Shown here: piece by piece, positions 1-64,000 of the stretch
Layout: each line of letters starts with the position of its first letter
Numbering within the stretch: the stretch's first letter is position 1
Source of the DNA: Convivina praedatoris
Lineage (GTDB): Bacteria > Bacillota > Bacilli > Lactobacillales > Lactobacillaceae
Reading direction: 5' to 3'
Assembly (NCBI RefSeq): GCF_933208495.1
Contig: NZ_CAKOET010000001.1
Span: 62,001 to 126,000 of the forward strand
DNA length: 64,000 nucleotides
Position numbers and translations under genes: made by a program
The notes under the pieces: model-generated
What the model saw: only the letters and a program-made list of their open reading frames with translations
What the model was told of the DNA's origin: nothing
Database searches by the model: none

Positions 1-1
1 A

Positions 2-538
2 GGGTTTGGATTAGCCGCATTAGTTGCTAGCTTGATGATTTGGTACTGGTGGACTAAAAAAACATCCTTATCACAGCTTAATTTACTAGTACATTTACCA
101 ATTATTGGTGGATTGGTAAAAACAGCCCTAACTTACCAGCTTAGTCAGCAGTTGTCTATGCTTTTATCGAGCGGTTTAACTATCCCGGAAATAATTGAAG
201 AATTGGTTCAACAGCCGGCTGATAATTTAGTTGTTGATCTAGCGCGGTTTGCCCAAGCTAGACTTTCACAGGGAGGGACACTGGAAACGTTCATTTGGCA
301 ACAGCCTTATTTTAATGCTTCAGTGGCCGGTTATTTTACCAGAGGGCATACGGCCGATAAATTATCAGCTTACTTAGCTTATTACGCCAAATTACAGTTT
401 AATACCTTGGTAAGACAGACAGATCGCTTAATTGCTAGCCTTCAACCAATCTTTTTTGCCGTGGTTGGTCTGGCCATTGTTGGTCTTTACTTAGCGATGT
501 TATTACCCATGTATCAAAATATCGGAGGAATGAATTGA
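2..538 (+). CDS. comGB: ComGB-like competence type IV pilus membrane platform protein (5' partial)
   Basis: The gene enters from the left edge in an open frame, so its N-terminus lies outside the window. The visible 178 residues match the second half of GspF/ComGB proteins: a helical cytoplasmic domain (PIIGGLVKTALTYQLSQQLS), then a hydrophobic segment near the C-terminus (FFAVVGLAIVGLYLAMLLP). In the family, ComGB is the inner-membrane platform on which the ComGA ATPase assembles the DNA-uptake pseudopilus. It is followed directly by comGC with an overlapping stop/start, as in known comG operons. Recognition rests on family pattern and context. Confidence 0.88.
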   Translation, partial: GFGLAALVASLMIWYWWTKKTSLSQLNLLVHLPIIGGLVKTALTYQLSQQLSMLLSSGLTIPEIIEELVQQPADNLVVDLARFAQARLSQGGTLETFIWQQPYFNASVAGYFTRGHTADKLSAYLAYYAKLQFNTLVRQTDRLIASLQPIFFAVVGLAIVGLYLAMLLPMYQNIGGMN

Positions 539-846
539 TGAAAATAATGAAAAAAACGAAGGCTTTTACCTTGATTGAAGCAGCAGTAGTGCTATTTATT
601 ATCGGCTTATTAATGCTATTAATCTTACCAAATTTAAATGTACAACGAAAAAATGCCAGTCAAACTCATGCTAAAGCGATGGTTGCAATGGTGCAAACTC
701 AAGTTGATTTATATCAAAATGAACATCCTGAGGCCAGTAATGTTACTTTAGACGACTTGGCCAGGGAGCACTATTTGAATGGGAAACAGGTTGATAAAAT
801 TAAGGATTTGAAGATTGGTATTAGTCAAAATGAAGTCCATCAATAA
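538..846 (+). CDS. comGC: ComGC major competence pseudopilin
   Basis: A 102-residue prepilin. The short basic leader ends in KAFTLIEA, the prepilin peptidase (ComC) cleavage and methylation motif with Glu at mature position 5, followed by a hydrophobic helix (VVLFIIGLLMLLILP). I place the start at ATG 538, overlapping the comGB stop as TGATG, behind GGAGG at 523-527; an in-frame TTG at 535 is also possible. ComGC is the main subunit of the pseudopilus. The 3' end overlaps comGD, which suggests translational coupling. Confidence 0.9.
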   Translation: MKIMKKTKAFTLIEAAVVLFIIGLLMLLILPNLNVQRKNASQTHAKAMVAMVQTQVDLYQNEHPEASNVTLDDLAREHYLNGKQVDKIKDLKIGISQNEVHQ

Positions 847-1234
847 GGCTTTTACTCTAGTAGAAGCCCTTGTTACTTTAGCAGTAGTTGCCCTATTAAT
901 TTTAATTGGGGGGCATCATTTTAGTAGTCAGCCCGGCGTCAAAGTAGATCAGTGGCAGACAAGCTTTGACAGTCACTGGCAACACGCACGGAACTTAGCC
1001 CAGGGACGTGGACAACCCGTCAATGTTAATTTTGGGTTGGAAGCAGTAAGTTTTAACCATACAAATTTAACTTATCCTAAAAATTACCGTTGCCATCAAA
1101 GCCAATTAGTAAAAATTTTACCAACAGGCTATGTTGCACCAACAACGATTGTTTTAGAAAATGGTTTGCAACAAAAAATAGCAATTATTTTTAGTTTAGG
1201 AGGGGGCGACTATCGTTTTCAAATCAATCATTAA
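830..1234 (+). CDS. comGD: ComGD-like minor pseudopilin
   Basis: A 134-residue prepilin with the leader motif NKAFTLVEAL followed by a hydrophobic helix (VTLAVVALLILIGG). The rest is a predicted beta-rich globular domain of the GspH/ComGD type, ending QKIAIIFSLGGGDYRFQINH. The start is ATG 830, seventeen bases inside comGC in another frame; an upstream TTG at 815 is less likely. ComGD is a minor subunit of the competence pseudopilus. Assignment combines the prepilin signature with its position third in the operon. Confidence 0.85.
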   Translation: MKSINKAFTLVEALVTLAVVALLILIGGHHFSSQPGVKVDQWQTSFDSHWQHARNLAQGRGQPVNVNFGLEAVSFNHTNLTYPKNYRCHQSQLVKILPTGYVAPTTIVLENGLQQKIAIIFSLGGGDYRFQINH

Positions 1235-1547
1235 GGCTAAACCTGCTTTTGTTTTGGCTGAGGGGATATTGGCTTTGATTGTCGCTACAGCGATGGTGGC
1301 TTTTGAACATGAACAAGTGGTAAATTTTCAAAAGCAAAAAAGGCGGTTAGAAAAAATTGGCAGTCAAACAGAAACAAAAAAACGAGCAGCGATGGCGTCC
1401 TGGCAGCAGTGGACTGAGGAACCAGTCACCAGCCTTCACGATGATCGAAGCCCTAATCGCTCTGGCCGTGACCGTTTTAGTGTTGATGAGTCTTCAAATG
1501 GTCGGCCAACAACTACAGCACAGCAGTCAAAGAAATCCGCAAATTAA
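1212..1547 (+). CDS. comGE: ComGE-like minor pseudopilin with no canonical start codon
   Basis: This frame encodes a prepilin-like N-terminus, KAKPAFVLAEGILALIVATA, with Glu at +5 after the presumed cleavage site. An in-frame TAG at 1197-1199 closes the frame upstream. Before the motif there is no ATG, GTG or TTG. The first canonical start, TTG 1254, would remove the leader. A good AGGAGG at 1198-1203 sits eight bases before an ATC at 1212, so I list 1212 as a tentative non-canonical start. The frame overlaps comGF for about 190 bases, more than usual. It could be a weakly translated gene or one that has lost its start. Confidence 0.6.
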   Translation: MVFKSIIKAKPAFVLAEGILALIVATAMVAFEHEQVVNFQKQKRRLEKIGSQTETKKRAAMASWQQWTEEPVTSLHDDRSPNRSGRDRFSVDESSNGRPTTTAQQSKKSAN

Positions 1548-1854
1548 TTTACAAGTGGCTCTAAACCAGTTGAATTTACAGCACTATCAATTAGAGCGGG
1601 TTAACAAAGGTGAAATTTTAGTAAAAAATAGTACTGGAGAATCCGCCAGCTTAAAAGTGATGAAGCATTGACTAGTTGTGGTCAGTCCCCAGGCGGGACA
1701 AGTTATTTTAATGCATGATGTTGATTTCGTTACTTGTTTAGCTCAGTCGGGCTATCAGATTTTACGTCTTAAGTTAAATAATGGTTGCACAATTGAAGGC
1801 TCTCTATTCTTGCCACACCAATTAATAAAGGATAATTATCATTATGATAAATAA
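1357..1854 (+). pseudogene. comGF: comGF interrupted by an in-frame TGA
   Basis: The frame opens with a leader and the prepilin-like SPAFTMIEALIALAV and runs to a TGA at 1669-1671 after KVMKH. The same frame is then open for 60 more codons, reading through segments such as GQVILMHDVDFVTCLAQ and ILRLKLNNGCTIEGS, to a TAA at 1852-1854 that overlaps comGG. That downstream part looks like the C-terminal half of ComGF, so the TGA is a nonsense mutation (one change from TGG) rather than the natural end. The start is probably TTG 1357. Without readthrough the pseudopilus would lack full-length ComGF. Confidence 0.75.
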
Positions 1855-2155
1855 ACAACCAGCGTATATTTTAGTGACTACTTTACTAGTGTTAGGTTGT
1901 TTGAGTGCGGCCTTAGTTTTGCAAAATGGTATTTTTAAAGAACAGTTGGTGGCACAGCAGGAGTTAAATCGTAATACTGAAATTGATCGTATCCAAATTT
2001 TAGCTAGTATTATTTATGGGCAGCAAGCTCATTCTAGTTTTGATGTGGAGGGGCATCATATTGAGGTAAAAGATCACCAGTTATTGATCCACTTTAAGGG
2101 GCATAATAGCTACCAGCGCTCGCTTTTAGTTGCTCATCAGGATGGAAACCGCTAA
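1844..2155 (+). CDS. comGG: ComGG-like competence protein
   Basis: A 103-residue protein with one N-terminal hydrophobic helix (YILVTTLLVLGCLSAALVL) and no FTLIE prepilin motif, typical of the poorly conserved ComGG family. The ATG at 1844 overlaps the end of the comGF frame. It is the last pilin-like gene before the methyltransferase, which is where comGG sits in Lactobacillales. The call depends more on position and topology than on strong sequence conservation. Confidence 0.7.
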   Translation: MINKQPAYILVTTLLVLGCLSAALVLQNGIFKEQLVAQQELNRNTEIDRIQILASIIYGQQAHSSFDVEGHHIEVKDHQLLIHFKGHNSYQRSLLVAHQDGNR

Positions 2156-2164
2156 AATAAAGAC

Positions 2165-3169
2165 ATGATAAATAGTAAAATTCCAGCGTATTTTGACAGC
2201 ATTTTTTCTGTTGTAGAACACTATCAAACTACTTACAAAGTTAGTCTAACAGCCGCTTTAGTGGCTGTTTTAGAATACGTAGTTGATGGGCAACCCCAGG
2301 ATAACCCACTTTTTCAAGACAATCAGGGTCGAACTCTAAGTAATAAGATGGGGCAGATTGACTGGGTCAGTTTAGATTTAACTGAAAAACGTAATGTCTT
2401 GCAGTTGTTACTTTTAAAGGTGAAACGGACTGATTATGCCGATATGAATAGTCAATTAACCCCTGATGGAATTGGCTATTTATTAGGCGACTTAGCCTAT
2501 CAAACTGCTGGTGTCCAAAGTGGGGATACCATTTTAGATATGACAGTTGGCAGTGGTAATTTGTTATGGACAGTTGATGAGGTGTTTGAGCACCATCAAG
2601 TGCATTTAAAGCGGATTGGTTTTGATAATGATCAGGTTCAGTTAGCATTAGCCCATGTGAGTGATCGACTTTTGCACGATGATGAGACCGACCTTTATCA
2701 AGCCGATGTTTTGTCAGTATCAGCAGATGAAAAAATTAAAGCTCAGCTAGTTATTAGTGACTTACCAGTTGGCTATTATCCGCAAACAGTGCCTGACAAA
2801 TATGAATTGCGTGCAGCTGAAGGGAAATCTTTTGCCCATTTTTTGCTAATTGAAGAGGCGATGAATTTAGTTTCTTCCACTGGATGGCTTTACTTTCTTG
2901 TGCCAGCCAATATTTTAGAAGGTCCAGAGCATGAAAAGTTGCTCAAGTTTTTAGCTACTAAGGCTCAATTGAAGGCTTTTCTTAAGTTACCAAAAAATTA
3001 TTTTTTAAATGAGGCTGCATCTAAAGCTATCTTGGTTTTGCGTCCTAGAGAGGCTAATCCTAAGGGAGAGGTCTTGGTAGGAACGTATCCTCCTTTAAAA
3101 GAGCCAACGGCTTTTGAAGATTTTTTGCAAGATATTAAAAGCTGGGTTAAACTGAACCGTAGCAGATAA
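2165..3169 (+). CDS. Class I SAM-dependent methyltransferase (YtxK/N6-adenine-like)
   Basis: A 334-residue protein with a Rossmann SAM-binding motif ILDMTVGSGNLLW (around residues 124-136) and a DLPVGYYP motif that takes the place of the NPPY/DPPY motif of N6-adenine methyltransferases. An N-terminal helical domain resembles type I modification subunits. Such YtxK-type genes sit between comGG and ackA across Lactobacillales, as here, nine bases after comGG. No restriction or specificity subunit is nearby, so a housekeeping or competence-linked role is more likely than restriction-modification; the substrate is unknown. Confidence 0.85.
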   Translation: MINSKIPAYFDSIFSVVEHYQTTYKVSLTAALVAVLEYVVDGQPQDNPLFQDNQGRTLSNKMGQIDWVSLDLTEKRNVLQLLLLKVKRTDYADMNSQLTPDGIGYLLGDLAYQTAGVQSGDTILDMTVGSGNLLWTVDEVFEHHQVHLKRIGFDNDQVQLALAHVSDRLLHDDETDLYQADVLSVSADEKIKAQLVISDLPVGYYPQTVPDKYELRAAEGKSFAHFLLIEEAMNLVSSTGWLYFLVPANILEGPEHEKLLKFLATKAQLKAFLKLPKNYFLNEAASKAILVLRPREANPKGEVLVGTYPPLKEPTAFEDFLQDIKSWVKLNRSR

Positions 3170-3204
3170 TGTAAAATTTTAAAAATGTGAGTTAGAGGTT
3201 AATA

Positions 3205-4449
3205 ATGGCTAAAATAATGGCGGTGAATGCGGGTAGTTCTTCCTTAAAGTTTCAACTATTGGAAATGCCAGCTGAAGAGGTTATTGCACAAGGTTTAATC
3301 GAACGAATTGGTATGGATGATGCCATTATTACGATTAAATATCAAAATGATGGTTCCGTGGTCGCAACTGAGGATATTACTTTGTCTGACGATGGGAAAA
3401 AGGCTAAGTTTAAAGTTGTTGCTCCAGTTAAAGATCACCAAGTTGCAATCAATGTAATGCTTAAGCATTTGAGTGAACTAGGAATTATTGAAAACCTTGA
3501 TGAAATCGTTGGTGTTGGACACCGTGTTGTTTCAGGTGGGGAATGGTTTAACAGTTCAGTTGTTGTTGACGAAGAAGTTTTGCATAAAATTGAGCGTTTG
3601 GCGGCTTATGCACCTTTGCATAACCCAGCCAATGCGATGGGTATTCGAGCTTTTCAAAAGATTTTGCCACACGCTGTATCAGTGGCGGTCTTTGACACTT
3701 CTTTCCATCAAACAATGCCTAAGGTTAATTACCTTTATTCCTTACCTTACCAGTACTATACTCGTTATGGAGCTCGTAAGTATGGAGCCCATGGTACTTC
3801 TCACCGTTATGTAGCCCACCGTGCTGCTGAAATGTTAGATCGTGATATTAACGATCTTAAGTTGATTACTTTGCACTTGGGTGCTGGAGCTTCAGCTACA
3901 GCCGTTCAAAACGGTAAGTCATATGATACCTCGATGGGCTTCACGCCAATGGCTGGGTTGACTATGGCCACTCGAGTTGGAGATGTTGATGCGTCATTAA
4001 TTAACTACATCCAAGAACATGAACATCTTTCAAACGAAGAAATGATGGATGTGTTGAACAAGAAGTCTGGCCTTTTGGGTATTTCAACTATCTCAAGTGA
4101 TATGCGTGATTTGGAGGCAGTTCGCGATACCAATGAGCATGCTAATTTGGCCATTGATATGTTTGTTAACCGAGTTGTTCGTTATGTTGGTCAGTACATT
4201 GCTGAAATGAACGGAGTTGACGCCATTATCTTTACCGCAGGTATTGGTGAAAATGGCTATGAAGTCCGTAAGGAAATTATTGAAAAGCTTAGCTACTTTG
4301 GTGTTACGATTGATGATGCTAAGAATACCGGTATGCGTGATGAAGCTATTGTGTCAACCGATGATTCTAAGATTAAGGTTTTGGTTGTACCTACCAATGA
4401 AGAGTTAATGATTGCTCGTGATGTACAAACTTTAATGGGCGAAAAATGA
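3205..4449 (+). CDS. ackA: Acetate kinase
   Basis: A 414-residue ASKHA-fold kinase that interconverts acetyl phosphate + ADP and acetate + ATP. The N-terminus AKIMAVNAGSSSLKFQL is the family phosphate-binding signature. Further family motifs are VGHRVVSGGEW, the catalytic HGTSHRYV region and IIFTAGIGENG. Length is normal for AckA. It provides substrate-level ATP in heterofermentative or pyruvate metabolism. It is separated from the methyltransferase by 35 bases and followed by a hairpin, so it may be co-transcribed with or independent of the com genes. Confidence 0.97.
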   Translation: MAKIMAVNAGSSSLKFQLLEMPAEEVIAQGLIERIGMDDAIITIKYQNDGSVVATEDITLSDDGKKAKFKVVAPVKDHQVAINVMLKHLSELGIIENLDEIVGVGHRVVSGGEWFNSSVVVDEEVLHKIERLAAYAPLHNPANAMGIRAFQKILPHAVSVAVFDTSFHQTMPKVNYLYSLPYQYYTRYGARKYGAHGTSHRYVAHRAAEMLDRDINDLKLITLHLGAGASATAVQNGKSYDTSMGFTPMAGLTMATRVGDVDASLINYIQEHEHLSNEEMMDVLNKKSGLLGISTISSDMRDLEAVRDTNEHANLAIDMFVNRVVRYVGQYIAEMNGVDAIIFTAGIGENGYEVRKEIIEKLSYFGVTIDDAKNTGMRDEAIVSTDDSKIKVLVVPTNEELMIARDVQTLMGEK

Positions 4450-4480
4450 TTTAGTGTATAATACCAATTAAGTGACTAAA

Positions 4481-4510
4481 ACCACCGGCTATAGGCTGGT
4501 TGTTTTAATT
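4481..4510 (+). terminator. Probable intrinsic terminator after ackA
   Basis: An AACCA.../...TGGTT hairpin around a CGGCTATAG loop region is followed by GTTTTAATTT. The stem is imperfect, so this is a moderate call. It lies between ackA and the next gene on the same strand. Confidence 0.55.
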
Positions 4511-4540
4511 TAAAATCCAGTTTTCATAAGGTGAATAATT

Positions 4541-5752
4541 ATGCGGGTTCAAAAAAGAAGGCGTAAGAAACGAAGTTTCTTCGTGAAATTAATGGCAGCA
4601 ATGGCGGTTATTATTATTGCCTATTTTTCTTTTAAAATTATTTCGGATACGGGTTATCAGGCCTTAAATCCCAATGATACAAAGTTTAAAGCGGTAACAA
4701 TTAAATCGGGATCAACACCGCAAGAAATGGGCGATACGCTGCAAAAAGAAAAGATTATTCGCAGTTCTCACGCCTTTGCTAAGTATGCTAAACAATATGG
4801 TTCTGAGAAGTTGATTGCTGGAACTTATTTGCTTTCAGCGGCCCAAGATGTGGAATCGATTTATAAGCAAATGACGATTGGTCCAACGGCGGCACCGCAG
4901 CTACCTGAGGGGTATGCTTATATTGGTAATACGCAAACGCCAGAGCAAACGGCTCAGTCGATTGCCACGGCAACTAATGTACCGAGTGCTAAAATTCTTC
5001 AAGCTTACGATGATAAAAATCTGATTAAGAAGATGGAAGCCAAGTATCCACAGCTTATGAAGGGAGTAAACCCTTCCGGTAAAACAACCTATAAGTTGTA
5101 TGATTACGTTTATCCCGGTGTCTATAACTTGAAGGGGTCTGGTAATGCTGATGCGGTAGTTGAAAAATTGTTAGGGATTGCCAATGATGATTTGAAGCCT
5201 TATTACTCAGAAATGAAGGCTAATGGCATTCCAGCACCAACGGTTATTTCCTTAACTTCTGTTTCTGGTAAATCTGAGTTTGAACGACGGTTGAAATTTA
5301 TTAAAAAAATTGCACCATATGCCCAAGAATTAAGTAAGGAATATGGCATCTTAGCTTCTATTTCAATTGCTCAAGCTGCCCACGAGTCGAACTGGGATAA
5401 TTCCATTTTGTCATCTAAGTACAACAACTACTATGGTGTAAAAACTCAGGACGAACGGGCTGGTAAGTCGGTTGTCTTGGAGACTAGCGAAGTTGTTGAT
5501 GGTGAGACTCAAACGCAAAAAGCTCGATTCGCAGTTTATAAGTCCTGGAAGGATAGCATGAAGCAACATGCGGAAACGTTAGCTAAGGGAAATACTTGGA
5601 ATCCGGATCAGTTTAAGGATGTCTTAGCTGCTAAGAATTATAAGCAAGCTGCCAAGGCTTTGCAGGACGATTCTTATGCGACCGATACTAATTATACTCA
5701 GCTTTTGATTAAGCTAATTGAATCTTGGAATCTAGAACAATATGATAAGTAA
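4541..5752 (+). CDS. Membrane-anchored MltG-like scaffold fused to a GH73 glucosaminidase
   Basis: 403 residues. A basic N-terminus is followed by one membrane helix (about 15-34). Residues 48-111 match the LysM-like subdomain of MltG (VTIKSGSTPQEMGDTL, AGTYLL). Residues 120-242 follow the first half of the YceG/MltG catalytic domain (YPGVYNL for the usual FPDTY). At the expected catalytic helix the family VLTLASIVEKE pattern reads VISLTSVSGKSE, so the catalytic Glu is Gly243. From about residue 255 a GH73 domain begins (IAPYAQELSKEYGI, AQAAHESNWDNS with probable acid Glu282, NNYYGVK) and runs to the C-terminus. It probably cleaves peptidoglycan glycan strands at the outer membrane face. It lies two genes from greA, near where mltG is often found. 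Confidence 0.85.
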   Translation: MRVQKRRRKKRSFFVKLMAAMAVIIIAYFSFKIISDTGYQALNPNDTKFKAVTIKSGSTPQEMGDTLQKEKIIRSSHAFAKYAKQYGSEKLIAGTYLLSAAQDVESIYKQMTIGPTAAPQLPEGYAYIGNTQTPEQTAQSIATATNVPSAKILQAYDDKNLIKKMEAKYPQLMKGVNPSGKTTYKLYDYVYPGVYNLKGSGNADAVVEKLLGIANDDLKPYYSEMKANGIPAPTVISLTSVSGKSEFERRLKFIKKIAPYAQELSKEYGILASISIAQAAHESNWDNSILSSKYNNYYGVKTQDERAGKSVVLETSEVVDGETQTQKARFAVYKSWKDSMKQHAETLAKGNTWNPDQFKDVLAAKNYKQAAKALQDDSYATDTNYTQLLIKLIESWNLEQYDK

Positions 5753-5787
5753 AAATAAATAGACCCATAAGGGTCTATTTATTTTTG
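5753..5787 (+). terminator. Intrinsic terminator
   Basis: A perfect long stem, AAATAAATAGACCC / GGGTCTATTTATTT with an ATAA loop, ends in a T-rich run. It closes the MltG-GH73 transcript. Confidence 0.9.
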
Positions 5788-5808
5788 TTTAAGGAATGAA
5801 TAAAATGC

Positions 5809-5837
5809 TTGTGTAAACGTTTTCACAAGTGTACAAT
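5809..5837 (+). promoter_or_regulatory. Promoter overlapped by a perfect cre site
   Basis: TTGTGT (5809-5814) and TACAAT (5832-5837) are spaced by 17 bases. TGTAAACGTTTTCA at 5812-5825 matches the CcpA operator consensus TGWAANCGNTNWCA at every position and covers the -35 element and spacer. This predicts repression of the downstream sugar porter by CcpA-HPr(Ser-P) on preferred sugars; ccpA itself starts at the end of this window. Confidence 0.88.
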
Positions 5838-5875
5838 ATCACTTGTAATTAATTTGAAAAGGAGTGGTATTTAGT

Positions 5876-6826
5876 ATGAATGCTGCAATTTTACTGGCTT
5901 TATTGCCAGCTTTGTTCTGGGGATCCGTTGGTCTTATCAGTACAAAAATGGGTGGAAGCGCTGCTCAACAGACGTTGGGTATGACCTTTGGTGCTTTACT
6001 CTTTGGATTAGGAACCATGTTTTTCTTCGTTATGCCACGAGGGATTTACCTTGGTAAAGAAATCTGGGTCGTTGGAATTCTATCTGGATTAGTTTGGGCT
6101 GTCGGAATGGCTTTCCAGTTCTTGATGTTTAAGCAGATGGGCGTTTCAATTGGAATGCCATTGTCAACGGCTGCTCAGATTATCATGAACGCTGTGATGG
6201 CTGCTACTGTCTTGGGTGAATGGATCAACATCAAGATGTGGTTGGTCGGTATCATTTCGATTGCCTTAGTTGTGTTTGGTGCTACGTTGATTTCTTTGCC
6301 TGACAAAAAGTCAGAAAAGAAAGCTGAAAGTGCTTTGAATGGTAAGGGATTGCTCTACCTAGTTATTTCAACTTTGGGCTTCATGTTGTACTTTGTTTTG
6401 CCTAATTTCTTGAGTAAAATTGAATACATTAAGCCATCAATCAAGGCTGCTAACAATGGAATTGATTATATGACCGCCATTGTGGGACCACAGGCCATTG
6501 GGCAGGTGGTCGGTGCCTTGTTGATTGCGATTTTGATTTTCCGGGAACAAAAGGTAATGTTTGCAGCGCCAACTTGGCGCAACATCTTGACTGGTTTGAC
6601 ATGGGCTTTGGGTAATATTTTCATGTTTATCTCAACTGCTGCTCCATCAATCGGTCAAACAATTGCAACTACTTTCTCACAGTTAGGTATTATCGTGGGA
6701 ACATTTGGTGGAATCTACATTTTGCATGAAAAGAAGTCGAGTGGACAGATGCGTAATATCTTAATTGGGACTGCCTTAGTTATCATCGGGGCCCTAATTA
6801 TTGGAAATATTCATAGTTTTGCTTAA
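5876..6826 (+). CDS. GRP-family sugar uptake porter (GlcU/RbsU-like)
   Basis: A 316-residue membrane protein with about ten hydrophobic helices, beginning NAAILLALLPALFWGSVGL and containing repeated small-residue-rich helices, the pattern of the glucose/ribose porter family in the drug/metabolite transporter superfamily. Members import glucose or ribose, probably with protons. I choose ATG 5876 over the upstream in-frame GTG 5864 because the GTG overlaps the Shine-Dalgarno GGAG at 5861-5864. The overlapping cre site supports a sugar substrate; which sugar cannot be read from sequence. Confidence 0.87.
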   Translation: MNAAILLALLPALFWGSVGLISTKMGGSAAQQTLGMTFGALLFGLGTMFFFVMPRGIYLGKEIWVVGILSGLVWAVGMAFQFLMFKQMGVSIGMPLSTAAQIIMNAVMAATVLGEWINIKMWLVGIISIALVVFGATLISLPDKKSEKKAESALNGKGLLYLVISTLGFMLYFVLPNFLSKIEYIKPSIKAANNGIDYMTAIVGPQAIGQVVGALLIAILIFREQKVMFAAPTWRNILTGLTWALGNIFMFISTAAPSIGQTIATTFSQLGIIVGTFGGIYILHEKKSSGQMRNILIGTALVIIGALIIGNIHSFA

Positions 6827-6827
6827 A

Positions 6828-6853
6828 ATAAAAAACGCCTAACGGCGTTTTTT
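6828..6853. terminator. Bidirectional terminator between sugar porter and greA
   Basis: AAAAAACGCC / GGCGTTTTTT around a short TAAC loop, with A-rich and T-rich flanks on both sides, can end the rightward porter transcript and the leftward greA transcript. Confidence 0.88.
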
Positions 6854-7337
6854 ATTTGGTGATAACTTTTAGAATCTTAACCTTAATGCTCTCTCCGTTA
6901 GGAAGCGGAACATTAACTGTATCGCCCGTCTTCTTACCGATTAGAGCAGCAGCCATTGGTGATTCGTTAGAAATCTTACCGGCCAATGGATCAGCTTCGA
7001 CTGAACCAACAATGGCGTAGGTTTCAGGGTCTTCATCTGGTAATTCTTGGAAAGTAACTTCTTTACCAAGTGATACTTCATCCTTAGCAGTGGCATTTGC
7101 ATTAATGATTTCAGCATTTTCAATCATTTTACGCAAAGTGATGATTCGGCCTTCGACAAAGGCTTGTTCATCCTTAGCTGATTGATATTCTGAGTTTTCT
7201 GACAAATCACCATACGAACGGGCGATTTGAATTCGTTTTGTAATTTCTGGACGTTGGTTAGTAATTAAATCATCCAGTTCTGCCTGCAGCTTATCGCGGC
7301 CCTCGGCAGTCATTGGAAATGTCTTTTCTTCTGACAT
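6852..7337 (-). CDS. greA: Transcription elongation factor GreA
   Basis: 161 residues. The N-terminal antiparallel coiled coil carries the family signature ([33 protein letters not shown]) with the acidic tip Asp/Glu that stimulates RNA polymerase transcript cleavage. The C-terminal FKBP-like domain ends [12 protein letters not shown]. GreA rescues backtracked RNA polymerase. It is transcribed leftward; the start ATG at 7337 follows a plausible AAAGGA Shine-Dalgarno. Confidence 0.97.
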
Positions 7338-7389
7338 GAGATTGTCCTTTCAATGCGCAGGTGCGCTTAGATACAGCAAGAAGAATATA

Positions 7390-10020
7390 TCACGGCCAGT
7401 CTATTCTTGCAAGCGGGGGGAATGGTCGGCTGATTATAATTTGACTACCCAAAATGATGAACCCAAACAAAGTAATGGTTAAACCCCAGTATAGGTAAGG
7501 TGGTGTATAGCTAAATTGGACTTGATGGCGACCGGGTTTAGTTTTAATGGCTAATAGGAAATTACCAACCTGGCTGGTGGCAACTTTTTGGCCATCAATT
7601 TTAACCTGCCAACCTGGTGCTGCTGGAATAGAAGTCATAATGACTGGCTTAGCAGTAGTGGTGGTGATGTGACCGATAATCCGATTTTCTGTCCGTTGGG
7701 TAATGGTTAGGGGATGTTGTTTTAATTGCGCGACGTCTTGGTTAATTGCTTCCTGATTTAAGTGATATAGAGCAACATTGCTGAGAGTTAAACTGGCAGC
7801 ATTACGAAGTCGAATCGTTAATTTTTGTTCCTGACCAGCTGCTTGATTAGTTAAGTTGACAATGACGGTATTTCGATATGAACTAAATTGGGTGATAACT
7901 TGATCATTGATTAATAGATCAAAGTTTTCTATTTTTAAATTACCACCTAGAGTTAAGTAATAGGGGTCATTAGTTTTAGGGGTAAACGTTAATGTTAGTG
8001 AGCCAGGCTTACTAGCATCTTGTTTCTCTAATTGGCTATTGGTGATGGTGGTTGGTAGATTGACATTATCAGCTTGGGCAAAATCAAAATCATCTTTCCT
8101 GACTAGCTGATCTTTTCGGCCAGTTAAGGATTGCCATAAACGCACTTGGTTTTGAATTGGGAGGGCACTGTTGATATCAGTTTGTAAGACTTGTTGGTTG
8201 GCTGCAAAAGCAAGGGGCAGAGCCTGCTGATTTTTGAAGATTGTTGTCGTACTAGTCTGGGCATATCGTTGGTATTGCCTGAAATCAGACCGATAGCCTG
8301 TTTTACGACTCTGAGGGCTCCCTTCCGTTTTATTAATTTGCTGACTAGGGCTGAAATAATATTTAAAGCCCAAAAGATTGTCGGTTAACACAGTACCGTT
8401 ACTATAATTAACAAAATTATCACCTTCTGGTTGGCCCATGGCCTGATAGAACTGAACCGTTTTATTGGGCATTAAGGAGCTGAAGTGGCCGCCACCATAA
8501 AAGTCTTCCATCATACTATCGCCGCGGGTACGTTGATAGGTTTGCCCAACTCGATACCAGCTCTGATCACTCTGGATTTTATTTTTATCAGCTTTTAGGG
8601 CGGTAATTGTAGTTTGGTAATCACTTAAACTGATATAGGAAAAATTATTTAGAGTGGTGGAGATATTAGTAGTCAGACTGACACAAGTAATGAAGGCCAG
8701 TAATCCTAGACGAAGGTAATGGGGCATGGGTGCGGTAATGACTAGTATACAAATTGAGCTCAATAGCCAAAAAATTAAGATATTATTGTTCGTTAGAAAA
8801 TTGAGCTGTTTGAGTTGGCTTAGGGCGTATAGAGTTATGGCGGTAACGATGGCAAATAAGATGGAGCAGGTGAGAATTCTCGGTTGCCAATTGGGACGAA
8901 AGCCCCAAGCAGCTAAGAAGATTAAGAAAAAACTAATTAGGAAACTAAAACGGTAAGGATACCAGACTGGATACTGACCACCGTGAAAGGCAAGAGTTAG
9001 TGGAGCCCAACAGGTTGCTAAGATAAGAATTGCTAACAAGAGTAGTGCAGTTAGTTTGCTTACATAAGAAATGGTTCGATTGGTAACAAAAGCCCCCAAG
9101 GCTACCAAAACAAAGGCGGAGATAAAAATATTAGCCTGTCCATTTTGCATTTGCTCAAAATCAAAGCTGCCGGGAATTAGTTTAGTCAGTAGATGTAAGG
9201 GATTATTTTCAAAAGCCAAGCTCCAAGCGGAATTATGACCAATTTTTCCCTGTTGGAGCTGAAAGTAAGCTGGTAAAATTAGCCAAGCTGACAGGGCTCC
9301 ACCCAAGGCGCTTTGACCAATGAAAAGTAAAGGAATTTTTATTTTTTTGTAGGCTAATTGAGGAAAGCGCCAGAGGGTATATAAGACGATGAAAATCACC
9401 ACCATAAAGGCGATGTAGTAGTTGCTAGTGATGGTTAGGAATAAGAGGAGACTGTAAGGCCAGCTCTTTTTACCCCGTAAGAGAGCCTCTAAGGCTAAAA
9501 TTAACAATGGTAGTAAGATTGCAGTATCCAACCATAGTAAATTTAGATCATTGGCAATAAACCAACCGCTAAGGGGGTAGGAGATGGCAAAAAGACTAAT
9601 ATAGTAGCTATGTTGGAGTTTTAGTCGCTGAATGAGATAGGCCATGCTCAATCCGGCGAAACCAAATTTAAAAACGGTTACCCATAAAATTGCACTAGGT
9701 AACTGTAAATCGCTAACAAACAAGAAGATAATATTAAATGGACTCATTAGGTAATAGGCCCATTCACCCAACATATCCCCACCTAGGGCACTACTAAAGG
9801 AGTAGAGAAAACTACTGGGATGATTTACTAAGGCGGCTTTGAAAGCAGCAAATTGATCAATATATTGCTGGCCGAGATCGACGGTTAAAATAGTGCTAGT
9901 GCCAAAGGGCGCCATTCCGCGATTGGCAAAATAGCCCGTCATAAAAATGATTGGGAGCCAAAAAGAAATGGCTAAAGGGGAAAGTAAGTATTTTTGAGTA
10001 AATTTACTAATTTTTTGCAT
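7390..10020 (-). CDS. YfhO-family multi-pass membrane protein (GT-C type)
   Basis: About 876 residues from ATG 10020; an upstream in-frame TTG at 10059 adds 13 residues, and neither start has a strong RBS. It has about a dozen hydrophobic helices in the first 480 residues, a large extracytoplasmic domain, and a final helix near the C-terminus. The N-terminal VDLGQQYIDQFAAF and SFSSALGGDMLGEWAYYL match YfhO proteins. In Bacillus subtilis, YfhO acts with CsbB/GtcA-type proteins to glycosylate lipoteichoic acid, so a cell-surface polymer glycosyltransferase role is likely. It is divergent from the PBP gene. Confidence 0.85.
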   Translation of the reverse strand: MQKISKFTQKYLLSPLAISFWLPIIFMTGYFANRGMAPFGTSTILTVDLGQQYIDQFAAFKAALVNHPSSFLYSFSSALGGDMLGEWAYYLMSPFNIIFLFVSDLQLPSAILWVTVFKFGFAGLSMAYLIQRLKLQHSYYISLFAISYPLSGWFIANDLNLLWLDTAILLPLLILALEALLRGKKSWPYSLLLFLTITSNYYIAFMVVIFIVLYTLWRFPQLAYKKIKIPLLFIGQSALGGALSAWLILPAYFQLQQGKIGHNSAWSLAFENNPLHLLTKLIPGSFDFEQMQNGQANIFISAFVLVALGAFVTNRTISYVSKLTALLLLAILILATCWAPLTLAFHGGQYPVWYPYRFSFLISFFLIFLAAWGFRPNWQPRILTCSILFAIVTAITLYALSQLKQLNFLTNNNILIFWLLSSICILVITAPMPHYLRLGLLAFITCVSLTTNISTTLNNFSYISLSDYQTTITALKADKNKIQSDQSWYRVGQTYQRTRGDSMMEDFYGGGHFSSLMPNKTVQFYQAMGQPEGDNFVNYSNGTVLTDNLLGFKYYFSPSQQINKTEGSPQSRKTGYRSDFRQYQRYAQTSTTTIFKNQQALPLAFAANQQVLQTDINSALPIQNQVRLWQSLTGRKDQLVRKDDFDFAQADNVNLPTTITNSQLEKQDASKPGSLTLTFTPKTNDPYYLTLGGNLKIENFDLLINDQVITQFSSYRNTVIVNLTNQAAGQEQKLTIRLRNAASLTLSNVALYHLNQEAINQDVAQLKQHPLTITQRTENRIIGHITTTTAKPVIMTSIPAAPGWQVKIDGQKVATSQVGNFLLAIKTKPGRHQVQFSYTPPYLYWGLTITLFGFIILGSQIIISRPFPPLARIDWP

Positions 10021-10117
10021 GAGTTTAGGATACCAAAAACTACCTTTTTTTAGCGACAAAAATTGGATTTATGGTAAAGTAAATAGGACTATTATCACGA
10101 ATTTTTGGTGAGGAATC

Positions 10118-12160
10118 ATGAAACCTAATCCCTATTTAGAAAACCGAAATAAAAACGATGCACGGGCTAACTTACCGAACCGATTAAAAATCTTATTAGG
10201 GGTTGTTTTAGCGCTAATGGCACTCTTAGTGGTGCAATTGGCTTTTTTAACGATTAAACAAGGGCCAGATTTTCAAGCCGAGGTAAAGCGTAGTGATGAG
10301 ACTGTTGAAAAGGGGAATTCCCCGCGTGGTCTTATTTACGATACAACCGGCCGTGTGATTACTGGTAATAAACCCCAAACGGCTGTGACTTACACTCGTG
10401 GAAAGGCAACAACGTCGACTCAAATTGCCAAAATTGCGGCAGGTCTTTCTAAGTATTTAACTATTGATACTAAGCGCTTGAGTGATCGTTCTAAAGCTGA
10501 TTATTATCTAACGATCCATCCTAAGCAGGCTACTAAGATCCAAGCAATTATTGAAAAAGAATATCCCAAAGCCTCCAAGAGTTGGACAACGACTCAATTG
10601 AATACTGCCATGTCTAAATATGTTCAGCAACAAGGCTTAGATAAAGAGGTTGATGCCAACCAGGCCATGATTTTTCAGCGTATGAGTGGGGCCTACGCTT
10701 TGTCAACAACCTTCATTCAAGAATCAGGCGTTAGTGATCAGTCTCAAGCTGAAATTGGTGAACATCTCGGAGATTTCCCAGGAGTGAAGATTGGTTCCAG
10801 TTGGACTCGTGATTACCCGCAAGGTGATGATTTCCAGCCTTTGGTAGGAACGGTGACGGATGAAGCGACTGGTTTGCCGGCTGATCGTTTACACACCTTA
10901 CTAGCTCAAGGTTATTCGCAAAATGAACCGGTTGGTAGCAATGCCTTAGAAAAACAGTATGAAAGTATTTTGAAGGGTTCTCCTTCGCAAACCTTAATTA
11001 CTAGTAATGCCAACGGCCTTAAGACCAGTAAAGTTAAGTACGAAGGACAGGCCGGTGATAGCTTGAAGCTAACGATTAATTCTGAATTCCAGAAGAAAGT
11101 TCAGCAAATTTTAGATAGTAATATCCCTGGTGGTAATGTGCAAGGAATTTATACAACCGTAATTAATCCATATACTGGTGGGATTTATGCCATGGCTGGG
11201 GTTAATCGGGATTCGTCGACAGGTAAGAAAACGGCTAATCCGCTGGGAAATATTAATCAGGGGATTGTTATGGGATCGGTGGTTAAGCCAGCTATCCTAG
11301 CCACTGGCTTCCAAAAGGGTATTATCACTGCCAGCAATAATACAATGTATGATCAGGCGATTAAAATTGCCGGAACCCCAGTGATTACTTCTTACTGGAA
11401 CAAGGCTGGTACGCCAACGGCCATTGATGCTTTGACTGCCTTAGAGCGTTCTTCTAACACTTACTTTGTTCAGTTGGGAATGAAAATTGGTGGTCAAACC
11501 TACGTGCCTGGTGAGCATTTGGCATTGGATAGTGATGCTTTCCAAACCCTTCGAAATGGGTTAGCTCAATTTGGTTTGGGGACAAAAACTGGTATTGATA
11601 TCGAAGGTGAAACTGCCGGTTATCGAGGACCTACCACTGGCGAGGCTCAAGGTAAGTATCTATATGAGTCCTTTGGACAGTATGATTCCTATACAACTCT
11701 CCAGTTGGCTCGCTATGTTTCCACGATTGCTAATGGTGGTTATCTGGTTCGGCCGCACTTGGTCGGATCAGTCCTCCAAAATGATATTAGCAACAAACAC
11801 CAAAAAGAAGTTTGGGCGGCAACACCCCAGTTGCAAGGTCAAGTCCAGTTAACTGCCGACCAGTGGAATGTCATTCATAAGGGGATGGAGCGCGTTGCCA
11901 ATGGAACTGACCCCAATAACACTGGTGGTGGGGTGCATAATTTGCAGCCACGGGTTTATGCTAAGACTGGAACGGCGGAAACGACAACCAACGGTAATTC
12001 AACCTTTACAGAGTCGATTGTCGTCTATGTACCAGGTCAGCCATTTGCCATGGCCATGGCAATTCCAGGCATGGATAGCTACCTAGATGGAACCAATGGC
12101 CGTGTTGCATCAGAAATTATCAATGCTTTCTGGGACACAGTCATGCAAAAGCCATCTTAA
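10118..12160 (+). CDS. Class B penicillin-binding protein (transpeptidase, PBP2-type)
   Basis: 680 residues with a short cytoplasmic tail and one membrane helix (about 23-46), then the pedestal domain opening SPRGLIYDTTGRVI. The transpeptidase domain has the three penicillin-binding motifs: SVVK with the acylated Ser387 and Lys390, SSN in LERSSNTYF, and KTGT in VYAKTGTAETT. No transglycosylase or PASTA domain is present. It crosslinks peptidoglycan stems outside the membrane, probably in septal or elongation complexes (PBP2B-like). It has its own terminator. Confidence 0.93.
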   Translation: MKPNPYLENRNKNDARANLPNRLKILLGVVLALMALLVVQLAFLTIKQGPDFQAEVKRSDETVEKGNSPRGLIYDTTGRVITGNKPQTAVTYTRGKATTSTQIAKIAAGLSKYLTIDTKRLSDRSKADYYLTIHPKQATKIQAIIEKEYPKASKSWTTTQLNTAMSKYVQQQGLDKEVDANQAMIFQRMSGAYALSTTFIQESGVSDQSQAEIGEHLGDFPGVKIGSSWTRDYPQGDDFQPLVGTVTDEATGLPADRLHTLLAQGYSQNEPVGSNALEKQYESILKGSPSQTLITSNANGLKTSKVKYEGQAGDSLKLTINSEFQKKVQQILDSNIPGGNVQGIYTTVINPYTGGIYAMAGVNRDSSTGKKTANPLGNINQGIVMGSVVKPAILATGFQKGIITASNNTMYDQAIKIAGTPVITSYWNKAGTPTAIDALTALERSSNTYFVQLGMKIGGQTYVPGEHLALDSDAFQTLRNGLAQFGLGTKTGIDIEGETAGYRGPTTGEAQGKYLYESFGQYDSYTTLQLARYVSTIANGGYLVRPHLVGSVLQNDISNKHQKEVWAATPQLQGQVQLTADQWNVIHKGMERVANGTDPNNTGGGVHNLQPRVYAKTGTAETTTNGNSTFTESIVVYVPGQPFAMAMAIPGMDSYLDGTNGRVASEIINAFWDTVMQKPS

Positions 12161-12166
12161 AATAGA

Positions 12167-12207
12167 AAATGACCCGATTATTAGATTTTTAATTGGGTCA
12201 TTTTTTT
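12167..12207 (+). terminator. Intrinsic terminator after the PBP gene
   Basis: AAAATGACCC-GATT pairs with AATT-GGGTCATTTT across a T-rich loop, followed by seven Ts. The next operon's Shine-Dalgarno starts about 30 bases later. Confidence 0.85.
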
Positions 12208-12246
12208 GTGGATGAAAGAGCGGTAAAATTAGGCGAGGAGGAGTTT

Positions 12247-13386
12247 ATGTCCCTGAATTATCAACAATTATTATCAGCTGTGCCAGTGGTGTTAAAGGCC
12301 GGTCACGTGCCAACCATCGTTGGTGAGGCCGGAATTGGGAAATCAGCATTAGTAGCTGATTTAGCCCATAAAATGGAGGCTAAGTTATTTACCACGGTAG
12401 TTTCACTATCCGAAAAGGGTGATTTAGCCTTGCCAATTCCACCTTTGAATCAGGGAGATATGATTCAAACTAAGCATTATGGTCAATTGGCGGATGTTAA
12501 ATTCGGCTATACACACACCCTGATTCAAATTATTGAGCAAGCCGAAAGGCATCCTCAGCAATCGATTATCTGGTTTTTAGATGAATTTAATCGGGGCAAT
12601 AGTGCTGTTCAAGCAGAATTGATGAACCTGGTACTACAGCGACGAATTAATGATATTAAATTACCTAAAAATACCCATTTGGTTTTAGCAGAAAATCCTG
12701 ACGACACAATGGAAGGATTTGAAGATGATCAATACACAGTCCAAGCAGCTGATGCGGCCTTAAAGGATCGAACTACGAGGTTGGTAATGGATGTTTCCGT
12801 TAAAGATTGGCTACAGTGGGCGCAGCAAGGCAATATTGATCCGCTGATTTGTCGCTTTATTGCTGGGAATACTGAGTTACTTTACCCCAAAAATCGGAGT
12901 GGTGATTTAGATCCAACGCCCAGGGCTTGGCAGCGAGTTTCTGATAATTATGGACAGCTAAAGGCGCTGGGATCTGCTACGGTGGAAGATTTGGCCTTTG
13001 ATTTGTTTGCTGGGGATCTTGGCTTAGTAGTTGCTAGTCAGTTGGTTAGCTTTCTCCAGGAAAATGCGGTCTTGTTAACTGCGCAAGAGGTTTTTGGTGG
13101 ACAGCCAGCGGGCCCACGTTTACCCAAAGCAATTCGCCAGCGTTTTCAAAAGATGACTGAAATTCAAAAAATAACTGCCATGAAGTCCATCTTGGCTACG
13201 GCTGATCTTACGACAAACGACCATGCTGGTCGCTATGGCGCTTTATTAGAATTGTTGGCACCTGACAGTCAATACGCCGTGGTGCAACAATTGGTTAATG
13301 ATCCCGTGTTAGATGATTTGTACCATTCGGCTGATCATTATGCCAATGTTTTATACCAACAAATTATGGATATTGCGACTCGCTAA
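12247..13386 (+). CDS. MoxR-type AAA+ ATPase
   Basis: 379 residues. Walker A is GEAGIGKS at 26-33 and Walker B WFLDEFNR at 109-116, followed by a sensor region with ENPDD, as in the AAA_5/MoxR group. The start is ATG 12247 after GAGGAGGAG; an earlier in-frame TTG lies inside the terminator. MoxR ATPases act as chaperones that remodel or load cofactors onto partner proteins, usually with a VWA protein encoded next to them, as here (the stop and next ATG overlap). The client is unknown. Confidence 0.88.
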   Translation: MSLNYQQLLSAVPVVLKAGHVPTIVGEAGIGKSALVADLAHKMEAKLFTTVVSLSEKGDLALPIPPLNQGDMIQTKHYGQLADVKFGYTHTLIQIIEQAERHPQQSIIWFLDEFNRGNSAVQAELMNLVLQRRINDIKLPKNTHLVLAENPDDTMEGFEDDQYTVQAADAALKDRTTRLVMDVSVKDWLQWAQQGNIDPLICRFIAGNTELLYPKNRSGDLDPTPRAWQRVSDNYGQLKALGSATVEDLAFDLFAGDLGLVVASQLVSFLQENAVLLTAQEVFGGQPAGPRLPKAIRQRFQKMTEIQKITAMKSILATADLTTNDHAGRYGALLELLAPDSQYAVVQQLVNDPVLDDLYHSADHYANVLYQQIMDIATR

Positions 13387-14546
13387 TGAAAAGTTCAACT
13401 GATAAATTATTGATAACAGCAATTAAAAACCTCTTAGATGTAGCGCCTTTATATGGCAGCATTATTATTCACTTACCCCGACAAATTAGCCCTGAATTAA
13501 CAGTGGCCTTTGCTCTGGGATGGAATGGGCAACACTGGATTTTGAATTATAATCCTAAATATTTTAAGCAATATCAAACGCCTGACCAAATGGCTCAAGC
13601 CTTGGCTCATCAGGCTTTGCACTTGATTTGGCAGCATCCGATTCGTTATAGCCATGCTAGCCAAAGCCAAACTGCTGTTGATTGGGGCACCGATATTGCT
13701 GTTAATCAGTATTTGCCCAATAGTTTAGGGGAACTTCCTGGTGCAATTACCCTGCAAACGGTTTTTGAAAACTTTAAACAAATGTTACCAGCACGGGCTG
13801 ATTCGCAGGTTTATATTCAAGTTTTAAACGATCTATTAGATAATGATAGCAAATCAGATTCAAAACATGGCGAAAGTCATCAAGGATGGCAGGAAGCGGA
13901 TGGGCAGCTAGCTCAAGCGCAAACAGATTTCACCAATATTATACGTCAGGCTCAAGAAGATACTAAACGTGCCGGTCGTGGTGAGGTTCCCAGTGATGTT
14001 TTAATGCAGGTTCAATCATTACGCCCGGTAAGACGTTCTTGGCGCCGGATTCTGTCTCTGGCCCTCAGCCAGGAACCATTGACTTTAAAGGACACTCATA
14101 CGCGCTTTAATCGACGCCAACCGTATCGCATGGACTTGCCTGGTCACATTAGCCGCCAAAGTGCGCAACTTTGGATTTTTATTGATAATTCTGCTTCAGT
14201 ATCAAGTACCGAGGTGGCCTCATTTTTAGCTTATGCCCAGCAAATCCAAAAACAATTGAATGGACAGGTTCACTGTTGTCGCTTTGATGCCCAAGTACAG
14301 CCCATCGACAACATTAAAACTTGGCAACGACAAGCTGGCGGAGGAACTGCTTTTCAAGCGATTTTTGACTGGTTACTAGTGCAACACTGTCAACCAAAAG
14401 AGACCGTAGTCGTAATTTTTACGGATGGTGCCGGTGAAAAGCAGCTTGATTCTTATCATTTTAACCGCGTATACTGGGTCTTAACAGCGGGCGGAAAACT
14501 CAGTATTAATCCAGTAATTGGAAAAGTAATTCAAATGGAGGCCTAA
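13386..14546 (+). CDS. VWA-domain protein with degenerate DUF2201-type metallopeptidase domain
   Basis: 386 residues. The N-terminal half resembles the DUF2201 putative zinc-peptidase domain, but the expected HExxH helix reads HQALH (75-79) with a further His84, so the catalytic Glu is Gln. A later WGTDIAVNQYL segment is also typical. Residues about 260-386 form a VWA-like domain with a complete MIDAS: DNSASVS (267-273), a GGGTAF loop and TDG. It is coupled to the MoxR ATPase by overlapping stop and start. It is probably the adaptor or scaffold partner of that ATPase; peptidase activity seems unlikely. Confidence 0.82.
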   Translation: MKSSTDKLLITAIKNLLDVAPLYGSIIIHLPRQISPELTVAFALGWNGQHWILNYNPKYFKQYQTPDQMAQALAHQALHLIWQHPIRYSHASQSQTAVDWGTDIAVNQYLPNSLGELPGAITLQTVFENFKQMLPARADSQVYIQVLNDLLDNDSKSDSKHGESHQGWQEADGQLAQAQTDFTNIIRQAQEDTKRAGRGEVPSDVLMQVQSLRPVRRSWRRILSLALSQEPLTLKDTHTRFNRRQPYRMDLPGHISRQSAQLWIFIDNSASVSSTEVASFLAYAQQIQKQLNGQVHCCRFDAQVQPIDNIKTWQRQAGGGTAFQAIFDWLLVQHCQPKETVVVIFTDGAGEKQLDSYHFNRVYWVLTAGGKLSINPVIGKVIQMEA

Positions 14547-14548
14547 GA

Positions 14549-14845
14549 ATGCCAAATGTGTTGAATCCAAATGATTTACGTAGTATTAGTAAGCGCGACC
14601 AGCGTTATCGCCGCGCCCAAGCGATTTTAGAACATGATTGGGCGCGGATTTTAGTGGAAGAGGATCATGGAAGTGATTTTATTACAGTTGCAGACATTGA
14701 TTTTGCCCAAAAAATTAGTCAATATTCTGATCAATATGTCACCCTTGAATTGAATTCTTTTTCGAAACTACAGCATTTTATTACCGATTTTCAGTCCTAT
14801 TTACCACAGCTACTCATTCAAAAATTAAAGGAGCCCTTTCTATGA
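14549..14845 (+). CDS. Small protein of the MoxR/VWA cassette, unrecognised
   Basis: 98 residues, soluble, with no signal peptide, membrane segment or motif I recognise. The first 40 residues are Arg-rich and probably helical (SKRDQRYRRAQAILEHDW); the rest contains hydrophobic helices ending FQSYLPQLLIQKLKE. It starts two bases after the VWA gene, behind GGAGG, and overlaps the next start as ATGA. Its fixed position suggests it works with the ATPase/VWA pair. No function is proposed. Confidence 0.7.
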   Translation: MPNVLNPNDLRSISKRDQRYRRAQAILEHDWARILVEEDHGSDFITVADIDFAQKISQYSDQYVTLELNSFSKLQHFITDFQSYLPQLLIQKLKEPFL

Positions 14846-15303
14846 CCATTAATTACGTTCTTTCACCCAGCGAACCCGTAAAGCAATTATTAGATTGGCA
14901 AGCTGCTGATCCAAAGCACTTCTTCCTTCTGAAAAAAGCGGACGGTATGAATGTTTTACTATTACCTGGCGCCCAAGCAACCGCTAATTTTAGCAGTCCC
15001 TTGCAATATCAGACTTTACAGTTGGGTAGTGATTTAACGGGTACCTTTGTCTATCAAATTGACTTTAAATACAGTCATGATAATGACCAAACGATTCAAA
15101 AATTGCTAGGGGATAATGCAGTTATGGCCGGTGATATTAAGGGTAAGGCCAGTGGTGTGATTTGGACTTTCTGGGATAGCCAAAAAGCGGTCAATGACTT
15201 TGTCACTGGTAAAACTTTTGAAAGCTTGCAATCCTTAATTCAAGAACCATATACCATCTTTTATCGCCGAGTGATGAACATGGATGAGATGGATGAAATC
15301 TAA
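14842..15303 (+). CDS. Conserved-looking protein ending the MoxR/VWA cassette, unrecognised
   Basis: 153 residues, soluble, mixed alpha/beta with no membrane segment. It contains FFLLKKADGMNVLLLPG and a VIWTFWDSQKAVNDFV segment. I do not recognise the family. It is translationally coupled (4-base overlap) to the preceding small gene and has a good AGGAG-like site before it. The cassette ends in a strong terminator, so these four genes form one transcription unit. Confidence 0.72.
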   Translation: MTINYVLSPSEPVKQLLDWQAADPKHFFLLKKADGMNVLLLPGAQATANFSSPLQYQTLQLGSDLTGTFVYQIDFKYSHDNDQTIQKLLGDNAVMAGDIKGKASGVIWTFWDSQKAVNDFVTGKTFESLQSLIQEPYTIFYRRVMNMDEMDEI

Positions 15304-15328
15304 AAAAGACCTGTTAAGGTCTTTTTTT
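15303..15328. terminator. Bidirectional terminator between the MoxR cassette and PAP2 gene
   Basis: AAAAAGACCT / AGGTCTTTTTTT with a GTTA loop. A-rich and T-rich flanks on both sides fit the convergent genes. Confidence 0.88.
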
Positions 15329-15330
15329 GC

Positions 15331-16299
15331 TTAGTGATTATTTATCGGTTGATTTTCAACAAAATGAGCTTGTAGAATGCGACTAGCAATAAAAACCATT
15401 AGACCAACTAATAGACTAGAGACGGTCACATCACTGAGCCAATGGGCACCAATGCGGACACGACTGATTGCAGTTAAGAGGCCCATGGTTACGCCAAAAA
15501 TGGTCAGTCGCTTTTGCCATGGGTAGTTGCTACGCGGTACAAAAAAAGTTAGATATAAGAAGAGCCAGCCTGACATGGTATGTCCGGAAGGGAAAGAATT
15601 ATGGTGAGTATTACCATTTAGATGGTACCAAGGGGTAAAATGGCCCAAAGAACCATGTAAAATATCGGTCATTTCATAGGGGCGGTAGCGTCCCCAGAGC
15701 AGTTTCATTTCGCCCACCGTTGAGGTCGCAACAAACACGGTGGCAATGCCGACCAAAGCGGCTAGGGTTAAATAGTTTTTTTTTTGGAAGCTACGATGAC
15801 TAATCCAACGTTGAAATACAAAGGATAAAATCACTAGCATCACTACGGCCAGACCCCATCGTAGGGGTTCGGGATAGTTTTGAACGGCTGCGGTATTGTT
15901 GGCAACCCCCATGGGAATCCCATGTTGAAGATTGTGAATCATGGAAAAAGTATAACTGAGCATATCCTGGAGAGCGGCTAAAATTTGATTAAAAGCCATG
16001 CTTAGTAAAGCACCAGTTGATAAATAGCGGGGAAAAGTATCAGACATCTGCTGCCAGGCTAACCAGGCCAGTACCTCAAAAGCAACAATTAAGACAATGT
16101 TGGCACCTTGATCAGCGTAATTTTGGAAAATATTGCCAAAAATCGAATTTTGATTCATAACAGTTTGACTAACCAGGGGATCAAAGAAAGTTGCTAAGGC
16201 TAAACTAGCTAAGCCAACTAGAACTAGTGTATAGACGAACTTATACTCAGTTTTAGTTGTGTGGAAGGGACTGGTTTTCAATTTATCAGCTGATGACAT
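15331..16299 (-). CDS. PAP2-family membrane phosphatase
   Basis: 322 residues with several membrane helices. All three PAP2 active-site motifs are visible: KLLWGRYRP, SFPSGHT and SRVRIGAHWLSD. The family removes phosphate from lipid phosphates such as undecaprenyl pyrophosphate or phosphatidylglycerol phosphate at the membrane. It is longer than typical 200-230 residue members because of extra N-terminal helices. I start at ATG 16299, seven to eight bases after GGAGG; the frame is open 12 codons further up but without an RBS. Confidence 0.88.
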   Translation of the reverse strand: MSSADKLKTSPFHTTKTEYKFVYTLVLVGLASLALATFFDPLVSQTVMNQNSIFGNIFQNYADQGANIVLIVAFEVLAWLAWQQMSDTFPRYLSTGALLSMAFNQILAALQDMLSYTFSMIHNLQHGIPMGVANNTAAVQNYPEPLRWGLAVVMLVILSFVFQRWISHRSFQKKNYLTLAALVGIATVFVATSTVGEMKLLWGRYRPYEMTDILHGSLGHFTPWYHLNGNTHHNSFPSGHTMSGWLFLYLTFFVPRSNYPWQKRLTIFGVTMGLLTAISRVRIGAHWLSDVTVSSLLVGLMVFIASRILQAHFVENQPINNH

Positions 16300-16425
16300 C
16301 GATAATTCCTCCTTTTTTCCTAACGGTGGTTTCATTTTAACAACATGTTAGCGAAATAAAGAGACTAAAGATTTATGAATTTGAATGTTATACTGGGCGT
16401 GATTTACATCTTTTCTAAATAAAAA

Positions 16426-16463
16426 CAAGCCCTTGAATTTTACTCCAAGGGCTTGCTTTTATT
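16426..16463 (-). terminator. Terminator of the Fur-family gene
   Basis: CAAGCCCTTG...CAAGGGCTTG repeats (AAGCCCTTG at about 16428 and CAAGGGCTTG at about 16446) form a strong hairpin. Read leftward it is followed by T-rich sequence. It overlaps the end of the gene. Confidence 0.75.
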
Positions 16464-16863
16464 TAGCATCATCAGGGTCAACCCCATAAAGCTCAATATG
16501 ATAGTCGGTAATATCAAGACCGGTGGCTTCCCGTCCTGCTTGTAAGAGGGGCTGGACGTCAAAATTATTCGCGTCAAATATTTCCTGGGTTTTAGTATTA
16601 ATGATGTGATAGTGCGGTTCACCGTAGAAATCGTAATGACGTTTGCCATCGGCAGTCCCTTCGATAATCACGACTAAACCAACCTCCACTAACTTATCGA
16701 GGGTATTGTAAATTGTGGCTAAGGAAATTTCAGGCAATTCGGCATGAATCATCTCTGCGGTTGGATGAGTTTCGTGTGTTACTAGATATCCCAATAGCGC
16801 GAGTCGTTGCTGTGTTACCTTTAGGCTGTGTTTTTGGAGTAATGCTGGTATATCAATTGCCAT
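16459..16863 (-). CDS. Fur-family metal/peroxide regulator (PerR-like), cysteine-free
   Basis: 134 residues. The N-terminal winged helix (VTQQRLALLGYLV, SLATIYNTLDKLVEVGLV) is typical of Fur/PerR. The C-terminal dimer domain keeps the His/Asp-rich metal region RHYDFYGEPHYHI and FDANNFD, but the usual CxxC pairs for structural zinc are absent; the protein contains no cysteine at all. Divergent from two VIT transporters and near NADH peroxidase, with two Fur/PerR-type boxes in the shared promoter region, it probably senses iron/manganese or peroxide and represses itself and its neighbours. Confidence 0.88.
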   Translation of the reverse strand: MAIDIPALLQKHSLKVTQQRLALLGYLVTHETHPTAEMIHAELPEISLATIYNTLDKLVEVGLVVIIEGTADGKRHYDFYGEPHYHIINTKTQEIFDANNFDVQPLLQAGREATGLDITDYHIELYGVDPDDAK

Positions 16864-16894
16864 GTAAAATCCTCCTAATGATATAAGTAATAGA

Positions 16895-16957
16895 AGTATA
16901 GCATTTAATTAGAATTATTCCAAACAACTTGACCAAAGTTCTAATTCTTGGTATAAC
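16895..16957. promoter_or_regulatory. Divergent promoters for the Fur-family regulator and VIT genes
   Basis: Rightward: TTGACC (16929-16934), 17 bases, TATAAC (16952-16957). Leftward (reverse strand): TTGGAA (complement of 16918-16923), 17 bases, TATACT (complement of 16895-16900). Both are close to consensus with ideal spacing. Confidence 0.82.
16909..16923. promoter_or_regulatory. Fur/PerR-type box 1
   Basis: TTAGAATTATTCCAA is a 7-1-7 inverted repeat with one mismatch, close to the PerR consensus TTATAATNATTATAA. It covers the leftward -35 element, which predicts autorepression of the regulator. Confidence 0.78.
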
Positions 16958-16961
16958 TTAT

Positions 16962-16976
16962 TTAGAATCATTCTAA
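16962..16976. promoter_or_regulatory. Fur/PerR-type box 2
   Basis: TTAGAATCATTCTAA is a perfect 7-1-7 palindrome of the PerR/Fur type. It lies just downstream of the rightward -10 (TATAAC) and before the VIT RBS, a position expected to block transcription. Confidence 0.85.
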
Positions 16977-16988
16977 CAGGAGATGCAT

Positions 16989-17666
16989 ATGGCAAAAGAC
17001 AATAATTTGATGGAGCGAAATAATGTCATTCGTGCCGGCGTTATGGGCGGTAATGATGGAATTTTATCTATCTCAGGGATTATTTTAGGGGTGGCTGGAG
17101 CCACTACCAATGTGGGCACTATCCTGCTGGCCGGTTTTGCAGGTACCTTAGCGGGGATGGTTTCCATGGCGATGGGAGAGTACGTTTCGGTCAGTTCCCA
17201 GCACGATGCGCAAGCCAAAGTGACAAAGATTCAAACTGCAGCCTTGGCCACTGATTATCAAAAAGAATTTGATTTTGTGGAAAAGAAATACCAAGAAATC
17301 GGTATTTCTAAGGAATTAGCTCAACAGGCAACTAAGGAAATGATGGATAAGGACGCCTTAGTAACAACAGTTCGTGAGCGGTATGGTTTTTCACCAAACA
17401 GTGTATTGAATGCTGGAAGTGCCGCTTTAGCTTCCTTTATTTCCTTTCCTTTGGGCGCGACCTTGCCAATGCTAGCCATGTGGTTAACACCAACCACTTA
17501 TCGTGAGATTGTGACCTTTTTAGCCGTTTTATTTGCTCTGGCTTTGACAGGTTACTCGGCAGCTTCTCTAAATGGTGCCAATCGTAAGCATGCTGCTATC
17601 CGTAATATTGTGGCTGGAATCTTCACCATGATTGTAACCTTTGCCATCGGTTCGCTATTCCGTTAA
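16989..17666 (+). CDS. VIT-family Fe2+/Mn2+ transporter, copy 1
   Basis: 225 residues with the VIT1/CCC1 architecture: IRAGVMGGNDGILSISGIILG in helix 1, a helix with GMVSMAMGEYVSVSSQ, a hydrophilic helical metal-binding loop in the middle, and three C-terminal helices. The family moves Fe2+ or Mn2+ out of the cytoplasm by proton exchange. ATG 16989 is preferred to ATG 16983 because the RBS AGGAG ends at 16981. It is followed 12 bases later by a paralogue, and both sit under the Fur-type box. Confidence 0.92.
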   Translation: MAKDNNLMERNNVIRAGVMGGNDGILSISGIILGVAGATTNVGTILLAGFAGTLAGMVSMAMGEYVSVSSQHDAQAKVTKIQTAALATDYQKEFDFVEKKYQEIGISKELAQQATKEMMDKDALVTTVRERYGFSPNSVLNAGSAALASFISFPLGATLPMLAMWLTPTTYREIVTFLAVLFALALTGYSAASLNGANRKHAAIRNIVAGIFTMIVTFAIGSLFR

Positions 17667-17678
17667 GGGAGGGACAAA

Positions 17679-18374
17679 ATGTTTAAAAAGAATAAGAAAA
17701 ATAAAGATCCTATGAGCATTGATGAGCGGTTGAATGCGATTCGAGCAGGTGTCTTAGGTTCTAATGATGGTATTTTAACTGTGGTTGGGGTAGTGTTCTC
17801 GGTGGCCGCTGCAACCACGAACCGCTTTACTATTATGATTGCGGCTTTGGCAGATTTATTAGCTTGTGCCTTGTCGATGGCTTCTGGGGAATATGCCTCG
17901 GTCTCGGCCCAGTCTGATAGTGAAAAGGTCGTCGTAGTTAAAGAACAAGAATTGTTAAAGACTGATTTTCAAAAACAATTTGATGTCATTGTTAATCACT
18001 ATGTTGAACGTGGGGTTACCCACAGTACTTCACAAGCGATTGCTAAGGAGTTGATGACCAAAAAACCTTTGGAATCAATTTTGAGTATTAAATATGATAT
18101 GACTTTGGGTCACTACATGAACCCTTGGCAGGCGGCTTGGGCATCATTGTTTAGTGCTGCTTTGGGTGGGAGTTTGCCTCTCTTAGCGCTAGTTATTACC
18201 CCAATAGCCTATCAATTCCCAGCTACCATTTTAGCTACGGTGATTGCCGTGGCGATTACTGGATTGATGAGTGCTAAACTTTCCAATGGAATGGTTGTGC
18301 GAGCTATCGTCCGAAATATCATTATTGGTTTGATTACAATCGTAATTCATTTTGGGATTGGTAAGTTATTCTAA
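17679..18374 (+). CDS. VIT-family Fe2+/Mn2+ transporter, copy 2
   Basis: 231 residues, paralogous to the preceding gene: IRAGVLGSNDGILTVVGVVFS, ALSMASGEYASVSAQSDSE and the same helix layout, with an added Lys-rich N-terminus (KKNKKNKD). The tandem pair may form heteromers or split Fe and Mn export. It is transcribed in the same unit, behind GGAGGG. Confidence 0.92.
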   Translation: MFKKNKKNKDPMSIDERLNAIRAGVLGSNDGILTVVGVVFSVAAATTNRFTIMIAALADLLACALSMASGEYASVSAQSDSEKVVVVKEQELLKTDFQKQFDVIVNHYVERGVTHSTSQAIAKELMTKKPLESILSIKYDMTLGHYMNPWQAAWASLFSAALGGSLPLLALVITPIAYQFPATILATVIAVAITGLMSAKLSNGMVVRAIVRNIIIGLITIVIHFGIGKLF

Positions 18375-18472
18375 TTTGGTATATTTCAAATTTTATAAAA
18401 ATGCGTGCAATTCTCAAGTGAATAAATTATACTGAATTTGTGAACTTTATAAATAAGAATGGAGGATTTACA

Positions 18473-19834
18473 ATGAAAGTTGTCATCGTTGGTGCGTCAC
18501 ATGGGGGTCATGAGTCAGCAGTTGAGCTCTTGAGCCGTTATGAAGGTAATGATGTTACGGTTTATGAAGAAGGTGATTTTATCTCCTTCATGTCCTGTGG
18601 TATGCAGTTATACTTAGAGGATCAGGTAACTGATCGTGATGAGGTTCGTAACTTTAGTCCTGAGCAAGTAGAAAGCTTGGGCGGCAAGGTTTTGACTAAT
18701 CATAAGGTGACTGCTATTGATGTAAATGCTCACAAAGTAACTGTGAAAGATACAACAACGGGTGAGGTTAAGGAAGACTGCTATGACAAGCTAATCCTTT
18801 CATCAGGAGTAACCCCAGCTACTTTGCCAGTTGCTGGATCAGATTTGAACAATGTTTACTTGATGCGTGGTCGTGACTGGGCAACAAAGATTTATGCCAA
18901 AGCTCATGATGAACAAGTAAAGAACGTTGTTGTTGTCGGTGCTGGTTACATCGGGGTCGAAGCCGCTGAAGTTTTTAACAAGGCAGGTAAGAAGGTTACG
19001 ATTATCGATATGATTAACCGTCCTTTGGGTAACTACCTTGATGATGAATTGGCAGATAAAGTTACTGCTACTTTAATTAAGCACGGTGTTGACTTAAAGC
19101 TAGGTCACTCAGTACAAGCTTTTGAAGGTCAAGGACAAGTATCATCAGTCAAGAGTGATGATGGACAAGCAATTCCAGCTGACTTAGTAATCGTTGCCGC
19201 TGGGGTTAAGCCTAATACCAAGTGGTTGGAAAACACGGTAGCTTTGGATAAGCGTGGTTTCATCAAGACTGATTCTTACTTGCGTACTTCAGCTAAAGAT
19301 GTTTTTGCTATTGGAGATGCAATCTTGCCACTCTTTACGCCAGCCGGTCAACCCGCCCCAATCGCTTTGGCTTCAACTGCTCGTCGCGAGGCTCGTTACT
19401 TAGTAGAAAACATCACTATGGAACAGCCCAGCCGGGCATTTCCTGGTGTTAATGGATCTTCAGCCTTGACTGTCTTTGAGTACAAGTTGGCTACTACTGG
19501 TGTTAATGCTCATAATGCGGCTATGCTTAATTTGAATGTTGCTACTAGCGTTTATGAAGCAACTCTACGTCCAAAGTTTGTTAAGGATGGTAATCCTGCA
19601 GTTACGGTAAAGTTGACTTTTAATCCTGAAAGCCACATTATTATGGGCGGTCAATTCCTTTCTGAAGCAGATGTAACGGCCCACGCTAATACCATTGCTT
19701 TGGCCATTAAAGCCCACATGACTTTGGAAGATTTAGCTGAAGCTGACTTTTTCTTCCAACCTGGATTTGACCGTCAATGGTCATTGGTCAACTTAGCTGC
19801 TCAAGTAGCTTTGGGTGAGACACCTAGTGTTTGA
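18473..19834 (+). CDS. NADH peroxidase-like flavoprotein (Npr/Nox family)
   Basis: 453 residues. The N-terminal FAD-binding fold starts KVVIVGASHGG with His10, and the single redox cysteine is Cys42 in FMSCGMQLYLE, both as in enterococcal NADH peroxidase. A second dinucleotide fold is VVVVGAGYIGVEAAE, and the C-terminal dimer domain ends ADFFFQPGFDRQWSLVN. It reduces H2O2 (or O2 if it is a water-forming oxidase) with NADH through a Cys-sulfenic acid. The GMQLYL context favours peroxidase. The start ATG 18473 follows GGAGG. Nearby PerR-like and VIT genes fit an oxidative-stress block. Confidence 0.9.
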   Translation: MKVVIVGASHGGHESAVELLSRYEGNDVTVYEEGDFISFMSCGMQLYLEDQVTDRDEVRNFSPEQVESLGGKVLTNHKVTAIDVNAHKVTVKDTTTGEVKEDCYDKLILSSGVTPATLPVAGSDLNNVYLMRGRDWATKIYAKAHDEQVKNVVVVGAGYIGVEAAEVFNKAGKKVTIIDMINRPLGNYLDDELADKVTATLIKHGVDLKLGHSVQAFEGQGQVSSVKSDDGQAIPADLVIVAAGVKPNTKWLENTVALDKRGFIKTDSYLRTSAKDVFAIGDAILPLFTPAGQPAPIALASTARREARYLVENITMEQPSRAFPGVNGSSALTVFEYKLATTGVNAHNAAMLNLNVATSVYEATLRPKFVKDGNPAVTVKLTFNPESHIIMGGQFLSEADVTAHANTIALAIKAHMTLEDLAEADFFFQPGFDRQWSLVNLAAQVALGETPSV

Positions 19835-19896
19835 TTTTTCCATTGGACATAAATAAATGAATGCGGATACCGATTTTTTGGCATAATAGAGATATT

Positions 19897-20751
19897 ATGA
19901 ATAAAAAATTGGTATTTTTTTGGAAAAAGCTGGATCAACGCTTTAACCTAGGTTTGTTGGTGGAATATTTTTCACGCTCCGAAGTCGGCTTAGTTGGTCC
20001 AACTTTTGCTTATTATTCACTTTTGACTATTTTTCCAATTATGATTGCGCTCGTGGTCATTTTATCTTTAATTAATGCTGATTCGGAAGCGGTGATGCAC
20101 ATTTTGAGCCGAATTCTCCCTGATAGTATTGATCAGATTATTCATCCGGTTTTGGAATCAGTTATGACTACTAAGAGTAAGTCTTATTTGTCTTTTTCAG
20201 TTGTATTTATTATTTGGTCGGTTTCCCAAGTGGTGGCCGTTCTACGCCGGACTTTTAATAATATTGCTGGGGTAGAAGATAAGGGAAGTAACATCTTAAC
20301 GCGAGCCTGGTCCTTTATTTGGCTGTTTTTGGCCTTAATATCGTTTGTCTCCTTAATTTTTGCGGTTAATATTTTAACAATTGTTGTCCATAGTTTGCCG
20401 ATTAGTCCCTGGACCGGTTTTTTAAATCATCAAACCCATTGGGCCTTAATCTTTGGTATTTGGTTTGTTTTAACAATGTTGAATTTCTTTTTACCGACTA
20501 GAGAAGCCCGCCCTCGTTGGCGGTATGTGGCCTTTGGTTCGGTAGTAGAGCTATTTTTCTTGAATTTATCAAATCGATTTTTCTCTTGGTACGCTAATTT
20601 ACAAGTTGGCCGCTATGGTTTCTATGAATCGATTAGTTCGATTGTGGTATTTTTGATTTGGCTGAATTTAATTGCTACTATTTTAGTCTTAGGTTATGTT
20701 CTGATCATGTGGCTATCATCATTTGATAATAAAGAGATAGAAGAGGGGTAA
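19897..20751 (+). CDS. YihY/virulence factor BrkB family membrane protein
   Basis: 284 residues with about six membrane helices and the family pattern LVGPTFAYYSLLTIFPIMIAL near the N-terminus, followed by YGFYESISSIVVFLIWLN. The family was once called ribonuclease BN, but no RNase activity is expected; its function is unknown. I prefer ATG 19897 over ATG 19861, since a CATAAT -10-like element lies between them and 12 extra residues have no RBS. Confidence 0.88.
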   Translation: MNKKLVFFWKKLDQRFNLGLLVEYFSRSEVGLVGPTFAYYSLLTIFPIMIALVVILSLINADSEAVMHILSRILPDSIDQIIHPVLESVMTTKSKSYLSFSVVFIIWSVSQVVAVLRRTFNNIAGVEDKGSNILTRAWSFIWLFLALISFVSLIFAVNILTIVVHSLPISPWTGFLNHQTHWALIFGIWFVLTMLNFFLPTREARPRWRYVAFGSVVELFFLNLSNRFFSWYANLQVGRYGFYESISSIVVFLIWLNLIATILVLGYVLIMWLSSFDNKEIEEG

Positions 20752-20753
20752 GA

Positions 20754-21347
20754 ATGTTTACGAATAGTGATTTTGATGTATTCTTGGCACCAGATTTAGA
20801 GGGGCGGATGGAAAAAATCCGGACCATCATCGATCCAAAGTTTGAAGCGTTTGCCACCAAGGCTTTGCCAATTTTAAAGGCTGATGGGCAAGAATGGTAT
20901 GCCCATGTTGCAAAACATCGGATGCGTAAAACCAATGCCCCAGATAATACCTGGGTGGCTTTTGCCCCTAATAAACGTGGGTATAAAATGATGCCCCATT
21001 TTGAGCTGGGAATGTGGGCTGATAACTTGTACTTATACTTAGCGGTGGAAGAAAACATGAAACCTGATCAGTTGGCTACAATTGCGCCTAAGTTAAGAGA
21101 AATTACCGATTTAGTGGCGCAACTTTCTGATGATTTTGTTTTAAGTCAAAATCACATGGTCAATGAAAACCAGCCCTTGGCAGCATATGAGAAGCTAGTT
21201 GAGCGTTACCAGCAGGTCAAGGCTAGTGAAATCTTGATTGGCATTAAGATTAATCAGGGAGATGTCCGTTTGGGAAACGCGCAGTTAGAAGCTGATTTGT
21301 TAGCAGCTTTAAAAACCTTATTGCCCTTATATCAAAAATTACGTTAA
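20754..21347 (+). CDS. DUF1054 (YktB-type) protein
   Basis: 197 residues matching the DUF1054/UPF0637 family: FTNSDFDVFLAPDLEGRM, then GQEWYAHVAKHRMRKTNAP and MPHFELGMWADNLYLYLAV. It is soluble, with no known activity. It starts two bases after the YihY gene behind GAGGGG, in one operon that ends at the terminator 21350-21385. Confidence 0.88.
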   Translation: MFTNSDFDVFLAPDLEGRMEKIRTIIDPKFEAFATKALPILKADGQEWYAHVAKHRMRKTNAPDNTWVAFAPNKRGYKMMPHFELGMWADNLYLYLAVEENMKPDQLATIAPKLREITDLVAQLSDDFVLSQNHMVNENQPLAAYEKLVERYQQVKASEILIGIKINQGDVRLGNAQLEADLLAALKTLLPLYQKLR

Positions 21348-21349
21348 TT

Positions 21350-21385
21350 AAAAGGCCATTCGACAATCAAGTCGAATGGCCTTTT
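21350..21385. terminator. Strong bidirectional terminator
   Basis: A 15-bp perfect stem, AAAAGGCCATTCGAC / GTCGAATGGCCTTTT with an AATCAA loop. It serves convergent DUF1054 and antiporter genes. Confidence 0.93.
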
Positions 21386-21389
21386 AACT

Positions 21390-23474
21390 TTATTCAATGG
21401 CTAAAGTTTCTTCCTTATTTTTCATTAATTGCAAAGCCTGGGCTTGGTTGATTTCATTGAATAAAATATTAGCAATCGCTGGTTTAATTGATTCATCCTG
21501 AACGCCCTTTTGTACATAATCATATTCATAGCGGAAAACTTGGACAAAAGTGTCACTGTTGATGTTGATTTGCTTTTGATGGAAATCGTGCTGAATCATG
21601 GTAAAGAAGCGATCCATGGTTTTCCGAGCTAGATAAAGCTCATTACTGTTGGTCTTACTTTGTAGATTTTCTCTTAGAATGTCATCTAAATGAGTATCGA
21701 CGGCCTGCATAACATCGTTGTTTAACTGTAAGAGGACTTCTTGATTTGCTTTCCAAGTTTTAACTTTTTCAGCAAATTTTTTGTCGGTATTTAAACGCTT
21801 TTTATAAAAGGATTTGCGTTGTTTTTTTGTGATTGTTCCTGTACTAATATGAAAGCGCATTTCATGAAAAACTCGTCGGAATTGGTGTTCCAAAGAGCGA
21901 ATTGGATGGCGACGACGATTGGGGTTTAACAAAGTTTTTTGTAAAATCTTGTTGTACATATCAATGACATCATCACTATAAGTGGCATTGACATAATCCC
22001 CGTGAGTATAAGCACTGACGAAGTCGGCAATCTCATTTAATTCGTTTAGATATTCTTCTGAATAGCGGACTTGATCGAAATTGCGAAGGTTAGTTTTTTG
22101 GGAGTTAAGCTGGGCCGAAATAGCTTCGCGTATATCACGATCACTAATTTGTTCCTGACTACGTAGCATGGCATAGTCAATCATTTGGTCCCGAATTTGA
22201 TTGATTTCTTCTGGTGTATAGTCGGTTTGTTCTCGTGGTAATAGGCGAGGAAGCATTAAAGAAGCAACTAGCATACTAATTAAAATTAGTAAGGTAGCAA
22301 TGATGATTAATTCGGTTCGAAAGGGGAAAGGCTGGCCATTAATCGTAGTTGGTAGAGAGAAGGCCATCGCTAAGGTAATCGTGCCATGTACGCCACTAAT
22401 TCCAAACAAGCGGGCACTTTTAAAGCGATCCGGTTGATCTTGATGGCCAAAGAAAGGTTGGAGTCGTTGGCTTTTTTCAACCCGGACCCAAACAAAACGA
22501 CCGATAAACATGACTGTGTAGATGGCCAGACTTAGGCCAATTAATTCAAAGCTGTAGTCAAAACCAATTTGAATCATTTCATTAATGACAGCAGGTAAAG
22601 ATAGGCCTAACAGTAAGAAGACGACTTCGTTTAAAATCGTGGTTAAAGTTTTCCAAATAGTACTTGTTGTTAGTTGTACTTCGGTCGAGTTTAGACGTAA
22701 ACGGCTACTGTCCCAATTGTGGACAATTCCACTGGCTACTACGGCTAAAATACCAGAAACCCCCCAGTGCTCAGCTAAGAGGTAAATAGCAAAAGGCGTC
22801 AAGATGCTAATCGGGATGATGGTGGCGGCTGCATTAACGGCATGGGTGGTCAAGTAGGTTCGGATTTTAATGATGATGAATGAAGCTAAGATACCAACTA
22901 AGACCCCACCACCAGCGACAATTAAGAATTGGTTAATCCCATGTACTAGGGAAAAATGCCCCTGTTGTAAAACAGAAAGAGCAAGGTTTAACATAACCAA
23001 ACCAGTCGCATCATTGAAGAGGGATTCCAAGTTCAAAGCGCGATTAACGCCTTTAGGCATGGATAAGCCACTCGTAATTGATTTGACGGCAACGGCATCG
23101 GTCGGGACAACGATGGCTGCTAAGGCAATTGACAAGGGAAAGGACCAGTGAGCTTCGAGTCGATCAGTCAAAATGCCGACAATTAGCGCCGTGAAAATGG
23201 CTAAGGTCACTGAAAGCTCAATGATTAAACGAAAGTTAGTCCGAATGGTCCGAATTGATTGCTCCTTACCATCCATAAACATCAGTGGGGCAATGATTAG
23301 TAACATAAAGAATTCAGGTTCCAGAGTGAACTCATTAAAAATCGGGATAAAAGAAAAAAGCGCACCAATGGCAATTAGGACAAAGGACTCTGGAATTTTT
23401 GGAAAAAAGGGTTTGACGATATTGGCGGTAATGACACCGACCAAAATAAAGGCAATCAAATAAAGATTGGTCAT
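21390..23474 (-). CDS. CPA1-family Na+/H+ antiporter
   Basis: 694 residues. Twelve or so membrane helices in the first 410 residues include the CPA1 ion-binding motif LFNDATGLV and the VPTDAVAVKS helix. A long (about 280-residue) cytoplasmic C-terminal tail, rich in charged helices, follows. It exports Na+ (or K+) in exchange for H+ and supports pH and salt tolerance. ATG 23474 follows GGAGCAA read leftward. It is transcribed alone. Confidence 0.92.
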   Translation of the reverse strand: MTNLYLIAFILVGVITANIVKPFFPKIPESFVLIAIGALFSFIPIFNEFTLEPEFFMLLIIAPLMFMDGKEQSIRTIRTNFRLIIELSVTLAIFTALIVGILTDRLEAHWSFPLSIALAAIVVPTDAVAVKSITSGLSMPKGVNRALNLESLFNDATGLVMLNLALSVLQQGHFSLVHGINQFLIVAGGGVLVGILASFIIIKIRTYLTTHAVNAAATIIPISILTPFAIYLLAEHWGVSGILAVVASGIVHNWDSSRLRLNSTEVQLTTSTIWKTLTTILNEVVFLLLGLSLPAVINEMIQIGFDYSFELIGLSLAIYTVMFIGRFVWVRVEKSQRLQPFFGHQDQPDRFKSARLFGISGVHGTITLAMAFSLPTTINGQPFPFRTELIIIATLLILISMLVASLMLPRLLPREQTDYTPEEINQIRDQMIDYAMLRSQEQISDRDIREAISAQLNSQKTNLRNFDQVRYSEEYLNELNEIADFVSAYTHGDYVNATYSDDVIDMYNKILQKTLLNPNRRRHPIRSLEHQFRRVFHEMRFHISTGTITKKQRKSFYKKRLNTDKKFAEKVKTWKANQEVLLQLNNDVMQAVDTHLDDILRENLQSKTNSNELYLARKTMDRFFTMIQHDFHQKQININSDTFVQVFRYEYDYVQKGVQDESIKPAIANILFNEINQAQALQLMKNKEETLAIE

Positions 23475-23648
23475 GAAAAGTATTGCTCCTCAATTTGTTT
23501 ATTTGTTTTAAAGAAATTAGCAACTCTTATTATAGAGGGATTGGATGTTCCTGACAAATAGGCAGTTAGTACATAATTATGAAAATAATTTTAATTTAAT
23601 CTGAATATGTTTATAATTGAAGTAACTAAGACGATAGGTAGGTAAAAT

Positions 23649-26183
23649 ATGACAGCGATTCAGCGTTTTTATGAAACTTTTAAACCCGAGCATTATGATT
23701 TGTATTTTGATATTAGTCGAGCCAACAAGATTATTAAGGGACAAACTAAGATTACTGGAACAGCGGTGCAATCTGATATCGCCCTACATCAGCATGATTT
23801 AACAATCCAAGAATTAAAGGTCGATGGCCAGGTGGTTGATTTTCAGGTTGATAATGATCAAGATGCTATTTTCTTTAATGTTGTTCAGGCCGGTCAAGTA
23901 ACCATCGAAGTGACTTACTCAGCACCATTAACTGATAATATGAATGGGATTTATCCCTCTTATTATGAAGTGAATGGCGAAAGTAAACAGCTGGTTGGGA
24001 CCCAATTTGAAACTTACTTTGCCCGTCAAGCTTTTCCTAGCATTGATGAGCCGGAAGCTAAGGCTACCTTTAGTACGGCCATTCGTTTTGATGAGCAACC
24101 TGGTGAAACAGTGATTGCCAACATGCCCGAAGACCATGAAACCGATGGCGTTCACTACTTCCAAAAGACAGTTAAAATGTCAACGTATTTGGTGGCCTTT
24201 GTTTTGGGTGATTTACAAAGTAAGAAAACTCAGACTAAAAGCGGTGTCGAAGTGGGTGTCTTTAGTACTAAGGCCCACCCAATTGCTGACTTGGATTTCG
24301 CCCTAGATATTGCCAAGCGTTCGATTGAATTTTATGAAGATTATTACCAAACACCTTATCCTTTGCCTCATTCTTGGCAGGTCGCTTTGCCTGATTTTTC
24401 AGCTGGAGCGATGGAAAACTGGGGAATTGTTACCTATCGTGAAGCCTATCTATTAGTTGATTCAGCTAATACTGCCTTGTCAGTTAAGCAGGTCGTTGCC
24501 ACGGTGATTGCCCACGAATTGGCCCACCAGTGGTTTGGCGACCTAGTAACAATGAAGTGGTGGGATGAGTTGTGGTTAAACGAAAGTTTTGCCAATATGA
24601 TGGAATTCGTCGCCATTGATGCCTTGGAGCCAAATTGGCACATTTGGGAAAGCTTTAACGCCAATGATGTCCAGGCAGCCCTAAAGCGTGATGCTACAGA
24701 TGGGGTCCAACCGGTACACGTAGCCGTAAACCATCCTGCAGAAATTGATGCCCTCTTTGACCCAGCTATTGTTTATGCCAAGGGTGCCCGTTTGTTGGTA
24801 ATGATGCGGTCTTTGATTGGGGATGATGCCCTGCGTCAAGGATTGAAAGCCTATTTTGCCAAGATGGCCTATGGTAACGCCAGTGGTGCTGATTTGTGGG
24901 AAGCCTTAGGCCAAGCCTCTGGTCAAAATATTGGGGAAGTCATGAAGACTTGGTTGGAACAACCAGGATACCCAGTTGTCTCAGCAAAATTGGTTGAGGG
25001 TCATGTTGTCTTGCATCAAGAGCAGTTTAATATTGGTAAACAGGCTGATACTGACCGTTTGTGGCAAATTCCGCTTAATTCAACTGACCCTAAGGCACCA
25101 AAGTTGATGGATACAGCTGATTTAGATTTGGGTAGTTATGCTGATATTTTGGCTCGTACGAACGGTGTTTTCCGTTTGAATGTTGGCAATGCAGCCCACT
25201 ATGTTATCCAATATGATGAGCGTTTGTTGGCCGATTTGCTAGAGGACTTTGAGAATTTCGACCCAATTACTCAGGCGCAGTTCTTGCAAGATAATTTACT
25301 GCTCGCTGAGGGTGGCCGGACTGGCTATGCCGACTTACTTTGGCTATTGCCTAATCTAGCCGACAGTTCTTCGAGTTTGGTGATTGATTTGGTTTATCGA
25401 ATTGTCAGTCAAATTAAGGACTTTGTGACGCCGGGTAGCGAAGAAGAACAGCTTTTGAAAGAGTTTGTGGCGCAATTAAGCGCTAATCAAATTGCCCGTT
25501 TGGGTTGGCAACAAAAAGATACCGACAGCAACGAAGATTTGCTAATTCGGCCAACTGTTTTGGCAGCTGGTGTTTACGGCGAGGATGCTGCTGTTTTGGC
25601 TCAGGCACATGCACAATTTGAGGCAGTTAATCGTCAAGTAGCGCAATTACCAGCCGATAGCCGCAGTGCCGTCTTGGTCAGTGAAATTAAAAATAATCAA
25701 GGAACTAGCAATTTTGCTGACTTCTTGGCTCTTTACCAAAAGAGTGCTAATGCAAGCTTGAAGGCTGATTTGCGGACAGCTTTAACTAGCAGTCGGGATA
25801 GTTCAGAATTACAAAGTTTGGTTGATAATTTCCAAAATGCAGCAGTGATTAAGCCACAAGATTTGCGTGGTTGGTTTGCTGGTGTTCTAGCTAACTCAGC
25901 CGGTCAGTCCGCTGCTTGGAATTGGTTGGAAACCCAGTGGTCATGGTTGGAAGAACGCCTTGGTGGTGATATGGAATTCTCCAGCTATGTTACGGTGATT
26001 AGTCGTATTTTCCATACACAGGAACGTTTAACTGAATTTAAGACCTTCTTTACACCTAAAATCAATCAGCCTGGTTTGAGCCGTGAAATTCAAATGGACA
26101 TTGATATTATTGCTAGTCGAGCAGCTGTAATAAAGCAACAAGCTGATCAAGTTGTTATGACTTTACGGGCCTTGGTTCGTTAA
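23649..26183 (+). CDS. pepN: M1-family aminopeptidase N
   Basis: 844 residues, full length for lactic PepN. It has the exopeptidase motif GAMENWG and the zinc site HELAHQWFGD (His289, Glu290, His293), with the third ligand Glu in LWLNESFA, followed by the long ERAP1-like helical C-terminus. It is a cytosolic enzyme that removes N-terminal residues (broad, preferring Lys/Leu/Ala) from peptides taken up from protein-rich media. Monocistronic, closed by its own terminator. Confidence 0.96.
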   Translation: MTAIQRFYETFKPEHYDLYFDISRANKIIKGQTKITGTAVQSDIALHQHDLTIQELKVDGQVVDFQVDNDQDAIFFNVVQAGQVTIEVTYSAPLTDNMNGIYPSYYEVNGESKQLVGTQFETYFARQAFPSIDEPEAKATFSTAIRFDEQPGETVIANMPEDHETDGVHYFQKTVKMSTYLVAFVLGDLQSKKTQTKSGVEVGVFSTKAHPIADLDFALDIAKRSIEFYEDYYQTPYPLPHSWQVALPDFSAGAMENWGIVTYREAYLLVDSANTALSVKQVVATVIAHELAHQWFGDLVTMKWWDELWLNESFANMMEFVAIDALEPNWHIWESFNANDVQAALKRDATDGVQPVHVAVNHPAEIDALFDPAIVYAKGARLLVMMRSLIGDDALRQGLKAYFAKMAYGNASGADLWEALGQASGQNIGEVMKTWLEQPGYPVVSAKLVEGHVVLHQEQFNIGKQADTDRLWQIPLNSTDPKAPKLMDTADLDLGSYADILARTNGVFRLNVGNAAHYVIQYDERLLADLLEDFENFDPITQAQFLQDNLLLAEGGRTGYADLLWLLPNLADSSSSLVIDLVYRIVSQIKDFVTPGSEEEQLLKEFVAQLSANQIARLGWQQKDTDSNEDLLIRPTVLAAGVYGEDAAVLAQAHAQFEAVNRQVAQLPADSRSAVLVSEIKNNQGTSNFADFLALYQKSANASLKADLRTALTSSRDSSELQSLVDNFQNAAVIKPQDLRGWFAGVLANSAGQSAAWNWLETQWSWLEERLGGDMEFSSYVTVISRIFHTQERLTEFKTFFTPKINQPGLSREIQMDIDIIASRAAVIKQQADQVVMTLRALVR

Positions 26184-26198
26184 TAATAAAATTATTAG

Positions 26199-26235
26199 AA
26201 AATGAATTGCTATAATTTAAGCAATTCATTTTTTG
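26199..26235 (+). terminator. Terminator after pepN
   Basis: AAATGAATTGC / GCAATTCATTT stem with an AT-rich loop and a run of six Ts. Confidence 0.88.
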
Positions 26236-26311
26236 TTTGTAAAATAAAGGTTTTAAAATTAGTTTCATTAGGATATCGTTAGAATATTGTTATTTTTGAA
26301 AGGCGAAACCT

Positions 26312-27112
26312 ATGACAACATTAAAAATTGAAAACTTACACGTTAATGTCGCGGGAAAAGAAATTTTAAAAGGGGTGAACTTGGCAGTTAATACTGGCGA
26401 AATGCATGCCATTATGGGCCCCAACGGTACTGGGAAGTCGACGTTATCACAGACAATTATGGGGCATCCGGCCTATGAAGTGACTGCCGGTCACATTTAC
26501 TTGGATGGGGAAGATTTATTAGAACAGGGCGTTGATGAGCGAGCTCGAGCAGGTTTATTTTTAGCCATGCAATACCCATCTGAAATTCAGGGTGTTACTA
26601 ATGCTGAATTTATGCGGGCGGCCATTAATGCTCGACGGCCTGAAGATGATCAAATTGGGATTATGGATTTTATTACCCAGTTGGATGAAAAACGAGAATT
26701 TCTTTCGATGAGTGAAGAAATGGCCGATCGTTATCTAAATGAAGGATTTTCTGGTGGGGAAAAGAAGCGAAATGAAATTTTACAGATGATGATGGTTAAA
26801 CCTAAAATTGCTATTTTAGATGAAATTGATTCAGGATTAGATATTGATGCCTTAAAGGTGGTATCACGCGGGGTAAACAGTATGCGTTCTCCAGAATTTG
26901 GAACGCTGATGATTACTCATTATCAACGTTTATTAGACTATATCGTACCAGACTATGTTCATGTAATGATGGGCGGTAAAATTGTTAAAACTGGTGGCGC
27001 CGAAATGGCTAAAAAACTAGAAGCTGAGGGTTATGCTAGTCTACGTGATGAATTGGGCTTGAATGTTAGCCTGACAGATGAAGATGTCAATGAATACGTA
27101 ATGGGAGATTAA
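26312..27112 (+). CDS. sufC: Fe-S cluster assembly ATPase SufC
   Basis: 266 residues of ABC ATPase: Walker A GPNGTGKSTL, signature FSGGEKKRNEI, Walker B KIAILDEIDSGLD. The EKKRNE extension and LDEIDSGLD are specific to SufC rather than transport ATPases. It forms the SufBC2D scaffold that builds Fe-S clusters. It is the first gene of the suf operon; ATG 26312 follows AAAGGCG. Confidence 0.96.
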   Translation: MTTLKIENLHVNVAGKEILKGVNLAVNTGEMHAIMGPNGTGKSTLSQTIMGHPAYEVTAGHIYLDGEDLLEQGVDERARAGLFLAMQYPSEIQGVTNAEFMRAAINARRPEDDQIGIMDFITQLDEKREFLSMSEEMADRYLNEGFSGGEKKRNEILQMMMVKPKIAILDEIDSGLDIDALKVVSRGVNSMRSPEFGTLMITHYQRLLDYIVPDYVHVMMGGKIVKTGGAEMAKKLEAEGYASLRDELGLNVSLTDEDVNEYVMGD

Positions 27113-27113
27113 G

Positions 27114-28292
27114 ATGGTTAAGCAAGCAAATGAAAATTTACCCATGCCAGTTTTTGAAAAGGTTCGTTATGGCCCCTGGCGGTTAGAAAACATGAGTCCC
27201 AGTCAATCAGTTGATGAAAGTAAGGATCTTCAAGAAAACTTTTTAGGATTAAAAGTAATCGGTTCCACGACCACTCATCATCAACTTAGCGCCGATTTAG
27301 TAGAAGCTGGTGTTTTGTTAATGAACATCAAACAGGCGTACCAAGATTATCCAGAATTAGTTAAAAATTTGGTTGGTAAAGTGATTGAACGACAGTCCGA
27401 ACGCTTGGCAGCCAATAATTATGATCAGTTTAATACCGGATTTTTTTTATATATTCCGGCTAATGTTCAGATTGAACCCGTTATGCAAGTAACTTTAAAT
27501 CAAATTGCCGATGGGCAGGGGGATTTCATCGCTCGTGTTTTGGTTTATGTCGGAGAAAATAGCCAGGTTAAATTGTTGCAGCGCATGCGAACCGTAGGAA
27601 ATCATGCAAGTAAAGCTTCAGTCGTTGTCGAAGTTTTAGCCCAGCGTGGGAGTCGGCTAACTTATGCTAATATTGATGGCTTTGGGCCCCATACTAGTGC
27701 CTATATTAACCGCCAAGCGGATATATTGGCTAATGCTAAGGTGGATTGGATCAATGCTTCTTTTAATGATGGCAATACGATTACGCGTCTTGCCAGTCAT
27801 GTTGACGGAGAAGGATCAGTTAGTCATGCCAAAGTAGCAACCTTTTCTAATCGAAAACAAGTACAAGGTTTCATTACGGAAATTCAAAATACTGGGCGAC
27901 ACAGTCTCGGGCATATTTTCCAACGGGGCGTTATTTTAAATTCCTCAGCCTTAGTTTTTAACGGCATTGGGCGAATTATTAAAGGTGCTAAGGGCTCTGA
28001 TGCTCAACAAGAATCACGCGTATTGATGCTTTCTCGCCGTGGACGGGGGGAAGCTAATCCCTTGCTATTGATTGATGAGAATGATGTCACAGCTGGTCAT
28101 GCGGCTTCGGTTGGTCGAGTAGACGAACAACAACTTTATTACTTAATGAGTCGCGGTTTACCGGAAAAAGTGGCGCGAAAACTTGTTATTCGAGGTTTTA
28201 TCGGGGAAATATTATCGCAAATGCCAACGAACCGAGCCCAGCAGGACTTAATTGATGCAATCGAGAGAAAGTTACAGTATGAAAGAGTGTAG
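27114..28292 (+). CDS. sufD: Fe-S cluster assembly protein SufD
   Basis: 392 residues of the SufB/SufD beta-helix family, with the C-terminal signature AGHAASVGRVDEQQLYYLMSRG. It lies two bases after sufC. The N-terminal region is shorter and different from SufB, matching SufD. Together with SufB and SufC it forms the cluster scaffold. Confidence 0.93.
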   Translation: MVKQANENLPMPVFEKVRYGPWRLENMSPSQSVDESKDLQENFLGLKVIGSTTTHHQLSADLVEAGVLLMNIKQAYQDYPELVKNLVGKVIERQSERLAANNYDQFNTGFFLYIPANVQIEPVMQVTLNQIADGQGDFIARVLVYVGENSQVKLLQRMRTVGNHASKASVVVEVLAQRGSRLTYANIDGFGPHTSAYINRQADILANAKVDWINASFNDGNTITRLASHVDGEGSVSHAKVATFSNRKQVQGFITEIQNTGRHSLGHIFQRGVILNSSALVFNGIGRIIKGAKGSDAQQESRVLMLSRRGRGEANPLLLIDENDVTAGHAASVGRVDEQQLYYLMSRGLPEKVARKLVIRGFIGEILSQMPTNRAQQDLIDAIERKLQYERV

Positions 28293-29505
28293 AGCTGATT
28301 TTCCAATTTTAAATGAAAAAATTAATGGGCAACCATTGATTTATCTTGATAGTGCGGCGACGGCCCAAAAACCAGCCAAGGTATTAGCCAAGGTACAAGA
28401 CTACTATCAGCATCAAAATGCCAATGTACATCGGGGCGTTTATACGCTTTCGCAAGCAGCAACCGATTTATATGAAGGGGCTCGCAATCAAGTCCAAGCT
28501 TTTATTAATGCGGCTGATTGGACTGAGGTGCTCTTTACTCGTGGGACTACTGAGTCGATTAATTGGGTTTCGACGGCTTATGGACAGCAGCATTTACAGG
28601 CTGGCGATGAAATTTTAGTGAGCTATTTAGAACACCACTCTAATTTAGTTCCTTGGCAAGTGCTGGCACAGCAAACTGGTGCTAAATTACGTTACGTAGA
28701 ATTGGATGAAGCCGGCCGCTTAGATTTAGTCGATTTGCGCCACAAACTAAATCCATCCACAAAAATTGTTGCCTTGACCCATGTTTCCAATGTAACCGGT
28801 GTGATTAATCCAATTGCTCAAATTACTAGCTGGGCCCATCAAGTTGGTGCTGTTGTAGTGGTTGATGGGGCCCAAGCAGCACCGCATTTACCAGTTGACG
28901 TTCAAGCATTGGACGCTGATTTTTATGCTTTTTCGGGTCATAAATTGATGGGCCCAACTGGTATCGGGGTGTTATATGGTAAAAAAGCGTTGTTAGAAGA
29001 AATTCCGCCAGTTCAGTATGGTGGTGAAATGATTGAATATGTTGGTTTGGATGAAGCTACTTTTCAGCCGTTACCCTGGCGCTTTGAGGCTGGGACCCCC
29101 AATATTGCTGGTGCAATCGGGTTAGGCGCAGCTATTGAATACTTAAGGTCAATTGGCATGGCACAGATTGCAGCAAATGAGGCACAATTAACTACCTATG
29201 CCTTAAAAAAACTAGGAGCCATTGAGGGATTGCAAATTTATGGGCCAACCAATGGACAGAATCGAACTGGGGTGATTACTTTTAATTTAGCAGATATTCA
29301 TCCCCATGATGTCGCCACTGCCCTAGATCAAGAAGGAATTGAAGTTCGAGCAGGTCATCACTGTGCCCAACCGTTGATGCGTTATTTGGGGGTGACGGCC
29401 ACTGTACGAGTAAGTTTGTATTTGTATAATACAGCAGCTGAAATTGATCGATTAGTGGCGTCCTTAGTAGCGATTAAGGAGTATTTTGTTGATGACTTTA
29501 CATAA
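28279..29505 (+). CDS. sufS: Cysteine desulfurase SufS
   Basis: 408 residues of class II cysteine desulfurase. The PLP lysine lies in SGHKLMGP and the catalytic cysteine in RAGHHCAQPLM (about Cys362). It releases sulfur from cysteine as a persulfide and passes it to SufU. Start ATG 28279 overlaps sufD by 14 bases; ATG 28255 in the same frame is an alternative. Confidence 0.95.
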   Translation: MKECRADFPILNEKINGQPLIYLDSAATAQKPAKVLAKVQDYYQHQNANVHRGVYTLSQAATDLYEGARNQVQAFINAADWTEVLFTRGTTESINWVSTAYGQQHLQAGDEILVSYLEHHSNLVPWQVLAQQTGAKLRYVELDEAGRLDLVDLRHKLNPSTKIVALTHVSNVTGVINPIAQITSWAHQVGAVVVVDGAQAAPHLPVDVQALDADFYAFSGHKLMGPTGIGVLYGKKALLEEIPPVQYGGEMIEYVGLDEATFQPLPWRFEAGTPNIAGAIGLGAAIEYLRSIGMAQIAANEAQLTTYALKKLGAIEGLQIYGPTNGQNRTGVITFNLADIHPHDVATALDQEGIEVRAGHHCAQPLMRYLGVTATVRVSLYLYNTAAEIDRLVASLVAIKEYFVDDFT

Positions 29506-29920
29506 TTTGGATCAATTATATCGTCAGGTCATTATGACCTATGCCAAACATCCGCATCACTTTCAAAGCCTCAGTGCTGATACCGGTCAAGCTGTGACTA
29601 AATACAATCCAACTTGTGGGGATTTAATTAAGTTAACTTTAGTAATTGAAAACGGTAGGGTCCAGGACCTGAGTTTTGATGGTGATGGCTGTGCTATTTT
29701 TAAAGCTTCGGCTTCGATGATGACTGATTTGATTAATCATAAATCAATTGAAGAAGTTCAAAGACTAAGTCAACAATTTTCAGCGATGATGACCGATGGA
29801 CAAACCAGTGCAGCTTTAGGAGATGCTTGTAGTTTAATTGGGGTTCGTAAGTTTCCAACCCGAATTAAATGTGCGACTTTATCCTGGCATGCTTTAGATG
29901 AACTATTAATTCAAAATTGA
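29492..29920 (+). CDS. sufU: Sulfur-transfer protein SufU
   Basis: 142 residues, IscU-like. The three conserved cysteines are seen in NPTCGDLI, GDGCAIFKAS and RIKCATLSWHAL, with the SufU-specific insertion between the second and third. In Gram-positives it is the zinc-dependent sulfur acceptor of SufS. The start is ATG 29492 behind GGAG; it overlaps the sufS stop. Confidence 0.95.
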   Translation: MTLHNLDQLYRQVIMTYAKHPHHFQSLSADTGQAVTKYNPTCGDLIKLTLVIENGRVQDLSFDGDGCAIFKASASMMTDLINHKSIEEVQRLSQQFSAMMTDGQTSAALGDACSLIGVRKFPTRIKCATLSWHALDELLIQN

Positions 29921-29938
29921 GTCCTGAAAGGAGTATTT

Positions 29939-31381
29939 ATGGGAGAAACCATGGAGATTGATCGGCGTGAGGCCTTAGAGAAAACACGAGCAGCAATTGG
30001 GGCTGACAAGGAATACGAGCAGGGTTTCCAGGATGATTACCAAGCGGTTTATTCAACTGGTAAAGGAATTAGTGAAGATATTATTCGTAAAATTTCTGCT
30101 AAAAAAAATGAGCCTAAGTGGATGCTTGATTACCGTTTGCAGGCTTACCAGACCTATTTAGACATGCCCATGCATGAATGGGGACCGGATTTAAGTGGCA
30201 TTAATTTTGATGATATTTATTATTACAACAAGCCGACTGAAGAAAAGTATCGCGATTGGGAGGATGTCCCAATCGAATTAAAAGAAACTTTTGAACGATT
30301 AGGGGTTCCAGAAGCCGAGCGGAAATGGCTGGCCGGCTCTTCAGCTCAGTATGAATCAGAAGTCGTTTACCATCGGATGAAAGAAGAATTTGCGAAGACT
30401 GGGATTGTATTTACAGATACTGATGCAGCCGTTCAGGAATATCCGGAACTGGTTAAAGAATACTTTGGTTCTCTAGTTAAGCCGACTAATAACAAATTAG
30501 CCGCTTTGAATTCAGCGGCCTGGTCGGGTGGAACTTTTATTTATGTACCAAAAGGGGTTCATGTGACCACCCCAATTCAATCTTATTTTCGGATTAATAC
30601 TGAAAATGAAGGACAATTTGAGCGGACCTTGATTATTGTTGATGAAGGCGCTCATGTTGATTATGTGGAAGGGTGTTCAGCCCCAATGTATTCCGGAGAT
30701 GCCTTGCACGCTGCCGTGGTAGAAGTGATTGTCAAGCGAGATGCTTATTGCCGTTATACCACCATTCAGAATTGGTCTAATAATGTTTATTCTTTGGAGA
30801 CAAAGCGAGCAGCCGCTTATGAAAATGCCACAATGGAGTGGGTTGATGGTAATTTTGGTTCTAAAACCACAATGAAGTATCCTTCGGTTTACTTGGAAGG
30901 TGAAGGGGCTCGAGGGACGATGCTATCAATTGCGGTGGCTGGCAAGGGCGTGAATTTGGATTCGGGTGCCAAGATGATTCATAATGCACCCAACACCTCA
31001 TCGTCAATTGTGTCTAAATCAATTGCCCATGATGGTGGTGCTACGGACTATCGGGGCACGGTTAAATTTGGCAGAGAGTCTGATGGTTCATTTGCTCACG
31101 TTGAGTGTGACACGATTTTAGTGGATGACCAATCTTCAGCTGATACGATTCCCTATAACACAATCTTAAATGGGAATGTCTCGATGGAACACGAAGCCAA
31201 AGTTTCGCGGGTTTCTGAGGAGCAATTGTATTATTTGATGACCCGGGGTATTTCTGCAGAAAAGGCAACGGAGATGATTGTTATGGGCTTTATTGAACCA
31301 TTTACTAAGGAACTACCGATGGAATATGCGGTAGAATTAAATCGATTAATGAAGTTTGAAATGATTGGTTCGGTGGGGTAA
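29939..31381 (+). CDS. sufB: Fe-S cluster scaffold protein SufB
   Basis: 480 residues, normal SufB length, with a Trp/Tyr-rich N-terminal region ([17 protein letters not shown]), the EGCSAP motif and the C-terminal [22 protein letters not shown]. It is the main scaffold on which SufU/SufS sulfur and iron are assembled. It is the last intact gene of the suf operon; a decayed sufT-like frame follows five bases later. Confidence 0.96.
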
Positions 31382-31385
31382 ATCT

Positions 31386-31687
31386 ATGGATGAAGACCAA
31401 CATATAATAACCATTTTTAAAGACAGTGCTAGATTCAAAATTACGAATTGATGTCGTTAATTTGTGTTTAGTTAATAAAATTAATTTTAATAAACTTGGA
31501 TTATTGGTGGTTGCAATGGCCTTATTCACTATAGGGTGTCCGGTTATTGGCACCGGTTGAGACTATGGTCAAAGAGGCCTTGGCCACGTTACTAGAAGTT
31601 GTTGAAGTACAGATTGAATGTGTTTGGGAGCCAAGTTGGTTAATTCAAAAAATGTCTCTTTTTGTGCGTATGATAGTTTTGGATTAG
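31386..31687 (+). pseudogene. Decayed SufT-like (MIP18/DUF59) gene
   Basis: No single frame is open, but three consecutive frames together spell a MIP18-family protein: an ATG at 31386 with RBS-like spacing after sufB; then, shifted, VLDSKLRIDVVNLCLVNKIN and MALFTIGCPVIGTG to a TGA at 31558; then, shifted again, ETMVKEALATLLEVVEVQIE and CVWEPSW to a TAG at 31685. The family pattern is DPELGIDVVNLGLVY, TMTLTTMGCP and WEPPW. Two frameshifts, plus lost conserved residues (Pro-Glu to Ser-Lys), show inactivation. The intact gene normally ends suf operons and helps Fe-S assembly. Confidence 0.85.
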
Positions 31688-31718
31688 GTTGAATTGTGAA
31701 AAATATATAAAATATTTC

Positions 31719-31747
31719 TTGACATTAAATGATAATAAAATTAGAAT
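31719..31747 (+). promoter_or_regulatory. Promoter of the leucine operon
   Basis: TTGACA (31719-31724), a 17-base spacer, TAGAAT (31742-31747). This is almost a consensus vegetative promoter, 32 bases before the leader peptide. Confidence 0.87.
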
Positions 31748-31778
31748 TAGCTCATAAAATAATTAGGAGGAACACGAA

Positions 31779-31850
31779 ATGCAAACAGCTCAGATGAATA
31801 TTATTAATAATCAATCATCAGCTCTCCTCAGCTTGCTCAGGTATTCCTAG
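31779..31850 (+). CDS. Leucine operon leader peptide
   Basis: A 23-codon open frame too short for routine calling. ATG 31779 follows the excellent AGGAGG at 31765-31770. The peptide ends ALLSLLRYS, with four Leu codons (CTC CTC AGC TTG CTC, 31824-31838) just before the stop. These codons lie in the 5' arm of a hairpin (CAGCTTGCT / AGCAAGCTG). This is the layout of ribosome-mediated attenuation: ribosomes stall at Leu codons when charged tRNA-Leu is scarce. Confidence 0.85.
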   Translation: MQTAQMNIINNQSSALLSLLRYS

Positions 31851-31955
31851 CAAGCTGGGCTTTTAAGGCTAGTTGTTAGGTATAAACCAATGACTAGTCG
31901 CAGGGGTGCAACTCGTGTTTTTAACGGACTAGTCTATCAGACTAGTCCGTTTTTT
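31827..31955 (+). promoter_or_regulatory. Attenuator of the leucine operon
   Basis: Four CTAGT-containing segments lie in series: 31869-31873, 31892-31899 (GACTAGTC), 31927-31934 and 31940-31947. Segment 3 and 4 form a 13-bp stem with an ATC loop followed by six Ts (31923-31955), a strong terminator. Segment 2 can instead pair with segment 3, and segment 1 with segment 2, giving mutually exclusive terminator and antiterminator folds. The arrangement predicts that leucine starvation permits leuA transcription. Confidence 0.82.
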
Positions 31956-31975
31956 AGTTTAAAGGAGAGAAGAAA

Positions 31976-33142
31976 ATGAGAAAAATAACATTTTACGATA
32001 CAACTTTACGTGATGGTGAGCAAACAATTGGGGTTAATTTTTCCAACCAAGAAAAGGTAAGCATCGCCGAGGCTTTGGAGGCCTATGGTGTTGATGCAAT
32101 TGAAACCGGTTTCCCTGCAGCCTCTGAGAAAGATTTTAGAGCAGTGCAAGCCATTGCTAAAACTATTCAACATAGTAAAGTAGTTGGTTTAGCTCGGATG
32201 GTTCGAAAGGATATTGATGCAGTCATTGAGGCGACCCGGGGAGCCGTCCATCCAGCTATTCATATCTTCATTGCAACGTCGCCGGTACATCGAGAATCAA
32301 AGCTACATATGAGTAAGAAAGAAATTTTAGACAAGATTACCGCTGATATTACCTATGTTAAAAACTACATGGATGACATTATTTTTTCACCAGAGGATGC
32401 AACTCGGACGGAACCAGAGTTTTTGATTCAAGCGGTGCAAAGGGCAATTGATGCCGGAGCCAAAATGATTAATATTCCAGATACGGTTGGGTATGCCACA
32501 CCGGATGAATTTGGACAAATTTTTGAAAACTTTAGCAATCAAATCAAAGAATTTAATGAAATTGGTTGGTCTACCCACACTCACAATGATTTGGGTTTGG
32601 CCAATGCCAATGCCTTGGCGGGAATCGAGCATGGAGCTACTGAAGTACAGGGAACGATTAACGGGATTGGCGAACGGGCCGGTAATGTTGATTTGATCGA
32701 AACAGCGGTAGCGTTGCAGGTTCGACAGAATAAATTCCAAGTATCGACCAATATCGACTTAGTCCAATCAAAAAAAATTTCTAATCAAGTTGCTCGGATG
32801 TCTAAGATTGCTATTGCACCAAATAAGCCGATTATGGGCCGCAATGCCTTTGCCCATGAATCTGGTATACATCAAGATGGCTACTTAAAGAATCCTGAGA
32901 CCTATGAAATTTTGAATCCGGCAATGGTCGGTGCTAAAGCTAGTTTACCGTTAGGAAAGTTATCGGGATCCCATGCGGTAATGTCAAAGTTAAACGAGAT
33001 GGGTTATGAAATTGGTAAAGAGGATATGCAAATCATCTTTCCTCACTTTAAAGCAGTGGCTGAAGAAGTTGACATCGTCGATGAAGGCCAATTGGAGAGT
33101 ATGATGGCGAGTATATATGAAAAAAGGGTGGTGAATGGCTAA
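31976..33142 (+). CDS. leuA: 2-isopropylmalate synthase lacking the C-terminal regulatory domain
   Basis: 388 residues. The catalytic TIM barrel is complete (FYDTTLRDGEQTIGVNF, the metal-binding HTHNDLGLANANAL, GTINGIGERAGN), followed by the linker subdomain (FAHESGIHQDG). Common LeuA proteins have about 510 residues; here the roughly 120-residue LeuA dimer domain that binds leucine is missing, and the protein ends naturally after the second linker subdomain. It condenses acetyl-CoA with 2-oxoisovalerate. Feedback inhibition by leucine is probably absent, leaving control to the leader. Alternative: a NifV-like homologue, but leuBCD follow directly. Confidence 0.92.
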   Translation: MRKITFYDTTLRDGEQTIGVNFSNQEKVSIAEALEAYGVDAIETGFPAASEKDFRAVQAIAKTIQHSKVVGLARMVRKDIDAVIEATRGAVHPAIHIFIATSPVHRESKLHMSKKEILDKITADITYVKNYMDDIIFSPEDATRTEPEFLIQAVQRAIDAGAKMINIPDTVGYATPDEFGQIFENFSNQIKEFNEIGWSTHTHNDLGLANANALAGIEHGATEVQGTINGIGERAGNVDLIETAVALQVRQNKFQVSTNIDLVQSKKISNQVARMSKIAIAPNKPIMGRNAFAHESGIHQDGYLKNPETYEILNPAMVGAKASLPLGKLSGSHAVMSKLNEMGYEIGKEDMQIIFPHFKAVAEEVDIVDEGQLESMMASIYEKRVVNG

Positions 33143-34201
33143 ATGACTAGCAAGAAAAAAATTGTTGTCCTACCCGGTGATTATATCGGACCGGAAATTA
33201 TGGCGGCCGGTTTGGCTGTTTTAGCAGCCGCTACCCAGGGAACCGACTTTAAATATGAACTAATTGAATGTCGCTTTGGTGGGGCTGGAATTGACCAGGT
33301 TGGGCAGCCTTTACCAGAAGAAACTATCCGAACGGCTCAACAGGCCGATGCAATTTTACTGAGTGCAATTGGCGGGCCTAAGTGGGATCAGGCCCCGATT
33401 CGACCAGAAGCCGGTTTATTAAGCATTCGTTCGGCTTTGAATTTGTTTGCTAATATTCGCCCTACGCAAGTATCATCGGCTCAGATTGAGCGCTCGCCTT
33501 TAAAGGCTGAAAATATAACTGGGACCGATTTTGTGATTGTTCGTGAACTAACTTCGGGGGCTTACTTTGGGAAGCCTCGGCGACTTGATCACGATGAGGC
33601 TGTTGATACGATGTATTATAGTCGCACTGAAATTGAGCGCGTTATGTCAGTTGGTTTTCAGATGGCACAAAAAAGAAAGCAACATGTCACCGTGGTGGAT
33701 AAATCTAACGTTTTAGCTACTTCTAAATTATGGCGACAGATTGGGAAGGAATTTAGTGAACGTTATCCTGATGTTCAAGTTGACTATCGTTATGTTGATG
33801 CAATGTCAATGGCTATCATTGCCCAACCGGCTCAGTTTGATGTAGTAATTACGCCAAATTTGTTTGGTGATATTTTAAGCGATGAAGCTGCCCAAATTAC
33901 TGGCTCAATCGGGCAAATCCAATCGATGTCAATCGGGGCGAATGGTCCTAATTTATATGAACCAATTCACGGATCGGCGCCCGATATTGCCGGAAAAGGA
34001 ATTGCTAATCCACTTTCAATGGTTAATACCGTGGCGATGATGATGACGCAAAGTTTTAATGAGAATCAGATTACTACCAAGATTCAAGCTGCTGTTGACT
34101 ATGTAATTGCTCATAAAATCGTGACACCGGATATGGGTGGTGATCAGACTACGGCTAGTGTAACTAAAGCTTTAGTTGACTTTATTAGAGAGGAGAATTA
34201 A
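33143..34201 (+). CDS. leuB: 3-isopropylmalate dehydrogenase
   Basis: 352 residues with family motifs [29 protein letters not shown] and the metal/NAD region [19 protein letters not shown]. It oxidatively decarboxylates 3-isopropylmalate with NAD+. It begins directly after the leuA stop. Confidence 0.96.
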
Positions 34202-34205
34202 GTCG

Positions 34206-35597
34206 ATGAGTAAGACATTATTTGACAAAATTTGGGATACCCATGTGATTGCTGGACAGGTGGGTGAACCGCAATTACTCTATGTTGATCTTCACTTGAT
34301 TCATGAAGTCACTTCTCCACAACCTTTTGATGGGTTACGGTCAATGCATCGCCGTTTGCGTCGACCGGATTTAACTTTTGCAACTATGGACCACAATGTG
34401 CCAACCAAGGACATTTTTAATGTTCAAGACGAAATGTCAAGGTTACAGATGGAAACGCTCGAACGTAATTGTAAAGAATTTGATGTACCTTTAGCTTCCA
34501 TCGGGGATGACCAGCAGGGAATCGTGCACGTGGTAGGACCAGAACGGGGGTTAACTCAGCCAGCTAAAGTCATCGTTTGTGGGGATTCGCATACGGCAAC
34601 GCACGGGGCCTTTGGTACGATTGCTTTTGGAATTGGTACCTCAGAAGTTGAACACGTGATGGCCACACAAACAATTTGGCAGGTAAAGCCAAAAACAATG
34701 GGCATTAAAATTACGGGGAAGTTGCCAGCTAATACATATGCCAAGGATATCATTATGGGCATAATTGCTCAGTATGGAGTTTCTTTTGGAACTGGTTATG
34801 CGATTGAATTTTACGGTGAAGCAGTTGAAAACTTATCAATGGAAGCCCGTTTAACCATGTGTAATATGTCAATTGAAGCTGGTTCAAAAACCGGGATGGT
34901 TCGACCTGATCAAACTACTTTTGATTATATTAAAGGCCGTGAATTTGCCCCTAAGGATTTTGCGGCGGCACAAAAATATTGGGAAAGTTTTTATACGGAC
35001 GATGAAAGTGCGTTTGATGAAAATCTGACCTTTGATGTCAGTGATTTGAAACCGATGATTACCTGGGGAACTAATCCGGGGATGGCCATGGCGGTAAACC
35101 AGCTTACACCAGCCGTTAAAGATGCTAATGATCAGGCAGCTTATGACTATATTGGCTTGCATCCCGGTATGAAGGCTGAGGAAATCCCACTAGATTACCT
35201 GTTTATCGGTTCTTGTACTAATAGTCGATATGAGGATTTAGAAATTGCCGCGCAAATGATGAAAGGCAAGCACTTAGCGCCCAACATTACGGCTTGGATT
35301 GTTCCTGGTAGTCGGGCTATTCGAAATAAGGCGATTAAGACTGGTATTGCTAAAATTTTTGAGGATGCTGGTTGTGAGTGGCGGGAACCAGGATGTTCGG
35401 CTTGTTTGGCGATGAATCCGGATAAAATTCCGGCCGGTATGCATGCTGCATCCACATCCAATCGGAATTTTATTGGCCGTCAAGGAGCTGGTTCACGGAC
35501 GCATTTGGCCTCACCAGCCATGGTAGCGGCAGCAGGTATTGCCGGACATTTTGTTGATATCACGCTATTAGATACTGAAGAGGGGGAGTCAAAATGA
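34206..35597 (+). CDS. leuC: 3-isopropylmalate dehydratase large subunit
   Basis: 463 residues. The 4Fe-4S cluster cysteines are in [12 protein letters not shown] and [10 protein letters not shown], the substrate region is [14 protein letters not shown]. It isomerises 2- to 3-isopropylmalate together with LeuD and so depends on the neighbouring suf system. ATG 34206 follows GAGGAG; the frame is open further up into leuB. Confidence 0.97.
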
Positions 35598-36178
35598 AAG
35601 CTTTTACGGAAGAAATCGGACGGGCCGTTGTGATTCCTAATGACAGTATCAATACCGATATTATTTTGCCTAAGCAGTTTTTGAAAAATATTTTAAAAAC
35701 TGGGTTTGGTAAAGATTTATTTTTTGATTGGCGTTACTTGGAAGATGGCTCTTTAAATCCTGATTTTGAGTTAAATAAGCCAGAACATAAAGGCGCCACC
35801 ATTTTAATTACAGGAACAGATTTTGGCTCTGGTTCTTCAAGAGAGCATGCCGTTTGGGCCTTGACTGATTATGGGTTTAAGGCTGTAATTGCTGGTGGTT
35901 TTTCCGATATTTTTTATATGAATGCCACTAAAAATGGCCTTTTGCCAATTGTACTACCTGAAGCTGATCGGGCAATCTTACGACAGGTGAAGGCCGATGA
36001 GTTGATTACGATTAATTTACCACAGCAAGAAGTCATTTATAATACCCAGGCTTTTCACTTTGATATTAACCCACAATGGAAAGAAAAGTTTATTAAAGGC
36101 GAGGACGATATTGATCATACGCTGCAATTTGCTAATCAAATTACAGCTTTTGAACAAAAACGTCCCAACTTTGGCTAG
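35594..36178 (+). CDS. leuD: 3-isopropylmalate dehydratase small subunit
   Basis: 194 residues with the swivel-domain signature [15 protein letters not shown] and the N-terminal [16 protein letters not shown]. The ATG overlaps the leuC stop (ATGA), typical of this heterodimer. Confidence 0.97.
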
Positions 36179-36186
36179 GAGGCAGG

Positions 36187-37473
36187 ATGGATCCAGCAAT
36201 AGAATTAAAAAATCGAATGAATATTAGTCGGGCAACGCCACTTTTTTATAAGGTTTTTGCCATGGTAGCAGCCGGGATGATTTTAGATGGAGCTGATGTC
36301 TATCTGGCTAGTGCAGTTAATAGTGCTATTATTGCCAATCATTTTGCCACAATTAGTCAGGGATCAATGTTTTTATCAGCCGGTTTTCTAGGTTTGTTCT
36401 TTGGATCACTTTGGGCTGGCTTGATTGGGGATTATTTTGGTCGTCGGCAGGCTTATCAAATCAATTTATTGCTATTTGGCTTTTTCACAGTAATGGGTGC
36501 CTTTGCCCCGAACATTTGGGCTTTAATTATCCTTCGTTTTATCGCAGCAATAGGCTTGGGAGCCGAAATTGTCACTGGATTTGCCCTAATTAATGAATTT
36601 GCCCCGGTAGCTACTCGGGGTCGTTGGTCAGCTTCTGTCTCAGTGATTGCCAATATGGCTGCCCCCCTGACCTTGGTTTTGGCAGCTGTGGTTATTCCAC
36701 GTTATAGTTGGCGGTCAACTTTTATCATTATCGGTGTGGCGGCCATGATTTTATGGATTATTCGGCATAATTTTCCAGAATCGCCGCGGTGGTTGATCAG
36801 CAAAGGTCGTTATCAAGAAGCGGAAGTAATCATTCAAAAATTAGAGGTGAATGGCTCTTATCAGCCCCAACAAGATGATAATGAGCAGAAGCCGGTTCGT
36901 ATTAGCATCGTGCGAGGTTTGATCGTTGCCACTGTGGCGATTTCAGCGGTCAATTTGGTGCAATATACCTTCACCTCCTGGATGCCTACCTTGTTAGTAA
37001 AACAGGGTCTAAATGTCGTCCATTCCTTAGGATTTTCGGCAGTAATGATGGCTGGAGCACCTTTGGGAGCCTTAATTGGTGCAATCTTAGTCGATCACAT
37101 CGGCCGAAAGGCAGTCATTGTACCGGCCTTTATCATGACGGCCATTTTAGGGCTGCTATATGCCCAACAGCGCCAAATTGCTTGGGTCTTAATCGTTGGT
37201 TTTTGTTTGGTTACGACTATTTATATTTTGATGGCCTCAATCGTCAGCGTTTATATGTCGGAACTATTTCCAACTTATTTCCGCTTCCGCGGAGCTGGTT
37301 ATGCCAATGCGGTGGCTAAAATTTTAACAGTTTTAACGCCCTACTTAGTTGCTTGGGTCCTAACCCGAGTTAACGCTAGCTTAATTTTTTACTTCATGGC
37401 GACGGTTGCCATTATTGCTGCCATTGTGGTTGCAGTGATGGGGCCAGAAACTAAACAACGCACAATTAACTAA
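36187..37473 (+). CDS. MFS metabolite:H+ symporter in the leucine operon
   Basis: 428 residues, 12 predicted helices, of the sugar/aromatic-acid:H+ symporter type (GMILDGADVYLAS in helix 1, the loop motif GDYFGRRQAYQ, PESPRWLISKGR in the central loop, and DHIGRKAV in the second half). It starts nine bases after leuD behind AGGAGG, so it shares the leucine operon's control. A branched-chain acid or leucine-pathway intermediate is a reasonable substrate guess, but nothing in the sequence fixes it. Confidence 0.87.
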   Translation: MDPAIELKNRMNISRATPLFYKVFAMVAAGMILDGADVYLASAVNSAIIANHFATISQGSMFLSAGFLGLFFGSLWAGLIGDYFGRRQAYQINLLLFGFFTVMGAFAPNIWALIILRFIAAIGLGAEIVTGFALINEFAPVATRGRWSASVSVIANMAAPLTLVLAAVVIPRYSWRSTFIIIGVAAMILWIIRHNFPESPRWLISKGRYQEAEVIIQKLEVNGSYQPQQDDNEQKPVRISIVRGLIVATVAISAVNLVQYTFTSWMPTLLVKQGLNVVHSLGFSAVMMAGAPLGALIGAILVDHIGRKAVIVPAFIMTAILGLLYAQQRQIAWVLIVGFCLVTTIYILMASIVSVYMSELFPTYFRFRGAGYANAVAKILTVLTPYLVAWVLTRVNASLIFYFMATVAIIAAIVVAVMGPETKQRTIN

Positions 37474-37487
37474 AGGAGAATATAACA

Positions 37488-38267
37488 ATGTCAAATAAAC
37501 ATATTAGCTGGAATGGTGCTATTCAACCCGAAGCAATTGAAATTTTAAAAGAAGAGGGCGGCATGATTGTTAGTCCGACTAAGGTTGGTTACATTATCAT
37601 GACTTCTGATAAGGCTGGTTTAGAGCGAAAATTTACCGCTAAAAATCGCAAGCGGAATAAGCCTGGTGTCGTTTTGTGTGGTTCGGTAGAGCAGGTCAAG
37701 GAATTGGCTCAAATGACACCTGAAATTGAAGAAATGTATCAACGCCACTGGAATCAAGATATCTTGTTAGGTTGTATTTTGCCTTGGAAGCAAGAGGCTA
37801 AGAAAATGATTCCAGCTGATGGCAGTCAGGAACTAATGATGGATGGCCGGGGTACTAGTTGTTTTGTTATTAAATTTGGTAGACCTAGCGAAAATATTTC
37901 CAAGCATATGTGGGAAGAATATGGCAAGTTCTCCTTTGCAAGTTCGGCTAATCCGTCTGGTCAGGGAAACCGTGGTTTGGTTACGGGTATTGGTGATCAA
38001 ATTGAACAAGCTGCGGATTTAATTATTGAAGCAAATGACTATGTTGCCTCAATTCAACCCAATGAAACCGTTGAAACCCGTTATGAACAGGGAGTAATGG
38101 TATCCATGGTAGACGAACAGGGACATTTGATTCCTCAACAAAACGGACAGGTTGGGGTGCAACCGGCGCCAATCGTTATTCGTAAAGGTCTTGATGTCGA
38201 TAAAATTATGAAAAATATGAGTGAAATCTTTAACTCGTGGAATTATCGCCACGGCTTCTACTACTAA
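37488..38267 (+). CDS. Divergent YrdC/Sua5-like protein
   Basis: 259 residues. The pattern EEGGMIVSPTKVGYIIM, AKNRKRNKPGVVL (Lys52 and Arg54 of the KxR nucleotide-binding motif) and FASSANPSGQGN matches the YrdC/Sua5 fold that makes threonylcarbamoyl-AMP. The sequence departs from housekeeping TsaC/Sua5, and the C-terminal 70 residues (VSMVDEQGHLIPQQ, ending SWNYRHGFYY) are unfamiliar. It sits 14 bases after the MFS gene in the leu operon. It could be a second tRNA-t6A enzyme or a carbamoyl-adenylate enzyme for another substrate. Confidence 0.75.
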   Translation: MSNKHISWNGAIQPEAIEILKEEGGMIVSPTKVGYIIMTSDKAGLERKFTAKNRKRNKPGVVLCGSVEQVKELAQMTPEIEEMYQRHWNQDILLGCILPWKQEAKKMIPADGSQELMMDGRGTSCFVIKFGRPSENISKHMWEEYGKFSFASSANPSGQGNRGLVTGIGDQIEQAADLIIEANDYVASIQPNETVETRYEQGVMVSMVDEQGHLIPQQNGQVGVQPAPIVIRKGLDVDKIMKNMSEIFNSWNYRHGFYY

Positions 38268-38312
38268 TTGGCTGGTTAACTAGCCACCTTCGCAAACAAA
38301 GGAGATAATGCG

Positions 38313-39329
38313 ATGACAAAAGCAAATACTTTTAAAAATGACGTCATAAAATACGGAACTTTTATCCTTTTGATTCTCGTAGCAGGAATTATTCTGTTGG
38401 GTTCTGGTATTGGTCAATATCCTGAAATTATTGGAATGGCGGTATTATCCTTTACCTTTGGCTTGCGACATGCTTTTGATGTTGATCATATTGCTGCCAT
38501 CGATAACATGACCCGTAAAATGTTAAATGATGGCAAGAATACCCGAGGAGTCGGTTTTAGCTTTTCCTTTGGTCACTCGCTGGTTGTGGTTTTGATGGCG
38601 GTTGCCACGGTGGTTTTTGTTGAATGGGCCAAGAATTCTATGCCAATTTTTGAAAATATTGGCGGGGCCTTTGGTACCATGATTGCTGGAATTATGTTGT
38701 TTTTTTTAACCGTTGTTAATACCTTCATTTTGTTTAGTATCTGGCGTAATTTTAAGAAGATTAATCAGCAGGCTCAAAATGGTCAAGCGGCTGAGGAATT
38801 TGTACCGGATTCGAAAATCTATACCTGGTTTACCAAAATGTTACAGATGATTCAACATAATTGGCAAGTTGGTATTGTTGGTTTCTTGTTTGGTTTAGGT
38901 TTTGATACAGCCACGCAAATTGCGGTACTAGCAACTTCGGCTACTGCTACTAGTGCCGGTATTGCCTGGTACACAACCTTAGCCTTTCCCTTACTGTTTA
39001 CAGCAGGGATGTGCTTGATGGATACCATGGATGGTTTTTTCATGAGTACTACCTATAATTGGATTATTTCATCCTCTTATCGGAAGGTTTACTATAACTT
39101 GATTTTAACTAGCATTTCGGTTTTGGCCGCAGGTTTTATCAGTTTTGTTGATTTTACTCAATCCTTTTCAGCTATTTTTAGTTGGAATAATGGTTTGACA
39201 AATTGGGCCAGTAACTTAGATTTTAACCAACTAGGCATTATTTTAGTGGTTATCTTCGTAGTGGTATGGACGTTGGCTTTAACCATTTGGCGGGTGATGA
39301 ATCTATCTGAGCGTGAAATTACTGATTAA
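38313..39329 (+). CDS. NiCoT-family nickel/cobalt permease
   Basis: 338 residues, about eight helices. The family signature RHAFDVDHIAAIDN lies in helix 2 (residues 52-65), FSFGHSLVV in the next helix, and GLGFDTATQIAVLA later. The last has Gln where many members have Glu. It imports Ni2+ or Co2+ by the membrane potential. It starts 45 bases after the YrdC-like gene behind AAAGGAG, with an imperfect hairpin between them but no terminator, so co-transcription is likely. Confidence 0.92.
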   Translation: MTKANTFKNDVIKYGTFILLILVAGIILLGSGIGQYPEIIGMAVLSFTFGLRHAFDVDHIAAIDNMTRKMLNDGKNTRGVGFSFSFGHSLVVVLMAVATVVFVEWAKNSMPIFENIGGAFGTMIAGIMLFFLTVVNTFILFSIWRNFKKINQQAQNGQAAEEFVPDSKIYTWFTKMLQMIQHNWQVGIVGFLFGLGFDTATQIAVLATSATATSAGIAWYTTLAFPLLFTAGMCLMDTMDGFFMSTTYNWIISSSYRKVYYNLILTSISVLAAGFISFVDFTQSFSAIFSWNNGLTNWASNLDFNQLGIILVVIFVVVWTLALTIWRVMNLSEREITD

Positions 39330-39363
39330 AAAATGACGTCAATCTTAGTTGACGTCATTTTTA
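39330..39363. terminator. Bidirectional terminator between NiCoT and HD genes
   Basis: AAAAATGACGTCAA / TTGACGTCATTTTT around a TCTTAG loop. The stop codon of the leftward HD gene lies inside the loop/stem, so this structure is part of that gene's 3' end. Confidence 0.9.
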
Positions 39364-40712
39364 TTGTCCAACCCCGGTGGGGTCAAGGTATCATTTTTTA
39401 TAAAACTTCTAAAATTGTGATGAATTTGGGCAAAGAGTTCATCTGGTCCAGTATTCAGCATCTCTTTAGGGAAGAAGAAACGTTGATCAACTGACGCTCG
39501 TCCTTTAATGGCAGCGACCAGTGGGGAAAGAGCTGATAGTTCCTGATGGGTACCATCCTCTAAAATGAAGTCAATCTGAGTGCGGGGCTTTTTATCACTA
39601 GGCTTGTAATCGTCATAAGGTAGGTCATAGGCATCATTTCGGGCGGTGTAGTAGTCGGGATTGTAGCCCGCCTTTTGGACAATTTTTTCGAGGTTATCTA
39701 AATAAGGCGCAGTCTTTTCATTGATTTGAATGGATTTTAAGGGCCGGCGCTGTAGGAAACGTTGGGCCAAATCAGAAAGGATTTGATCAGGATGATCCTG
39801 CCAAATATTAATATAGGTCATAAAGACATGGTCATCTAAACGTAAATAATCATCAACCGAGAGCGGTTGGTCGTTAAAAAGTGGTCGCAATAATGGACCA
39901 ACAAAGTCTTCTTCGATAACATTTTGGTTTTGCTCTAATTCTTTAACACGATGCAATAGATGTTCTAGAATAACTTCCATCCCCCGTGAAACCGGATGGA
40001 AATAAACTTGCTGATACATCTGATAGCGACTGACAATGTAATCTTCGACTGCATGCATGCCTCGGATATCAAAACCAATACCCTGAGCAGTGGGCCGCAT
40101 AGTTCGCATGATTCGGTCAATATCGAATTCTCCGTATTTGGTACCTGTATAATAGGCATCACGGAGTAAATAATCCATTCGATCAACATCTAATTGACTA
40201 GAAATTAGTTGAACCACCTGCTGATTAGGGTAAGTTTTAGCAATAACACTGGCAACCCTATTGGGAAAATCAGGTCCCTGTTGCAGCAAAATGCGATTGA
40301 TTTCGGTATCGCCAGTAATGATGGCTTGAGTCATTGCTTCGTGATCGGTCTGAAAGAGATGTTCAAAAGTATGTGAGAAGGCACCGTGGCCGACATCGTG
40401 GAGTAAAGCCGCCACCATGGTCAGCAAACTCTCAGCTGGATCCCAGCAGCCATTGTGACCATTATTTTTACTATAGTACTGATTAAAATATTCAGTTACA
40501 CGCCGAGCCAACTCGTAAGCACCTACCGAATGCCCAAATCGTGAATGTTCAGCACCATGGAAAACACTGCTGGTAATTCCTAATTGCTGCACTCGGCGCA
40601 AACGCTGAAATTCTGGCGCGTTGATGAGGTCCAAAATAATCTGATCTTGGACATGAATAAAATTATGAATCGGATCTCTTAAAACTTTTTCTTGAACTAG
40701 TTGTTCTGACAC
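39345..40712 (-). CDS. HD-domain phosphohydrolase (YwfO/dGTPase-like)
   Basis: 455 residues. The HD motif is ALLHDVGHGAFSHTFEH, with the first His in SVFHGAEHSRFGHSVGAYEL and the distal Asp in SSQLDVDRMDYLLRDA. The N-terminal KVLRDPIHNFIHV is specific to the YwfO group of metal-dependent nucleotide phosphohydrolases. It is usually beside the DUF1934 and rpoE genes, as here, where it is divergent from them. Confidence 0.92.
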   Translation of the reverse strand: MSEQLVQEKVLRDPIHNFIHVQDQIILDLINAPEFQRLRRVQQLGITSSVFHGAEHSRFGHSVGAYELARRVTEYFNQYYSKNNGHNGCWDPAESLLTMVAALLHDVGHGAFSHTFEHLFQTDHEAMTQAIITGDTEINRILLQQGPDFPNRVASVIAKTYPNQQVVQLISSQLDVDRMDYLLRDAYYTGTKYGEFDIDRIMRTMRPTAQGIGFDIRGMHAVEDYIVSRYQMYQQVYFHPVSRGMEVILEHLLHRVKELEQNQNVIEEDFVGPLLRPLFNDQPLSVDDYLRLDDHVFMTYINIWQDHPDQILSDLAQRFLQRRPLKSIQINEKTAPYLDNLEKIVQKAGYNPDYYTARNDAYDLPYDDYKPSDKKPRTQIDFILEDGTHQELSALSPLVAAIKGRASVDQRFFFPKEMLNTGPDELFAQIHHNFRSFIKNDTLTPPGLDNKNDVN

Positions 40713-40787
40713 GGTTTAACCTTTTTCCTTTTTGCTTGTTTATATTATAATGTAAAGACTTACAACTGTCATTTCTGGAGGAATATT

Positions 40788-41213
40788 TTGTCACAAACAT
40801 TTATGGTTCAGGTGGACTTAACTACTAAAATTTGGCAAGACGGCGGTGATGAGAAGTTTGATTTCCATCTTCCGGGACAATTGATTATACGAAATGGAAC
40901 CGCATATCTTAGCTACACCGAAACATTACCTGACCAAAGTGACACGGAGGTTCGTTTTAAACTAAAGCCACAGCAAGTTGGTTTAACCCGTAGCAATGAA
41001 AATACGACGTATTTAAGTTTTAAAGCACAACAAGATCAAGAAACGGTTTATCAAACCGCAGCTGGTCCAATGGTACTCAATACTTATACAACTGGTTTAA
41101 ACTTGCAGTTAAATCAAGAAAAGGGGACTGGTCAACTTTTATTGGAATATGTTTTATCCAGTCAAGGGCAAGTTGTTGGTCGTTATCGAGTTGATTTGCA
41201 ATTCAAGCCATAA
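40788..41213 (+). CDS. DUF1934 (YwiB-like) beta-barrel protein
   Basis: 141 residues, soluble, with alternating beta strands typical of the calycin-like DUF1934 family (QVGLTRSNENTTYLSF, GPMVLNTYTTGL, LLLEYVLSSQGQVVGRYRV). The start is TTG 40788, about eight bases behind GGAGG (40775-40779); the next ATG would remove the first strand. Function is unknown. Its place before rpoE is conserved in lactic bacteria. Confidence 0.88.
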   Translation: MSQTFMVQVDLTTKIWQDGGDEKFDFHLPGQLIIRNGTAYLSYTETLPDQSDTEVRFKLKPQQVGLTRSNENTTYLSFKAQQDQETVYQTAAGPMVLNTYTTGLNLQLNQEKGTGQLLLEYVLSSQGQVVGRYRVDLQFKP

Positions 41214-41256
41214 TTGAGTATATTTAATTAGTTAGAAATGTGAAAGGACGTATGAT

Positions 41257-41817
41257 ATGTCGATACAAGCAGATGGCAATCTTAAAGAGGAAATGGCCTT
41301 AGTTGAGATTGCAACCGCCATCTTGTCAAAGCATGGTGATTCAATGCCCTTTAGTAGCCTATTAGAGGAAATTCAAGACTTTTTAGGGGTTGATGCCGAG
41401 AGTTTTCGACCTCGACTATCACAATTTTATACGGACTTAAACACAGATGGTTCCTTCATTTCCCTTGGAAATAATGAGTGGGCCTTGCGTGCATGGTATC
41501 CAGTTGATGCCATTGATGAGTCAATTCATGAAATTGATGATGACGAAGAAAAGCCAAAGCGTAAAAAAGCAAAGAAGAAGGTTAATGTCTTTGCTGATAA
41601 CGCCGCTGATGACGATGTCATTGACTATAACGATGATGATCCTGAAGACGATGACTTTGACGATGTTGCCGCAGATGATAAGTCTGATAATGACGATGAT
41701 AGTTCCGATAGTGACGATGATGATTCAGTGGCTGAAGAGTCAATTGATGATAATCTAACTGAGCTAGCTGGAAGTGATGATCTTGATGATTTGAGCGACG
41801 GCGACGAAGAAAAATAA
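41257..41817 (+). CDS. rpoE: RNA polymerase delta subunit
   Basis: 186 residues. The N-terminal HARE-HTH domain (MALVEIATAILSKHGDSMPF, LGNNEWALRAWYP) is followed by a Lys-rich patch KRKKAKKK and an 80-residue Asp/Glu-rich disordered tail. Delta binds Gram-positive RNA polymerase, displaces nucleic acid and speeds recycling. The pattern is unmistakable. Confidence 0.96.
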   Translation: MSIQADGNLKEEMALVEIATAILSKHGDSMPFSSLLEEIQDFLGVDAESFRPRLSQFYTDLNTDGSFISLGNNEWALRAWYPVDAIDESIHEIDDDEEKPKRKKAKKKVNVFADNAADDDVIDYNDDDPEDDDFDDVAADDKSDNDDDSSDSDDDDSVAEESIDDNLTELAGSDDLDDLSDGDEEK

Positions 41818-41830
41818 TTTAAAAAAAGTG

Positions 41831-41859
41831 TTGATTTTTTACCACTGAGAATGTAATAT
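41831..41859 (+). promoter_or_regulatory. Promoter of tRNA-Lys
   Basis: TTGATT (41831-41836), 17 bases, TAATAT (41854-41859), 28 bases before the mature tRNA. Confidence 0.75.
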
Positions 41860-41887
41860 ATATAACTGTGCTACGGCGCAAGATTAT

Positions 41888-41961
41888 GCTCCTGTAACTC
41901 AGTTGGTTAGAGTAGGGGATTTTTAATCCCAAGGTCCTCGGTTCGAATCCGAGCGGGAGCA
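41888..41961 (+). tRNA. tRNA-Lys (anticodon UUU)
   Basis: 74 bases. Acceptor GCTCCTG / CGGGAGC, D-arm ACTC/GAGT, anticodon loop TTTTTAA with anticodon TTT, T-arm CTCGG TTCGAAT CCGAG, discriminator A. No CCA is encoded. Unusual points: A10-U25 in place of G10-C25 and a G27-A43 mismatch closing the anticodon stem. It is a single isolated tRNA gene with its own promoter and terminator. Confidence 0.87.
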
Positions 41962-41993
41962 CTGAGTTAATCAGGAGACCTTGGGAAATTCCA

Positions 41994-42028
41994 AAAAAGC
42001 AACTTTCCGAAGAAAGTTGCTTTTTATT
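41994..42028 (+). terminator. Terminator after tRNA-Lys
   Basis: GCAACTTTC / GAAAGTTGC with a CGAA tetraloop, A-run before and T-rich run after. Confidence 0.9.
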
Positions 42029-42031
42029 TTC

Positions 42032-42060
42032 TTGCAAATCATTTTTGGATTGGCTATAAT
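42032..42060 (+). promoter_or_regulatory. Promoter of the T-box leader
   Basis: TTGCAA (42032-42037), 17 bases, TATAAT (42055-42060). Confidence 0.85.
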
Positions 42061-42066
42061 TGTCCT

Positions 42067-42297
42067 AACGTAGTGAGGATGAGTAGCTTAACGTTCCTAT
42101 TTAGCGACGTCATGGTTGGTGAGAATGGCGAGGATTTTATGTGAAGACTACCTTACTTTTGACATACTAGTAGCTAAGCGTGAAACTATGACCGGCTTAA
42201 CCAGCCGTTATCCCGGTCGATTAAGTGTCGCCTATGTGGCGGAACTTGGGTGGTACCACGCAACAGCGTCCCTAGATTTCTGGGGACGCTTTTTTAT
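42067..42297 (+). promoter_or_regulatory. T-box riboswitch (probable threonine specifier)
   Basis: Stem I opens with GTGAGG (42073-42078) pairing CCTTAC (42151-42156). The 5' side has GATGAGTAGC and the 3' side GTGAAG-ACT-A, giving specifier ACT (42147-42149, Thr). The antiterminator T-box GGGTGGTACCACG is at 42248-42260, with TGGT matching a tRNA that ends ACCA. The terminator AGCGTCCC / GGGGACGCT with a T run lies at 42265-42295. Uncharged cognate tRNA should allow expression of the downstream permease. The specifier reading is inferred from stem I pairing. Confidence 0.9.
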
Positions 42298-42327
42298 GTC
42301 ATGCGTAGAAAAGTTAGGAGTTTGCAG

Positions 42328-43701
42328 ATGGCAAAACAGGGAAAAGAATTGAGTCGAGATTTATCCTCTTTTCAAATGGAAATGATTGCTCTGGGAGGAA
42401 CAATCGGGGTTGGACTCTTTATGGGTTCAGCCGCAACAATTAAATGGACAGGTCCATCAGTTTTATTGGCGTATATGTTAGCTGGTTTGGTCCTTTATAT
42501 TGTCATGCGGGCCTTAGGAGAGATGTTATATGTTGATTCGGCAGTTGGTTCTTTTGCTAATTATGCTAGTCGCTATATTCATCCTTTGGCAGGCTATTTG
42601 ACTGTCTGGGCCAACGTTTTTCAGTGGCTAACGGTTGGTATTAGTGAAACGATTGCCGTTGGGGTCTATTTGGATTATTGGTGGCCGGGCATTCCCAGTT
42701 GGGTTAGTGCGATAGTTGTCCTGGCGACCCTAACGGCTGCTAACTTATTTACTGTTAAAGCCTACGGCCGGATGGAGAGTTGGTTCTCTTTGATCAAGGT
42801 CGTAACGATTGTCTTTATGATTATCTTGGGATTCTTAGTGATTTTATTTGGTATTGGTAATCACGGTCATCCGCTCGGATTTTCAAACCTCTGGACGCAC
42901 GGTCAGTTTTTTGCTGGTGGTTTTAAAGGCTTTATGTTTGCGCTGTCAATTGTCATGACTTCTTATCAGGCAATTGAAATTATTGGGATTACTGCTGGAG
43001 AAGCTGCTAACCCGCAAGAAGCAATCGTAAAATCGATTAAGTCGATTGTTGCTCGAATTTTGATTTTCTATATTGGGTCAATTTTTGTGATTATTACGAT
43101 TTATCCTTGGAATCAACTTGATCAAGTTGGCTCACCCTTTGTGGAAACCTTTGCTCGAGTGGGAATTACCGCTGCGGCCGGTATTATTAACTTTGTCATG
43201 CTAACAGCGGCTATGTCGGCCTTGAATTCCGGTATCTTTTCTTCGAGTCGGATGCTTTATACGCTGGCCTTAAGTAAGGAAATTTCACCGAGATTTTTAA
43301 AATTATCTAAGCGTCGTGTACCTGAAATTTCCGTACTAGCTATTTCGGGTGGCATTCTGTTAGGCATTATCATTAACGCGATTTTGCCACTATTTTGGCA
43401 TGGCAGTTCCAGTGTCTTTGTTTTGGTATATAGTGCCAGTACCTTGCCTGGAATGGTTCCTTGGTTTGTGATTTTAATTAGTCAAATTCGTTTTCGACGG
43501 GCCAATCCGGGGCTGTTGGTTGACCATCCTTTCAAGTTATGGCTATCGCCTTGGACCAATTATTTTGCCATTTTCTCCCTCGTGATTACTTTGGTCTTTA
43601 TGGTCATTAATCAAGATACGCGTATTCCACTCTTTATCGGATTAGGTTTTCTAGTGATTATGTCCCTTGTTTATCTAATGACTCATCGGAAGCGGGGATG
43701 A
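42328..43701 (+). CDS. APC/AAT-family amino acid permease under T-box control
   Basis: 457 residues, 12 helices. The AAT signature is EMIALGGTIGVGLFMGSAATI, with ITAGEAANPQEAIVKSI after helix 6. Starts further upstream in the same frame lie inside the T-box; ATG 42328 follows TAGGAG. The family imports amino acids with protons. If the T-box specifier ACU is right, the substrate is probably threonine; family members carry aromatic amino acids, proline, Ser/Ala/Gly and others, so sequence alone is not decisive. Confidence 0.9.
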   Translation: MAKQGKELSRDLSSFQMEMIALGGTIGVGLFMGSAATIKWTGPSVLLAYMLAGLVLYIVMRALGEMLYVDSAVGSFANYASRYIHPLAGYLTVWANVFQWLTVGISETIAVGVYLDYWWPGIPSWVSAIVVLATLTAANLFTVKAYGRMESWFSLIKVVTIVFMIILGFLVILFGIGNHGHPLGFSNLWTHGQFFAGGFKGFMFALSIVMTSYQAIEIIGITAGEAANPQEAIVKSIKSIVARILIFYIGSIFVIITIYPWNQLDQVGSPFVETFARVGITAAAGIINFVMLTAAMSALNSGIFSSSRMLYTLALSKEISPRFLKLSKRRVPEISVLAISGGILLGIIINAILPLFWHGSSSVFVLVYSASTLPGMVPWFVILISQIRFRRANPGLLVDHPFKLWLSPWTNYFAIFSLVITLVFMVINQDTRIPLFIGLGFLVIMSLVYLMTHRKRG

Positions 43702-43792
43702 TTTTGCGAATGGCAGCAAAATTCTGATATGATAGAATGGTAACTTACTTAGGAAACTGGGTAATGTCAATCTAAATCATATGGGGGAAATT

Positions 43793-44509
43793 ATGAATCG
43801 AAGTGAATTAAAGCATTCAGTCAAAGAACGTTTGAGTGGTAATTATGGTTATGTAATTTTAGTTACTTTACCTGCCCTAATTGTGTCTTTTTTGTCTGGG
43901 GGATGGTCTGGATCACATTCTGCTAACTACGATAGTATCACCAACAATACGGCAACTGTTGTTGATTATGTCAACATGTTCCATTTGGATTTTACAAGTG
44001 ACCTATTCAGCATTGTCGGCTTTTTTGTCGAAATCGGGGTTGCCCTTGCTTTGTTGGACTTTTACCGTAATCAAGAAAAAAAGCCCCATCCATTTCTACA
44101 ATTCATTTATGTTTACCAACAAAAAGGTCTATTTCTAGGTTCTTTGGTAATCGGTATTTTACAGTATGTTTGGATTTTGTTGTGGACCCTGCTATTGATT
44201 GTGCCAGGTATTATTAAGTCACTGGCTTATTCACAGGCTGGCTTTATTTACCGGGATGCTTTGGATAAGGGTGAAAAGCTAGGCTATACTGAGGCAATTA
44301 CCCAGAGTCGTAAGTTGATGGATGGTCACAAGGCGGAATATTTTGTCTTACAATTAAGCTTTATCGGTTGGTTCTTGTTAATTGGTGTTACCTTTGGAAT
44401 TGCTGCTATTTGGGTAGTACCTTACTATCAGATGACTATGTCAGCTTATTATGACCAGCTTAGTGGATCAAGCGATGACGGTTTGATTATTGATTCTGCA
44501 GCAAGCTAA
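43793..44509 (+). CDS. DUF975-family membrane protein, copy 1
   Basis: 238 residues, about five helices. The family pattern is NRSELKHSVKERLSGNYG at the N-terminus and LLLIVPGIIKSLAYSQAGFIYRD in the middle. Function is unknown. The start is ATG 43793 after GGGGGA; an in-frame ATG 43781 lies upstream of that RBS. A paralogue occurs at 52931. Confidence 0.85.
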   Translation: MNRSELKHSVKERLSGNYGYVILVTLPALIVSFLSGGWSGSHSANYDSITNNTATVVDYVNMFHLDFTSDLFSIVGFFVEIGVALALLDFYRNQEKKPHPFLQFIYVYQQKGLFLGSLVIGILQYVWILLWTLLLIVPGIIKSLAYSQAGFIYRDALDKGEKLGYTEAITQSRKLMDGHKAEYFVLQLSFIGWFLLIGVTFGIAAIWVVPYYQMTMSAYYDQLSGSSDDGLIIDSAAS

Positions 44510-44517
44510 AAAATAAG

Positions 44518-44555
44518 TTGACAAGATAAGGTCGACTTTGTAGTATATATAAGGG
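44518..44555 (+). promoter_or_regulatory. pyrG promoter with GGGCTC transcription start
   Basis: TTGACA (44518-44523), 17 bases, TAGTAT (44541-44546), an AT-rich stretch, then GGGCTC at 44553. A transcript starting GGGCU is the substrate for CTP-sensitive reiterative G addition known from Bacillus subtilis pyrG. Confidence 0.8.
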
Positions 44556-44617
44556 CTCACAATTAGTGTGAAAAACGTTTAAAGCTCTCAAGCACAGGCT
44601 TGGGGGCTTTTCTATTT
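44553..44617 (+). promoter_or_regulatory. pyrG CTP-responsive attenuator
   Basis: The leader starts GGGCTC and contains a terminator AAAGCTCTCAAGC (44581-44593) / GCTTGGGGGCTTT (44598-44610) followed by a T-rich run. The CU-rich 5' arm (GCTCTC) can pair with a poly-G 5' end. In the Bacillus model low CTP causes repeated G insertion, the poly-G blocks the terminator and pyrG is expressed. Confidence 0.82.
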
Positions 44618-44653
44618 TTTATTTTAGCCGGATAAGTTCCCAAAAGACGTTGA

Positions 44654-46294
<1,641 letters not shown>

Positions 46295-46296
46295 TT

Positions 46297-46327
46297 TTTA
46301 AAAGCGTACTTGCTGGTACGCTTTTTT
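46297..46327 (+). terminator. Terminator after pyrG
   Basis: AAAAGCGTAC / GTACGCTTTTTT with a TTGCTG loop. Confidence 0.9.
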
Positions 46328-46357
46328 CTATCTTATAAAGGGGGTTATAATAGGGAC

Positions 46358-48151
46358 ATGCTTGCACATCCATCACAACATATCGAAGATAAATTAACCC
46401 TTTTACCTAATGAACCAGGCTCTTACCAAATGAAAGATGACAACGGTAAGATTATTTATGTGGGGAAGGCCAAGAATCTTAAAAATCGTGTTCGTTCCTA
46501 TTTTAAACAGGATCATACTGGTAAAACGGCGGAATTAGTTAGTAAAATCGTTGATTTTGATTTTATTGTAACCAATTCCGATAAGGAAGCGTTCTTACTA
46601 GAAAATGAATTAATTAAAAAGTATAAGCCTTACTACAATATTCGTTTGAAATACGGCACCGGTTATCCTTATATTAAAATTACCAAGGAACGCAATCCCA
46701 AAATGGCCTTGGTTAACGAAGTTCGTAGGGATGGGGGCTTTTACTTTGGCCCCTATCCGAATGTTTATGCTGCCCAGGAAACCCTGCATTTTTTAGAAAA
46801 GAATTATCCCTTACGGCGTTGTAATGGCTATCAGGGCCGACCTTGCCTATATTACAGTATGGGTCAGTGCTTGGGACCTTGTTGGCATGCGGTACCGGAA
46901 GCTGAGTATCAAGCACAGATTGAAAAAATTAAACATTTTTTGGACGGGAATACGAAGAACGTTAAGCAACATATTGCTGATCAAATGAATCAGGCAGCCG
47001 AAAACTTAGAATTTGAACGAGCAGCTGACCTTCGCGATCAATTAAAATACATTGATGAAACCGTTGAAAGCCAACGAGTTTTATCTAAGGATACAACTCC
47101 GCGGGATCTCTTTAATTACTATTTAGACAAAGGATGGATGACGGTAACCGTCTTTTTCTTGCGACAGGCTCGTTTGATTCGGCAGTATAAGCGTACTTTT
47201 GCTGTCGTGGAAGATGCCTCAACTGAGTTGAGTAACTTTATCCAGCAGTTTTATAGCCAGCGTAATATCCAAAAGCCTCGGGAAGTTTTGGTGCCCAAGG
47301 GGATGAATCTCCAAATTCTATCCGACATTTTGGATGTACCGGTGCGCGTTCCGGTACGGGGTGAAAAACGTGATTTATTAGAATTAGCCCAAAAAAACGC
47401 TCAAATTGTATTGGAAGAAAAGTTCCGTTTGTTAGAGTTAAATGAACAAAAAACGACTGGTGCTATGCAAGAAATTACCGATGCTTTGCATCTTTCAGCT
47501 GGTCACCGGATTGAAGCCTTTGACCATTCTCATACGCAAGGTGTTGAGATTGTTTCGGCCATGGTTGTGTTTGAAGATGGCATTCCAGAACGTAAGCTGT
47601 ATCGTAAGTATAAAATTAAAAGTGTTAATCACGCTGATGAATGGAAGGAAACCCAAGAGGTCATTCGGCGTCGCTACAGTCGTCTTTTAAAAGAAAAAGG
47701 TGATTTCCCGGACTTGATTCTCATGGATGGTGGTGAAATTCAGGTCCATGCAGCCAAGGAAGTGCTAGAAGATGAACTAGGGTTATCAATTCCCATTGCG
47801 GGAATGGTTAAAAATGATAAGCACCGAACAGCTGATTTAATTGATGGTCGTACTGGAGATGTTGTCTTTTTGGCTCGGCAGTCGCAAGGTTTTTACTTGT
47901 TGCAGCGAATTCAAGATGAAGTACACCGTTTTGCCATCACTTTTCATCGGCAGTTGCGCTCTAAAAACTCGTTAACCTCACGTTTGGATAGTATTCAAGG
48001 CGTGGGACCAAAAACCCGGCAAAAATTATTGCGTAATTTTGGTTCCTTACCTAAAATTGAAGCAGCTAGTATTGAAGAGTTACAATCATTAGGGATTAAT
48101 GAGAAACTCGCCCGGGTCATTCATTGGTCACTGTCCCAGAACCATAGCTAA
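46358..48151 (+). CDS. uvrC: Excinuclease ABC subunit C
   Basis: 597 residues. The N-terminal GIY-YIG nuclease contains EPGSYQMKDDNGKIIYVGKA, a UVR motif follows, the RNase H-like C-terminal nuclease has LILMDGG, and the HhH pair ends ...DSIQGVGPKTRQKLLRNFG. It makes both incisions in UvrABC nucleotide excision repair. Starts further up lie in the pyrG terminator; ATG 46358 begins only six bases after a TATAAT. Confidence 0.96.
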   Translation: MLAHPSQHIEDKLTLLPNEPGSYQMKDDNGKIIYVGKAKNLKNRVRSYFKQDHTGKTAELVSKIVDFDFIVTNSDKEAFLLENELIKKYKPYYNIRLKYGTGYPYIKITKERNPKMALVNEVRRDGGFYFGPYPNVYAAQETLHFLEKNYPLRRCNGYQGRPCLYYSMGQCLGPCWHAVPEAEYQAQIEKIKHFLDGNTKNVKQHIADQMNQAAENLEFERAADLRDQLKYIDETVESQRVLSKDTTPRDLFNYYLDKGWMTVTVFFLRQARLIRQYKRTFAVVEDASTELSNFIQQFYSQRNIQKPREVLVPKGMNLQILSDILDVPVRVPVRGEKRDLLELAQKNAQIVLEEKFRLLELNEQKTTGAMQEITDALHLSAGHRIEAFDHSHTQGVEIVSAMVVFEDGIPERKLYRKYKIKSVNHADEWKETQEVIRRRYSRLLKEKGDFPDLILMDGGEIQVHAAKEVLEDELGLSIPIAGMVKNDKHRTADLIDGRTGDVVFLARQSQGFYLLQRIQDEVHRFAITFHRQLRSKNSLTSRLDSIQGVGPKTRQKLLRNFGSLPKIEAASIEELQSLGINEKLARVIHWSLSQNHS

Positions 48152-48228
48152 ATAGTGATAGCTATGATAAACTAAACTTTTGAGTTAATAGGAATAGAAG
48201 AGGGGTTTCCCTTAGTAGGTAAAAATAT

Positions 48229-49545
48229 ATGGCATTTGTCGATCAAGCACAAGTTGAACTAAAAGCAGGAAAGGGTGGCGATGGAATCGTCTCCTTCCGA
48301 CATGAGAAATTTGTTGCTATGGGTGGTCCTTTTGGTGGGGATGGTGGCCATGGCGGCTCAATTATCCTTAAAGTTGATGAAGGTTTACGGACCTTGATGG
48401 ACTTCCGTTATAATCGTCATTTTAAAGCCCAAGCAGGTGGGAATGGTGGTACCAAGGGGATGACTGGGGCTTCGGCCGAAGATCGGATTATTAAAGTGCC
48501 AGAAGGAACTTTGGTTTATGATGCTGATACAGGTGAATTGCTAGGAGATTTGTTGGAAAATGGTGAAACTCTAGTGGTTGCTAAAGGTGGCCGTGGTGGT
48601 CGTGGTAACATTCGTTTTGCCACCCCAGCTAATCCAGCCCCAGAAATATCTGAAAACGGCGAGCCAGGCCAAGTGCGTAATATTCGCATGGAATTACGAG
48701 TTTTGGCCGATGTTGGTTTAGTTGGTTTCCCATCAGCTGGAAAATCAACTCTGCTATCAGTGGTTTCTAATGCTAAACCTAAAATTGGCGCTTATCACTT
48801 TACTACGATTGATCCTAATATTGGTTTAGTTCGTTTGGCAGACGGCCGTGACTTTGTTATGGCTGATTTACCTGGATTAATCGAAGGAGCTTCTCAAGGA
48901 GTCGGATTAGGCTTTGAATTTCTTCGCCATGTAGAACGGACCCGTTTAATTTTGCACCTAGTCGATATGTCTGGTATTGAGGGCAATGACCCTTACGAAC
49001 AGTATCGTAAGATTCTAAATGAGTTAAAAGAGTACGACCCAACCTTGTTAGAGCGACCACAAATTGTGGTGGCCACTAAGATGGACATGCCTGATGCCGC
49101 TGAATTATTAGCAACCTTTAAAAAGCAAGTGCAGGCTGATTCTGGTTTGCCAGAGGTACCTGAAATTGTGCCGATTTCGGCTATTCAGCAAAATGGTGTT
49201 AATCAATTAATGATTTTGACGGCCAATACATTAGAAACTGCAGCAGTACCAGAAAGTTATCACCTGGAACCAGAAACAACTGCCGAAAAGATTTATAAAT
49301 TCAAGGAAGAAAAGCCTGAATTTAAGGTCGAGTGGGTGGCTGATGAAAATACTTGGCTAATTTCTGGTCAAGCTGTCGAAAAGCTATTTGCGATGACCAA
49401 CATGCAACGTGAAGCAACGATTATGCGATTCGCTCGTAAGTTGCGTCATATGGGAGTCGATGAACGTCTGAAAGAGGCCGGTGCCAAGAACGGTGATGAT
49501 GTCCGTATCAATAATTCCGACTTCGTGTTTGAGTTTAGCGAATAA
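48229..49545 (+). CDS. obgE: Obg-family GTPase
   Basis: 438 residues: a Gly-rich Obg fold ([25 protein letters not shown]), a G domain with [18 protein letters not shown] and TKMDMP, and a C-terminal OCT domain. It is essential for 50S ribosome maturation and links to stringent control. Confidence 0.97.
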
Positions 49546-49553
49546 GGTCGTTT

Positions 49554-49581
49554 AAAAAACTTGGCTTAGGCCAAGTTTTTT
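49554..49581 (+). terminator. Terminator after obgE
   Basis: AAAAAACTTGGC / GCCAAGTTTTTT with a TTAG loop. Confidence 0.93.
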
Positions 49582-49620
49582 GTCTTATTACAGTGTTTTG
49601 ATACATGAAAGGGATAAACA

Positions 49621-50634
49621 ATGTTGCGATTAGGTACAATTGGCACTAGTTGGATTGTCAAACAATTTATTGAGGCTATTCATTTAGCTGGGGCTTTTGA
49701 TTTAGGAGCTGTCTATTCTCGGCGAATAAATCGGGCCGAAGAATTTTTAGCTGAGTTGACGCCAGTTAATTCATCAGTGTTAGCTTTGGATAGTTTGACT
49801 GAACTATTTGAAGCCAGTGATTTAGTCTACATTGCTTCGCCGAACTCCTTGCACTTTGAGCAGGCAGAGGCGGCTTTGAAGGCGGGGTGTCATGTTATTG
49901 TTGAAAAACCAGCTTTTAGTAATCCCCGTGAATTTGCCCAGATTCAAGAATTGTTAGGACAACATCCAGACTTGATGTTGATGGAAGCCAACCGGCATCT
50001 ATACCAACCCAATTTTATCGCCTTACAAAAGGCAGTTGCACAATTACCACAAATTGATGGGGCGAATTTTGTGATGGCCCAGTATTCGTCTAAATATGAC
50101 GCTTATCTAGCTGGAGAGAATCCGAATGTTTTTAATAAAAATTTTTCAGCAGGTGCCTTGTATGATTTAGGGGTTTATCCCTTGTCGGCTGCTTTGGCTT
50201 TGTTTGGTCAACCGCAAGCAGTGCAATACTTACCGGTTTTACTAGATAATCAAACCGATGGGAGTGGTCAAGCAACCTTGATTTATCCGGGTTATCAAGT
50301 CAATTTGCAATTTAGTAAGACTTACAACGCTTACCGACCTAGTGAGATTTATGCCGGACGTCAGACTGTATCGATTGACCATATTGCTGATTTAAATCAC
50401 ATTCATATTATGAAAGATGGGCAATCCCAAACAGCTATTGCCAAACCGCAAGCTGAGAACCCAATGGTAGCTGAAGTTCAAAATTTTGCCCATTGGTTAG
50501 CTAATCCACAAGCATATTATCAGCAATACCAACAAGCCTTGCAACTGAGCCAATTGATTAATCAGACCCTATTTGATTTACGTCAATCGGCCCAAATTGA
50601 ATTCCCAGCAGATGAGAGAGTTTATGATAATTAA
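49621..50634 (+). CDS. Gfo/Idh/MocA-family oxidoreductase
   Basis: 337 residues. The N-terminal Rossmann fold is RLGTIGTSWIVKQFIEA, the cofactor/catalytic region HVIVEKPAFSNPREF, and the C-terminal alpha/beta substrate domain contains GALYDLGVYPLSAAL. It is an NAD(P)-dependent dehydrogenase probably acting on a sugar derivative; the substrate is not readable. Overlaps the start of the helicase gene by 11 bases. Confidence 0.9.
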   Translation: MLRLGTIGTSWIVKQFIEAIHLAGAFDLGAVYSRRINRAEEFLAELTPVNSSVLALDSLTELFEASDLVYIASPNSLHFEQAEAALKAGCHVIVEKPAFSNPREFAQIQELLGQHPDLMLMEANRHLYQPNFIALQKAVAQLPQIDGANFVMAQYSSKYDAYLAGENPNVFNKNFSAGALYDLGVYPLSAALALFGQPQAVQYLPVLLDNQTDGSGQATLIYPGYQVNLQFSKTYNAYRPSEIYAGRQTVSIDHIADLNHIHIMKDGQSQTAIAKPQAENPMVAEVQNFAHWLANPQAYYQQYQQALQLSQLINQTLFDLRQSAQIEFPADERVYDN

Positions 50635-51910
50635 TCCAATTTTAAGTGAACGTTTTAATCAAGAATTTGATCAAGCAACGCCGATTCAAAGTGCAGTTTG
50701 GGATCAGATGATTACTGGTAAATCAATTTTTGGTTTAGCTCCAACTGGTAGTGGTAAAACTTTAGCGTTTACTTTACCAATGCTCACCAATATTGAGGGC
50801 AACAAACAGGTTCAGTATCTGATTTTAGCACCAAGTCAAGAATTAGCTGTGCAACTAAGCCAAGTTATTCGAGAGTGGGCCAAGAACTTGGATTTGAAGG
50901 TTATGAGTCTTATTGGGGGTGCTAATGGCCGTCGCCAGGCGGATAAATTAAAAAAGGATCATCCTCAAGTGGTGGTTGGTACCTTGGGGCGCACCTTAAC
51001 GATGTTAGCTAGTGGTGCCTTAAAAGTTACCAACTTAAAAGGATTGATTGTTGATGAGGCCGATGAAATTTTAATATCAGAGCGGACTGATGATTTAGAA
51101 AAGTTAGCCGGATATTTGCCGGAAAATTTACAAGTTGCTCTCTTCTCGGCCACGGATGGAGTGGACTTAAAATGGGTTACGGAACTGTTTGGGCAAGCGG
51201 TTCTGCCAGTCTCAGTTGGCCAAACCGCACCGGCAACGATTCAACACCGTTATCAATATGTTGATGAACGGGCTAAGGTGAAAATGTTAATTCAGTTAGG
51301 GCGACATCGTCAGCATGCGCTGGTATTTTTTAACAGTATTAATGCTTTGGTAGCTGCCCAGTCGGCCTTACGGCATGCCAATGTCCGGGTAATGAGTGTT
51401 GGTAATAATGAAAAAAGCCAGATTCGTCGAGCGGATGCGATTCGTTTATTTAAAAAAGGTGAACTTGATTTGCTCTTGGCTACTGATGTAGCGGCTCGTG
51501 GTCTGGATATTGTTGATTTGCCCCTAGTCGTTAATGCTCAGATTCCAACTCGGAAAAAGACCTATATTCATCGAACGGGTCGAACGGGTCGAGCTGGTAA
51601 GACCGGGTTGATTTTAAACTTAGGCAATGATCATGATGTTCGAAATCTTAAGCGAGAATTAGGATCGGATTTTGATTTACAACCTTACGATGCCTCTCTT
51701 TTGATCAAAGGAAAAGAGAATGATGATCAAGATGCTGTCACTGAAACCGTGTTTTCAGATAAACCACAGCCGGTAAAAAAAGAGCGACAGCCTGAACGGA
51801 CAGTTAAGGCCGCAAAGGCTGTCAGTGAGCAGCCTATTAAGCCAATGAAAAAGAAGAAAAGAACTAAGCGTAATAAAGATAAAGGGAAGCCTAAATGGGC
51901 TAAACAATAA
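50624..51910 (+). CDS. DEAD-box RNA helicase
   Basis: 428 residues. Motif I is APTGSGKTLAF, motif II VDEADEIL, motif III SATD, and motif VI HRTGRTGRAGKTG. The C-terminal 60 residues are rich in Lys/Arg (KKKKRTKRNKDKGKPKW), a likely RNA-binding tail. It is short for CshA and resembles CshB/YfmL types that act in ribosome assembly or RNA decay. I choose ATG 50624 after GAGAGAG; ATG 50612 is possible. Confidence 0.9.
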   Translation: MIINPILSERFNQEFDQATPIQSAVWDQMITGKSIFGLAPTGSGKTLAFTLPMLTNIEGNKQVQYLILAPSQELAVQLSQVIREWAKNLDLKVMSLIGGANGRRQADKLKKDHPQVVVGTLGRTLTMLASGALKVTNLKGLIVDEADEILISERTDDLEKLAGYLPENLQVALFSATDGVDLKWVTELFGQAVLPVSVGQTAPATIQHRYQYVDERAKVKMLIQLGRHRQHALVFFNSINALVAAQSALRHANVRVMSVGNNEKSQIRRADAIRLFKKGELDLLLATDVAARGLDIVDLPLVVNAQIPTRKKTYIHRTGRTGRAGKTGLILNLGNDHDVRNLKRELGSDFDLQPYDASLLIKGKENDDQDAVTETVFSDKPQPVKKERQPERTVKAAKAVSEQPIKPMKKKKRTKRNKDKGKPKWAKQ

Positions 51911-51921
51911 GGCTTTAATTA

Positions 51922-51947
51922 AAGGAATCTACTTGGGTTCTTTTTAT
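51922..51947 (+). terminator. Probable terminator after the helicase gene
   Basis: AAGGAATC pairs with GGTTCTTT-type sequence (some G-U pairs) followed by a T-rich stretch. A moderate-strength hairpin. Confidence 0.6.
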
Positions 51948-52078
51948 TTTATCCAAATGTAAATGATATAATGATTAATAATTAATGAGGTTTAGTCCTT
52001 GATCAAGTTAGCTGAAAGGTTAGCTAATTAAACTAAAAATTTCATAACATAATGATAAAAAGCTATTTAGGAGGTCAT

Positions 52079-52909
52079 ATGCCAGAGTTACCAGAAGTGG
52101 AGACGGTACGGGCCGGGTTGAGTGCTTTGGTCCAGGGCGCAACTATCCAAGGAGTTACGGTTCCCTATCCCAAAGTGATTACTGGGGATGTTGAACAATT
52201 TAAGGCTCAGGTGTTAGGGTGCACCTTTGAACGCTTTGATCGCCGTGGAAAATACCTATTATTCCGTCTGTCTAATCACCATACAATTGTTTCTCATTTG
52301 CGTATGGAAGGGCAGTATTCAGTTGAGCCCATTGAGGCTACACCGCACAAGCATACTGAAATTATTTTTAAGCTAACTGATGACCGCGCGCTAATGTATA
52401 ACGATACTCGGCGGTTTGGTCGTTTGCAGCTAGTGGAAACCGGTCAGGAAGGCCAGGCAGTGGATGGGCTTGGTAAGCTAGGACCGGAGCCAACGGCAGC
52501 ATACTTGAAGTTGGATTATATGGTTAAAATCTTCCAAAAATCACATCGAATGGTGAAGCCATTTTTGTTAGATCAAAGTAAAATTGCTGGACTAGGCAAT
52601 ATCTACACTGATGAGGTCTTGTGGCAGAGTAAGATTCATCCCGAAAGTTTAACCGATCATTTAAGCCAGGAACAAATCGCTGAATTGCGGACTAATATTA
52701 TTGCTGAAATTAAACGAGCGATTGCCGAGCATGGCACCACGGTGCATAGCTTTAGTAATGTTTTCGGCAAAGTTGGTGAGTTTCAAAATAAACTAGAAGC
52801 CTATGGTCGGGTTGGCGAACCTTGTCATCGTTGTGGTACGCCAATGATTAAATTTAAAGTTGCTCAAAGAGGCACTACAATTTGCCCAGTATGTCAGATA
52901 AAACAATAA
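52079..52909 (+). CDS. mutM: Formamidopyrimidine-DNA glycosylase
   Basis: 276 residues. The catalytic N-terminus is MPELPEVETV (Pro2, Glu3), the helix-two-turn-helix is IAGLGNIYTDEVLW, and the C-terminal zinc finger has CHRCGTPM and CPVCQ. It removes 8-oxoguanine. ATG 52079 follows AGGAGG; upstream codons in frame are not used because the catalytic Pro must be residue 2. Confidence 0.97.
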   Translation: MPELPEVETVRAGLSALVQGATIQGVTVPYPKVITGDVEQFKAQVLGCTFERFDRRGKYLLFRLSNHHTIVSHLRMEGQYSVEPIEATPHKHTEIIFKLTDDRALMYNDTRRFGRLQLVETGQEGQAVDGLGKLGPEPTAAYLKLDYMVKIFQKSHRMVKPFLLDQSKIAGLGNIYTDEVLWQSKIHPESLTDHLSQEQIAELRTNIIAEIKRAIAEHGTTVHSFSNVFGKVGEFQNKLEAYGRVGEPCHRCGTPMIKFKVAQRGTTICPVCQIKQ

Positions 52910-52930
52910 TTGATACACAGAAAGGAACGC

Positions 52931-53641
52931 ATGACAGAAGAACAAATCAGTATTCGTCGCGTTAAATTAACTGCTCGTAAGCAGTTGAGCGATAATTTTT
53001 TCACCGTCTTTAAAATCAATATTTTTATGATTATTCAAATGATGATAAATGTTTGGGCCATTATTCTGGGCACTATTTTAGCGTTTTATTTAAGTACTCA
53101 TTCTAGTCAGACTTTGGTGAATAATGTGCAGCCCAATTACCTGACAATGATCCTTCAGCACAGTTTGATTTTGTTAGTTTCTTGGTCGACGCTGTGGACG
53201 ATTGTTGATCAATTCCAACATCCTAAAGAACCGGTTAAATTTAAGCGGGTGTTTCAAATTATTACCAATGGCTCTTTTTGGACGACTTTCTTATTAGCCC
53301 TAGTACAAAATATTTTGATTTGGTTTTGGACGCTTTGTTTTATCATTCCGGGTGTAGTCAAGTATTTTGCCTATTCGCAAACTTATTACGCCTATAAAAT
53401 GGACCTATTGTTTAAGCGGCGACAGCAATCGCTAACGGATTATATTACGATTAGTCGGCGGGTGATGGATGGTAACAAATTGCAACTCTTTAAGCTAGAA
53501 GTGAGTTTTCTTGGTTGGCATTTACTGGGTCTACTAAGTGGTGGTTTGGCCTATATTTACGTTGCGCCTTACTTAAATGCTAGTCGGGTCGTTTTTTCCA
53601 GTCAGGTATTTAATCGGGCAATGGGGAGGCTCAAAGGATGA
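52931..53641 (+). CDS. DUF975-family membrane protein, copy 2
   Basis: 236 residues, about five helices, with RVKLTARKQLSDNFFTVFK and WTLCFIIPGVVKYFAYSQTYYAY. It is paralogous to the protein at 43793. It lies between mutM and coaE, which are adjacent in many lactic bacteria, so it is an insertion in the usual order. ATG 52931 follows AAAGGA. It overlaps coaE by four bases. Confidence 0.85.
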   Translation: MTEEQISIRRVKLTARKQLSDNFFTVFKINIFMIIQMMINVWAIILGTILAFYLSTHSSQTLVNNVQPNYLTMILQHSLILLVSWSTLWTIVDQFQHPKEPVKFKRVFQIITNGSFWTTFLLALVQNILIWFWTLCFIIPGVVKYFAYSQTYYAYKMDLLFKRRQQSLTDYITISRRVMDGNKLQLFKLEVSFLGWHLLGLLSGGLAYIYVAPYLNASRVVFSSQVFNRAMGRLKG

Positions 53642-54234
53642 AAGTTATCGGATTAACGGGGGGCATTGCCTCTGGTAAAAGTAGTGTCAGTGCCTTGTTC
53701 AAACAAAATGGCTTACCTATTGTAGATGCGGATCGAGTGGCTCGTGAAGTGGTTGAACCTGGGACAACTACGCTGGAAAAAATGAAATTGGCCTTTGGCC
53801 CGCATATCATTGACAATGGTGTTTTAAATCGCGCTGCACTTGGGAAAGTTGTTTTTAGTGACCGGACAGCTTTGAATCAATTAAATGAAATTATCCAACC
53901 TGTCATTGCCAGCGCCATTGAGGATAAGCTGGCTTTTTGGCGCTTACAAAATGTGCCGATAGTGATTGTAGATGTGCCCTTACTGTTTGAGCGGGGATAT
54001 GACCAAAAAGATTTCTTCGATAAAATCGTGGTTGTGACCATTGATCCTAAACAGCAACTTCAACGGTTGATGGAACGTGACCATTTGGACGAAATTCAGG
54101 CCCGTCAACGGATGGCCAGTCAATTAGACTTAAATCAAAAAGTTCAAAGGGCCGATTATGTCATTAATAACAATGGCGATAGTGAGCATCTACAAGAGCA
54201 AGTTTTAGCACTAATCAAGCAAATTAAGGAGTAA
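53638..54234 (+). CDS. coaE: Dephospho-CoA kinase
   Basis: 198 residues with the P-loop GLTGGIASGKSS, the DADRVAREVVEPG region and VPLLFERGYD. It phosphorylates dephospho-CoA in the last step of CoA synthesis. ATG overlaps the DUF975 stop. Confidence 0.96.
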   Translation: MKVIGLTGGIASGKSSVSALFKQNGLPIVDADRVAREVVEPGTTTLEKMKLAFGPHIIDNGVLNRAALGKVVFSDRTALNQLNEIIQPVIASAIEDKLAFWRLQNVPIVIVDVPLLFERGYDQKDFFDKIVVVTIDPKQQLQRLMERDHLDEIQARQRMASQLDLNQKVQRADYVINNNGDSEHLQEQVLALIKQIKE

Positions 54235-54236
54235 AT

Positions 54237-55550
54237 ATGGCGGAATCGGCTTTGACAATTGAATTTCATGTGCAGGCGGGTGTTTTTTTGCAAGCAAACC
54301 AAGAAATCAGCACAGCCGATTTAAACCGCACCTTTGATCTTTACTTACCATTTCTTGGCCCCAGTGGTTTTAGTTTGTACCAACTGCTCATTAATGAATT
54401 AAATGATCGCAAAAACACACTATCGGGGCAGGATCATAATTTCATTTTGGACAGTCTCAATGTAAATTTGATTAATTTTGTTAAATTACGCCGGCGTCTG
54501 GAAGCAGTTGGTCTACTAAAGACTAGTTACTATCAGGATGCTTTGGGGGAAGCCTATACTTATCAGCTACGGCCTGCCCTAGCAGCCAGTGATTTTTTTA
54601 ATGAAAAATTACTAGCGGGATTGTTATTTAAGTTTGTGGGAGAAGAGCGCTTTGTAACCCTCCAAAAACGATACGGTAGGATTGGCATTGCTGAAGTAAA
54701 GGGCACTAATATTTCAGCGAATTTCTTACAGGTATTTAGTCGTGAGGAAGAAACTGTTTTACCTGAAAATCTTTTGGAAAAAAATATTTTTAAGCCAGTG
54801 GGCAAGCAGGGTGGTTTTGATTTTGATAATTTAGCTCTGCTTATTCGGGGGATGAGCAAGGAACGCCTGACTCAGCATCGTGAATTTATTTTAGCTCAGC
54901 ACGCTCTATACGGTCTAAATGAAAGCCAGCTAGCCCGAGTAATTAATGCCAACATTAGTTTGGATTATCATGATTTAAATGAGCAGGGGGTTATGGCCTT
55001 TCTATTGGAAAATTTCGCCAATCATTCGGTCAATGCAACTGATGTGACGGCTCCAATCCAGGCAGCTCAAACCAATTCAAAACCAGTAACATCAACGCTG
55101 GCTAGTTTGTATCAAGCCGCTGAGCAACTCTCACCAGTGCAGTTTATTGCCCAGATTAAAAGTAATAACGGTGGTTTTGTAAGTCGAGGGGAAGAGCGGA
55201 TATTACGAGATTTAATCAACCAAAAGATTCTAAGTCGTGCGGTGATTAATATTTTGATTTATCAAGTTTTGGTGGGCATGGACAATGCTTCTTTGAACCG
55301 TAATTTGGTTGATACCATTGCTAATTCCTGGGCCAAAGCCAAACTGGAAACTCCTCAACAAGCTGTAGACTTCATCAAACAACGGCAGGAAAAGGCAACC
55401 CAGACTAAGGAAAAGCAGAGCTATCGTCCGGCTAAAAAAGTCGAACCAACCATGGTTAAAAATAGTGCCAATCCAAGAACAACTTCTCAAACAACGGCTG
55501 ATGTAACAGCGGCCTTGGCAGATTTGAAACAACTGAAAACTAAGAATTGA
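54237..55550 (+). CDS. dnaB: Replication initiation/helicase loading protein DnaB (Firmicute type)
   Basis: 437 residues. An N-terminal DnaB/DnaD-like winged-helix region (TFDLYLPFLGPSGFSLYQLL) and a C-terminal DDBH2 domain (SPVQFIAQIKSNNGGFVSRGEERIL) followed by a charged tail. This is the Gram-positive primosomal DnaB, not the replicative helicase DnaC. It starts two bases after coaE; the usual nrdR between them is missing. Confidence 0.92.
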   Translation: MAESALTIEFHVQAGVFLQANQEISTADLNRTFDLYLPFLGPSGFSLYQLLINELNDRKNTLSGQDHNFILDSLNVNLINFVKLRRRLEAVGLLKTSYYQDALGEAYTYQLRPALAASDFFNEKLLAGLLFKFVGEERFVTLQKRYGRIGIAEVKGTNISANFLQVFSREEETVLPENLLEKNIFKPVGKQGGFDFDNLALLIRGMSKERLTQHREFILAQHALYGLNESQLARVINANISLDYHDLNEQGVMAFLLENFANHSVNATDVTAPIQAAQTNSKPVTSTLASLYQAAEQLSPVQFIAQIKSNNGGFVSRGEERILRDLINQKILSRAVINILIYQVLVGMDNASLNRNLVDTIANSWAKAKLETPQQAVDFIKQRQEKATQTKEKQSYRPAKKVEPTMVKNSANPRTTSQTTADVTAALADLKQLKTKN

Positions 55551-55558
55551 GGTTTCAA

Positions 55559-56497
55559 TTGAAAAACTTAGCAGATGTATTAACTGAATTTAAGCAAAAG
55601 CATCCCTTACCAGGAGATACAATGGTGGCTGATGTTATTCAAAAAATTAGTCAGGATCAAGATTTACGTGATTTTTGGCAGGTCCATCAAAATGAAATGA
55701 AGGCCGATGCTTTTGAAGTTAAAATGATGGATTTATTTGAATATATCCAGCAAAAAAATGCTCAAGCCCAAGGTCTACCGAGTTTATATCCGGGTTATCA
55801 GGCTCAATTAGCAATCGAAAAGGGTTACCCGCAGGTGGTCTATCAGCCTAGCGAGCAGATGCAAAAAAAGCTCAATCAAAAGGCTAAACTGCGAACCTAT
55901 CAAGTTCCTAAAGCGATTGCTCAAGCCGATTTGGCTCAAATTGCCGAAGAAAGTGCTCAGGATGGCGACCGAACACCGGCATTAACAGCTACGATTCAGG
56001 TGTTGAAAAAATTAGTAGCTGGTGAGGCTCATTACGTTCCCGGCCTATATTTAGCAGGTGATTTTGGCGTTGGTAAGACCTATTTGATGGGTGCTTTGGC
56101 CAATGCTCTGGCAGCCAATCAGATTGGTGTTCTAATGTTACATTTTCCATCTTTTATTAATAATCTGAAGGCCACTTTTAATAAGCCCAATCAAAGTTTA
56201 GAAGACTTAATGGTTCAGGCCAAGACCGTGCCGGTTTTAATTTTAGATGATATTGGTGCCGATACGTTGACGGCGTGGAGTCGTGATGATATTTTGGGTG
56301 TTATTTTGGAATATCGGATGCAAAATGAGTTAACGACTTGTTTTACCTCTAATTTTAACTTGGAAAGTTTAGAACAATATCTAGCTCAAACTCGTGATGG
56401 TCAGGAACCAGTCAAGGCAGCGCGTTTGATGCAGCGGATTAAATATTTAGCACGTCCCGTAACGATGGCCGGCAGAAATCGCCGATTAGAGTCTTGA
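55559..56497 (+). CDS. dnaI: Primosomal helicase loader DnaI
   Basis: 312 residues. AAA+ ATPase with Walker A GDFGVGKTYLM, Walker B LILDDIGAD and sensor 2 region. The N-terminal third matches DnaI rather than IstB. With DnaB it loads the replicative helicase. The start is TTG: 55559 follows GAGG at 55549; TTG 55547 overlapping the dnaB stop is the alternative. Confidence 0.92.
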   Translation: MKNLADVLTEFKQKHPLPGDTMVADVIQKISQDQDLRDFWQVHQNEMKADAFEVKMMDLFEYIQQKNAQAQGLPSLYPGYQAQLAIEKGYPQVVYQPSEQMQKKLNQKAKLRTYQVPKAIAQADLAQIAEESAQDGDRTPALTATIQVLKKLVAGEAHYVPGLYLAGDFGVGKTYLMGALANALAANQIGVLMLHFPSFINNLKATFNKPNQSLEDLMVQAKTVPVLILDDIGADTLTAWSRDDILGVILEYRMQNELTTCFTSNFNLESLEQYLAQTRDGQEPVKAARLMQRIKYLARPVTMAGRNRRLES

Positions 56498-56501
56498 AAT
56501 T

Positions 56502-57584
56502 ATGAAGAAAATATCAAAATGGCTAATTTTAGGATTGCTATTAATACTAACTTGGGTACTAGTCGAGCATGATAGTTTCCTTTACCAGCAGCCCGTGGGC
56601 CTAGTGACTGCTACTAAGACGCTTAGTAGCAGTGATGTAACCGATGAGCATGGGAATGTTGACGATGTGCATATCCAGCAAGTTCAAATCAAATTTTTAA
56701 ATCGTTCTGGGCAAATCAAGTTGGAGAATCAATATACTGATTCCCAGTCACTTAGTGAGCATTATCAAGTTGGTAATCAGGTTCTCTTAACCAAGCGTTC
56801 TGGATCCTGGCAGGTGGTCAGTCTTAAACGTGATAGCCTTTTAGCAGTCCTACTGGTGCTGTTAATTTACCTCTTGGTTGTCTATTTGCGGCCGGCGCGG
56901 GCTAGTTGGCTTTTACTAAGCATGCTGGTCAACATTATCATTTTTATTACGGCTCTATATTTAGATGTTCATATTAAAAATATTAATGTCGTGGCTTTAT
57001 TTACCATCACGGCGGCTTTGTTGGCTGGAATCAGTTTGTTGATGGTACTGGGGAAAAATCGACAGGCTCTCATCACCTGGCTGGCTACCATTTTATCGAC
57101 CAGTCTAGCATTGGGCATTATGATGCTCGTCTTAAACTTAACCCATCATGAAGGGGTCCATTTCGAAACTATGTCTTATGTGACCCAAGTACCGGCGGCG
57201 GTCTTTTATGCCCAGGCCGTTATTGGTGTATTGGGAGCAGTGATGGATGAATCTTCGGATATTGTGGCCGGTTTATTTGGGCTTAGACGTGAATCTGATC
57301 AACATCGTTTTCATGATTATTGGCAAGGTGGTCTATCAGTCGGCCGTGAAATTTTAGGAACTCTGATTAATGTTCTCTTTATGATTTTTATTGCCGAAAC
57401 GATTCCGATGGTTATTCTTATGTTACGAAATAACAATAACTGGTCTTATATTTTAGATCAAATTATGAATCTGGGAATTTTGCAAAGTGTTGTTTCAGCC
57501 ATCGGAATTGTTCTAGCAGTCCCGATTACCAGTTTAATAACGGCACAATTACTGACACGGGGGCAAAAGTATGAACGCCATTAG
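56502..57584 (+). CDS. YibE/F-family membrane protein, larger partner
   Basis: 360 residues. One N-terminal helix, a 90-residue extracytoplasmic domain with conserved-looking TDSQSLSEHYQVGNQV, then about seven helices including GVLGAVMDESSDIVAGL, the YibE/F family pattern. Function is unknown in the family. It starts four bases after dnaI and overlaps the next YibE/F gene by 14 bases, so the pair is probably co-translated as one complex. Confidence 0.85.
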   Translation: MKKISKWLILGLLLILTWVLVEHDSFLYQQPVGLVTATKTLSSSDVTDEHGNVDDVHIQQVQIKFLNRSGQIKLENQYTDSQSLSEHYQVGNQVLLTKRSGSWQVVSLKRDSLLAVLLVLLIYLLVVYLRPARASWLLLSMLVNIIIFITALYLDVHIKNINVVALFTITAALLAGISLLMVLGKNRQALITWLATILSTSLALGIMMLVLNLTHHEGVHFETMSYVTQVPAAVFYAQAVIGVLGAVMDESSDIVAGLFGLRRESDQHRFHDYWQGGLSVGREILGTLINVLFMIFIAETIPMVILMLRNNNNWSYILDQIMNLGILQSVVSAIGIVLAVPITSLITAQLLTRGQKYERH

Positions 57585-58350
57585 TGTTTTAGCAATAATT
57601 TTATTTTTTCTATTAATTTTGATTGCTGGTCGGCAAGGTTTGAAGTCATTTATTGGCCTGGTCTTAAATTTTTTGGTGATTTTTCTGTTGATTATTTTAA
57701 TTAATTGGCAGTTTAATCCCTATCTTGTGACCGCCATTTTAGCCGTGGTTATTTTAGCCATTGCTATTTATTTGAGTTCAGATCGCATCACAGTGATGAA
57801 TATTTCCTTTAAAACTAGTTTGATGGTCGTGGCCTGTCTCATGATGTTAGCCATTGTAGTCCAACATTTTGGTCAATTACAGGGCTTTGCTGTGGAAAAT
57901 TCGGATGAATTGGAAGGTTTATCCCTAAATGTTGGGATTGCCTTTGGTCATTTGGCCATGATTGTCATGGTCATTTCAGTTTTAGGCGCTGTGGCTGAAG
58001 CAGCCATGGCCATAACCGCCGATTTATTTGAGGTGATTGAGCGTTCCCCCCAGATTACGGTCCAAGGGCTCCAAGCTCAGGCCCATACGATTGGGCAACA
58101 GATTTTAGGCACGGCGATTAATACCTTGTTTTTTGGCATGCTGGGTGCCAATTTACCCTTGCTAATTTGGTTTTTGCGTCTTCGCTACTCTCCGGCTCTA
58201 TTGGTTAATGCTAAATTACTATTAATGGAAATTATGACCATGCTACTGGGAATGTTAGGCATTTTATTAAGTATTTGGTTGGCCAGTTGGTTGGTGGTAC
58301 ACACCTTTAAAAATAAGGGAAGGAGTTTAATTGATGAAACAGACCTTTGA
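57571..58350 (+). CDS. YibE/F-family membrane protein, smaller partner
   Basis: 259 residues, about seven helices, lacking the extracytoplasmic domain of its neighbour but with the same core (VLGAVAEAAMAITADLFEV). It overlaps the preceding and following genes. Two-gene YibE/F pairs of this type occur in lactic bacteria; substrate is unknown. Confidence 0.85.
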   Translation: MNAISVLAIILFFLLILIAGRQGLKSFIGLVLNFLVIFLLIILINWQFNPYLVTAILAVVILAIAIYLSSDRITVMNISFKTSLMVVACLMMLAIVVQHFGQLQGFAVENSDELEGLSLNVGIAFGHLAMIVMVISVLGAVAEAAMAITADLFEVIERSPQITVQGLQAQAHTIGQQILGTAINTLFFGMLGANLPLLIWFLRLRYSPALLVNAKLLLMEIMTMLLGMLGILLSIWLASWLVVHTFKNKGRSLIDETDL

Positions 58351-58636
58351 CTTAATTGAAGAAATTACGCGGCTCGATGGTAGTATTTACTATCAGCTAG
58401 CGAATGTTAGTGAAAATAGCCGGGCCGAGTATGCTGCTGACCATGGCTTTATTAAAATGGTTCGTATTTTGAAAATGAATATTCCCCGGTCTAAACATGT
58501 TGAAAACATTGAACATTATATCAATGAACATTATCCGCAGCGGCCTCTAGAATATGATGGCTGGGAAGAGTGGGATTTACCAGATGATATCGCTACTGAA
58601 ATGAAAATGATTTTATTGGATAATAAACTCGGATAG
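58334..58636 (+). CDS. Small acidic protein coupled to the YibE/F pair, unrecognised
   Basis: 100 residues, soluble and acidic, with helical segments (KQTFDLIEEITRLDG, SKHVENIEHYINEHYPQRP) and a C-terminal WEEWDLPDDIATEMKMI. I do not recognise a family. ATG 58334 lies 17 bases inside the preceding YibE/F gene and follows AGGAG at 58320-58324, so translation is coupled. It may regulate or accompany the membrane pair. Confidence 0.7.
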   Translation: MKQTFDLIEEITRLDGSIYYQLANVSENSRAEYAADHGFIKMVRILKMNIPRSKHVENIEHYINEHYPQRPLEYDGWEEWDLPDDIATEMKMILLDNKLG

Positions 58637-58701
58637 TTCAGCTTGTAATTTTCGTGATTTTTTTCTATAATTAAATATTGTGTTAACGACAAGTTGACTA
58701 T

Positions 58702-58772
58702 GGTGGTATAGCCAAGTGGTAAGGCAGTGGTCTGCAAAACCGTGATCGCCGGTTCGACTCCGGTTACCACCT
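58702..58772 (+). tRNA. tRNA-Cys (anticodon GCA)
   Basis: 71 bases: acceptor GGTGGTA / TACCACC, D-arm GCC/GGC, anticodon loop CTGCAAA with GCA, T-arm GCCGG TTCGACT CCGGT, discriminator U as expected for Cys. No CCA is encoded. Confidence 0.96.
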
Positions 58773-58777
58773 CTTAG

Positions 58778-58810
58778 AACAGTGGAGTTTAGACTTTACT
58801 GTTTTTTATT
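58778..58810 (+). terminator. Terminator after tRNA-Cys
   Basis: AACAGTGGAGT / ACTTTACTGTT (with two G-U pairs) followed by TTTTTT. Confidence 0.82.
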
Positions 58811-58839
58811 TTCATAAAGCAATTGATTTTTCTAATTGT

Positions 58840-58846
58840 GTTATAA
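58840..58846 (+). promoter_or_regulatory. Extended -10 promoter element of the SemiSWEET gene
   Basis: TGTTATAAT near 58838-58846 is a TGn extended -10; no good -35 is seen at normal spacing. The gene's ATG is about 50 bases downstream, after AGAGGAG. Confidence 0.5.
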
Positions 58847-58896
58847 TATACCTCGTATCGTGATTTATATAATGCAGAGAGGAGATTTGATTTTAC

Positions 58897-59211
58897 ATGC
58901 GTGTTGATAATTATGTTCCAGCTGATCAAAAGAAGCCTGTTGATGAAGGTCGAATTAAAGCGTTAAAAACGTTAAGTAAATTAGCGACCTTAACTTGTAT
59001 TTTGATGTATGTTTCTTATATTCCACAAATTATTTCGAATTTTAGCGGTAATCCGGTTAATCCGTTACAGCCAGCTGTGGCAATGATTAACGCCATCTTA
59101 TGGACGGGTTATGGTTGGTATAAAACCTATCGTGATTGGCCAATTATTATCGCCAATGTCCCTGGAGTAATTTTTGGTTTAGTAACCTTAATCACTGTTT
59201 ATATTCATTAA
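58897..59211 (+). CDS. SemiSWEET-like PQ-loop sugar transporter
   Basis: 104 residues, three helices. The PQ motif is in MYVSYIPQIISNFSGNP, followed by INAILWTGYGWYK and WPIIIANVPGVIFGL, the SemiSWEET pattern. These half-size proteins dimerise and carry sugars down a gradient. The first 25 residues are a polar extension. Monocistronic, with its own terminator. Confidence 0.88.
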   Translation: MRVDNYVPADQKKPVDEGRIKALKTLSKLATLTCILMYVSYIPQIISNFSGNPVNPLQPAVAMINAILWTGYGWYKTYRDWPIIIANVPGVIFGLVTLITVYIH

Positions 59212-59216
59212 TGTGT

Positions 59217-59240
59217 AGGCATCCATTTGGGTGCCTTTTA
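59217..59240 (+). terminator. Terminator after the SemiSWEET gene
   Basis: AGGCATCC / GGGTGCCT with an ATTT loop, then TTTATTT. Confidence 0.85.
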
Positions 59241-59318
59241 TTTAATTTTCTGGAAAATTAATGTTAAAATGGGAAAGATTTTTAACCAGAAAATCCTGAC
59301 AAGGGGGACCAAATTGGG

Positions 59319-61349
59319 ATGGCAAATTACCAAGACCCAGTGGAGACCCTGCCGGGGGTAGGACCCAAACGGGCAGAGGCCTTGCATGCTTTAAATATTT
59401 TTACAATTGAGGATTTAGTTACCTACTATCCTTATCGTTATGAAGATTTAGCAATCCGATTGCCCCAAGAAACCATGGATGGTGATAAAGTTACCTTTAA
59501 AGGAATTGTTAGTACCCCAGCCGTGATGCGCCGGTTTGGAAAACGCTCGCAAACTTATTTTGGATTGATGGTTGATCAGGCTAATATTCGGGTTAACTTT
59601 TTTAATCAACCGTGGTTGGCTAAAAATATTGTCGTTGACCAAGAATTAGCTGTTTATGGCACCTACAATGCCACTAAGGCGTCGTTGACGGGAATTAAAT
59701 TGGTGACGGCTAGTAGTGACGAGTTAGCTGCGATTTATCCCGCCAGCAAGGAAATTAACGCCAAGACAATTCAAAATTTAATCGAGTTAGCTTGGAGCCA
59801 GGTTCGAGGAACCTTGCCATCCTTGGTACCCGCATCAATTCGGACTAAATATCGCCTTTTAGACCGTAATCAGCAGGTAGAGTGGATGCAATTTCCATTA
59901 GATACTTATCACGCCAAACAAGCCCGTCGCAGTGCGGCATTTGAAGAGTTTTATATTTTTCAAATGCGACTTCAGCTATTAAAATTAAGTGATCAAAGCT
60001 TTGCCGGTCAAGAAATTCAAGTCGATGTTCAGCGCTGGCAAACATTTAAAAGTCAGCTTCCTTTTAAGCTAACAGACGCTCAAGAACGGGTTGTTGGTGA
60101 GATTTTACATGATCAGCAACGACCTTTGCACATGAATCGTTTACTGCAAGGGGATGTCGGTTCGGGTAAGACGGTGGTGGCCGCCTTAGCCATGTACGCC
60201 GTGGTGACAGCAGGGCTACAGGCTACCTTAATGGCTCCAACAGAAATTTTGGCCCAACAACATGCCCAGGGTTTGGCTAAATTATTTGACCAAGCGGGAG
60301 TGGATTTACGGGTTGAATTGTTAACAGCAGGCTTAAAAGTCAGTCAGCGCCGTCAAATTTTAGCTGATTTAGAAGCGGGTGATATTGATATTTTAATAGG
60401 GACGCACGCCTTGCTCCAGCCAGATGTTCATTTTCATCATCTTGGTCTAGTTGTCATTGATGAGCAACATCGTTTTGGTGTTAATCAACGTTCCAAGCTG
60501 CGAGAAGGTGGGGTTAATCCAGATGTGTTAGCCATGACGGCGACCCCTATTCCTAGAACTCTATCCATCACGGCCTATGGTGAAATGGATATTTCCATTA
60601 TTGATCAATTACCGGCCGGTCGAAAACCGATTGAGACCCGTTGGTTGAACCATGGTCAGCTAGATCTGGCCTTAGCCTTTATGGCTGAGCAACTAGCCCA
60701 GGGCGCGCAAGCCTATGTAGTCGCCCCGCTGATTGAAGAATCAGAAGTCTTAGACGTTCAAAATGCCCAAGCCGTAGCCAGTCAATTGACTGAGTCCTTT
60801 CCAAAATATCAGGTTGGATTGCTGCATGGACGTTTATCCAATGCTGAAAAACAAACCTTAATGGCTGATTTTAAAGCCAATCAGGTTCAAATCTTAGTTG
60901 CCACCACGGTGGTCGAAGTTGGGGTTGATGTCGCGAATGCTAGTTTCATGTTAATATTAGATGCTGATCGCTTTGGCCTGGCTCAATTACACCAACTCCG
61001 AGGTCGGGTTGGTCGGGGAGAGCGTCAATCTTATGCCTTTTTGATTGCCGATCCTAAGACTGATTATGGTCGCGCGCGTTTGGAAGCGATGGTTGCGACT
61101 AATGATGGTTTTAAGCTGGCCGAAGAGGATTTAAAACTGCGAGGACCAGGTGATATTCTAGGGACAAAACAGTCGGGTGTACCTGAGTTTCGGGTTGGCG
61201 ATCCGGTCAAGGATTTAATCATGTTGACCATTGCTCAACAAGAGGCCATAGCTACCGTGGAAGAGCCAACTTGGGATAACCAACCAGAAAATCAAGCATT
61301 AGTAGAGTATCTATCACAGTCAATGGCTCAGTACCGCCATTTTGATTAA
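59319..61349 (+). CDS. recG: ATP-dependent DNA helicase RecG
   Basis: 676 residues. The N-terminal wedge (LPGVGPKRAEALHALNI), Walker A LQGDVGSGKT, DEQH box VIDEQHRFGVNQR, and the TRG/motif VI region LHQLRGRVGRG. It remodels stalled replication forks and Holliday junctions. First gene of recG-plsX-acpP; ATG 59319 follows AAGGGGG. Confidence 0.97.
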   Translation: MANYQDPVETLPGVGPKRAEALHALNIFTIEDLVTYYPYRYEDLAIRLPQETMDGDKVTFKGIVSTPAVMRRFGKRSQTYFGLMVDQANIRVNFFNQPWLAKNIVVDQELAVYGTYNATKASLTGIKLVTASSDELAAIYPASKEINAKTIQNLIELAWSQVRGTLPSLVPASIRTKYRLLDRNQQVEWMQFPLDTYHAKQARRSAAFEEFYIFQMRLQLLKLSDQSFAGQEIQVDVQRWQTFKSQLPFKLTDAQERVVGEILHDQQRPLHMNRLLQGDVGSGKTVVAALAMYAVVTAGLQATLMAPTEILAQQHAQGLAKLFDQAGVDLRVELLTAGLKVSQRRQILADLEAGDIDILIGTHALLQPDVHFHHLGLVVIDEQHRFGVNQRSKLREGGVNPDVLAMTATPIPRTLSITAYGEMDISIIDQLPAGRKPIETRWLNHGQLDLALAFMAEQLAQGAQAYVVAPLIEESEVLDVQNAQAVASQLTESFPKYQVGLLHGRLSNAEKQTLMADFKANQVQILVATTVVEVGVDVANASFMLILDADRFGLAQLHQLRGRVGRGERQSYAFLIADPKTDYGRARLEAMVATNDGFKLAEEDLKLRGPGDILGTKQSGVPEFRVGDPVKDLIMLTIAQQEAIATVEEPTWDNQPENQALVEYLSQSMAQYRHFD

Positions 61350-61369
61350 TAATAATTGAGGAAATATAC

Positions 61370-62401
61370 ATGATTACAATTGCCGTAGATGCGATGGGTG
61401 GCGATTACGCCCCTGGTGAAATTGTTAAAGGGGTCGAAGCTGCCCGTGACCGCTATTTAGATTTGTCATTTCAACTATATGGTTTGGCCGATCAAGTACC
61501 GGCACTAATTCAAAATTCAGAACGAATTGAATTTATTCCGGTTAGTGAAGTGATTGCGATGGGCGATGAACCAGTTAAGGCTATGCGTCAAAAGAAGGAT
61601 TCTTCCATGGTTCAAGCGGCCCAAGCAGTTCACGATGGCCGGGCCGATGCTCTCTTTAGTGCTGGTAATACTGGGGCTTTGCTGTCTTGTGCAATTTTTA
61701 TTGTTGGTCGAATCAAGGGTGTTGATCGACCAGCTTTGGCCACGGCCTTGCCTTCTTTTGGTACTCAGCACGACCAATTTGTTTTTATGGATCTAGGGGC
61801 AAATGCTGAAAATAAACCCAATCATTTATACCAATATGGTATTTTAGGTAGTTTTTATGCTTCTGACGTCCTAGGTTATGAAAATCCAAGAGTTGGTTTG
61901 CTTAATAACGGCGCCGAAGAGGATAAAGGAGACGAGTTACACAAAGAGGCCCATCAATTGATGTTGCATACTCAGGCCTTTAATTTTGTCGGTAATGTTG
62001 AAGCCCGTGAACTCCTTGATGGTTCAGCTGATGTGGTCGTTGCCGATGGCTTTTCTGGTAATACAGCATTGAAAGCGATAGAAGGAACTGCCTTGACGAT
62101 GTTACAGCAACTTAAAAAGGCTATTTTAGGTGCTGGTTGGCGTGGAAAATTGGGTGGTCTTTTGTTAAAGCCGGCCTTTAAATCAATGGCTCAGCAGTTA
62201 GACTTTAATGAGCAGGGTGGGGCGGTCGTGCTAGGAGTCAAGGCTCCAGTCGTTAAAACCCATGGTTCAGCTAAGGCAACTGCAGTTGCTAATACGATGG
62301 GGCAGATTAAAACCATGATTGATCAAGACCTAGTGGCCGATACAGCGGCCTTTATTGTTGAAAATCATGAAGCCCTAAAGGTTAAAAAGTCGGCAAATTA
62401 A
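61370..62401 (+). CDS. plsX: Phosphate acyltransferase PlsX
   Basis: 343 residues with AVDAMGGDYAPGEIVKG at the N-terminus, SAGNTGALLSCAIF, and DGFSGNTALKAIEGT. It makes acyl-phosphate from acyl-ACP for phospholipid synthesis. It lies 20 bases after recG. Confidence 0.97.
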   Translation: MITIAVDAMGGDYAPGEIVKGVEAARDRYLDLSFQLYGLADQVPALIQNSERIEFIPVSEVIAMGDEPVKAMRQKKDSSMVQAAQAVHDGRADALFSAGNTGALLSCAIFIVGRIKGVDRPALATALPSFGTQHDQFVFMDLGANAENKPNHLYQYGILGSFYASDVLGYENPRVGLLNNGAEEDKGDELHKEAHQLMLHTQAFNFVGNVEARELLDGSADVVVADGFSGNTALKAIEGTALTMLQQLKKAILGAGWRGKLGGLLLKPAFKSMAQQLDFNEQGGAVVLGVKAPVVKTHGSAKATAVANTMGQIKTMIDQDLVADTAAFIVENHEALKVKKSAN

Positions 62402-62461
62402 GCTTGCCTTGCCTTAAAATTGTGTTATTATATTAGGGTTATAACATTAGAGGAGATAAAG

Positions 62462-62713
62462 ATGGCATTAGAAAAAGAGGCAATCTATAACAAATTGGCC
62501 GATGAAGTTTCTGAACGTTTTGACGTTCCACGTGATAAGGTTGAGCCTAATCTTAATTTAATCACCGATGTTAATGCCGATTCAATTGACTTCGTAGAGT
62601 TAGTTTTGGAAGTTGAGGACATGTTTAATGTCGAAATTTCCGACGATGATGTTGAGAAGTTAGATACCTTACAAAAAACGGTTGATTATATTTACGATCA
62701 CCAAGAAGATTAA
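62462..62713 (+). CDS. acpP: Acyl carrier protein
   Basis: 83 residues with the phosphopantetheine serine in VNADSIDFVELVLEVEDMF. Acidic four-helix protein. ATG 62462 follows GAGGAG; the in-frame upstream codons have no RBS. It supplies acyl chains to PlsX and is in the same order as in many Firmicutes. The canonical DSL is DSI here. Confidence 0.96.
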   Translation: MALEKEAIYNKLADEVSERFDVPRDKVEPNLNLITDVNADSIDFVELVLEVEDMFNVEISDDDVEKLDTLQKTVDYIYDHQED

Positions 62714-62732
62714 TTAAGGTCAATAAAATAAT

Positions 62733-62768
62733 TAAAAACGTTTTAGCCTTGAAGCCGAAGCGTTTTTT
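62733..62768 (+). terminator. Terminator after acpP
   Basis: AAAACGTTTTAGCC...AAGCGTTTTTTT hairpin with a T run. Confidence 0.75.
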
Positions 62769-62789
62769 TAATGGCTGAGGATAGTAAAA

Positions 62790-63236
62790 ATGGATGAAAA
62801 GCAGTTACAAGACTACGTTAAACAAGTGTCACTGCAATATTTTAAGCGTCCCTTTGTGCATCAAGCCTACTTTAATCGACGTTTAAAAACGACCGGTGGT
62901 CGTTACCGGTTAGCTGACCATAATTTAGAATTTAATCCGAAAATGGGTGATTTACCAGAATTTTTGGGGATTGTTAAGCATGAATTAGTTCACTATCATC
63001 TTCACCTAAACCATCAAGGCTATCGTCATGGGGATAGCGATTTTAAAGAACTTTTAACTCGAGTCAAGGGTTCACGTTATGCCCCTGATATTGGTCTAAG
63101 ACAGTGCCGCCCAAAAGTTTTAACCTATTGCTGTGAGCAAGGACATTTGATTAAGCGACAGCGCCGAATTAATACTAACCGTTATGTTTGTGGTCGTTGT
63201 GGTCAACCGTTACAGTTAATAACAGTAAAAAAATGA
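62790..63236 (+). CDS. SprT-like zinc metalloprotein
   Basis: 148 residues. The zinc site is HELVHYHLHLNH, with a further His region GYRHGDSDFKELL and a C-terminal zinc ribbon (CCEQGH and CGRCGQPL). This is the SprT-like family common in lactic bacteria; possible peptidase activity is unproven. Followed four bases later by a small membrane gene. Confidence 0.92.
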   Translation: MDEKQLQDYVKQVSLQYFKRPFVHQAYFNRRLKTTGGRYRLADHNLEFNPKMGDLPEFLGIVKHELVHYHLHLNHQGYRHGDSDFKELLTRVKGSRYAPDIGLRQCRPKVLTYCCEQGHLIKRQRRINTNRYVCGRCGQPLQLITVKK

Positions 63237-63240
63237 AATC

Positions 63241-63450
63241 ATGAGGAAAGGCGTGCCAATTAAATTACAACAAATTATTTTAATTGTTTTAGGGCTGGTC
63301 TTACCTGTCGGCTTATTTTGGTTGAGTGATCATCAGGGCTGGCCAATTTGGTGGAAAATTTTAGCCATGATTGTGATTGTGATTTTAGTTAATCTTGGTT
63401 TTGCTGTGATTGCTTACCAAAAACATTGTCAAAAAGATCAATCTAAATAA
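63241..63450 (+). CDS. Small two-helix membrane protein, unrecognised
   Basis: 69 residues with two hydrophobic helices (QIILIVLGLVLPVGLFWL and ILAMIVIVILVNLGFAVIA) and a charged tail. No family recognised. ATG 63241 overlaps or abuts the sprT-like gene and has only a weak RBS, so translation coupling is likely. Confidence 0.6.
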   Translation: MRKGVPIKLQQIILIVLGLVLPVGLFWLSDHQGWPIWWKILAMIVIVILVNLGFAVIAYQKHCQKDQSK

Positions 63451-63474
63451 AATTTTTAATTTTTGGAAAATTAT

Positions 63475-63512
63475 TGTAAGCGTTTGCAGTAACTACCTTT
63501 TATGCTTATAAT
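63475..63512 (+). promoter_or_regulatory. ccpA promoter with overlapping cre-like site
   Basis: TTGCAG (63484-63489), 17 bases, TATAAT (63507-63512). TGTAAGCGTTTGCA at 63475-63488 matches the cre consensus at all but one fixed position and overlaps the -35 element, consistent with autorepression by CcpA. Confidence 0.82.
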
Positions 63513-63555
63513 ATTAGACGAAGAAACACTTTTGAAAGTAGTGGGGGATAGGAAT

Positions 63556-64000
63556 GTGGTAAAAAAACAAAATGCAACTATTTACGACGTTGCCAATCGA
63601 GTTGGCGTTTCCTTAGCCACAGTCTCACGAGTTGTTAATGGCAATAAAAATGTACGTGATTCAACTAAAGAAAAGGTCTTAAAGGCTATTGACGAGTTGG
63701 GATACCAGCCCAATGCAGTTGCTCGTGGTTTGGCTTCTAAAAAGTCGACGACTATTGGGATTGTTATGCCCGATGTGACCAACTTGTACTATGCTGAATT
63801 AACCCGGGGAATCAACGATGTGGCCAATATGTATCACTATGATGTTTTGCTGACTAATACTGATGATGATCCGGTTCGCGATGTTTTAGCGATCAATAGT
63901 TTAGAAAGTAAACAGGTTGATGGCATTATTTTCATGGGAAATGAATTGGACCAGGGGGTCATGAAAACCATCGATGCGCTAAATATTCCAGTTGTCCTAG
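63556..64000 (+). CDS. ccpA: Catabolite control protein A (3' partial)
   Basis: 148 residues visible, running off the right edge. The LacI-family HTH is TIYDVANRVGVSLATVSRVV, with the hinge helix NAVARGLASKKSTTIGIVMP. Start is GTG 63556; the nearby ATG 63554 reads ATG TGG TAA. CcpA with HPr(Ser-P) binds cre sites such as those at 5812 and 63475. Distinguished from RbsR-type paralogues by the LEY-like ARGLAS hinge and YYAELTRGIND region. Confidence 0.92.
   Translation, partial: MVKKQNATIYDVANRVGVSLATVSRVVNGNKNVRDSTKEKVLKAIDELGYQPNAVARGLASKKSTTIGIVMPDVTNLYYAELTRGINDVANMYHYDVLLTNTDDDPVRDVLAINSLESKQVDGIIFMGNELDQGVMKTIDALNIPVVL

Follow-up and report, generated by a model that had tools for sequence, protein, structure and literature searches.

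In Bacillus subtilis and Escherichia coli, the enzyme MltG cuts nascent glycan into strands of about seven disaccharides. A strand-binding role is proposed for its LysM part, some 44 Å from the active site, and the distance between the two is discussed as a factor in strand length (excerpts of PMC8135044). In Streptococcus pneumoniae, MltG has been reported as a muramidase, MpgA (excerpts of PMC10269899). For Staphylococcus aureus, a model has been put forward in which nascent strands are released at a physiological length by the membrane glucosaminidase SagB on its scaffold SpdC (excerpts of PMC10581084).

The gene described here lies in a window of 64,000 nucleotides, the whole stretch of Convivina praedatoris DNA that was analysed. 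Its product resembles MltG and MpgA (YceG family, PF02618; Listeria Lmo1499, PDB 4IIW) in its membrane helix, its LysM-like part, the first half of its YceG domain and the greA, YfhO and penicillin-binding protein (PBP) genes nearby. Unlike them, it has no catalytic Glu, and the second half of the YceG domain is absent, with a GH73 domain in its place. MpgA is reportedly the subject of a study by Taguchi et al. 2021. With SagB, the product shares the predicted character of a membrane-tethered glucosaminidase; going by the published descriptions, the CAAX-protease-type membrane scaffold SpdC is a separate protein in S. aureus, whereas the MltG module is fused here. The GH73 domain is of the type found in Auto (3fi7), AtlA (7qfu) and FlgJ (5dn5), with its conserved Glu residues in the alignments to Auto and FlgJ. 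In contrast to these PDB chains, which hold the catalytic domain only, it is linked to the helix, LysM-like part and YceG half of an MltG.

Among the open-access titles and abstract openings on MltG/YceG together with GH73/glucosaminidase, none reports a fusion of this kind, subscription papers being mostly outside the scope of that search. Each part was known before; their combination is new. A 437-aa AtlA-related “1,4-beta-N-acetylmuramidase”, KGB51092, is mentioned for Leuconostoc mesenteroides P45 (excerpts of PMC4906094); it would fit as a candidate for this fusion protein, by length alone.

Architecture of the Fusion Gene

The gene and the parts of its product are as follows, all on the plus strand.

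4528-4533, plus strand: AAGGTG, resembling a ribosome-binding site, 7 bases 5' of the ATG (read by eye)
4541-5752, plus strand: whole fusion gene, 403 aa, from the ATG start through the stop codon (open reading frame, homologues)
4568-4642, plus strand: predicted single membrane helix, residues 10-34 (helix 10-34 in the model, hydrophobic run from residue 11)
4682-4882, plus strand: MltG LysM-like subdomain, residues 48-114 (Pfam, model, Foldseek)
4883-5269, plus strand: first half of the YceG catalytic domain, residues 115-243, ending in the helix of the MltG catalytic Glu
5267-5269, plus strand: codon of Gly243, at the place of the MltG catalytic Glu (profile alignment)
5291-5749, plus strand: complete GH73 domain, residues 251-403 (Pfam, fold comparison)
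5384-5386, plus strand: codon of Glu282 in the GH73 domain, opposite the AQAxxES Glu of Auto (3fi7) and FlgJ (5dn5) in the alignment
5489-5491, plus strand: codon of Glu317, the second conserved acid of the GH73 domain (alignment; model confidence is low here)

The preliminary description had read a single frame running from a membrane helix through a LysM-like part and half a YceG domain into GH73. The ATG-started frame of 403 aa and its Pfam matches bear this out. The YceG match covers residues 52-237 and positions 1-157 of the 275 of the profile (E 2.2e-13), and the Glucosaminidase match covers residues 258-398 and the full profile (E 1.6e-31), both above cut-off. Both the membrane helix and the LysM-like subdomain of MltG are present, the second half of the YceG domain is absent, and the protein does not carry a complete YceG domain. 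The NCBIfam model for MltG stays below its threshold, with 49.2 bits against a cut-off of 103.4 over residues 11-226 only. The join, placed earlier right behind a helix at about base 5270, indeed falls directly after the helix of Gly243, near base 5270-5290, and the motif VISLTSVSGKSE is found in the translation.

The loss of the catalytic Glu at Gly243, also part of the preliminary description, holds in a wider comparison. In a profile alignment, the catalytic column carries Glu in 33/33 intact MltG rows and Gly243 in the window protein, and this Gly is invariant in the 14 fusions of a separate alignment (A1). Most Leuconostoc rows are gapped ahead of the Glu column in the alignment to intact MltGs, and their Gly is that of alignment A1; for the fusions of genus label g2, the profile aligner puts another Glu in the column by way of a three-residue gap, and the ungapped residue is Gly. 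Since the remainder of the YceG domain is unmatched in all the fusions, MltG catalysis is not expected in them.

Fold of the Two Halves

When residues 38-250 were modelled alone (mean pLDDT 89), the result was MltG-like, and an unrelated fold, which the preliminary description had named as a refutation, was not found. The model matches Listeria Lmo1499 MltG (4IIW) with a Foldseek E of 1.3e-10 and a Z of 11.3 over 193 residues (rmsd 10.9), and MltG 8YOA with a Z of 8.4 (rmsd 10.1). The two Z values obtained against 4IIW, 11.6 and 11.3, both come with an rmsd near 11 Å, which probably reflects a different angle between the subdomains in the model. The profile match to the 4IIW sequence (E 4.7e-26) is stronger evidence than the structural Z.

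In the full model, the GH73 part resembles AtlA (7QFU), with a Z of 17.7 over 150 residues (rmsd 2.7), and Auto (3FI7), with a Z of 17.4; model confidence is low at residues 286-297 and 317-319. Glu282 and Glu317, which we take to be the GH73 catalytic residues, are invariant in 14/14 fusions and both align with Glu residues of Auto. Sequence and models show a complete GH73 domain with conserved acids, of a putative N-acetylglucosaminidase.

Distribution of the Fusion

The preliminary description had left open whether relatives have the same fusion. A fusion profile search found matches spanning both parts in 37 of 397 Lactobacillaceae genomes, distributed by genus label as g16 (19/19), g2 (13/13), g1 (2/2), g56 (2/2) and g7 (1/1). 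Every sampled genome of these five labels has the fusion, Convivina (g1) and Leuconostoc (g16) among them; one g56 carrier (G094) is Lactobacillaceae bacterium L1_55_11. Among the other labels used below, g2 may be Fructobacillus, g29 Oenococcus and g6 Weissella. The fusion matches are well separated, the weakest having an E of 1.6e-157 and the next row, with GH73 only, 8.7e-66. YceG scores in all 37 genomes are weak and of the half type (E 1.1e-11 to 1.0e-19). No internal stop is present in 35 of the matches. As to the other two, the match in G370, a very fragmented assembly (about 890 contigs), is broken by three stops and begins at profile position 71 only, and the matched stretch of G002 contains a single stop, its 394-aa open reading frame itself being open. 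The fusion is not a chance join because 37/397 genomes match across both parts, 35 of them without a stop.

Beyond the window genome, no fusion was found among 398 genomes drawn class-wide at a cut-off of E 1e-63, a sample in which the other known fusion genomes were absent and a cut-off that short fusions of the g29 type fail. Convergent or short fusions could thus exist elsewhere.

The cytosolic tail differs among carriers. In Leuconostoc fusions (for example L036-L046 and L048) and in L050 it starts M(E/Q)SRKx(R/K)HQHEI. This is near SRxxR(R/K), given as a GpsB-binding motif (excerpts of PMC6335420), but with His in the last place. The motif is missing from the window protein, from L035 and from the g2 rows seen.

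The Locus and Its Neighbors

The genes and signals around the fusion gene in the window are the following.

3205-4449, plus strand: ackA-like acetate kinase gene, conserved upstream neighbor
4484-4500, plus strand: terminator-like hairpin in the gap between ackA and the fusion gene (hairpin search)
5825-5846, plus strand: terminator-like hairpin 3' of the fusion gene (hairpin search)
5864-6826, plus strand: gene of a multi-pass sugar-transporter-like protein, downstream neighbor
6852-7337, minus strand: greA-like gene, a neighbor common to intact mltG loci
7390-10059, minus strand: gene of a YfhO-like membrane protein, the next neighbor in common with mltG loci
10118-12160, plus strand: penicillin-binding-protein-like gene, the next common neighbor, 44% identical over 676 residues to that of g29

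The names of the neighbors (ackA, sugar transporter, greA, YfhO, PBP and a methyltransferase) are putative and draw on mutual similarity. Between positions 4300 and 5950, terminator-like hairpins occur at four sites, against a mean of 1.0 in shuffles. Further 5', ahead of the methyltransferase and ackA, positions 32-2155 hold a run of small open reading frames with prepilin-like hydrophobic N-termini, presumably a comG competence operon.

Three family genomes with an intact MltG (L094-L096) show the order pheS-pheT-mltG-(udk)-greA, then YfhO, and a PBP gene past YfhO in the two whose stretch extends far enough. Within the reach of each stretch, fusion loci follow the order methyltransferase-ackA-(adhE)-fusion-(transporter)-greA-YfhO-PBP, with adhE following ackA in the three g29 loci read, several extra genes separating the fusion from greA in L048, and no PBP recognised after YfhO in L044. 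Thus, the fusion locus retains the neighbors of mltG in the direction of greA, which itself is inverted, and pheS-pheT are not adjoining. The preliminary description had placed the gene near greA, which is found at 6852-7337 on the minus strand, and had suggested that it perhaps takes the place of mltG. The second suggestion agrees with the greA, YfhO and PBP neighbors common to intact mltG loci and with the lack of another MltG in the genome.

Other YceG and GH73 Genes in the Same Genome

In the window genome (1.52 Mb, 98.45% complete), the fusion gene itself is the single YceG match. A profile search of the rest of this genome for a second YceG or an intact MltG found none; an intact mltG elsewhere, together with evidence that the N-terminal region is a common GH73 spacer, was the other result named beforehand as speaking against the fusion's proposed role, so that neither has been seen. 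One 1489-aa frame of the same genome has a weak SLT-domain match (E 1.4e-6).

GH73 matches number two, the fusion gene and one free GH73 (G000:C1:152492-152941), which has ABC transporter genes on one side and a pcrA-like helicase gene on the other. Its product is a single-pass membrane protein related to the fusion, its GH73 domain falling in the tree group adjoining the fused ones, but it consists of a helix and GH73 without the MltG module. An extra match of the GH73-only type was counted in all 37 fusion genomes and is a free membrane GH73 where rows were inspected. In G007, this free gene (G007:C11:16055-16492, L123) is interrupted by a TGA, maybe a sequencing error, and the fusion is the intact near relative left beside it.

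Origin and Selection

In a midpoint-rooted tree of 71 GH73 domains, those of the half-YceG fusions (20) form one clade (100/98), those of the g29 fusions (5) another (100/99), and both types together one clade with moderate support (96/81). The adjoining clade consists of 10 free membrane GH73s of the full-fusion genera (97/87), all 35 domains together being supported at 96/95. A longer branch in another part of the tree carries the free GH73s of g29, apart from the free copies of the other fusion genomes. Because the fused GH73s form one clade beside free GH73s, a resident membrane glucosaminidase was probably copied onto MltG once, before these genera split. The simplest reading of the g29 form is then that the YceG half was deleted later in that lineage. 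A tree of the LysM-like part separates all fusion N-parts from a second group (100/99), made up of intact MltGs and the remnants of g6 and g34. With few columns, long branches and a midpoint root, it is compatible with a single fusion only as weak evidence, and it is a poor guide to how much of the fusion N-part goes back to the family's own MltG.

Among seven close pairs, dN/dS is 0.008-0.105 for the YceG half (five pairs computable), 0.011 to 0.064 for the LysM-like part (six pairs) and 0.005 to 0.025 for GH73 (four pairs). For the YceG half, the pairs window/L035 and L. rapi/L. miyukkimchii are saturated, and a dS above 1.7 makes the values rough for L. lactis/holzapfelii and L. palmae/citreum. 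These low ratios indicate that the YceG half is under purifying selection, looser than that on GH73. Compared with the window protein, the fusions of six Leuconostoc loci are 42-49% identical in the YceG half and 75-80% in GH73.

Reduced Forms and Loss of MltG

Besides INTERMEDIATE, reduced forms occur, a short fusion in g29 and LysM-like remnants in g6. In 5/5 g29 genomes tested, a frame of about 290 aa joins the LysM-like part straight to GH73 without the YceG half, Pfam domains having been run on one of the five. In g6, 7 of 12 tested genomes keep only a short open reading frame with a membrane helix and the LysM-like part, and 5 have none. The g6 remnant, in the six loci read, and the remnant of G034 lie between pheT and udk or greA, in the old place of mltG.

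A YceG match is present in 364 of the 397 family genomes and absent from 33, none of which has a half-YceG fusion (20 listed directly, 13 by comparison of the fusion and YceG searches). These 33 belong to g54 (14), g6 (9), g26 (8), g22 (1) and g29 (1), the g22 genome being a fragmented assembly and the g29 genome 68% complete. In complete genomes of g54 and g26 (for example G120 and G308, single contigs), YceG is absent though genus-mates have an intact MltG; a widely conserved wall enzyme is lost repeatedly within one genus there. Such loss without replacement in relatives weakens the claim that the swap was needed.

Ten order-level relatives (G037, G042, G043, G045, G048, G050, G052, G055, G056, and G058) have an intact MltG plus an extra short open reading frame with the LysM-like part only (frames of 127-225 aa), with a stop inside the matched stretch in 7 of 11 rows. 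Stand-alone LysM-like membrane proteins may therefore form a wider class.

Possible Function and Alternative Explanations

By sequence and models, the fusion is an MltG whose catalytic half was swapped for a GH73 domain; it would carry out the nascent-glycan release of MltG, a reading that we consider fairly probable. The helix and LysM-like part would hold the enzyme at glycan strands just leaving their synthases, the inert YceG half would act as a spacer or a partner surface, and the GH73 domain would cut the strand so that it ends in GlcNAc and not in MurNAc or anhydro-MurNAc. This mode of action would be like that of S. aureus SagB, the MltG module taking over from SpdC as the scaffold. 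More likely than not, the fusion trims or releases nascent strands in the manner of MltG, with GlcNAc ends as the outcome, and so combines the anchor of MltG with the chemistry of SagB. The preliminary description had proposed a glycan-release enzyme in which a dead MltG scaffold positions a different hydrolase, perhaps in place of mltG. Its anatomical and evolutionary parts are borne out by the missing Glu, the fold, the neighbors and the lack of another MltG in the genome. The release of nascent strands and the positioning of GH73 may be right as well, but both are tempered by the g29 form and by the 33/397 genomes without YceG. The g29 lineage indicates that the YceG half is not always needed, and since 33/397 genomes have neither YceG nor the fusion and 7/12 g6 genomes keep remnants only, loss of MltG need not be offset by a fusion. 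The free membrane GH73 beside the fusion could also do the same work. These relatives without MltG or fusion and the free GH73 present alongside are the main doubts.

The same observations lend some weight to another explanation, that the MltG half was inherited only as a membrane anchor and the fusion is an ordinary autolysin of cell separation or turnover, nascent strands being released by other enzymes, if any. The g29 genomes without a YceG half, the 33/397 relatives with neither a YceG match nor a fusion, and the faster change of the YceG half (42-49% identity vs. 75-80% in GH73) would all follow from it. However, the YceG half is still under purifying selection, and the LysM-like part, for which a mere anchor has no need, persists in the fusions read and, on its own, at the old mltG place of six g6 loci, so that we find this explanation rather unlikely. 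Selection kept on a region in which MltG catalysis is not expected could instead mean that the YceG half has acquired a role of its own, in binding a PBP or another partner or in gating GH73, the fusion then being a component of a regulated complex and not a substitute for MltG. PBP1A crosslinks are also fewer with a catalytically inactive E. coli MltG (excerpts of PMC8135044), a sign that the scaffold is able to act when it does not cut, but the g29 form lacks the region altogether, and we hold this to be improbable. Lastly, stops in G370 (three) and in G002 (one in the matched stretch) could point to a faulty assembly, a pseudogene or a join by chance. Such an origin is hardly credible given 35/37 stop-free matches, the same neighbors in independent assemblies and purifying selection with low dN/dS, and a pseudogene or assembly error was ruled out on these grounds.

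Returning to the fusion as a re-armed MltG, its helix and LysM-like subdomain might, as a tentative and somewhat doubtful generalization, be an exchangeable module that targets nascent glycan, which within Lactobacillaceae was re-armed with an unrelated hydrolase in the Leuconostoc group, shortened in g29 and deprived of catalysis in g6. If so, strand length would be set by the distance from module to active site, and lineages with and without the YceG half would differ in the lengths of their GlcNAc-ended strands.

Implications

The fusion bears on how new wall strands are terminated and set free by bacteria and on what determines the length of these strands. It seems to offer a natural test of the ruler idea, the anchor being the same and both the enzyme and its distance different, with the g29 lineage, which has no spacer, as a further case. 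The swap would show that evolution can exchange the bond that is cut, with a GlcNAc end in place of a MurNAc end, and leave the site of action the same.
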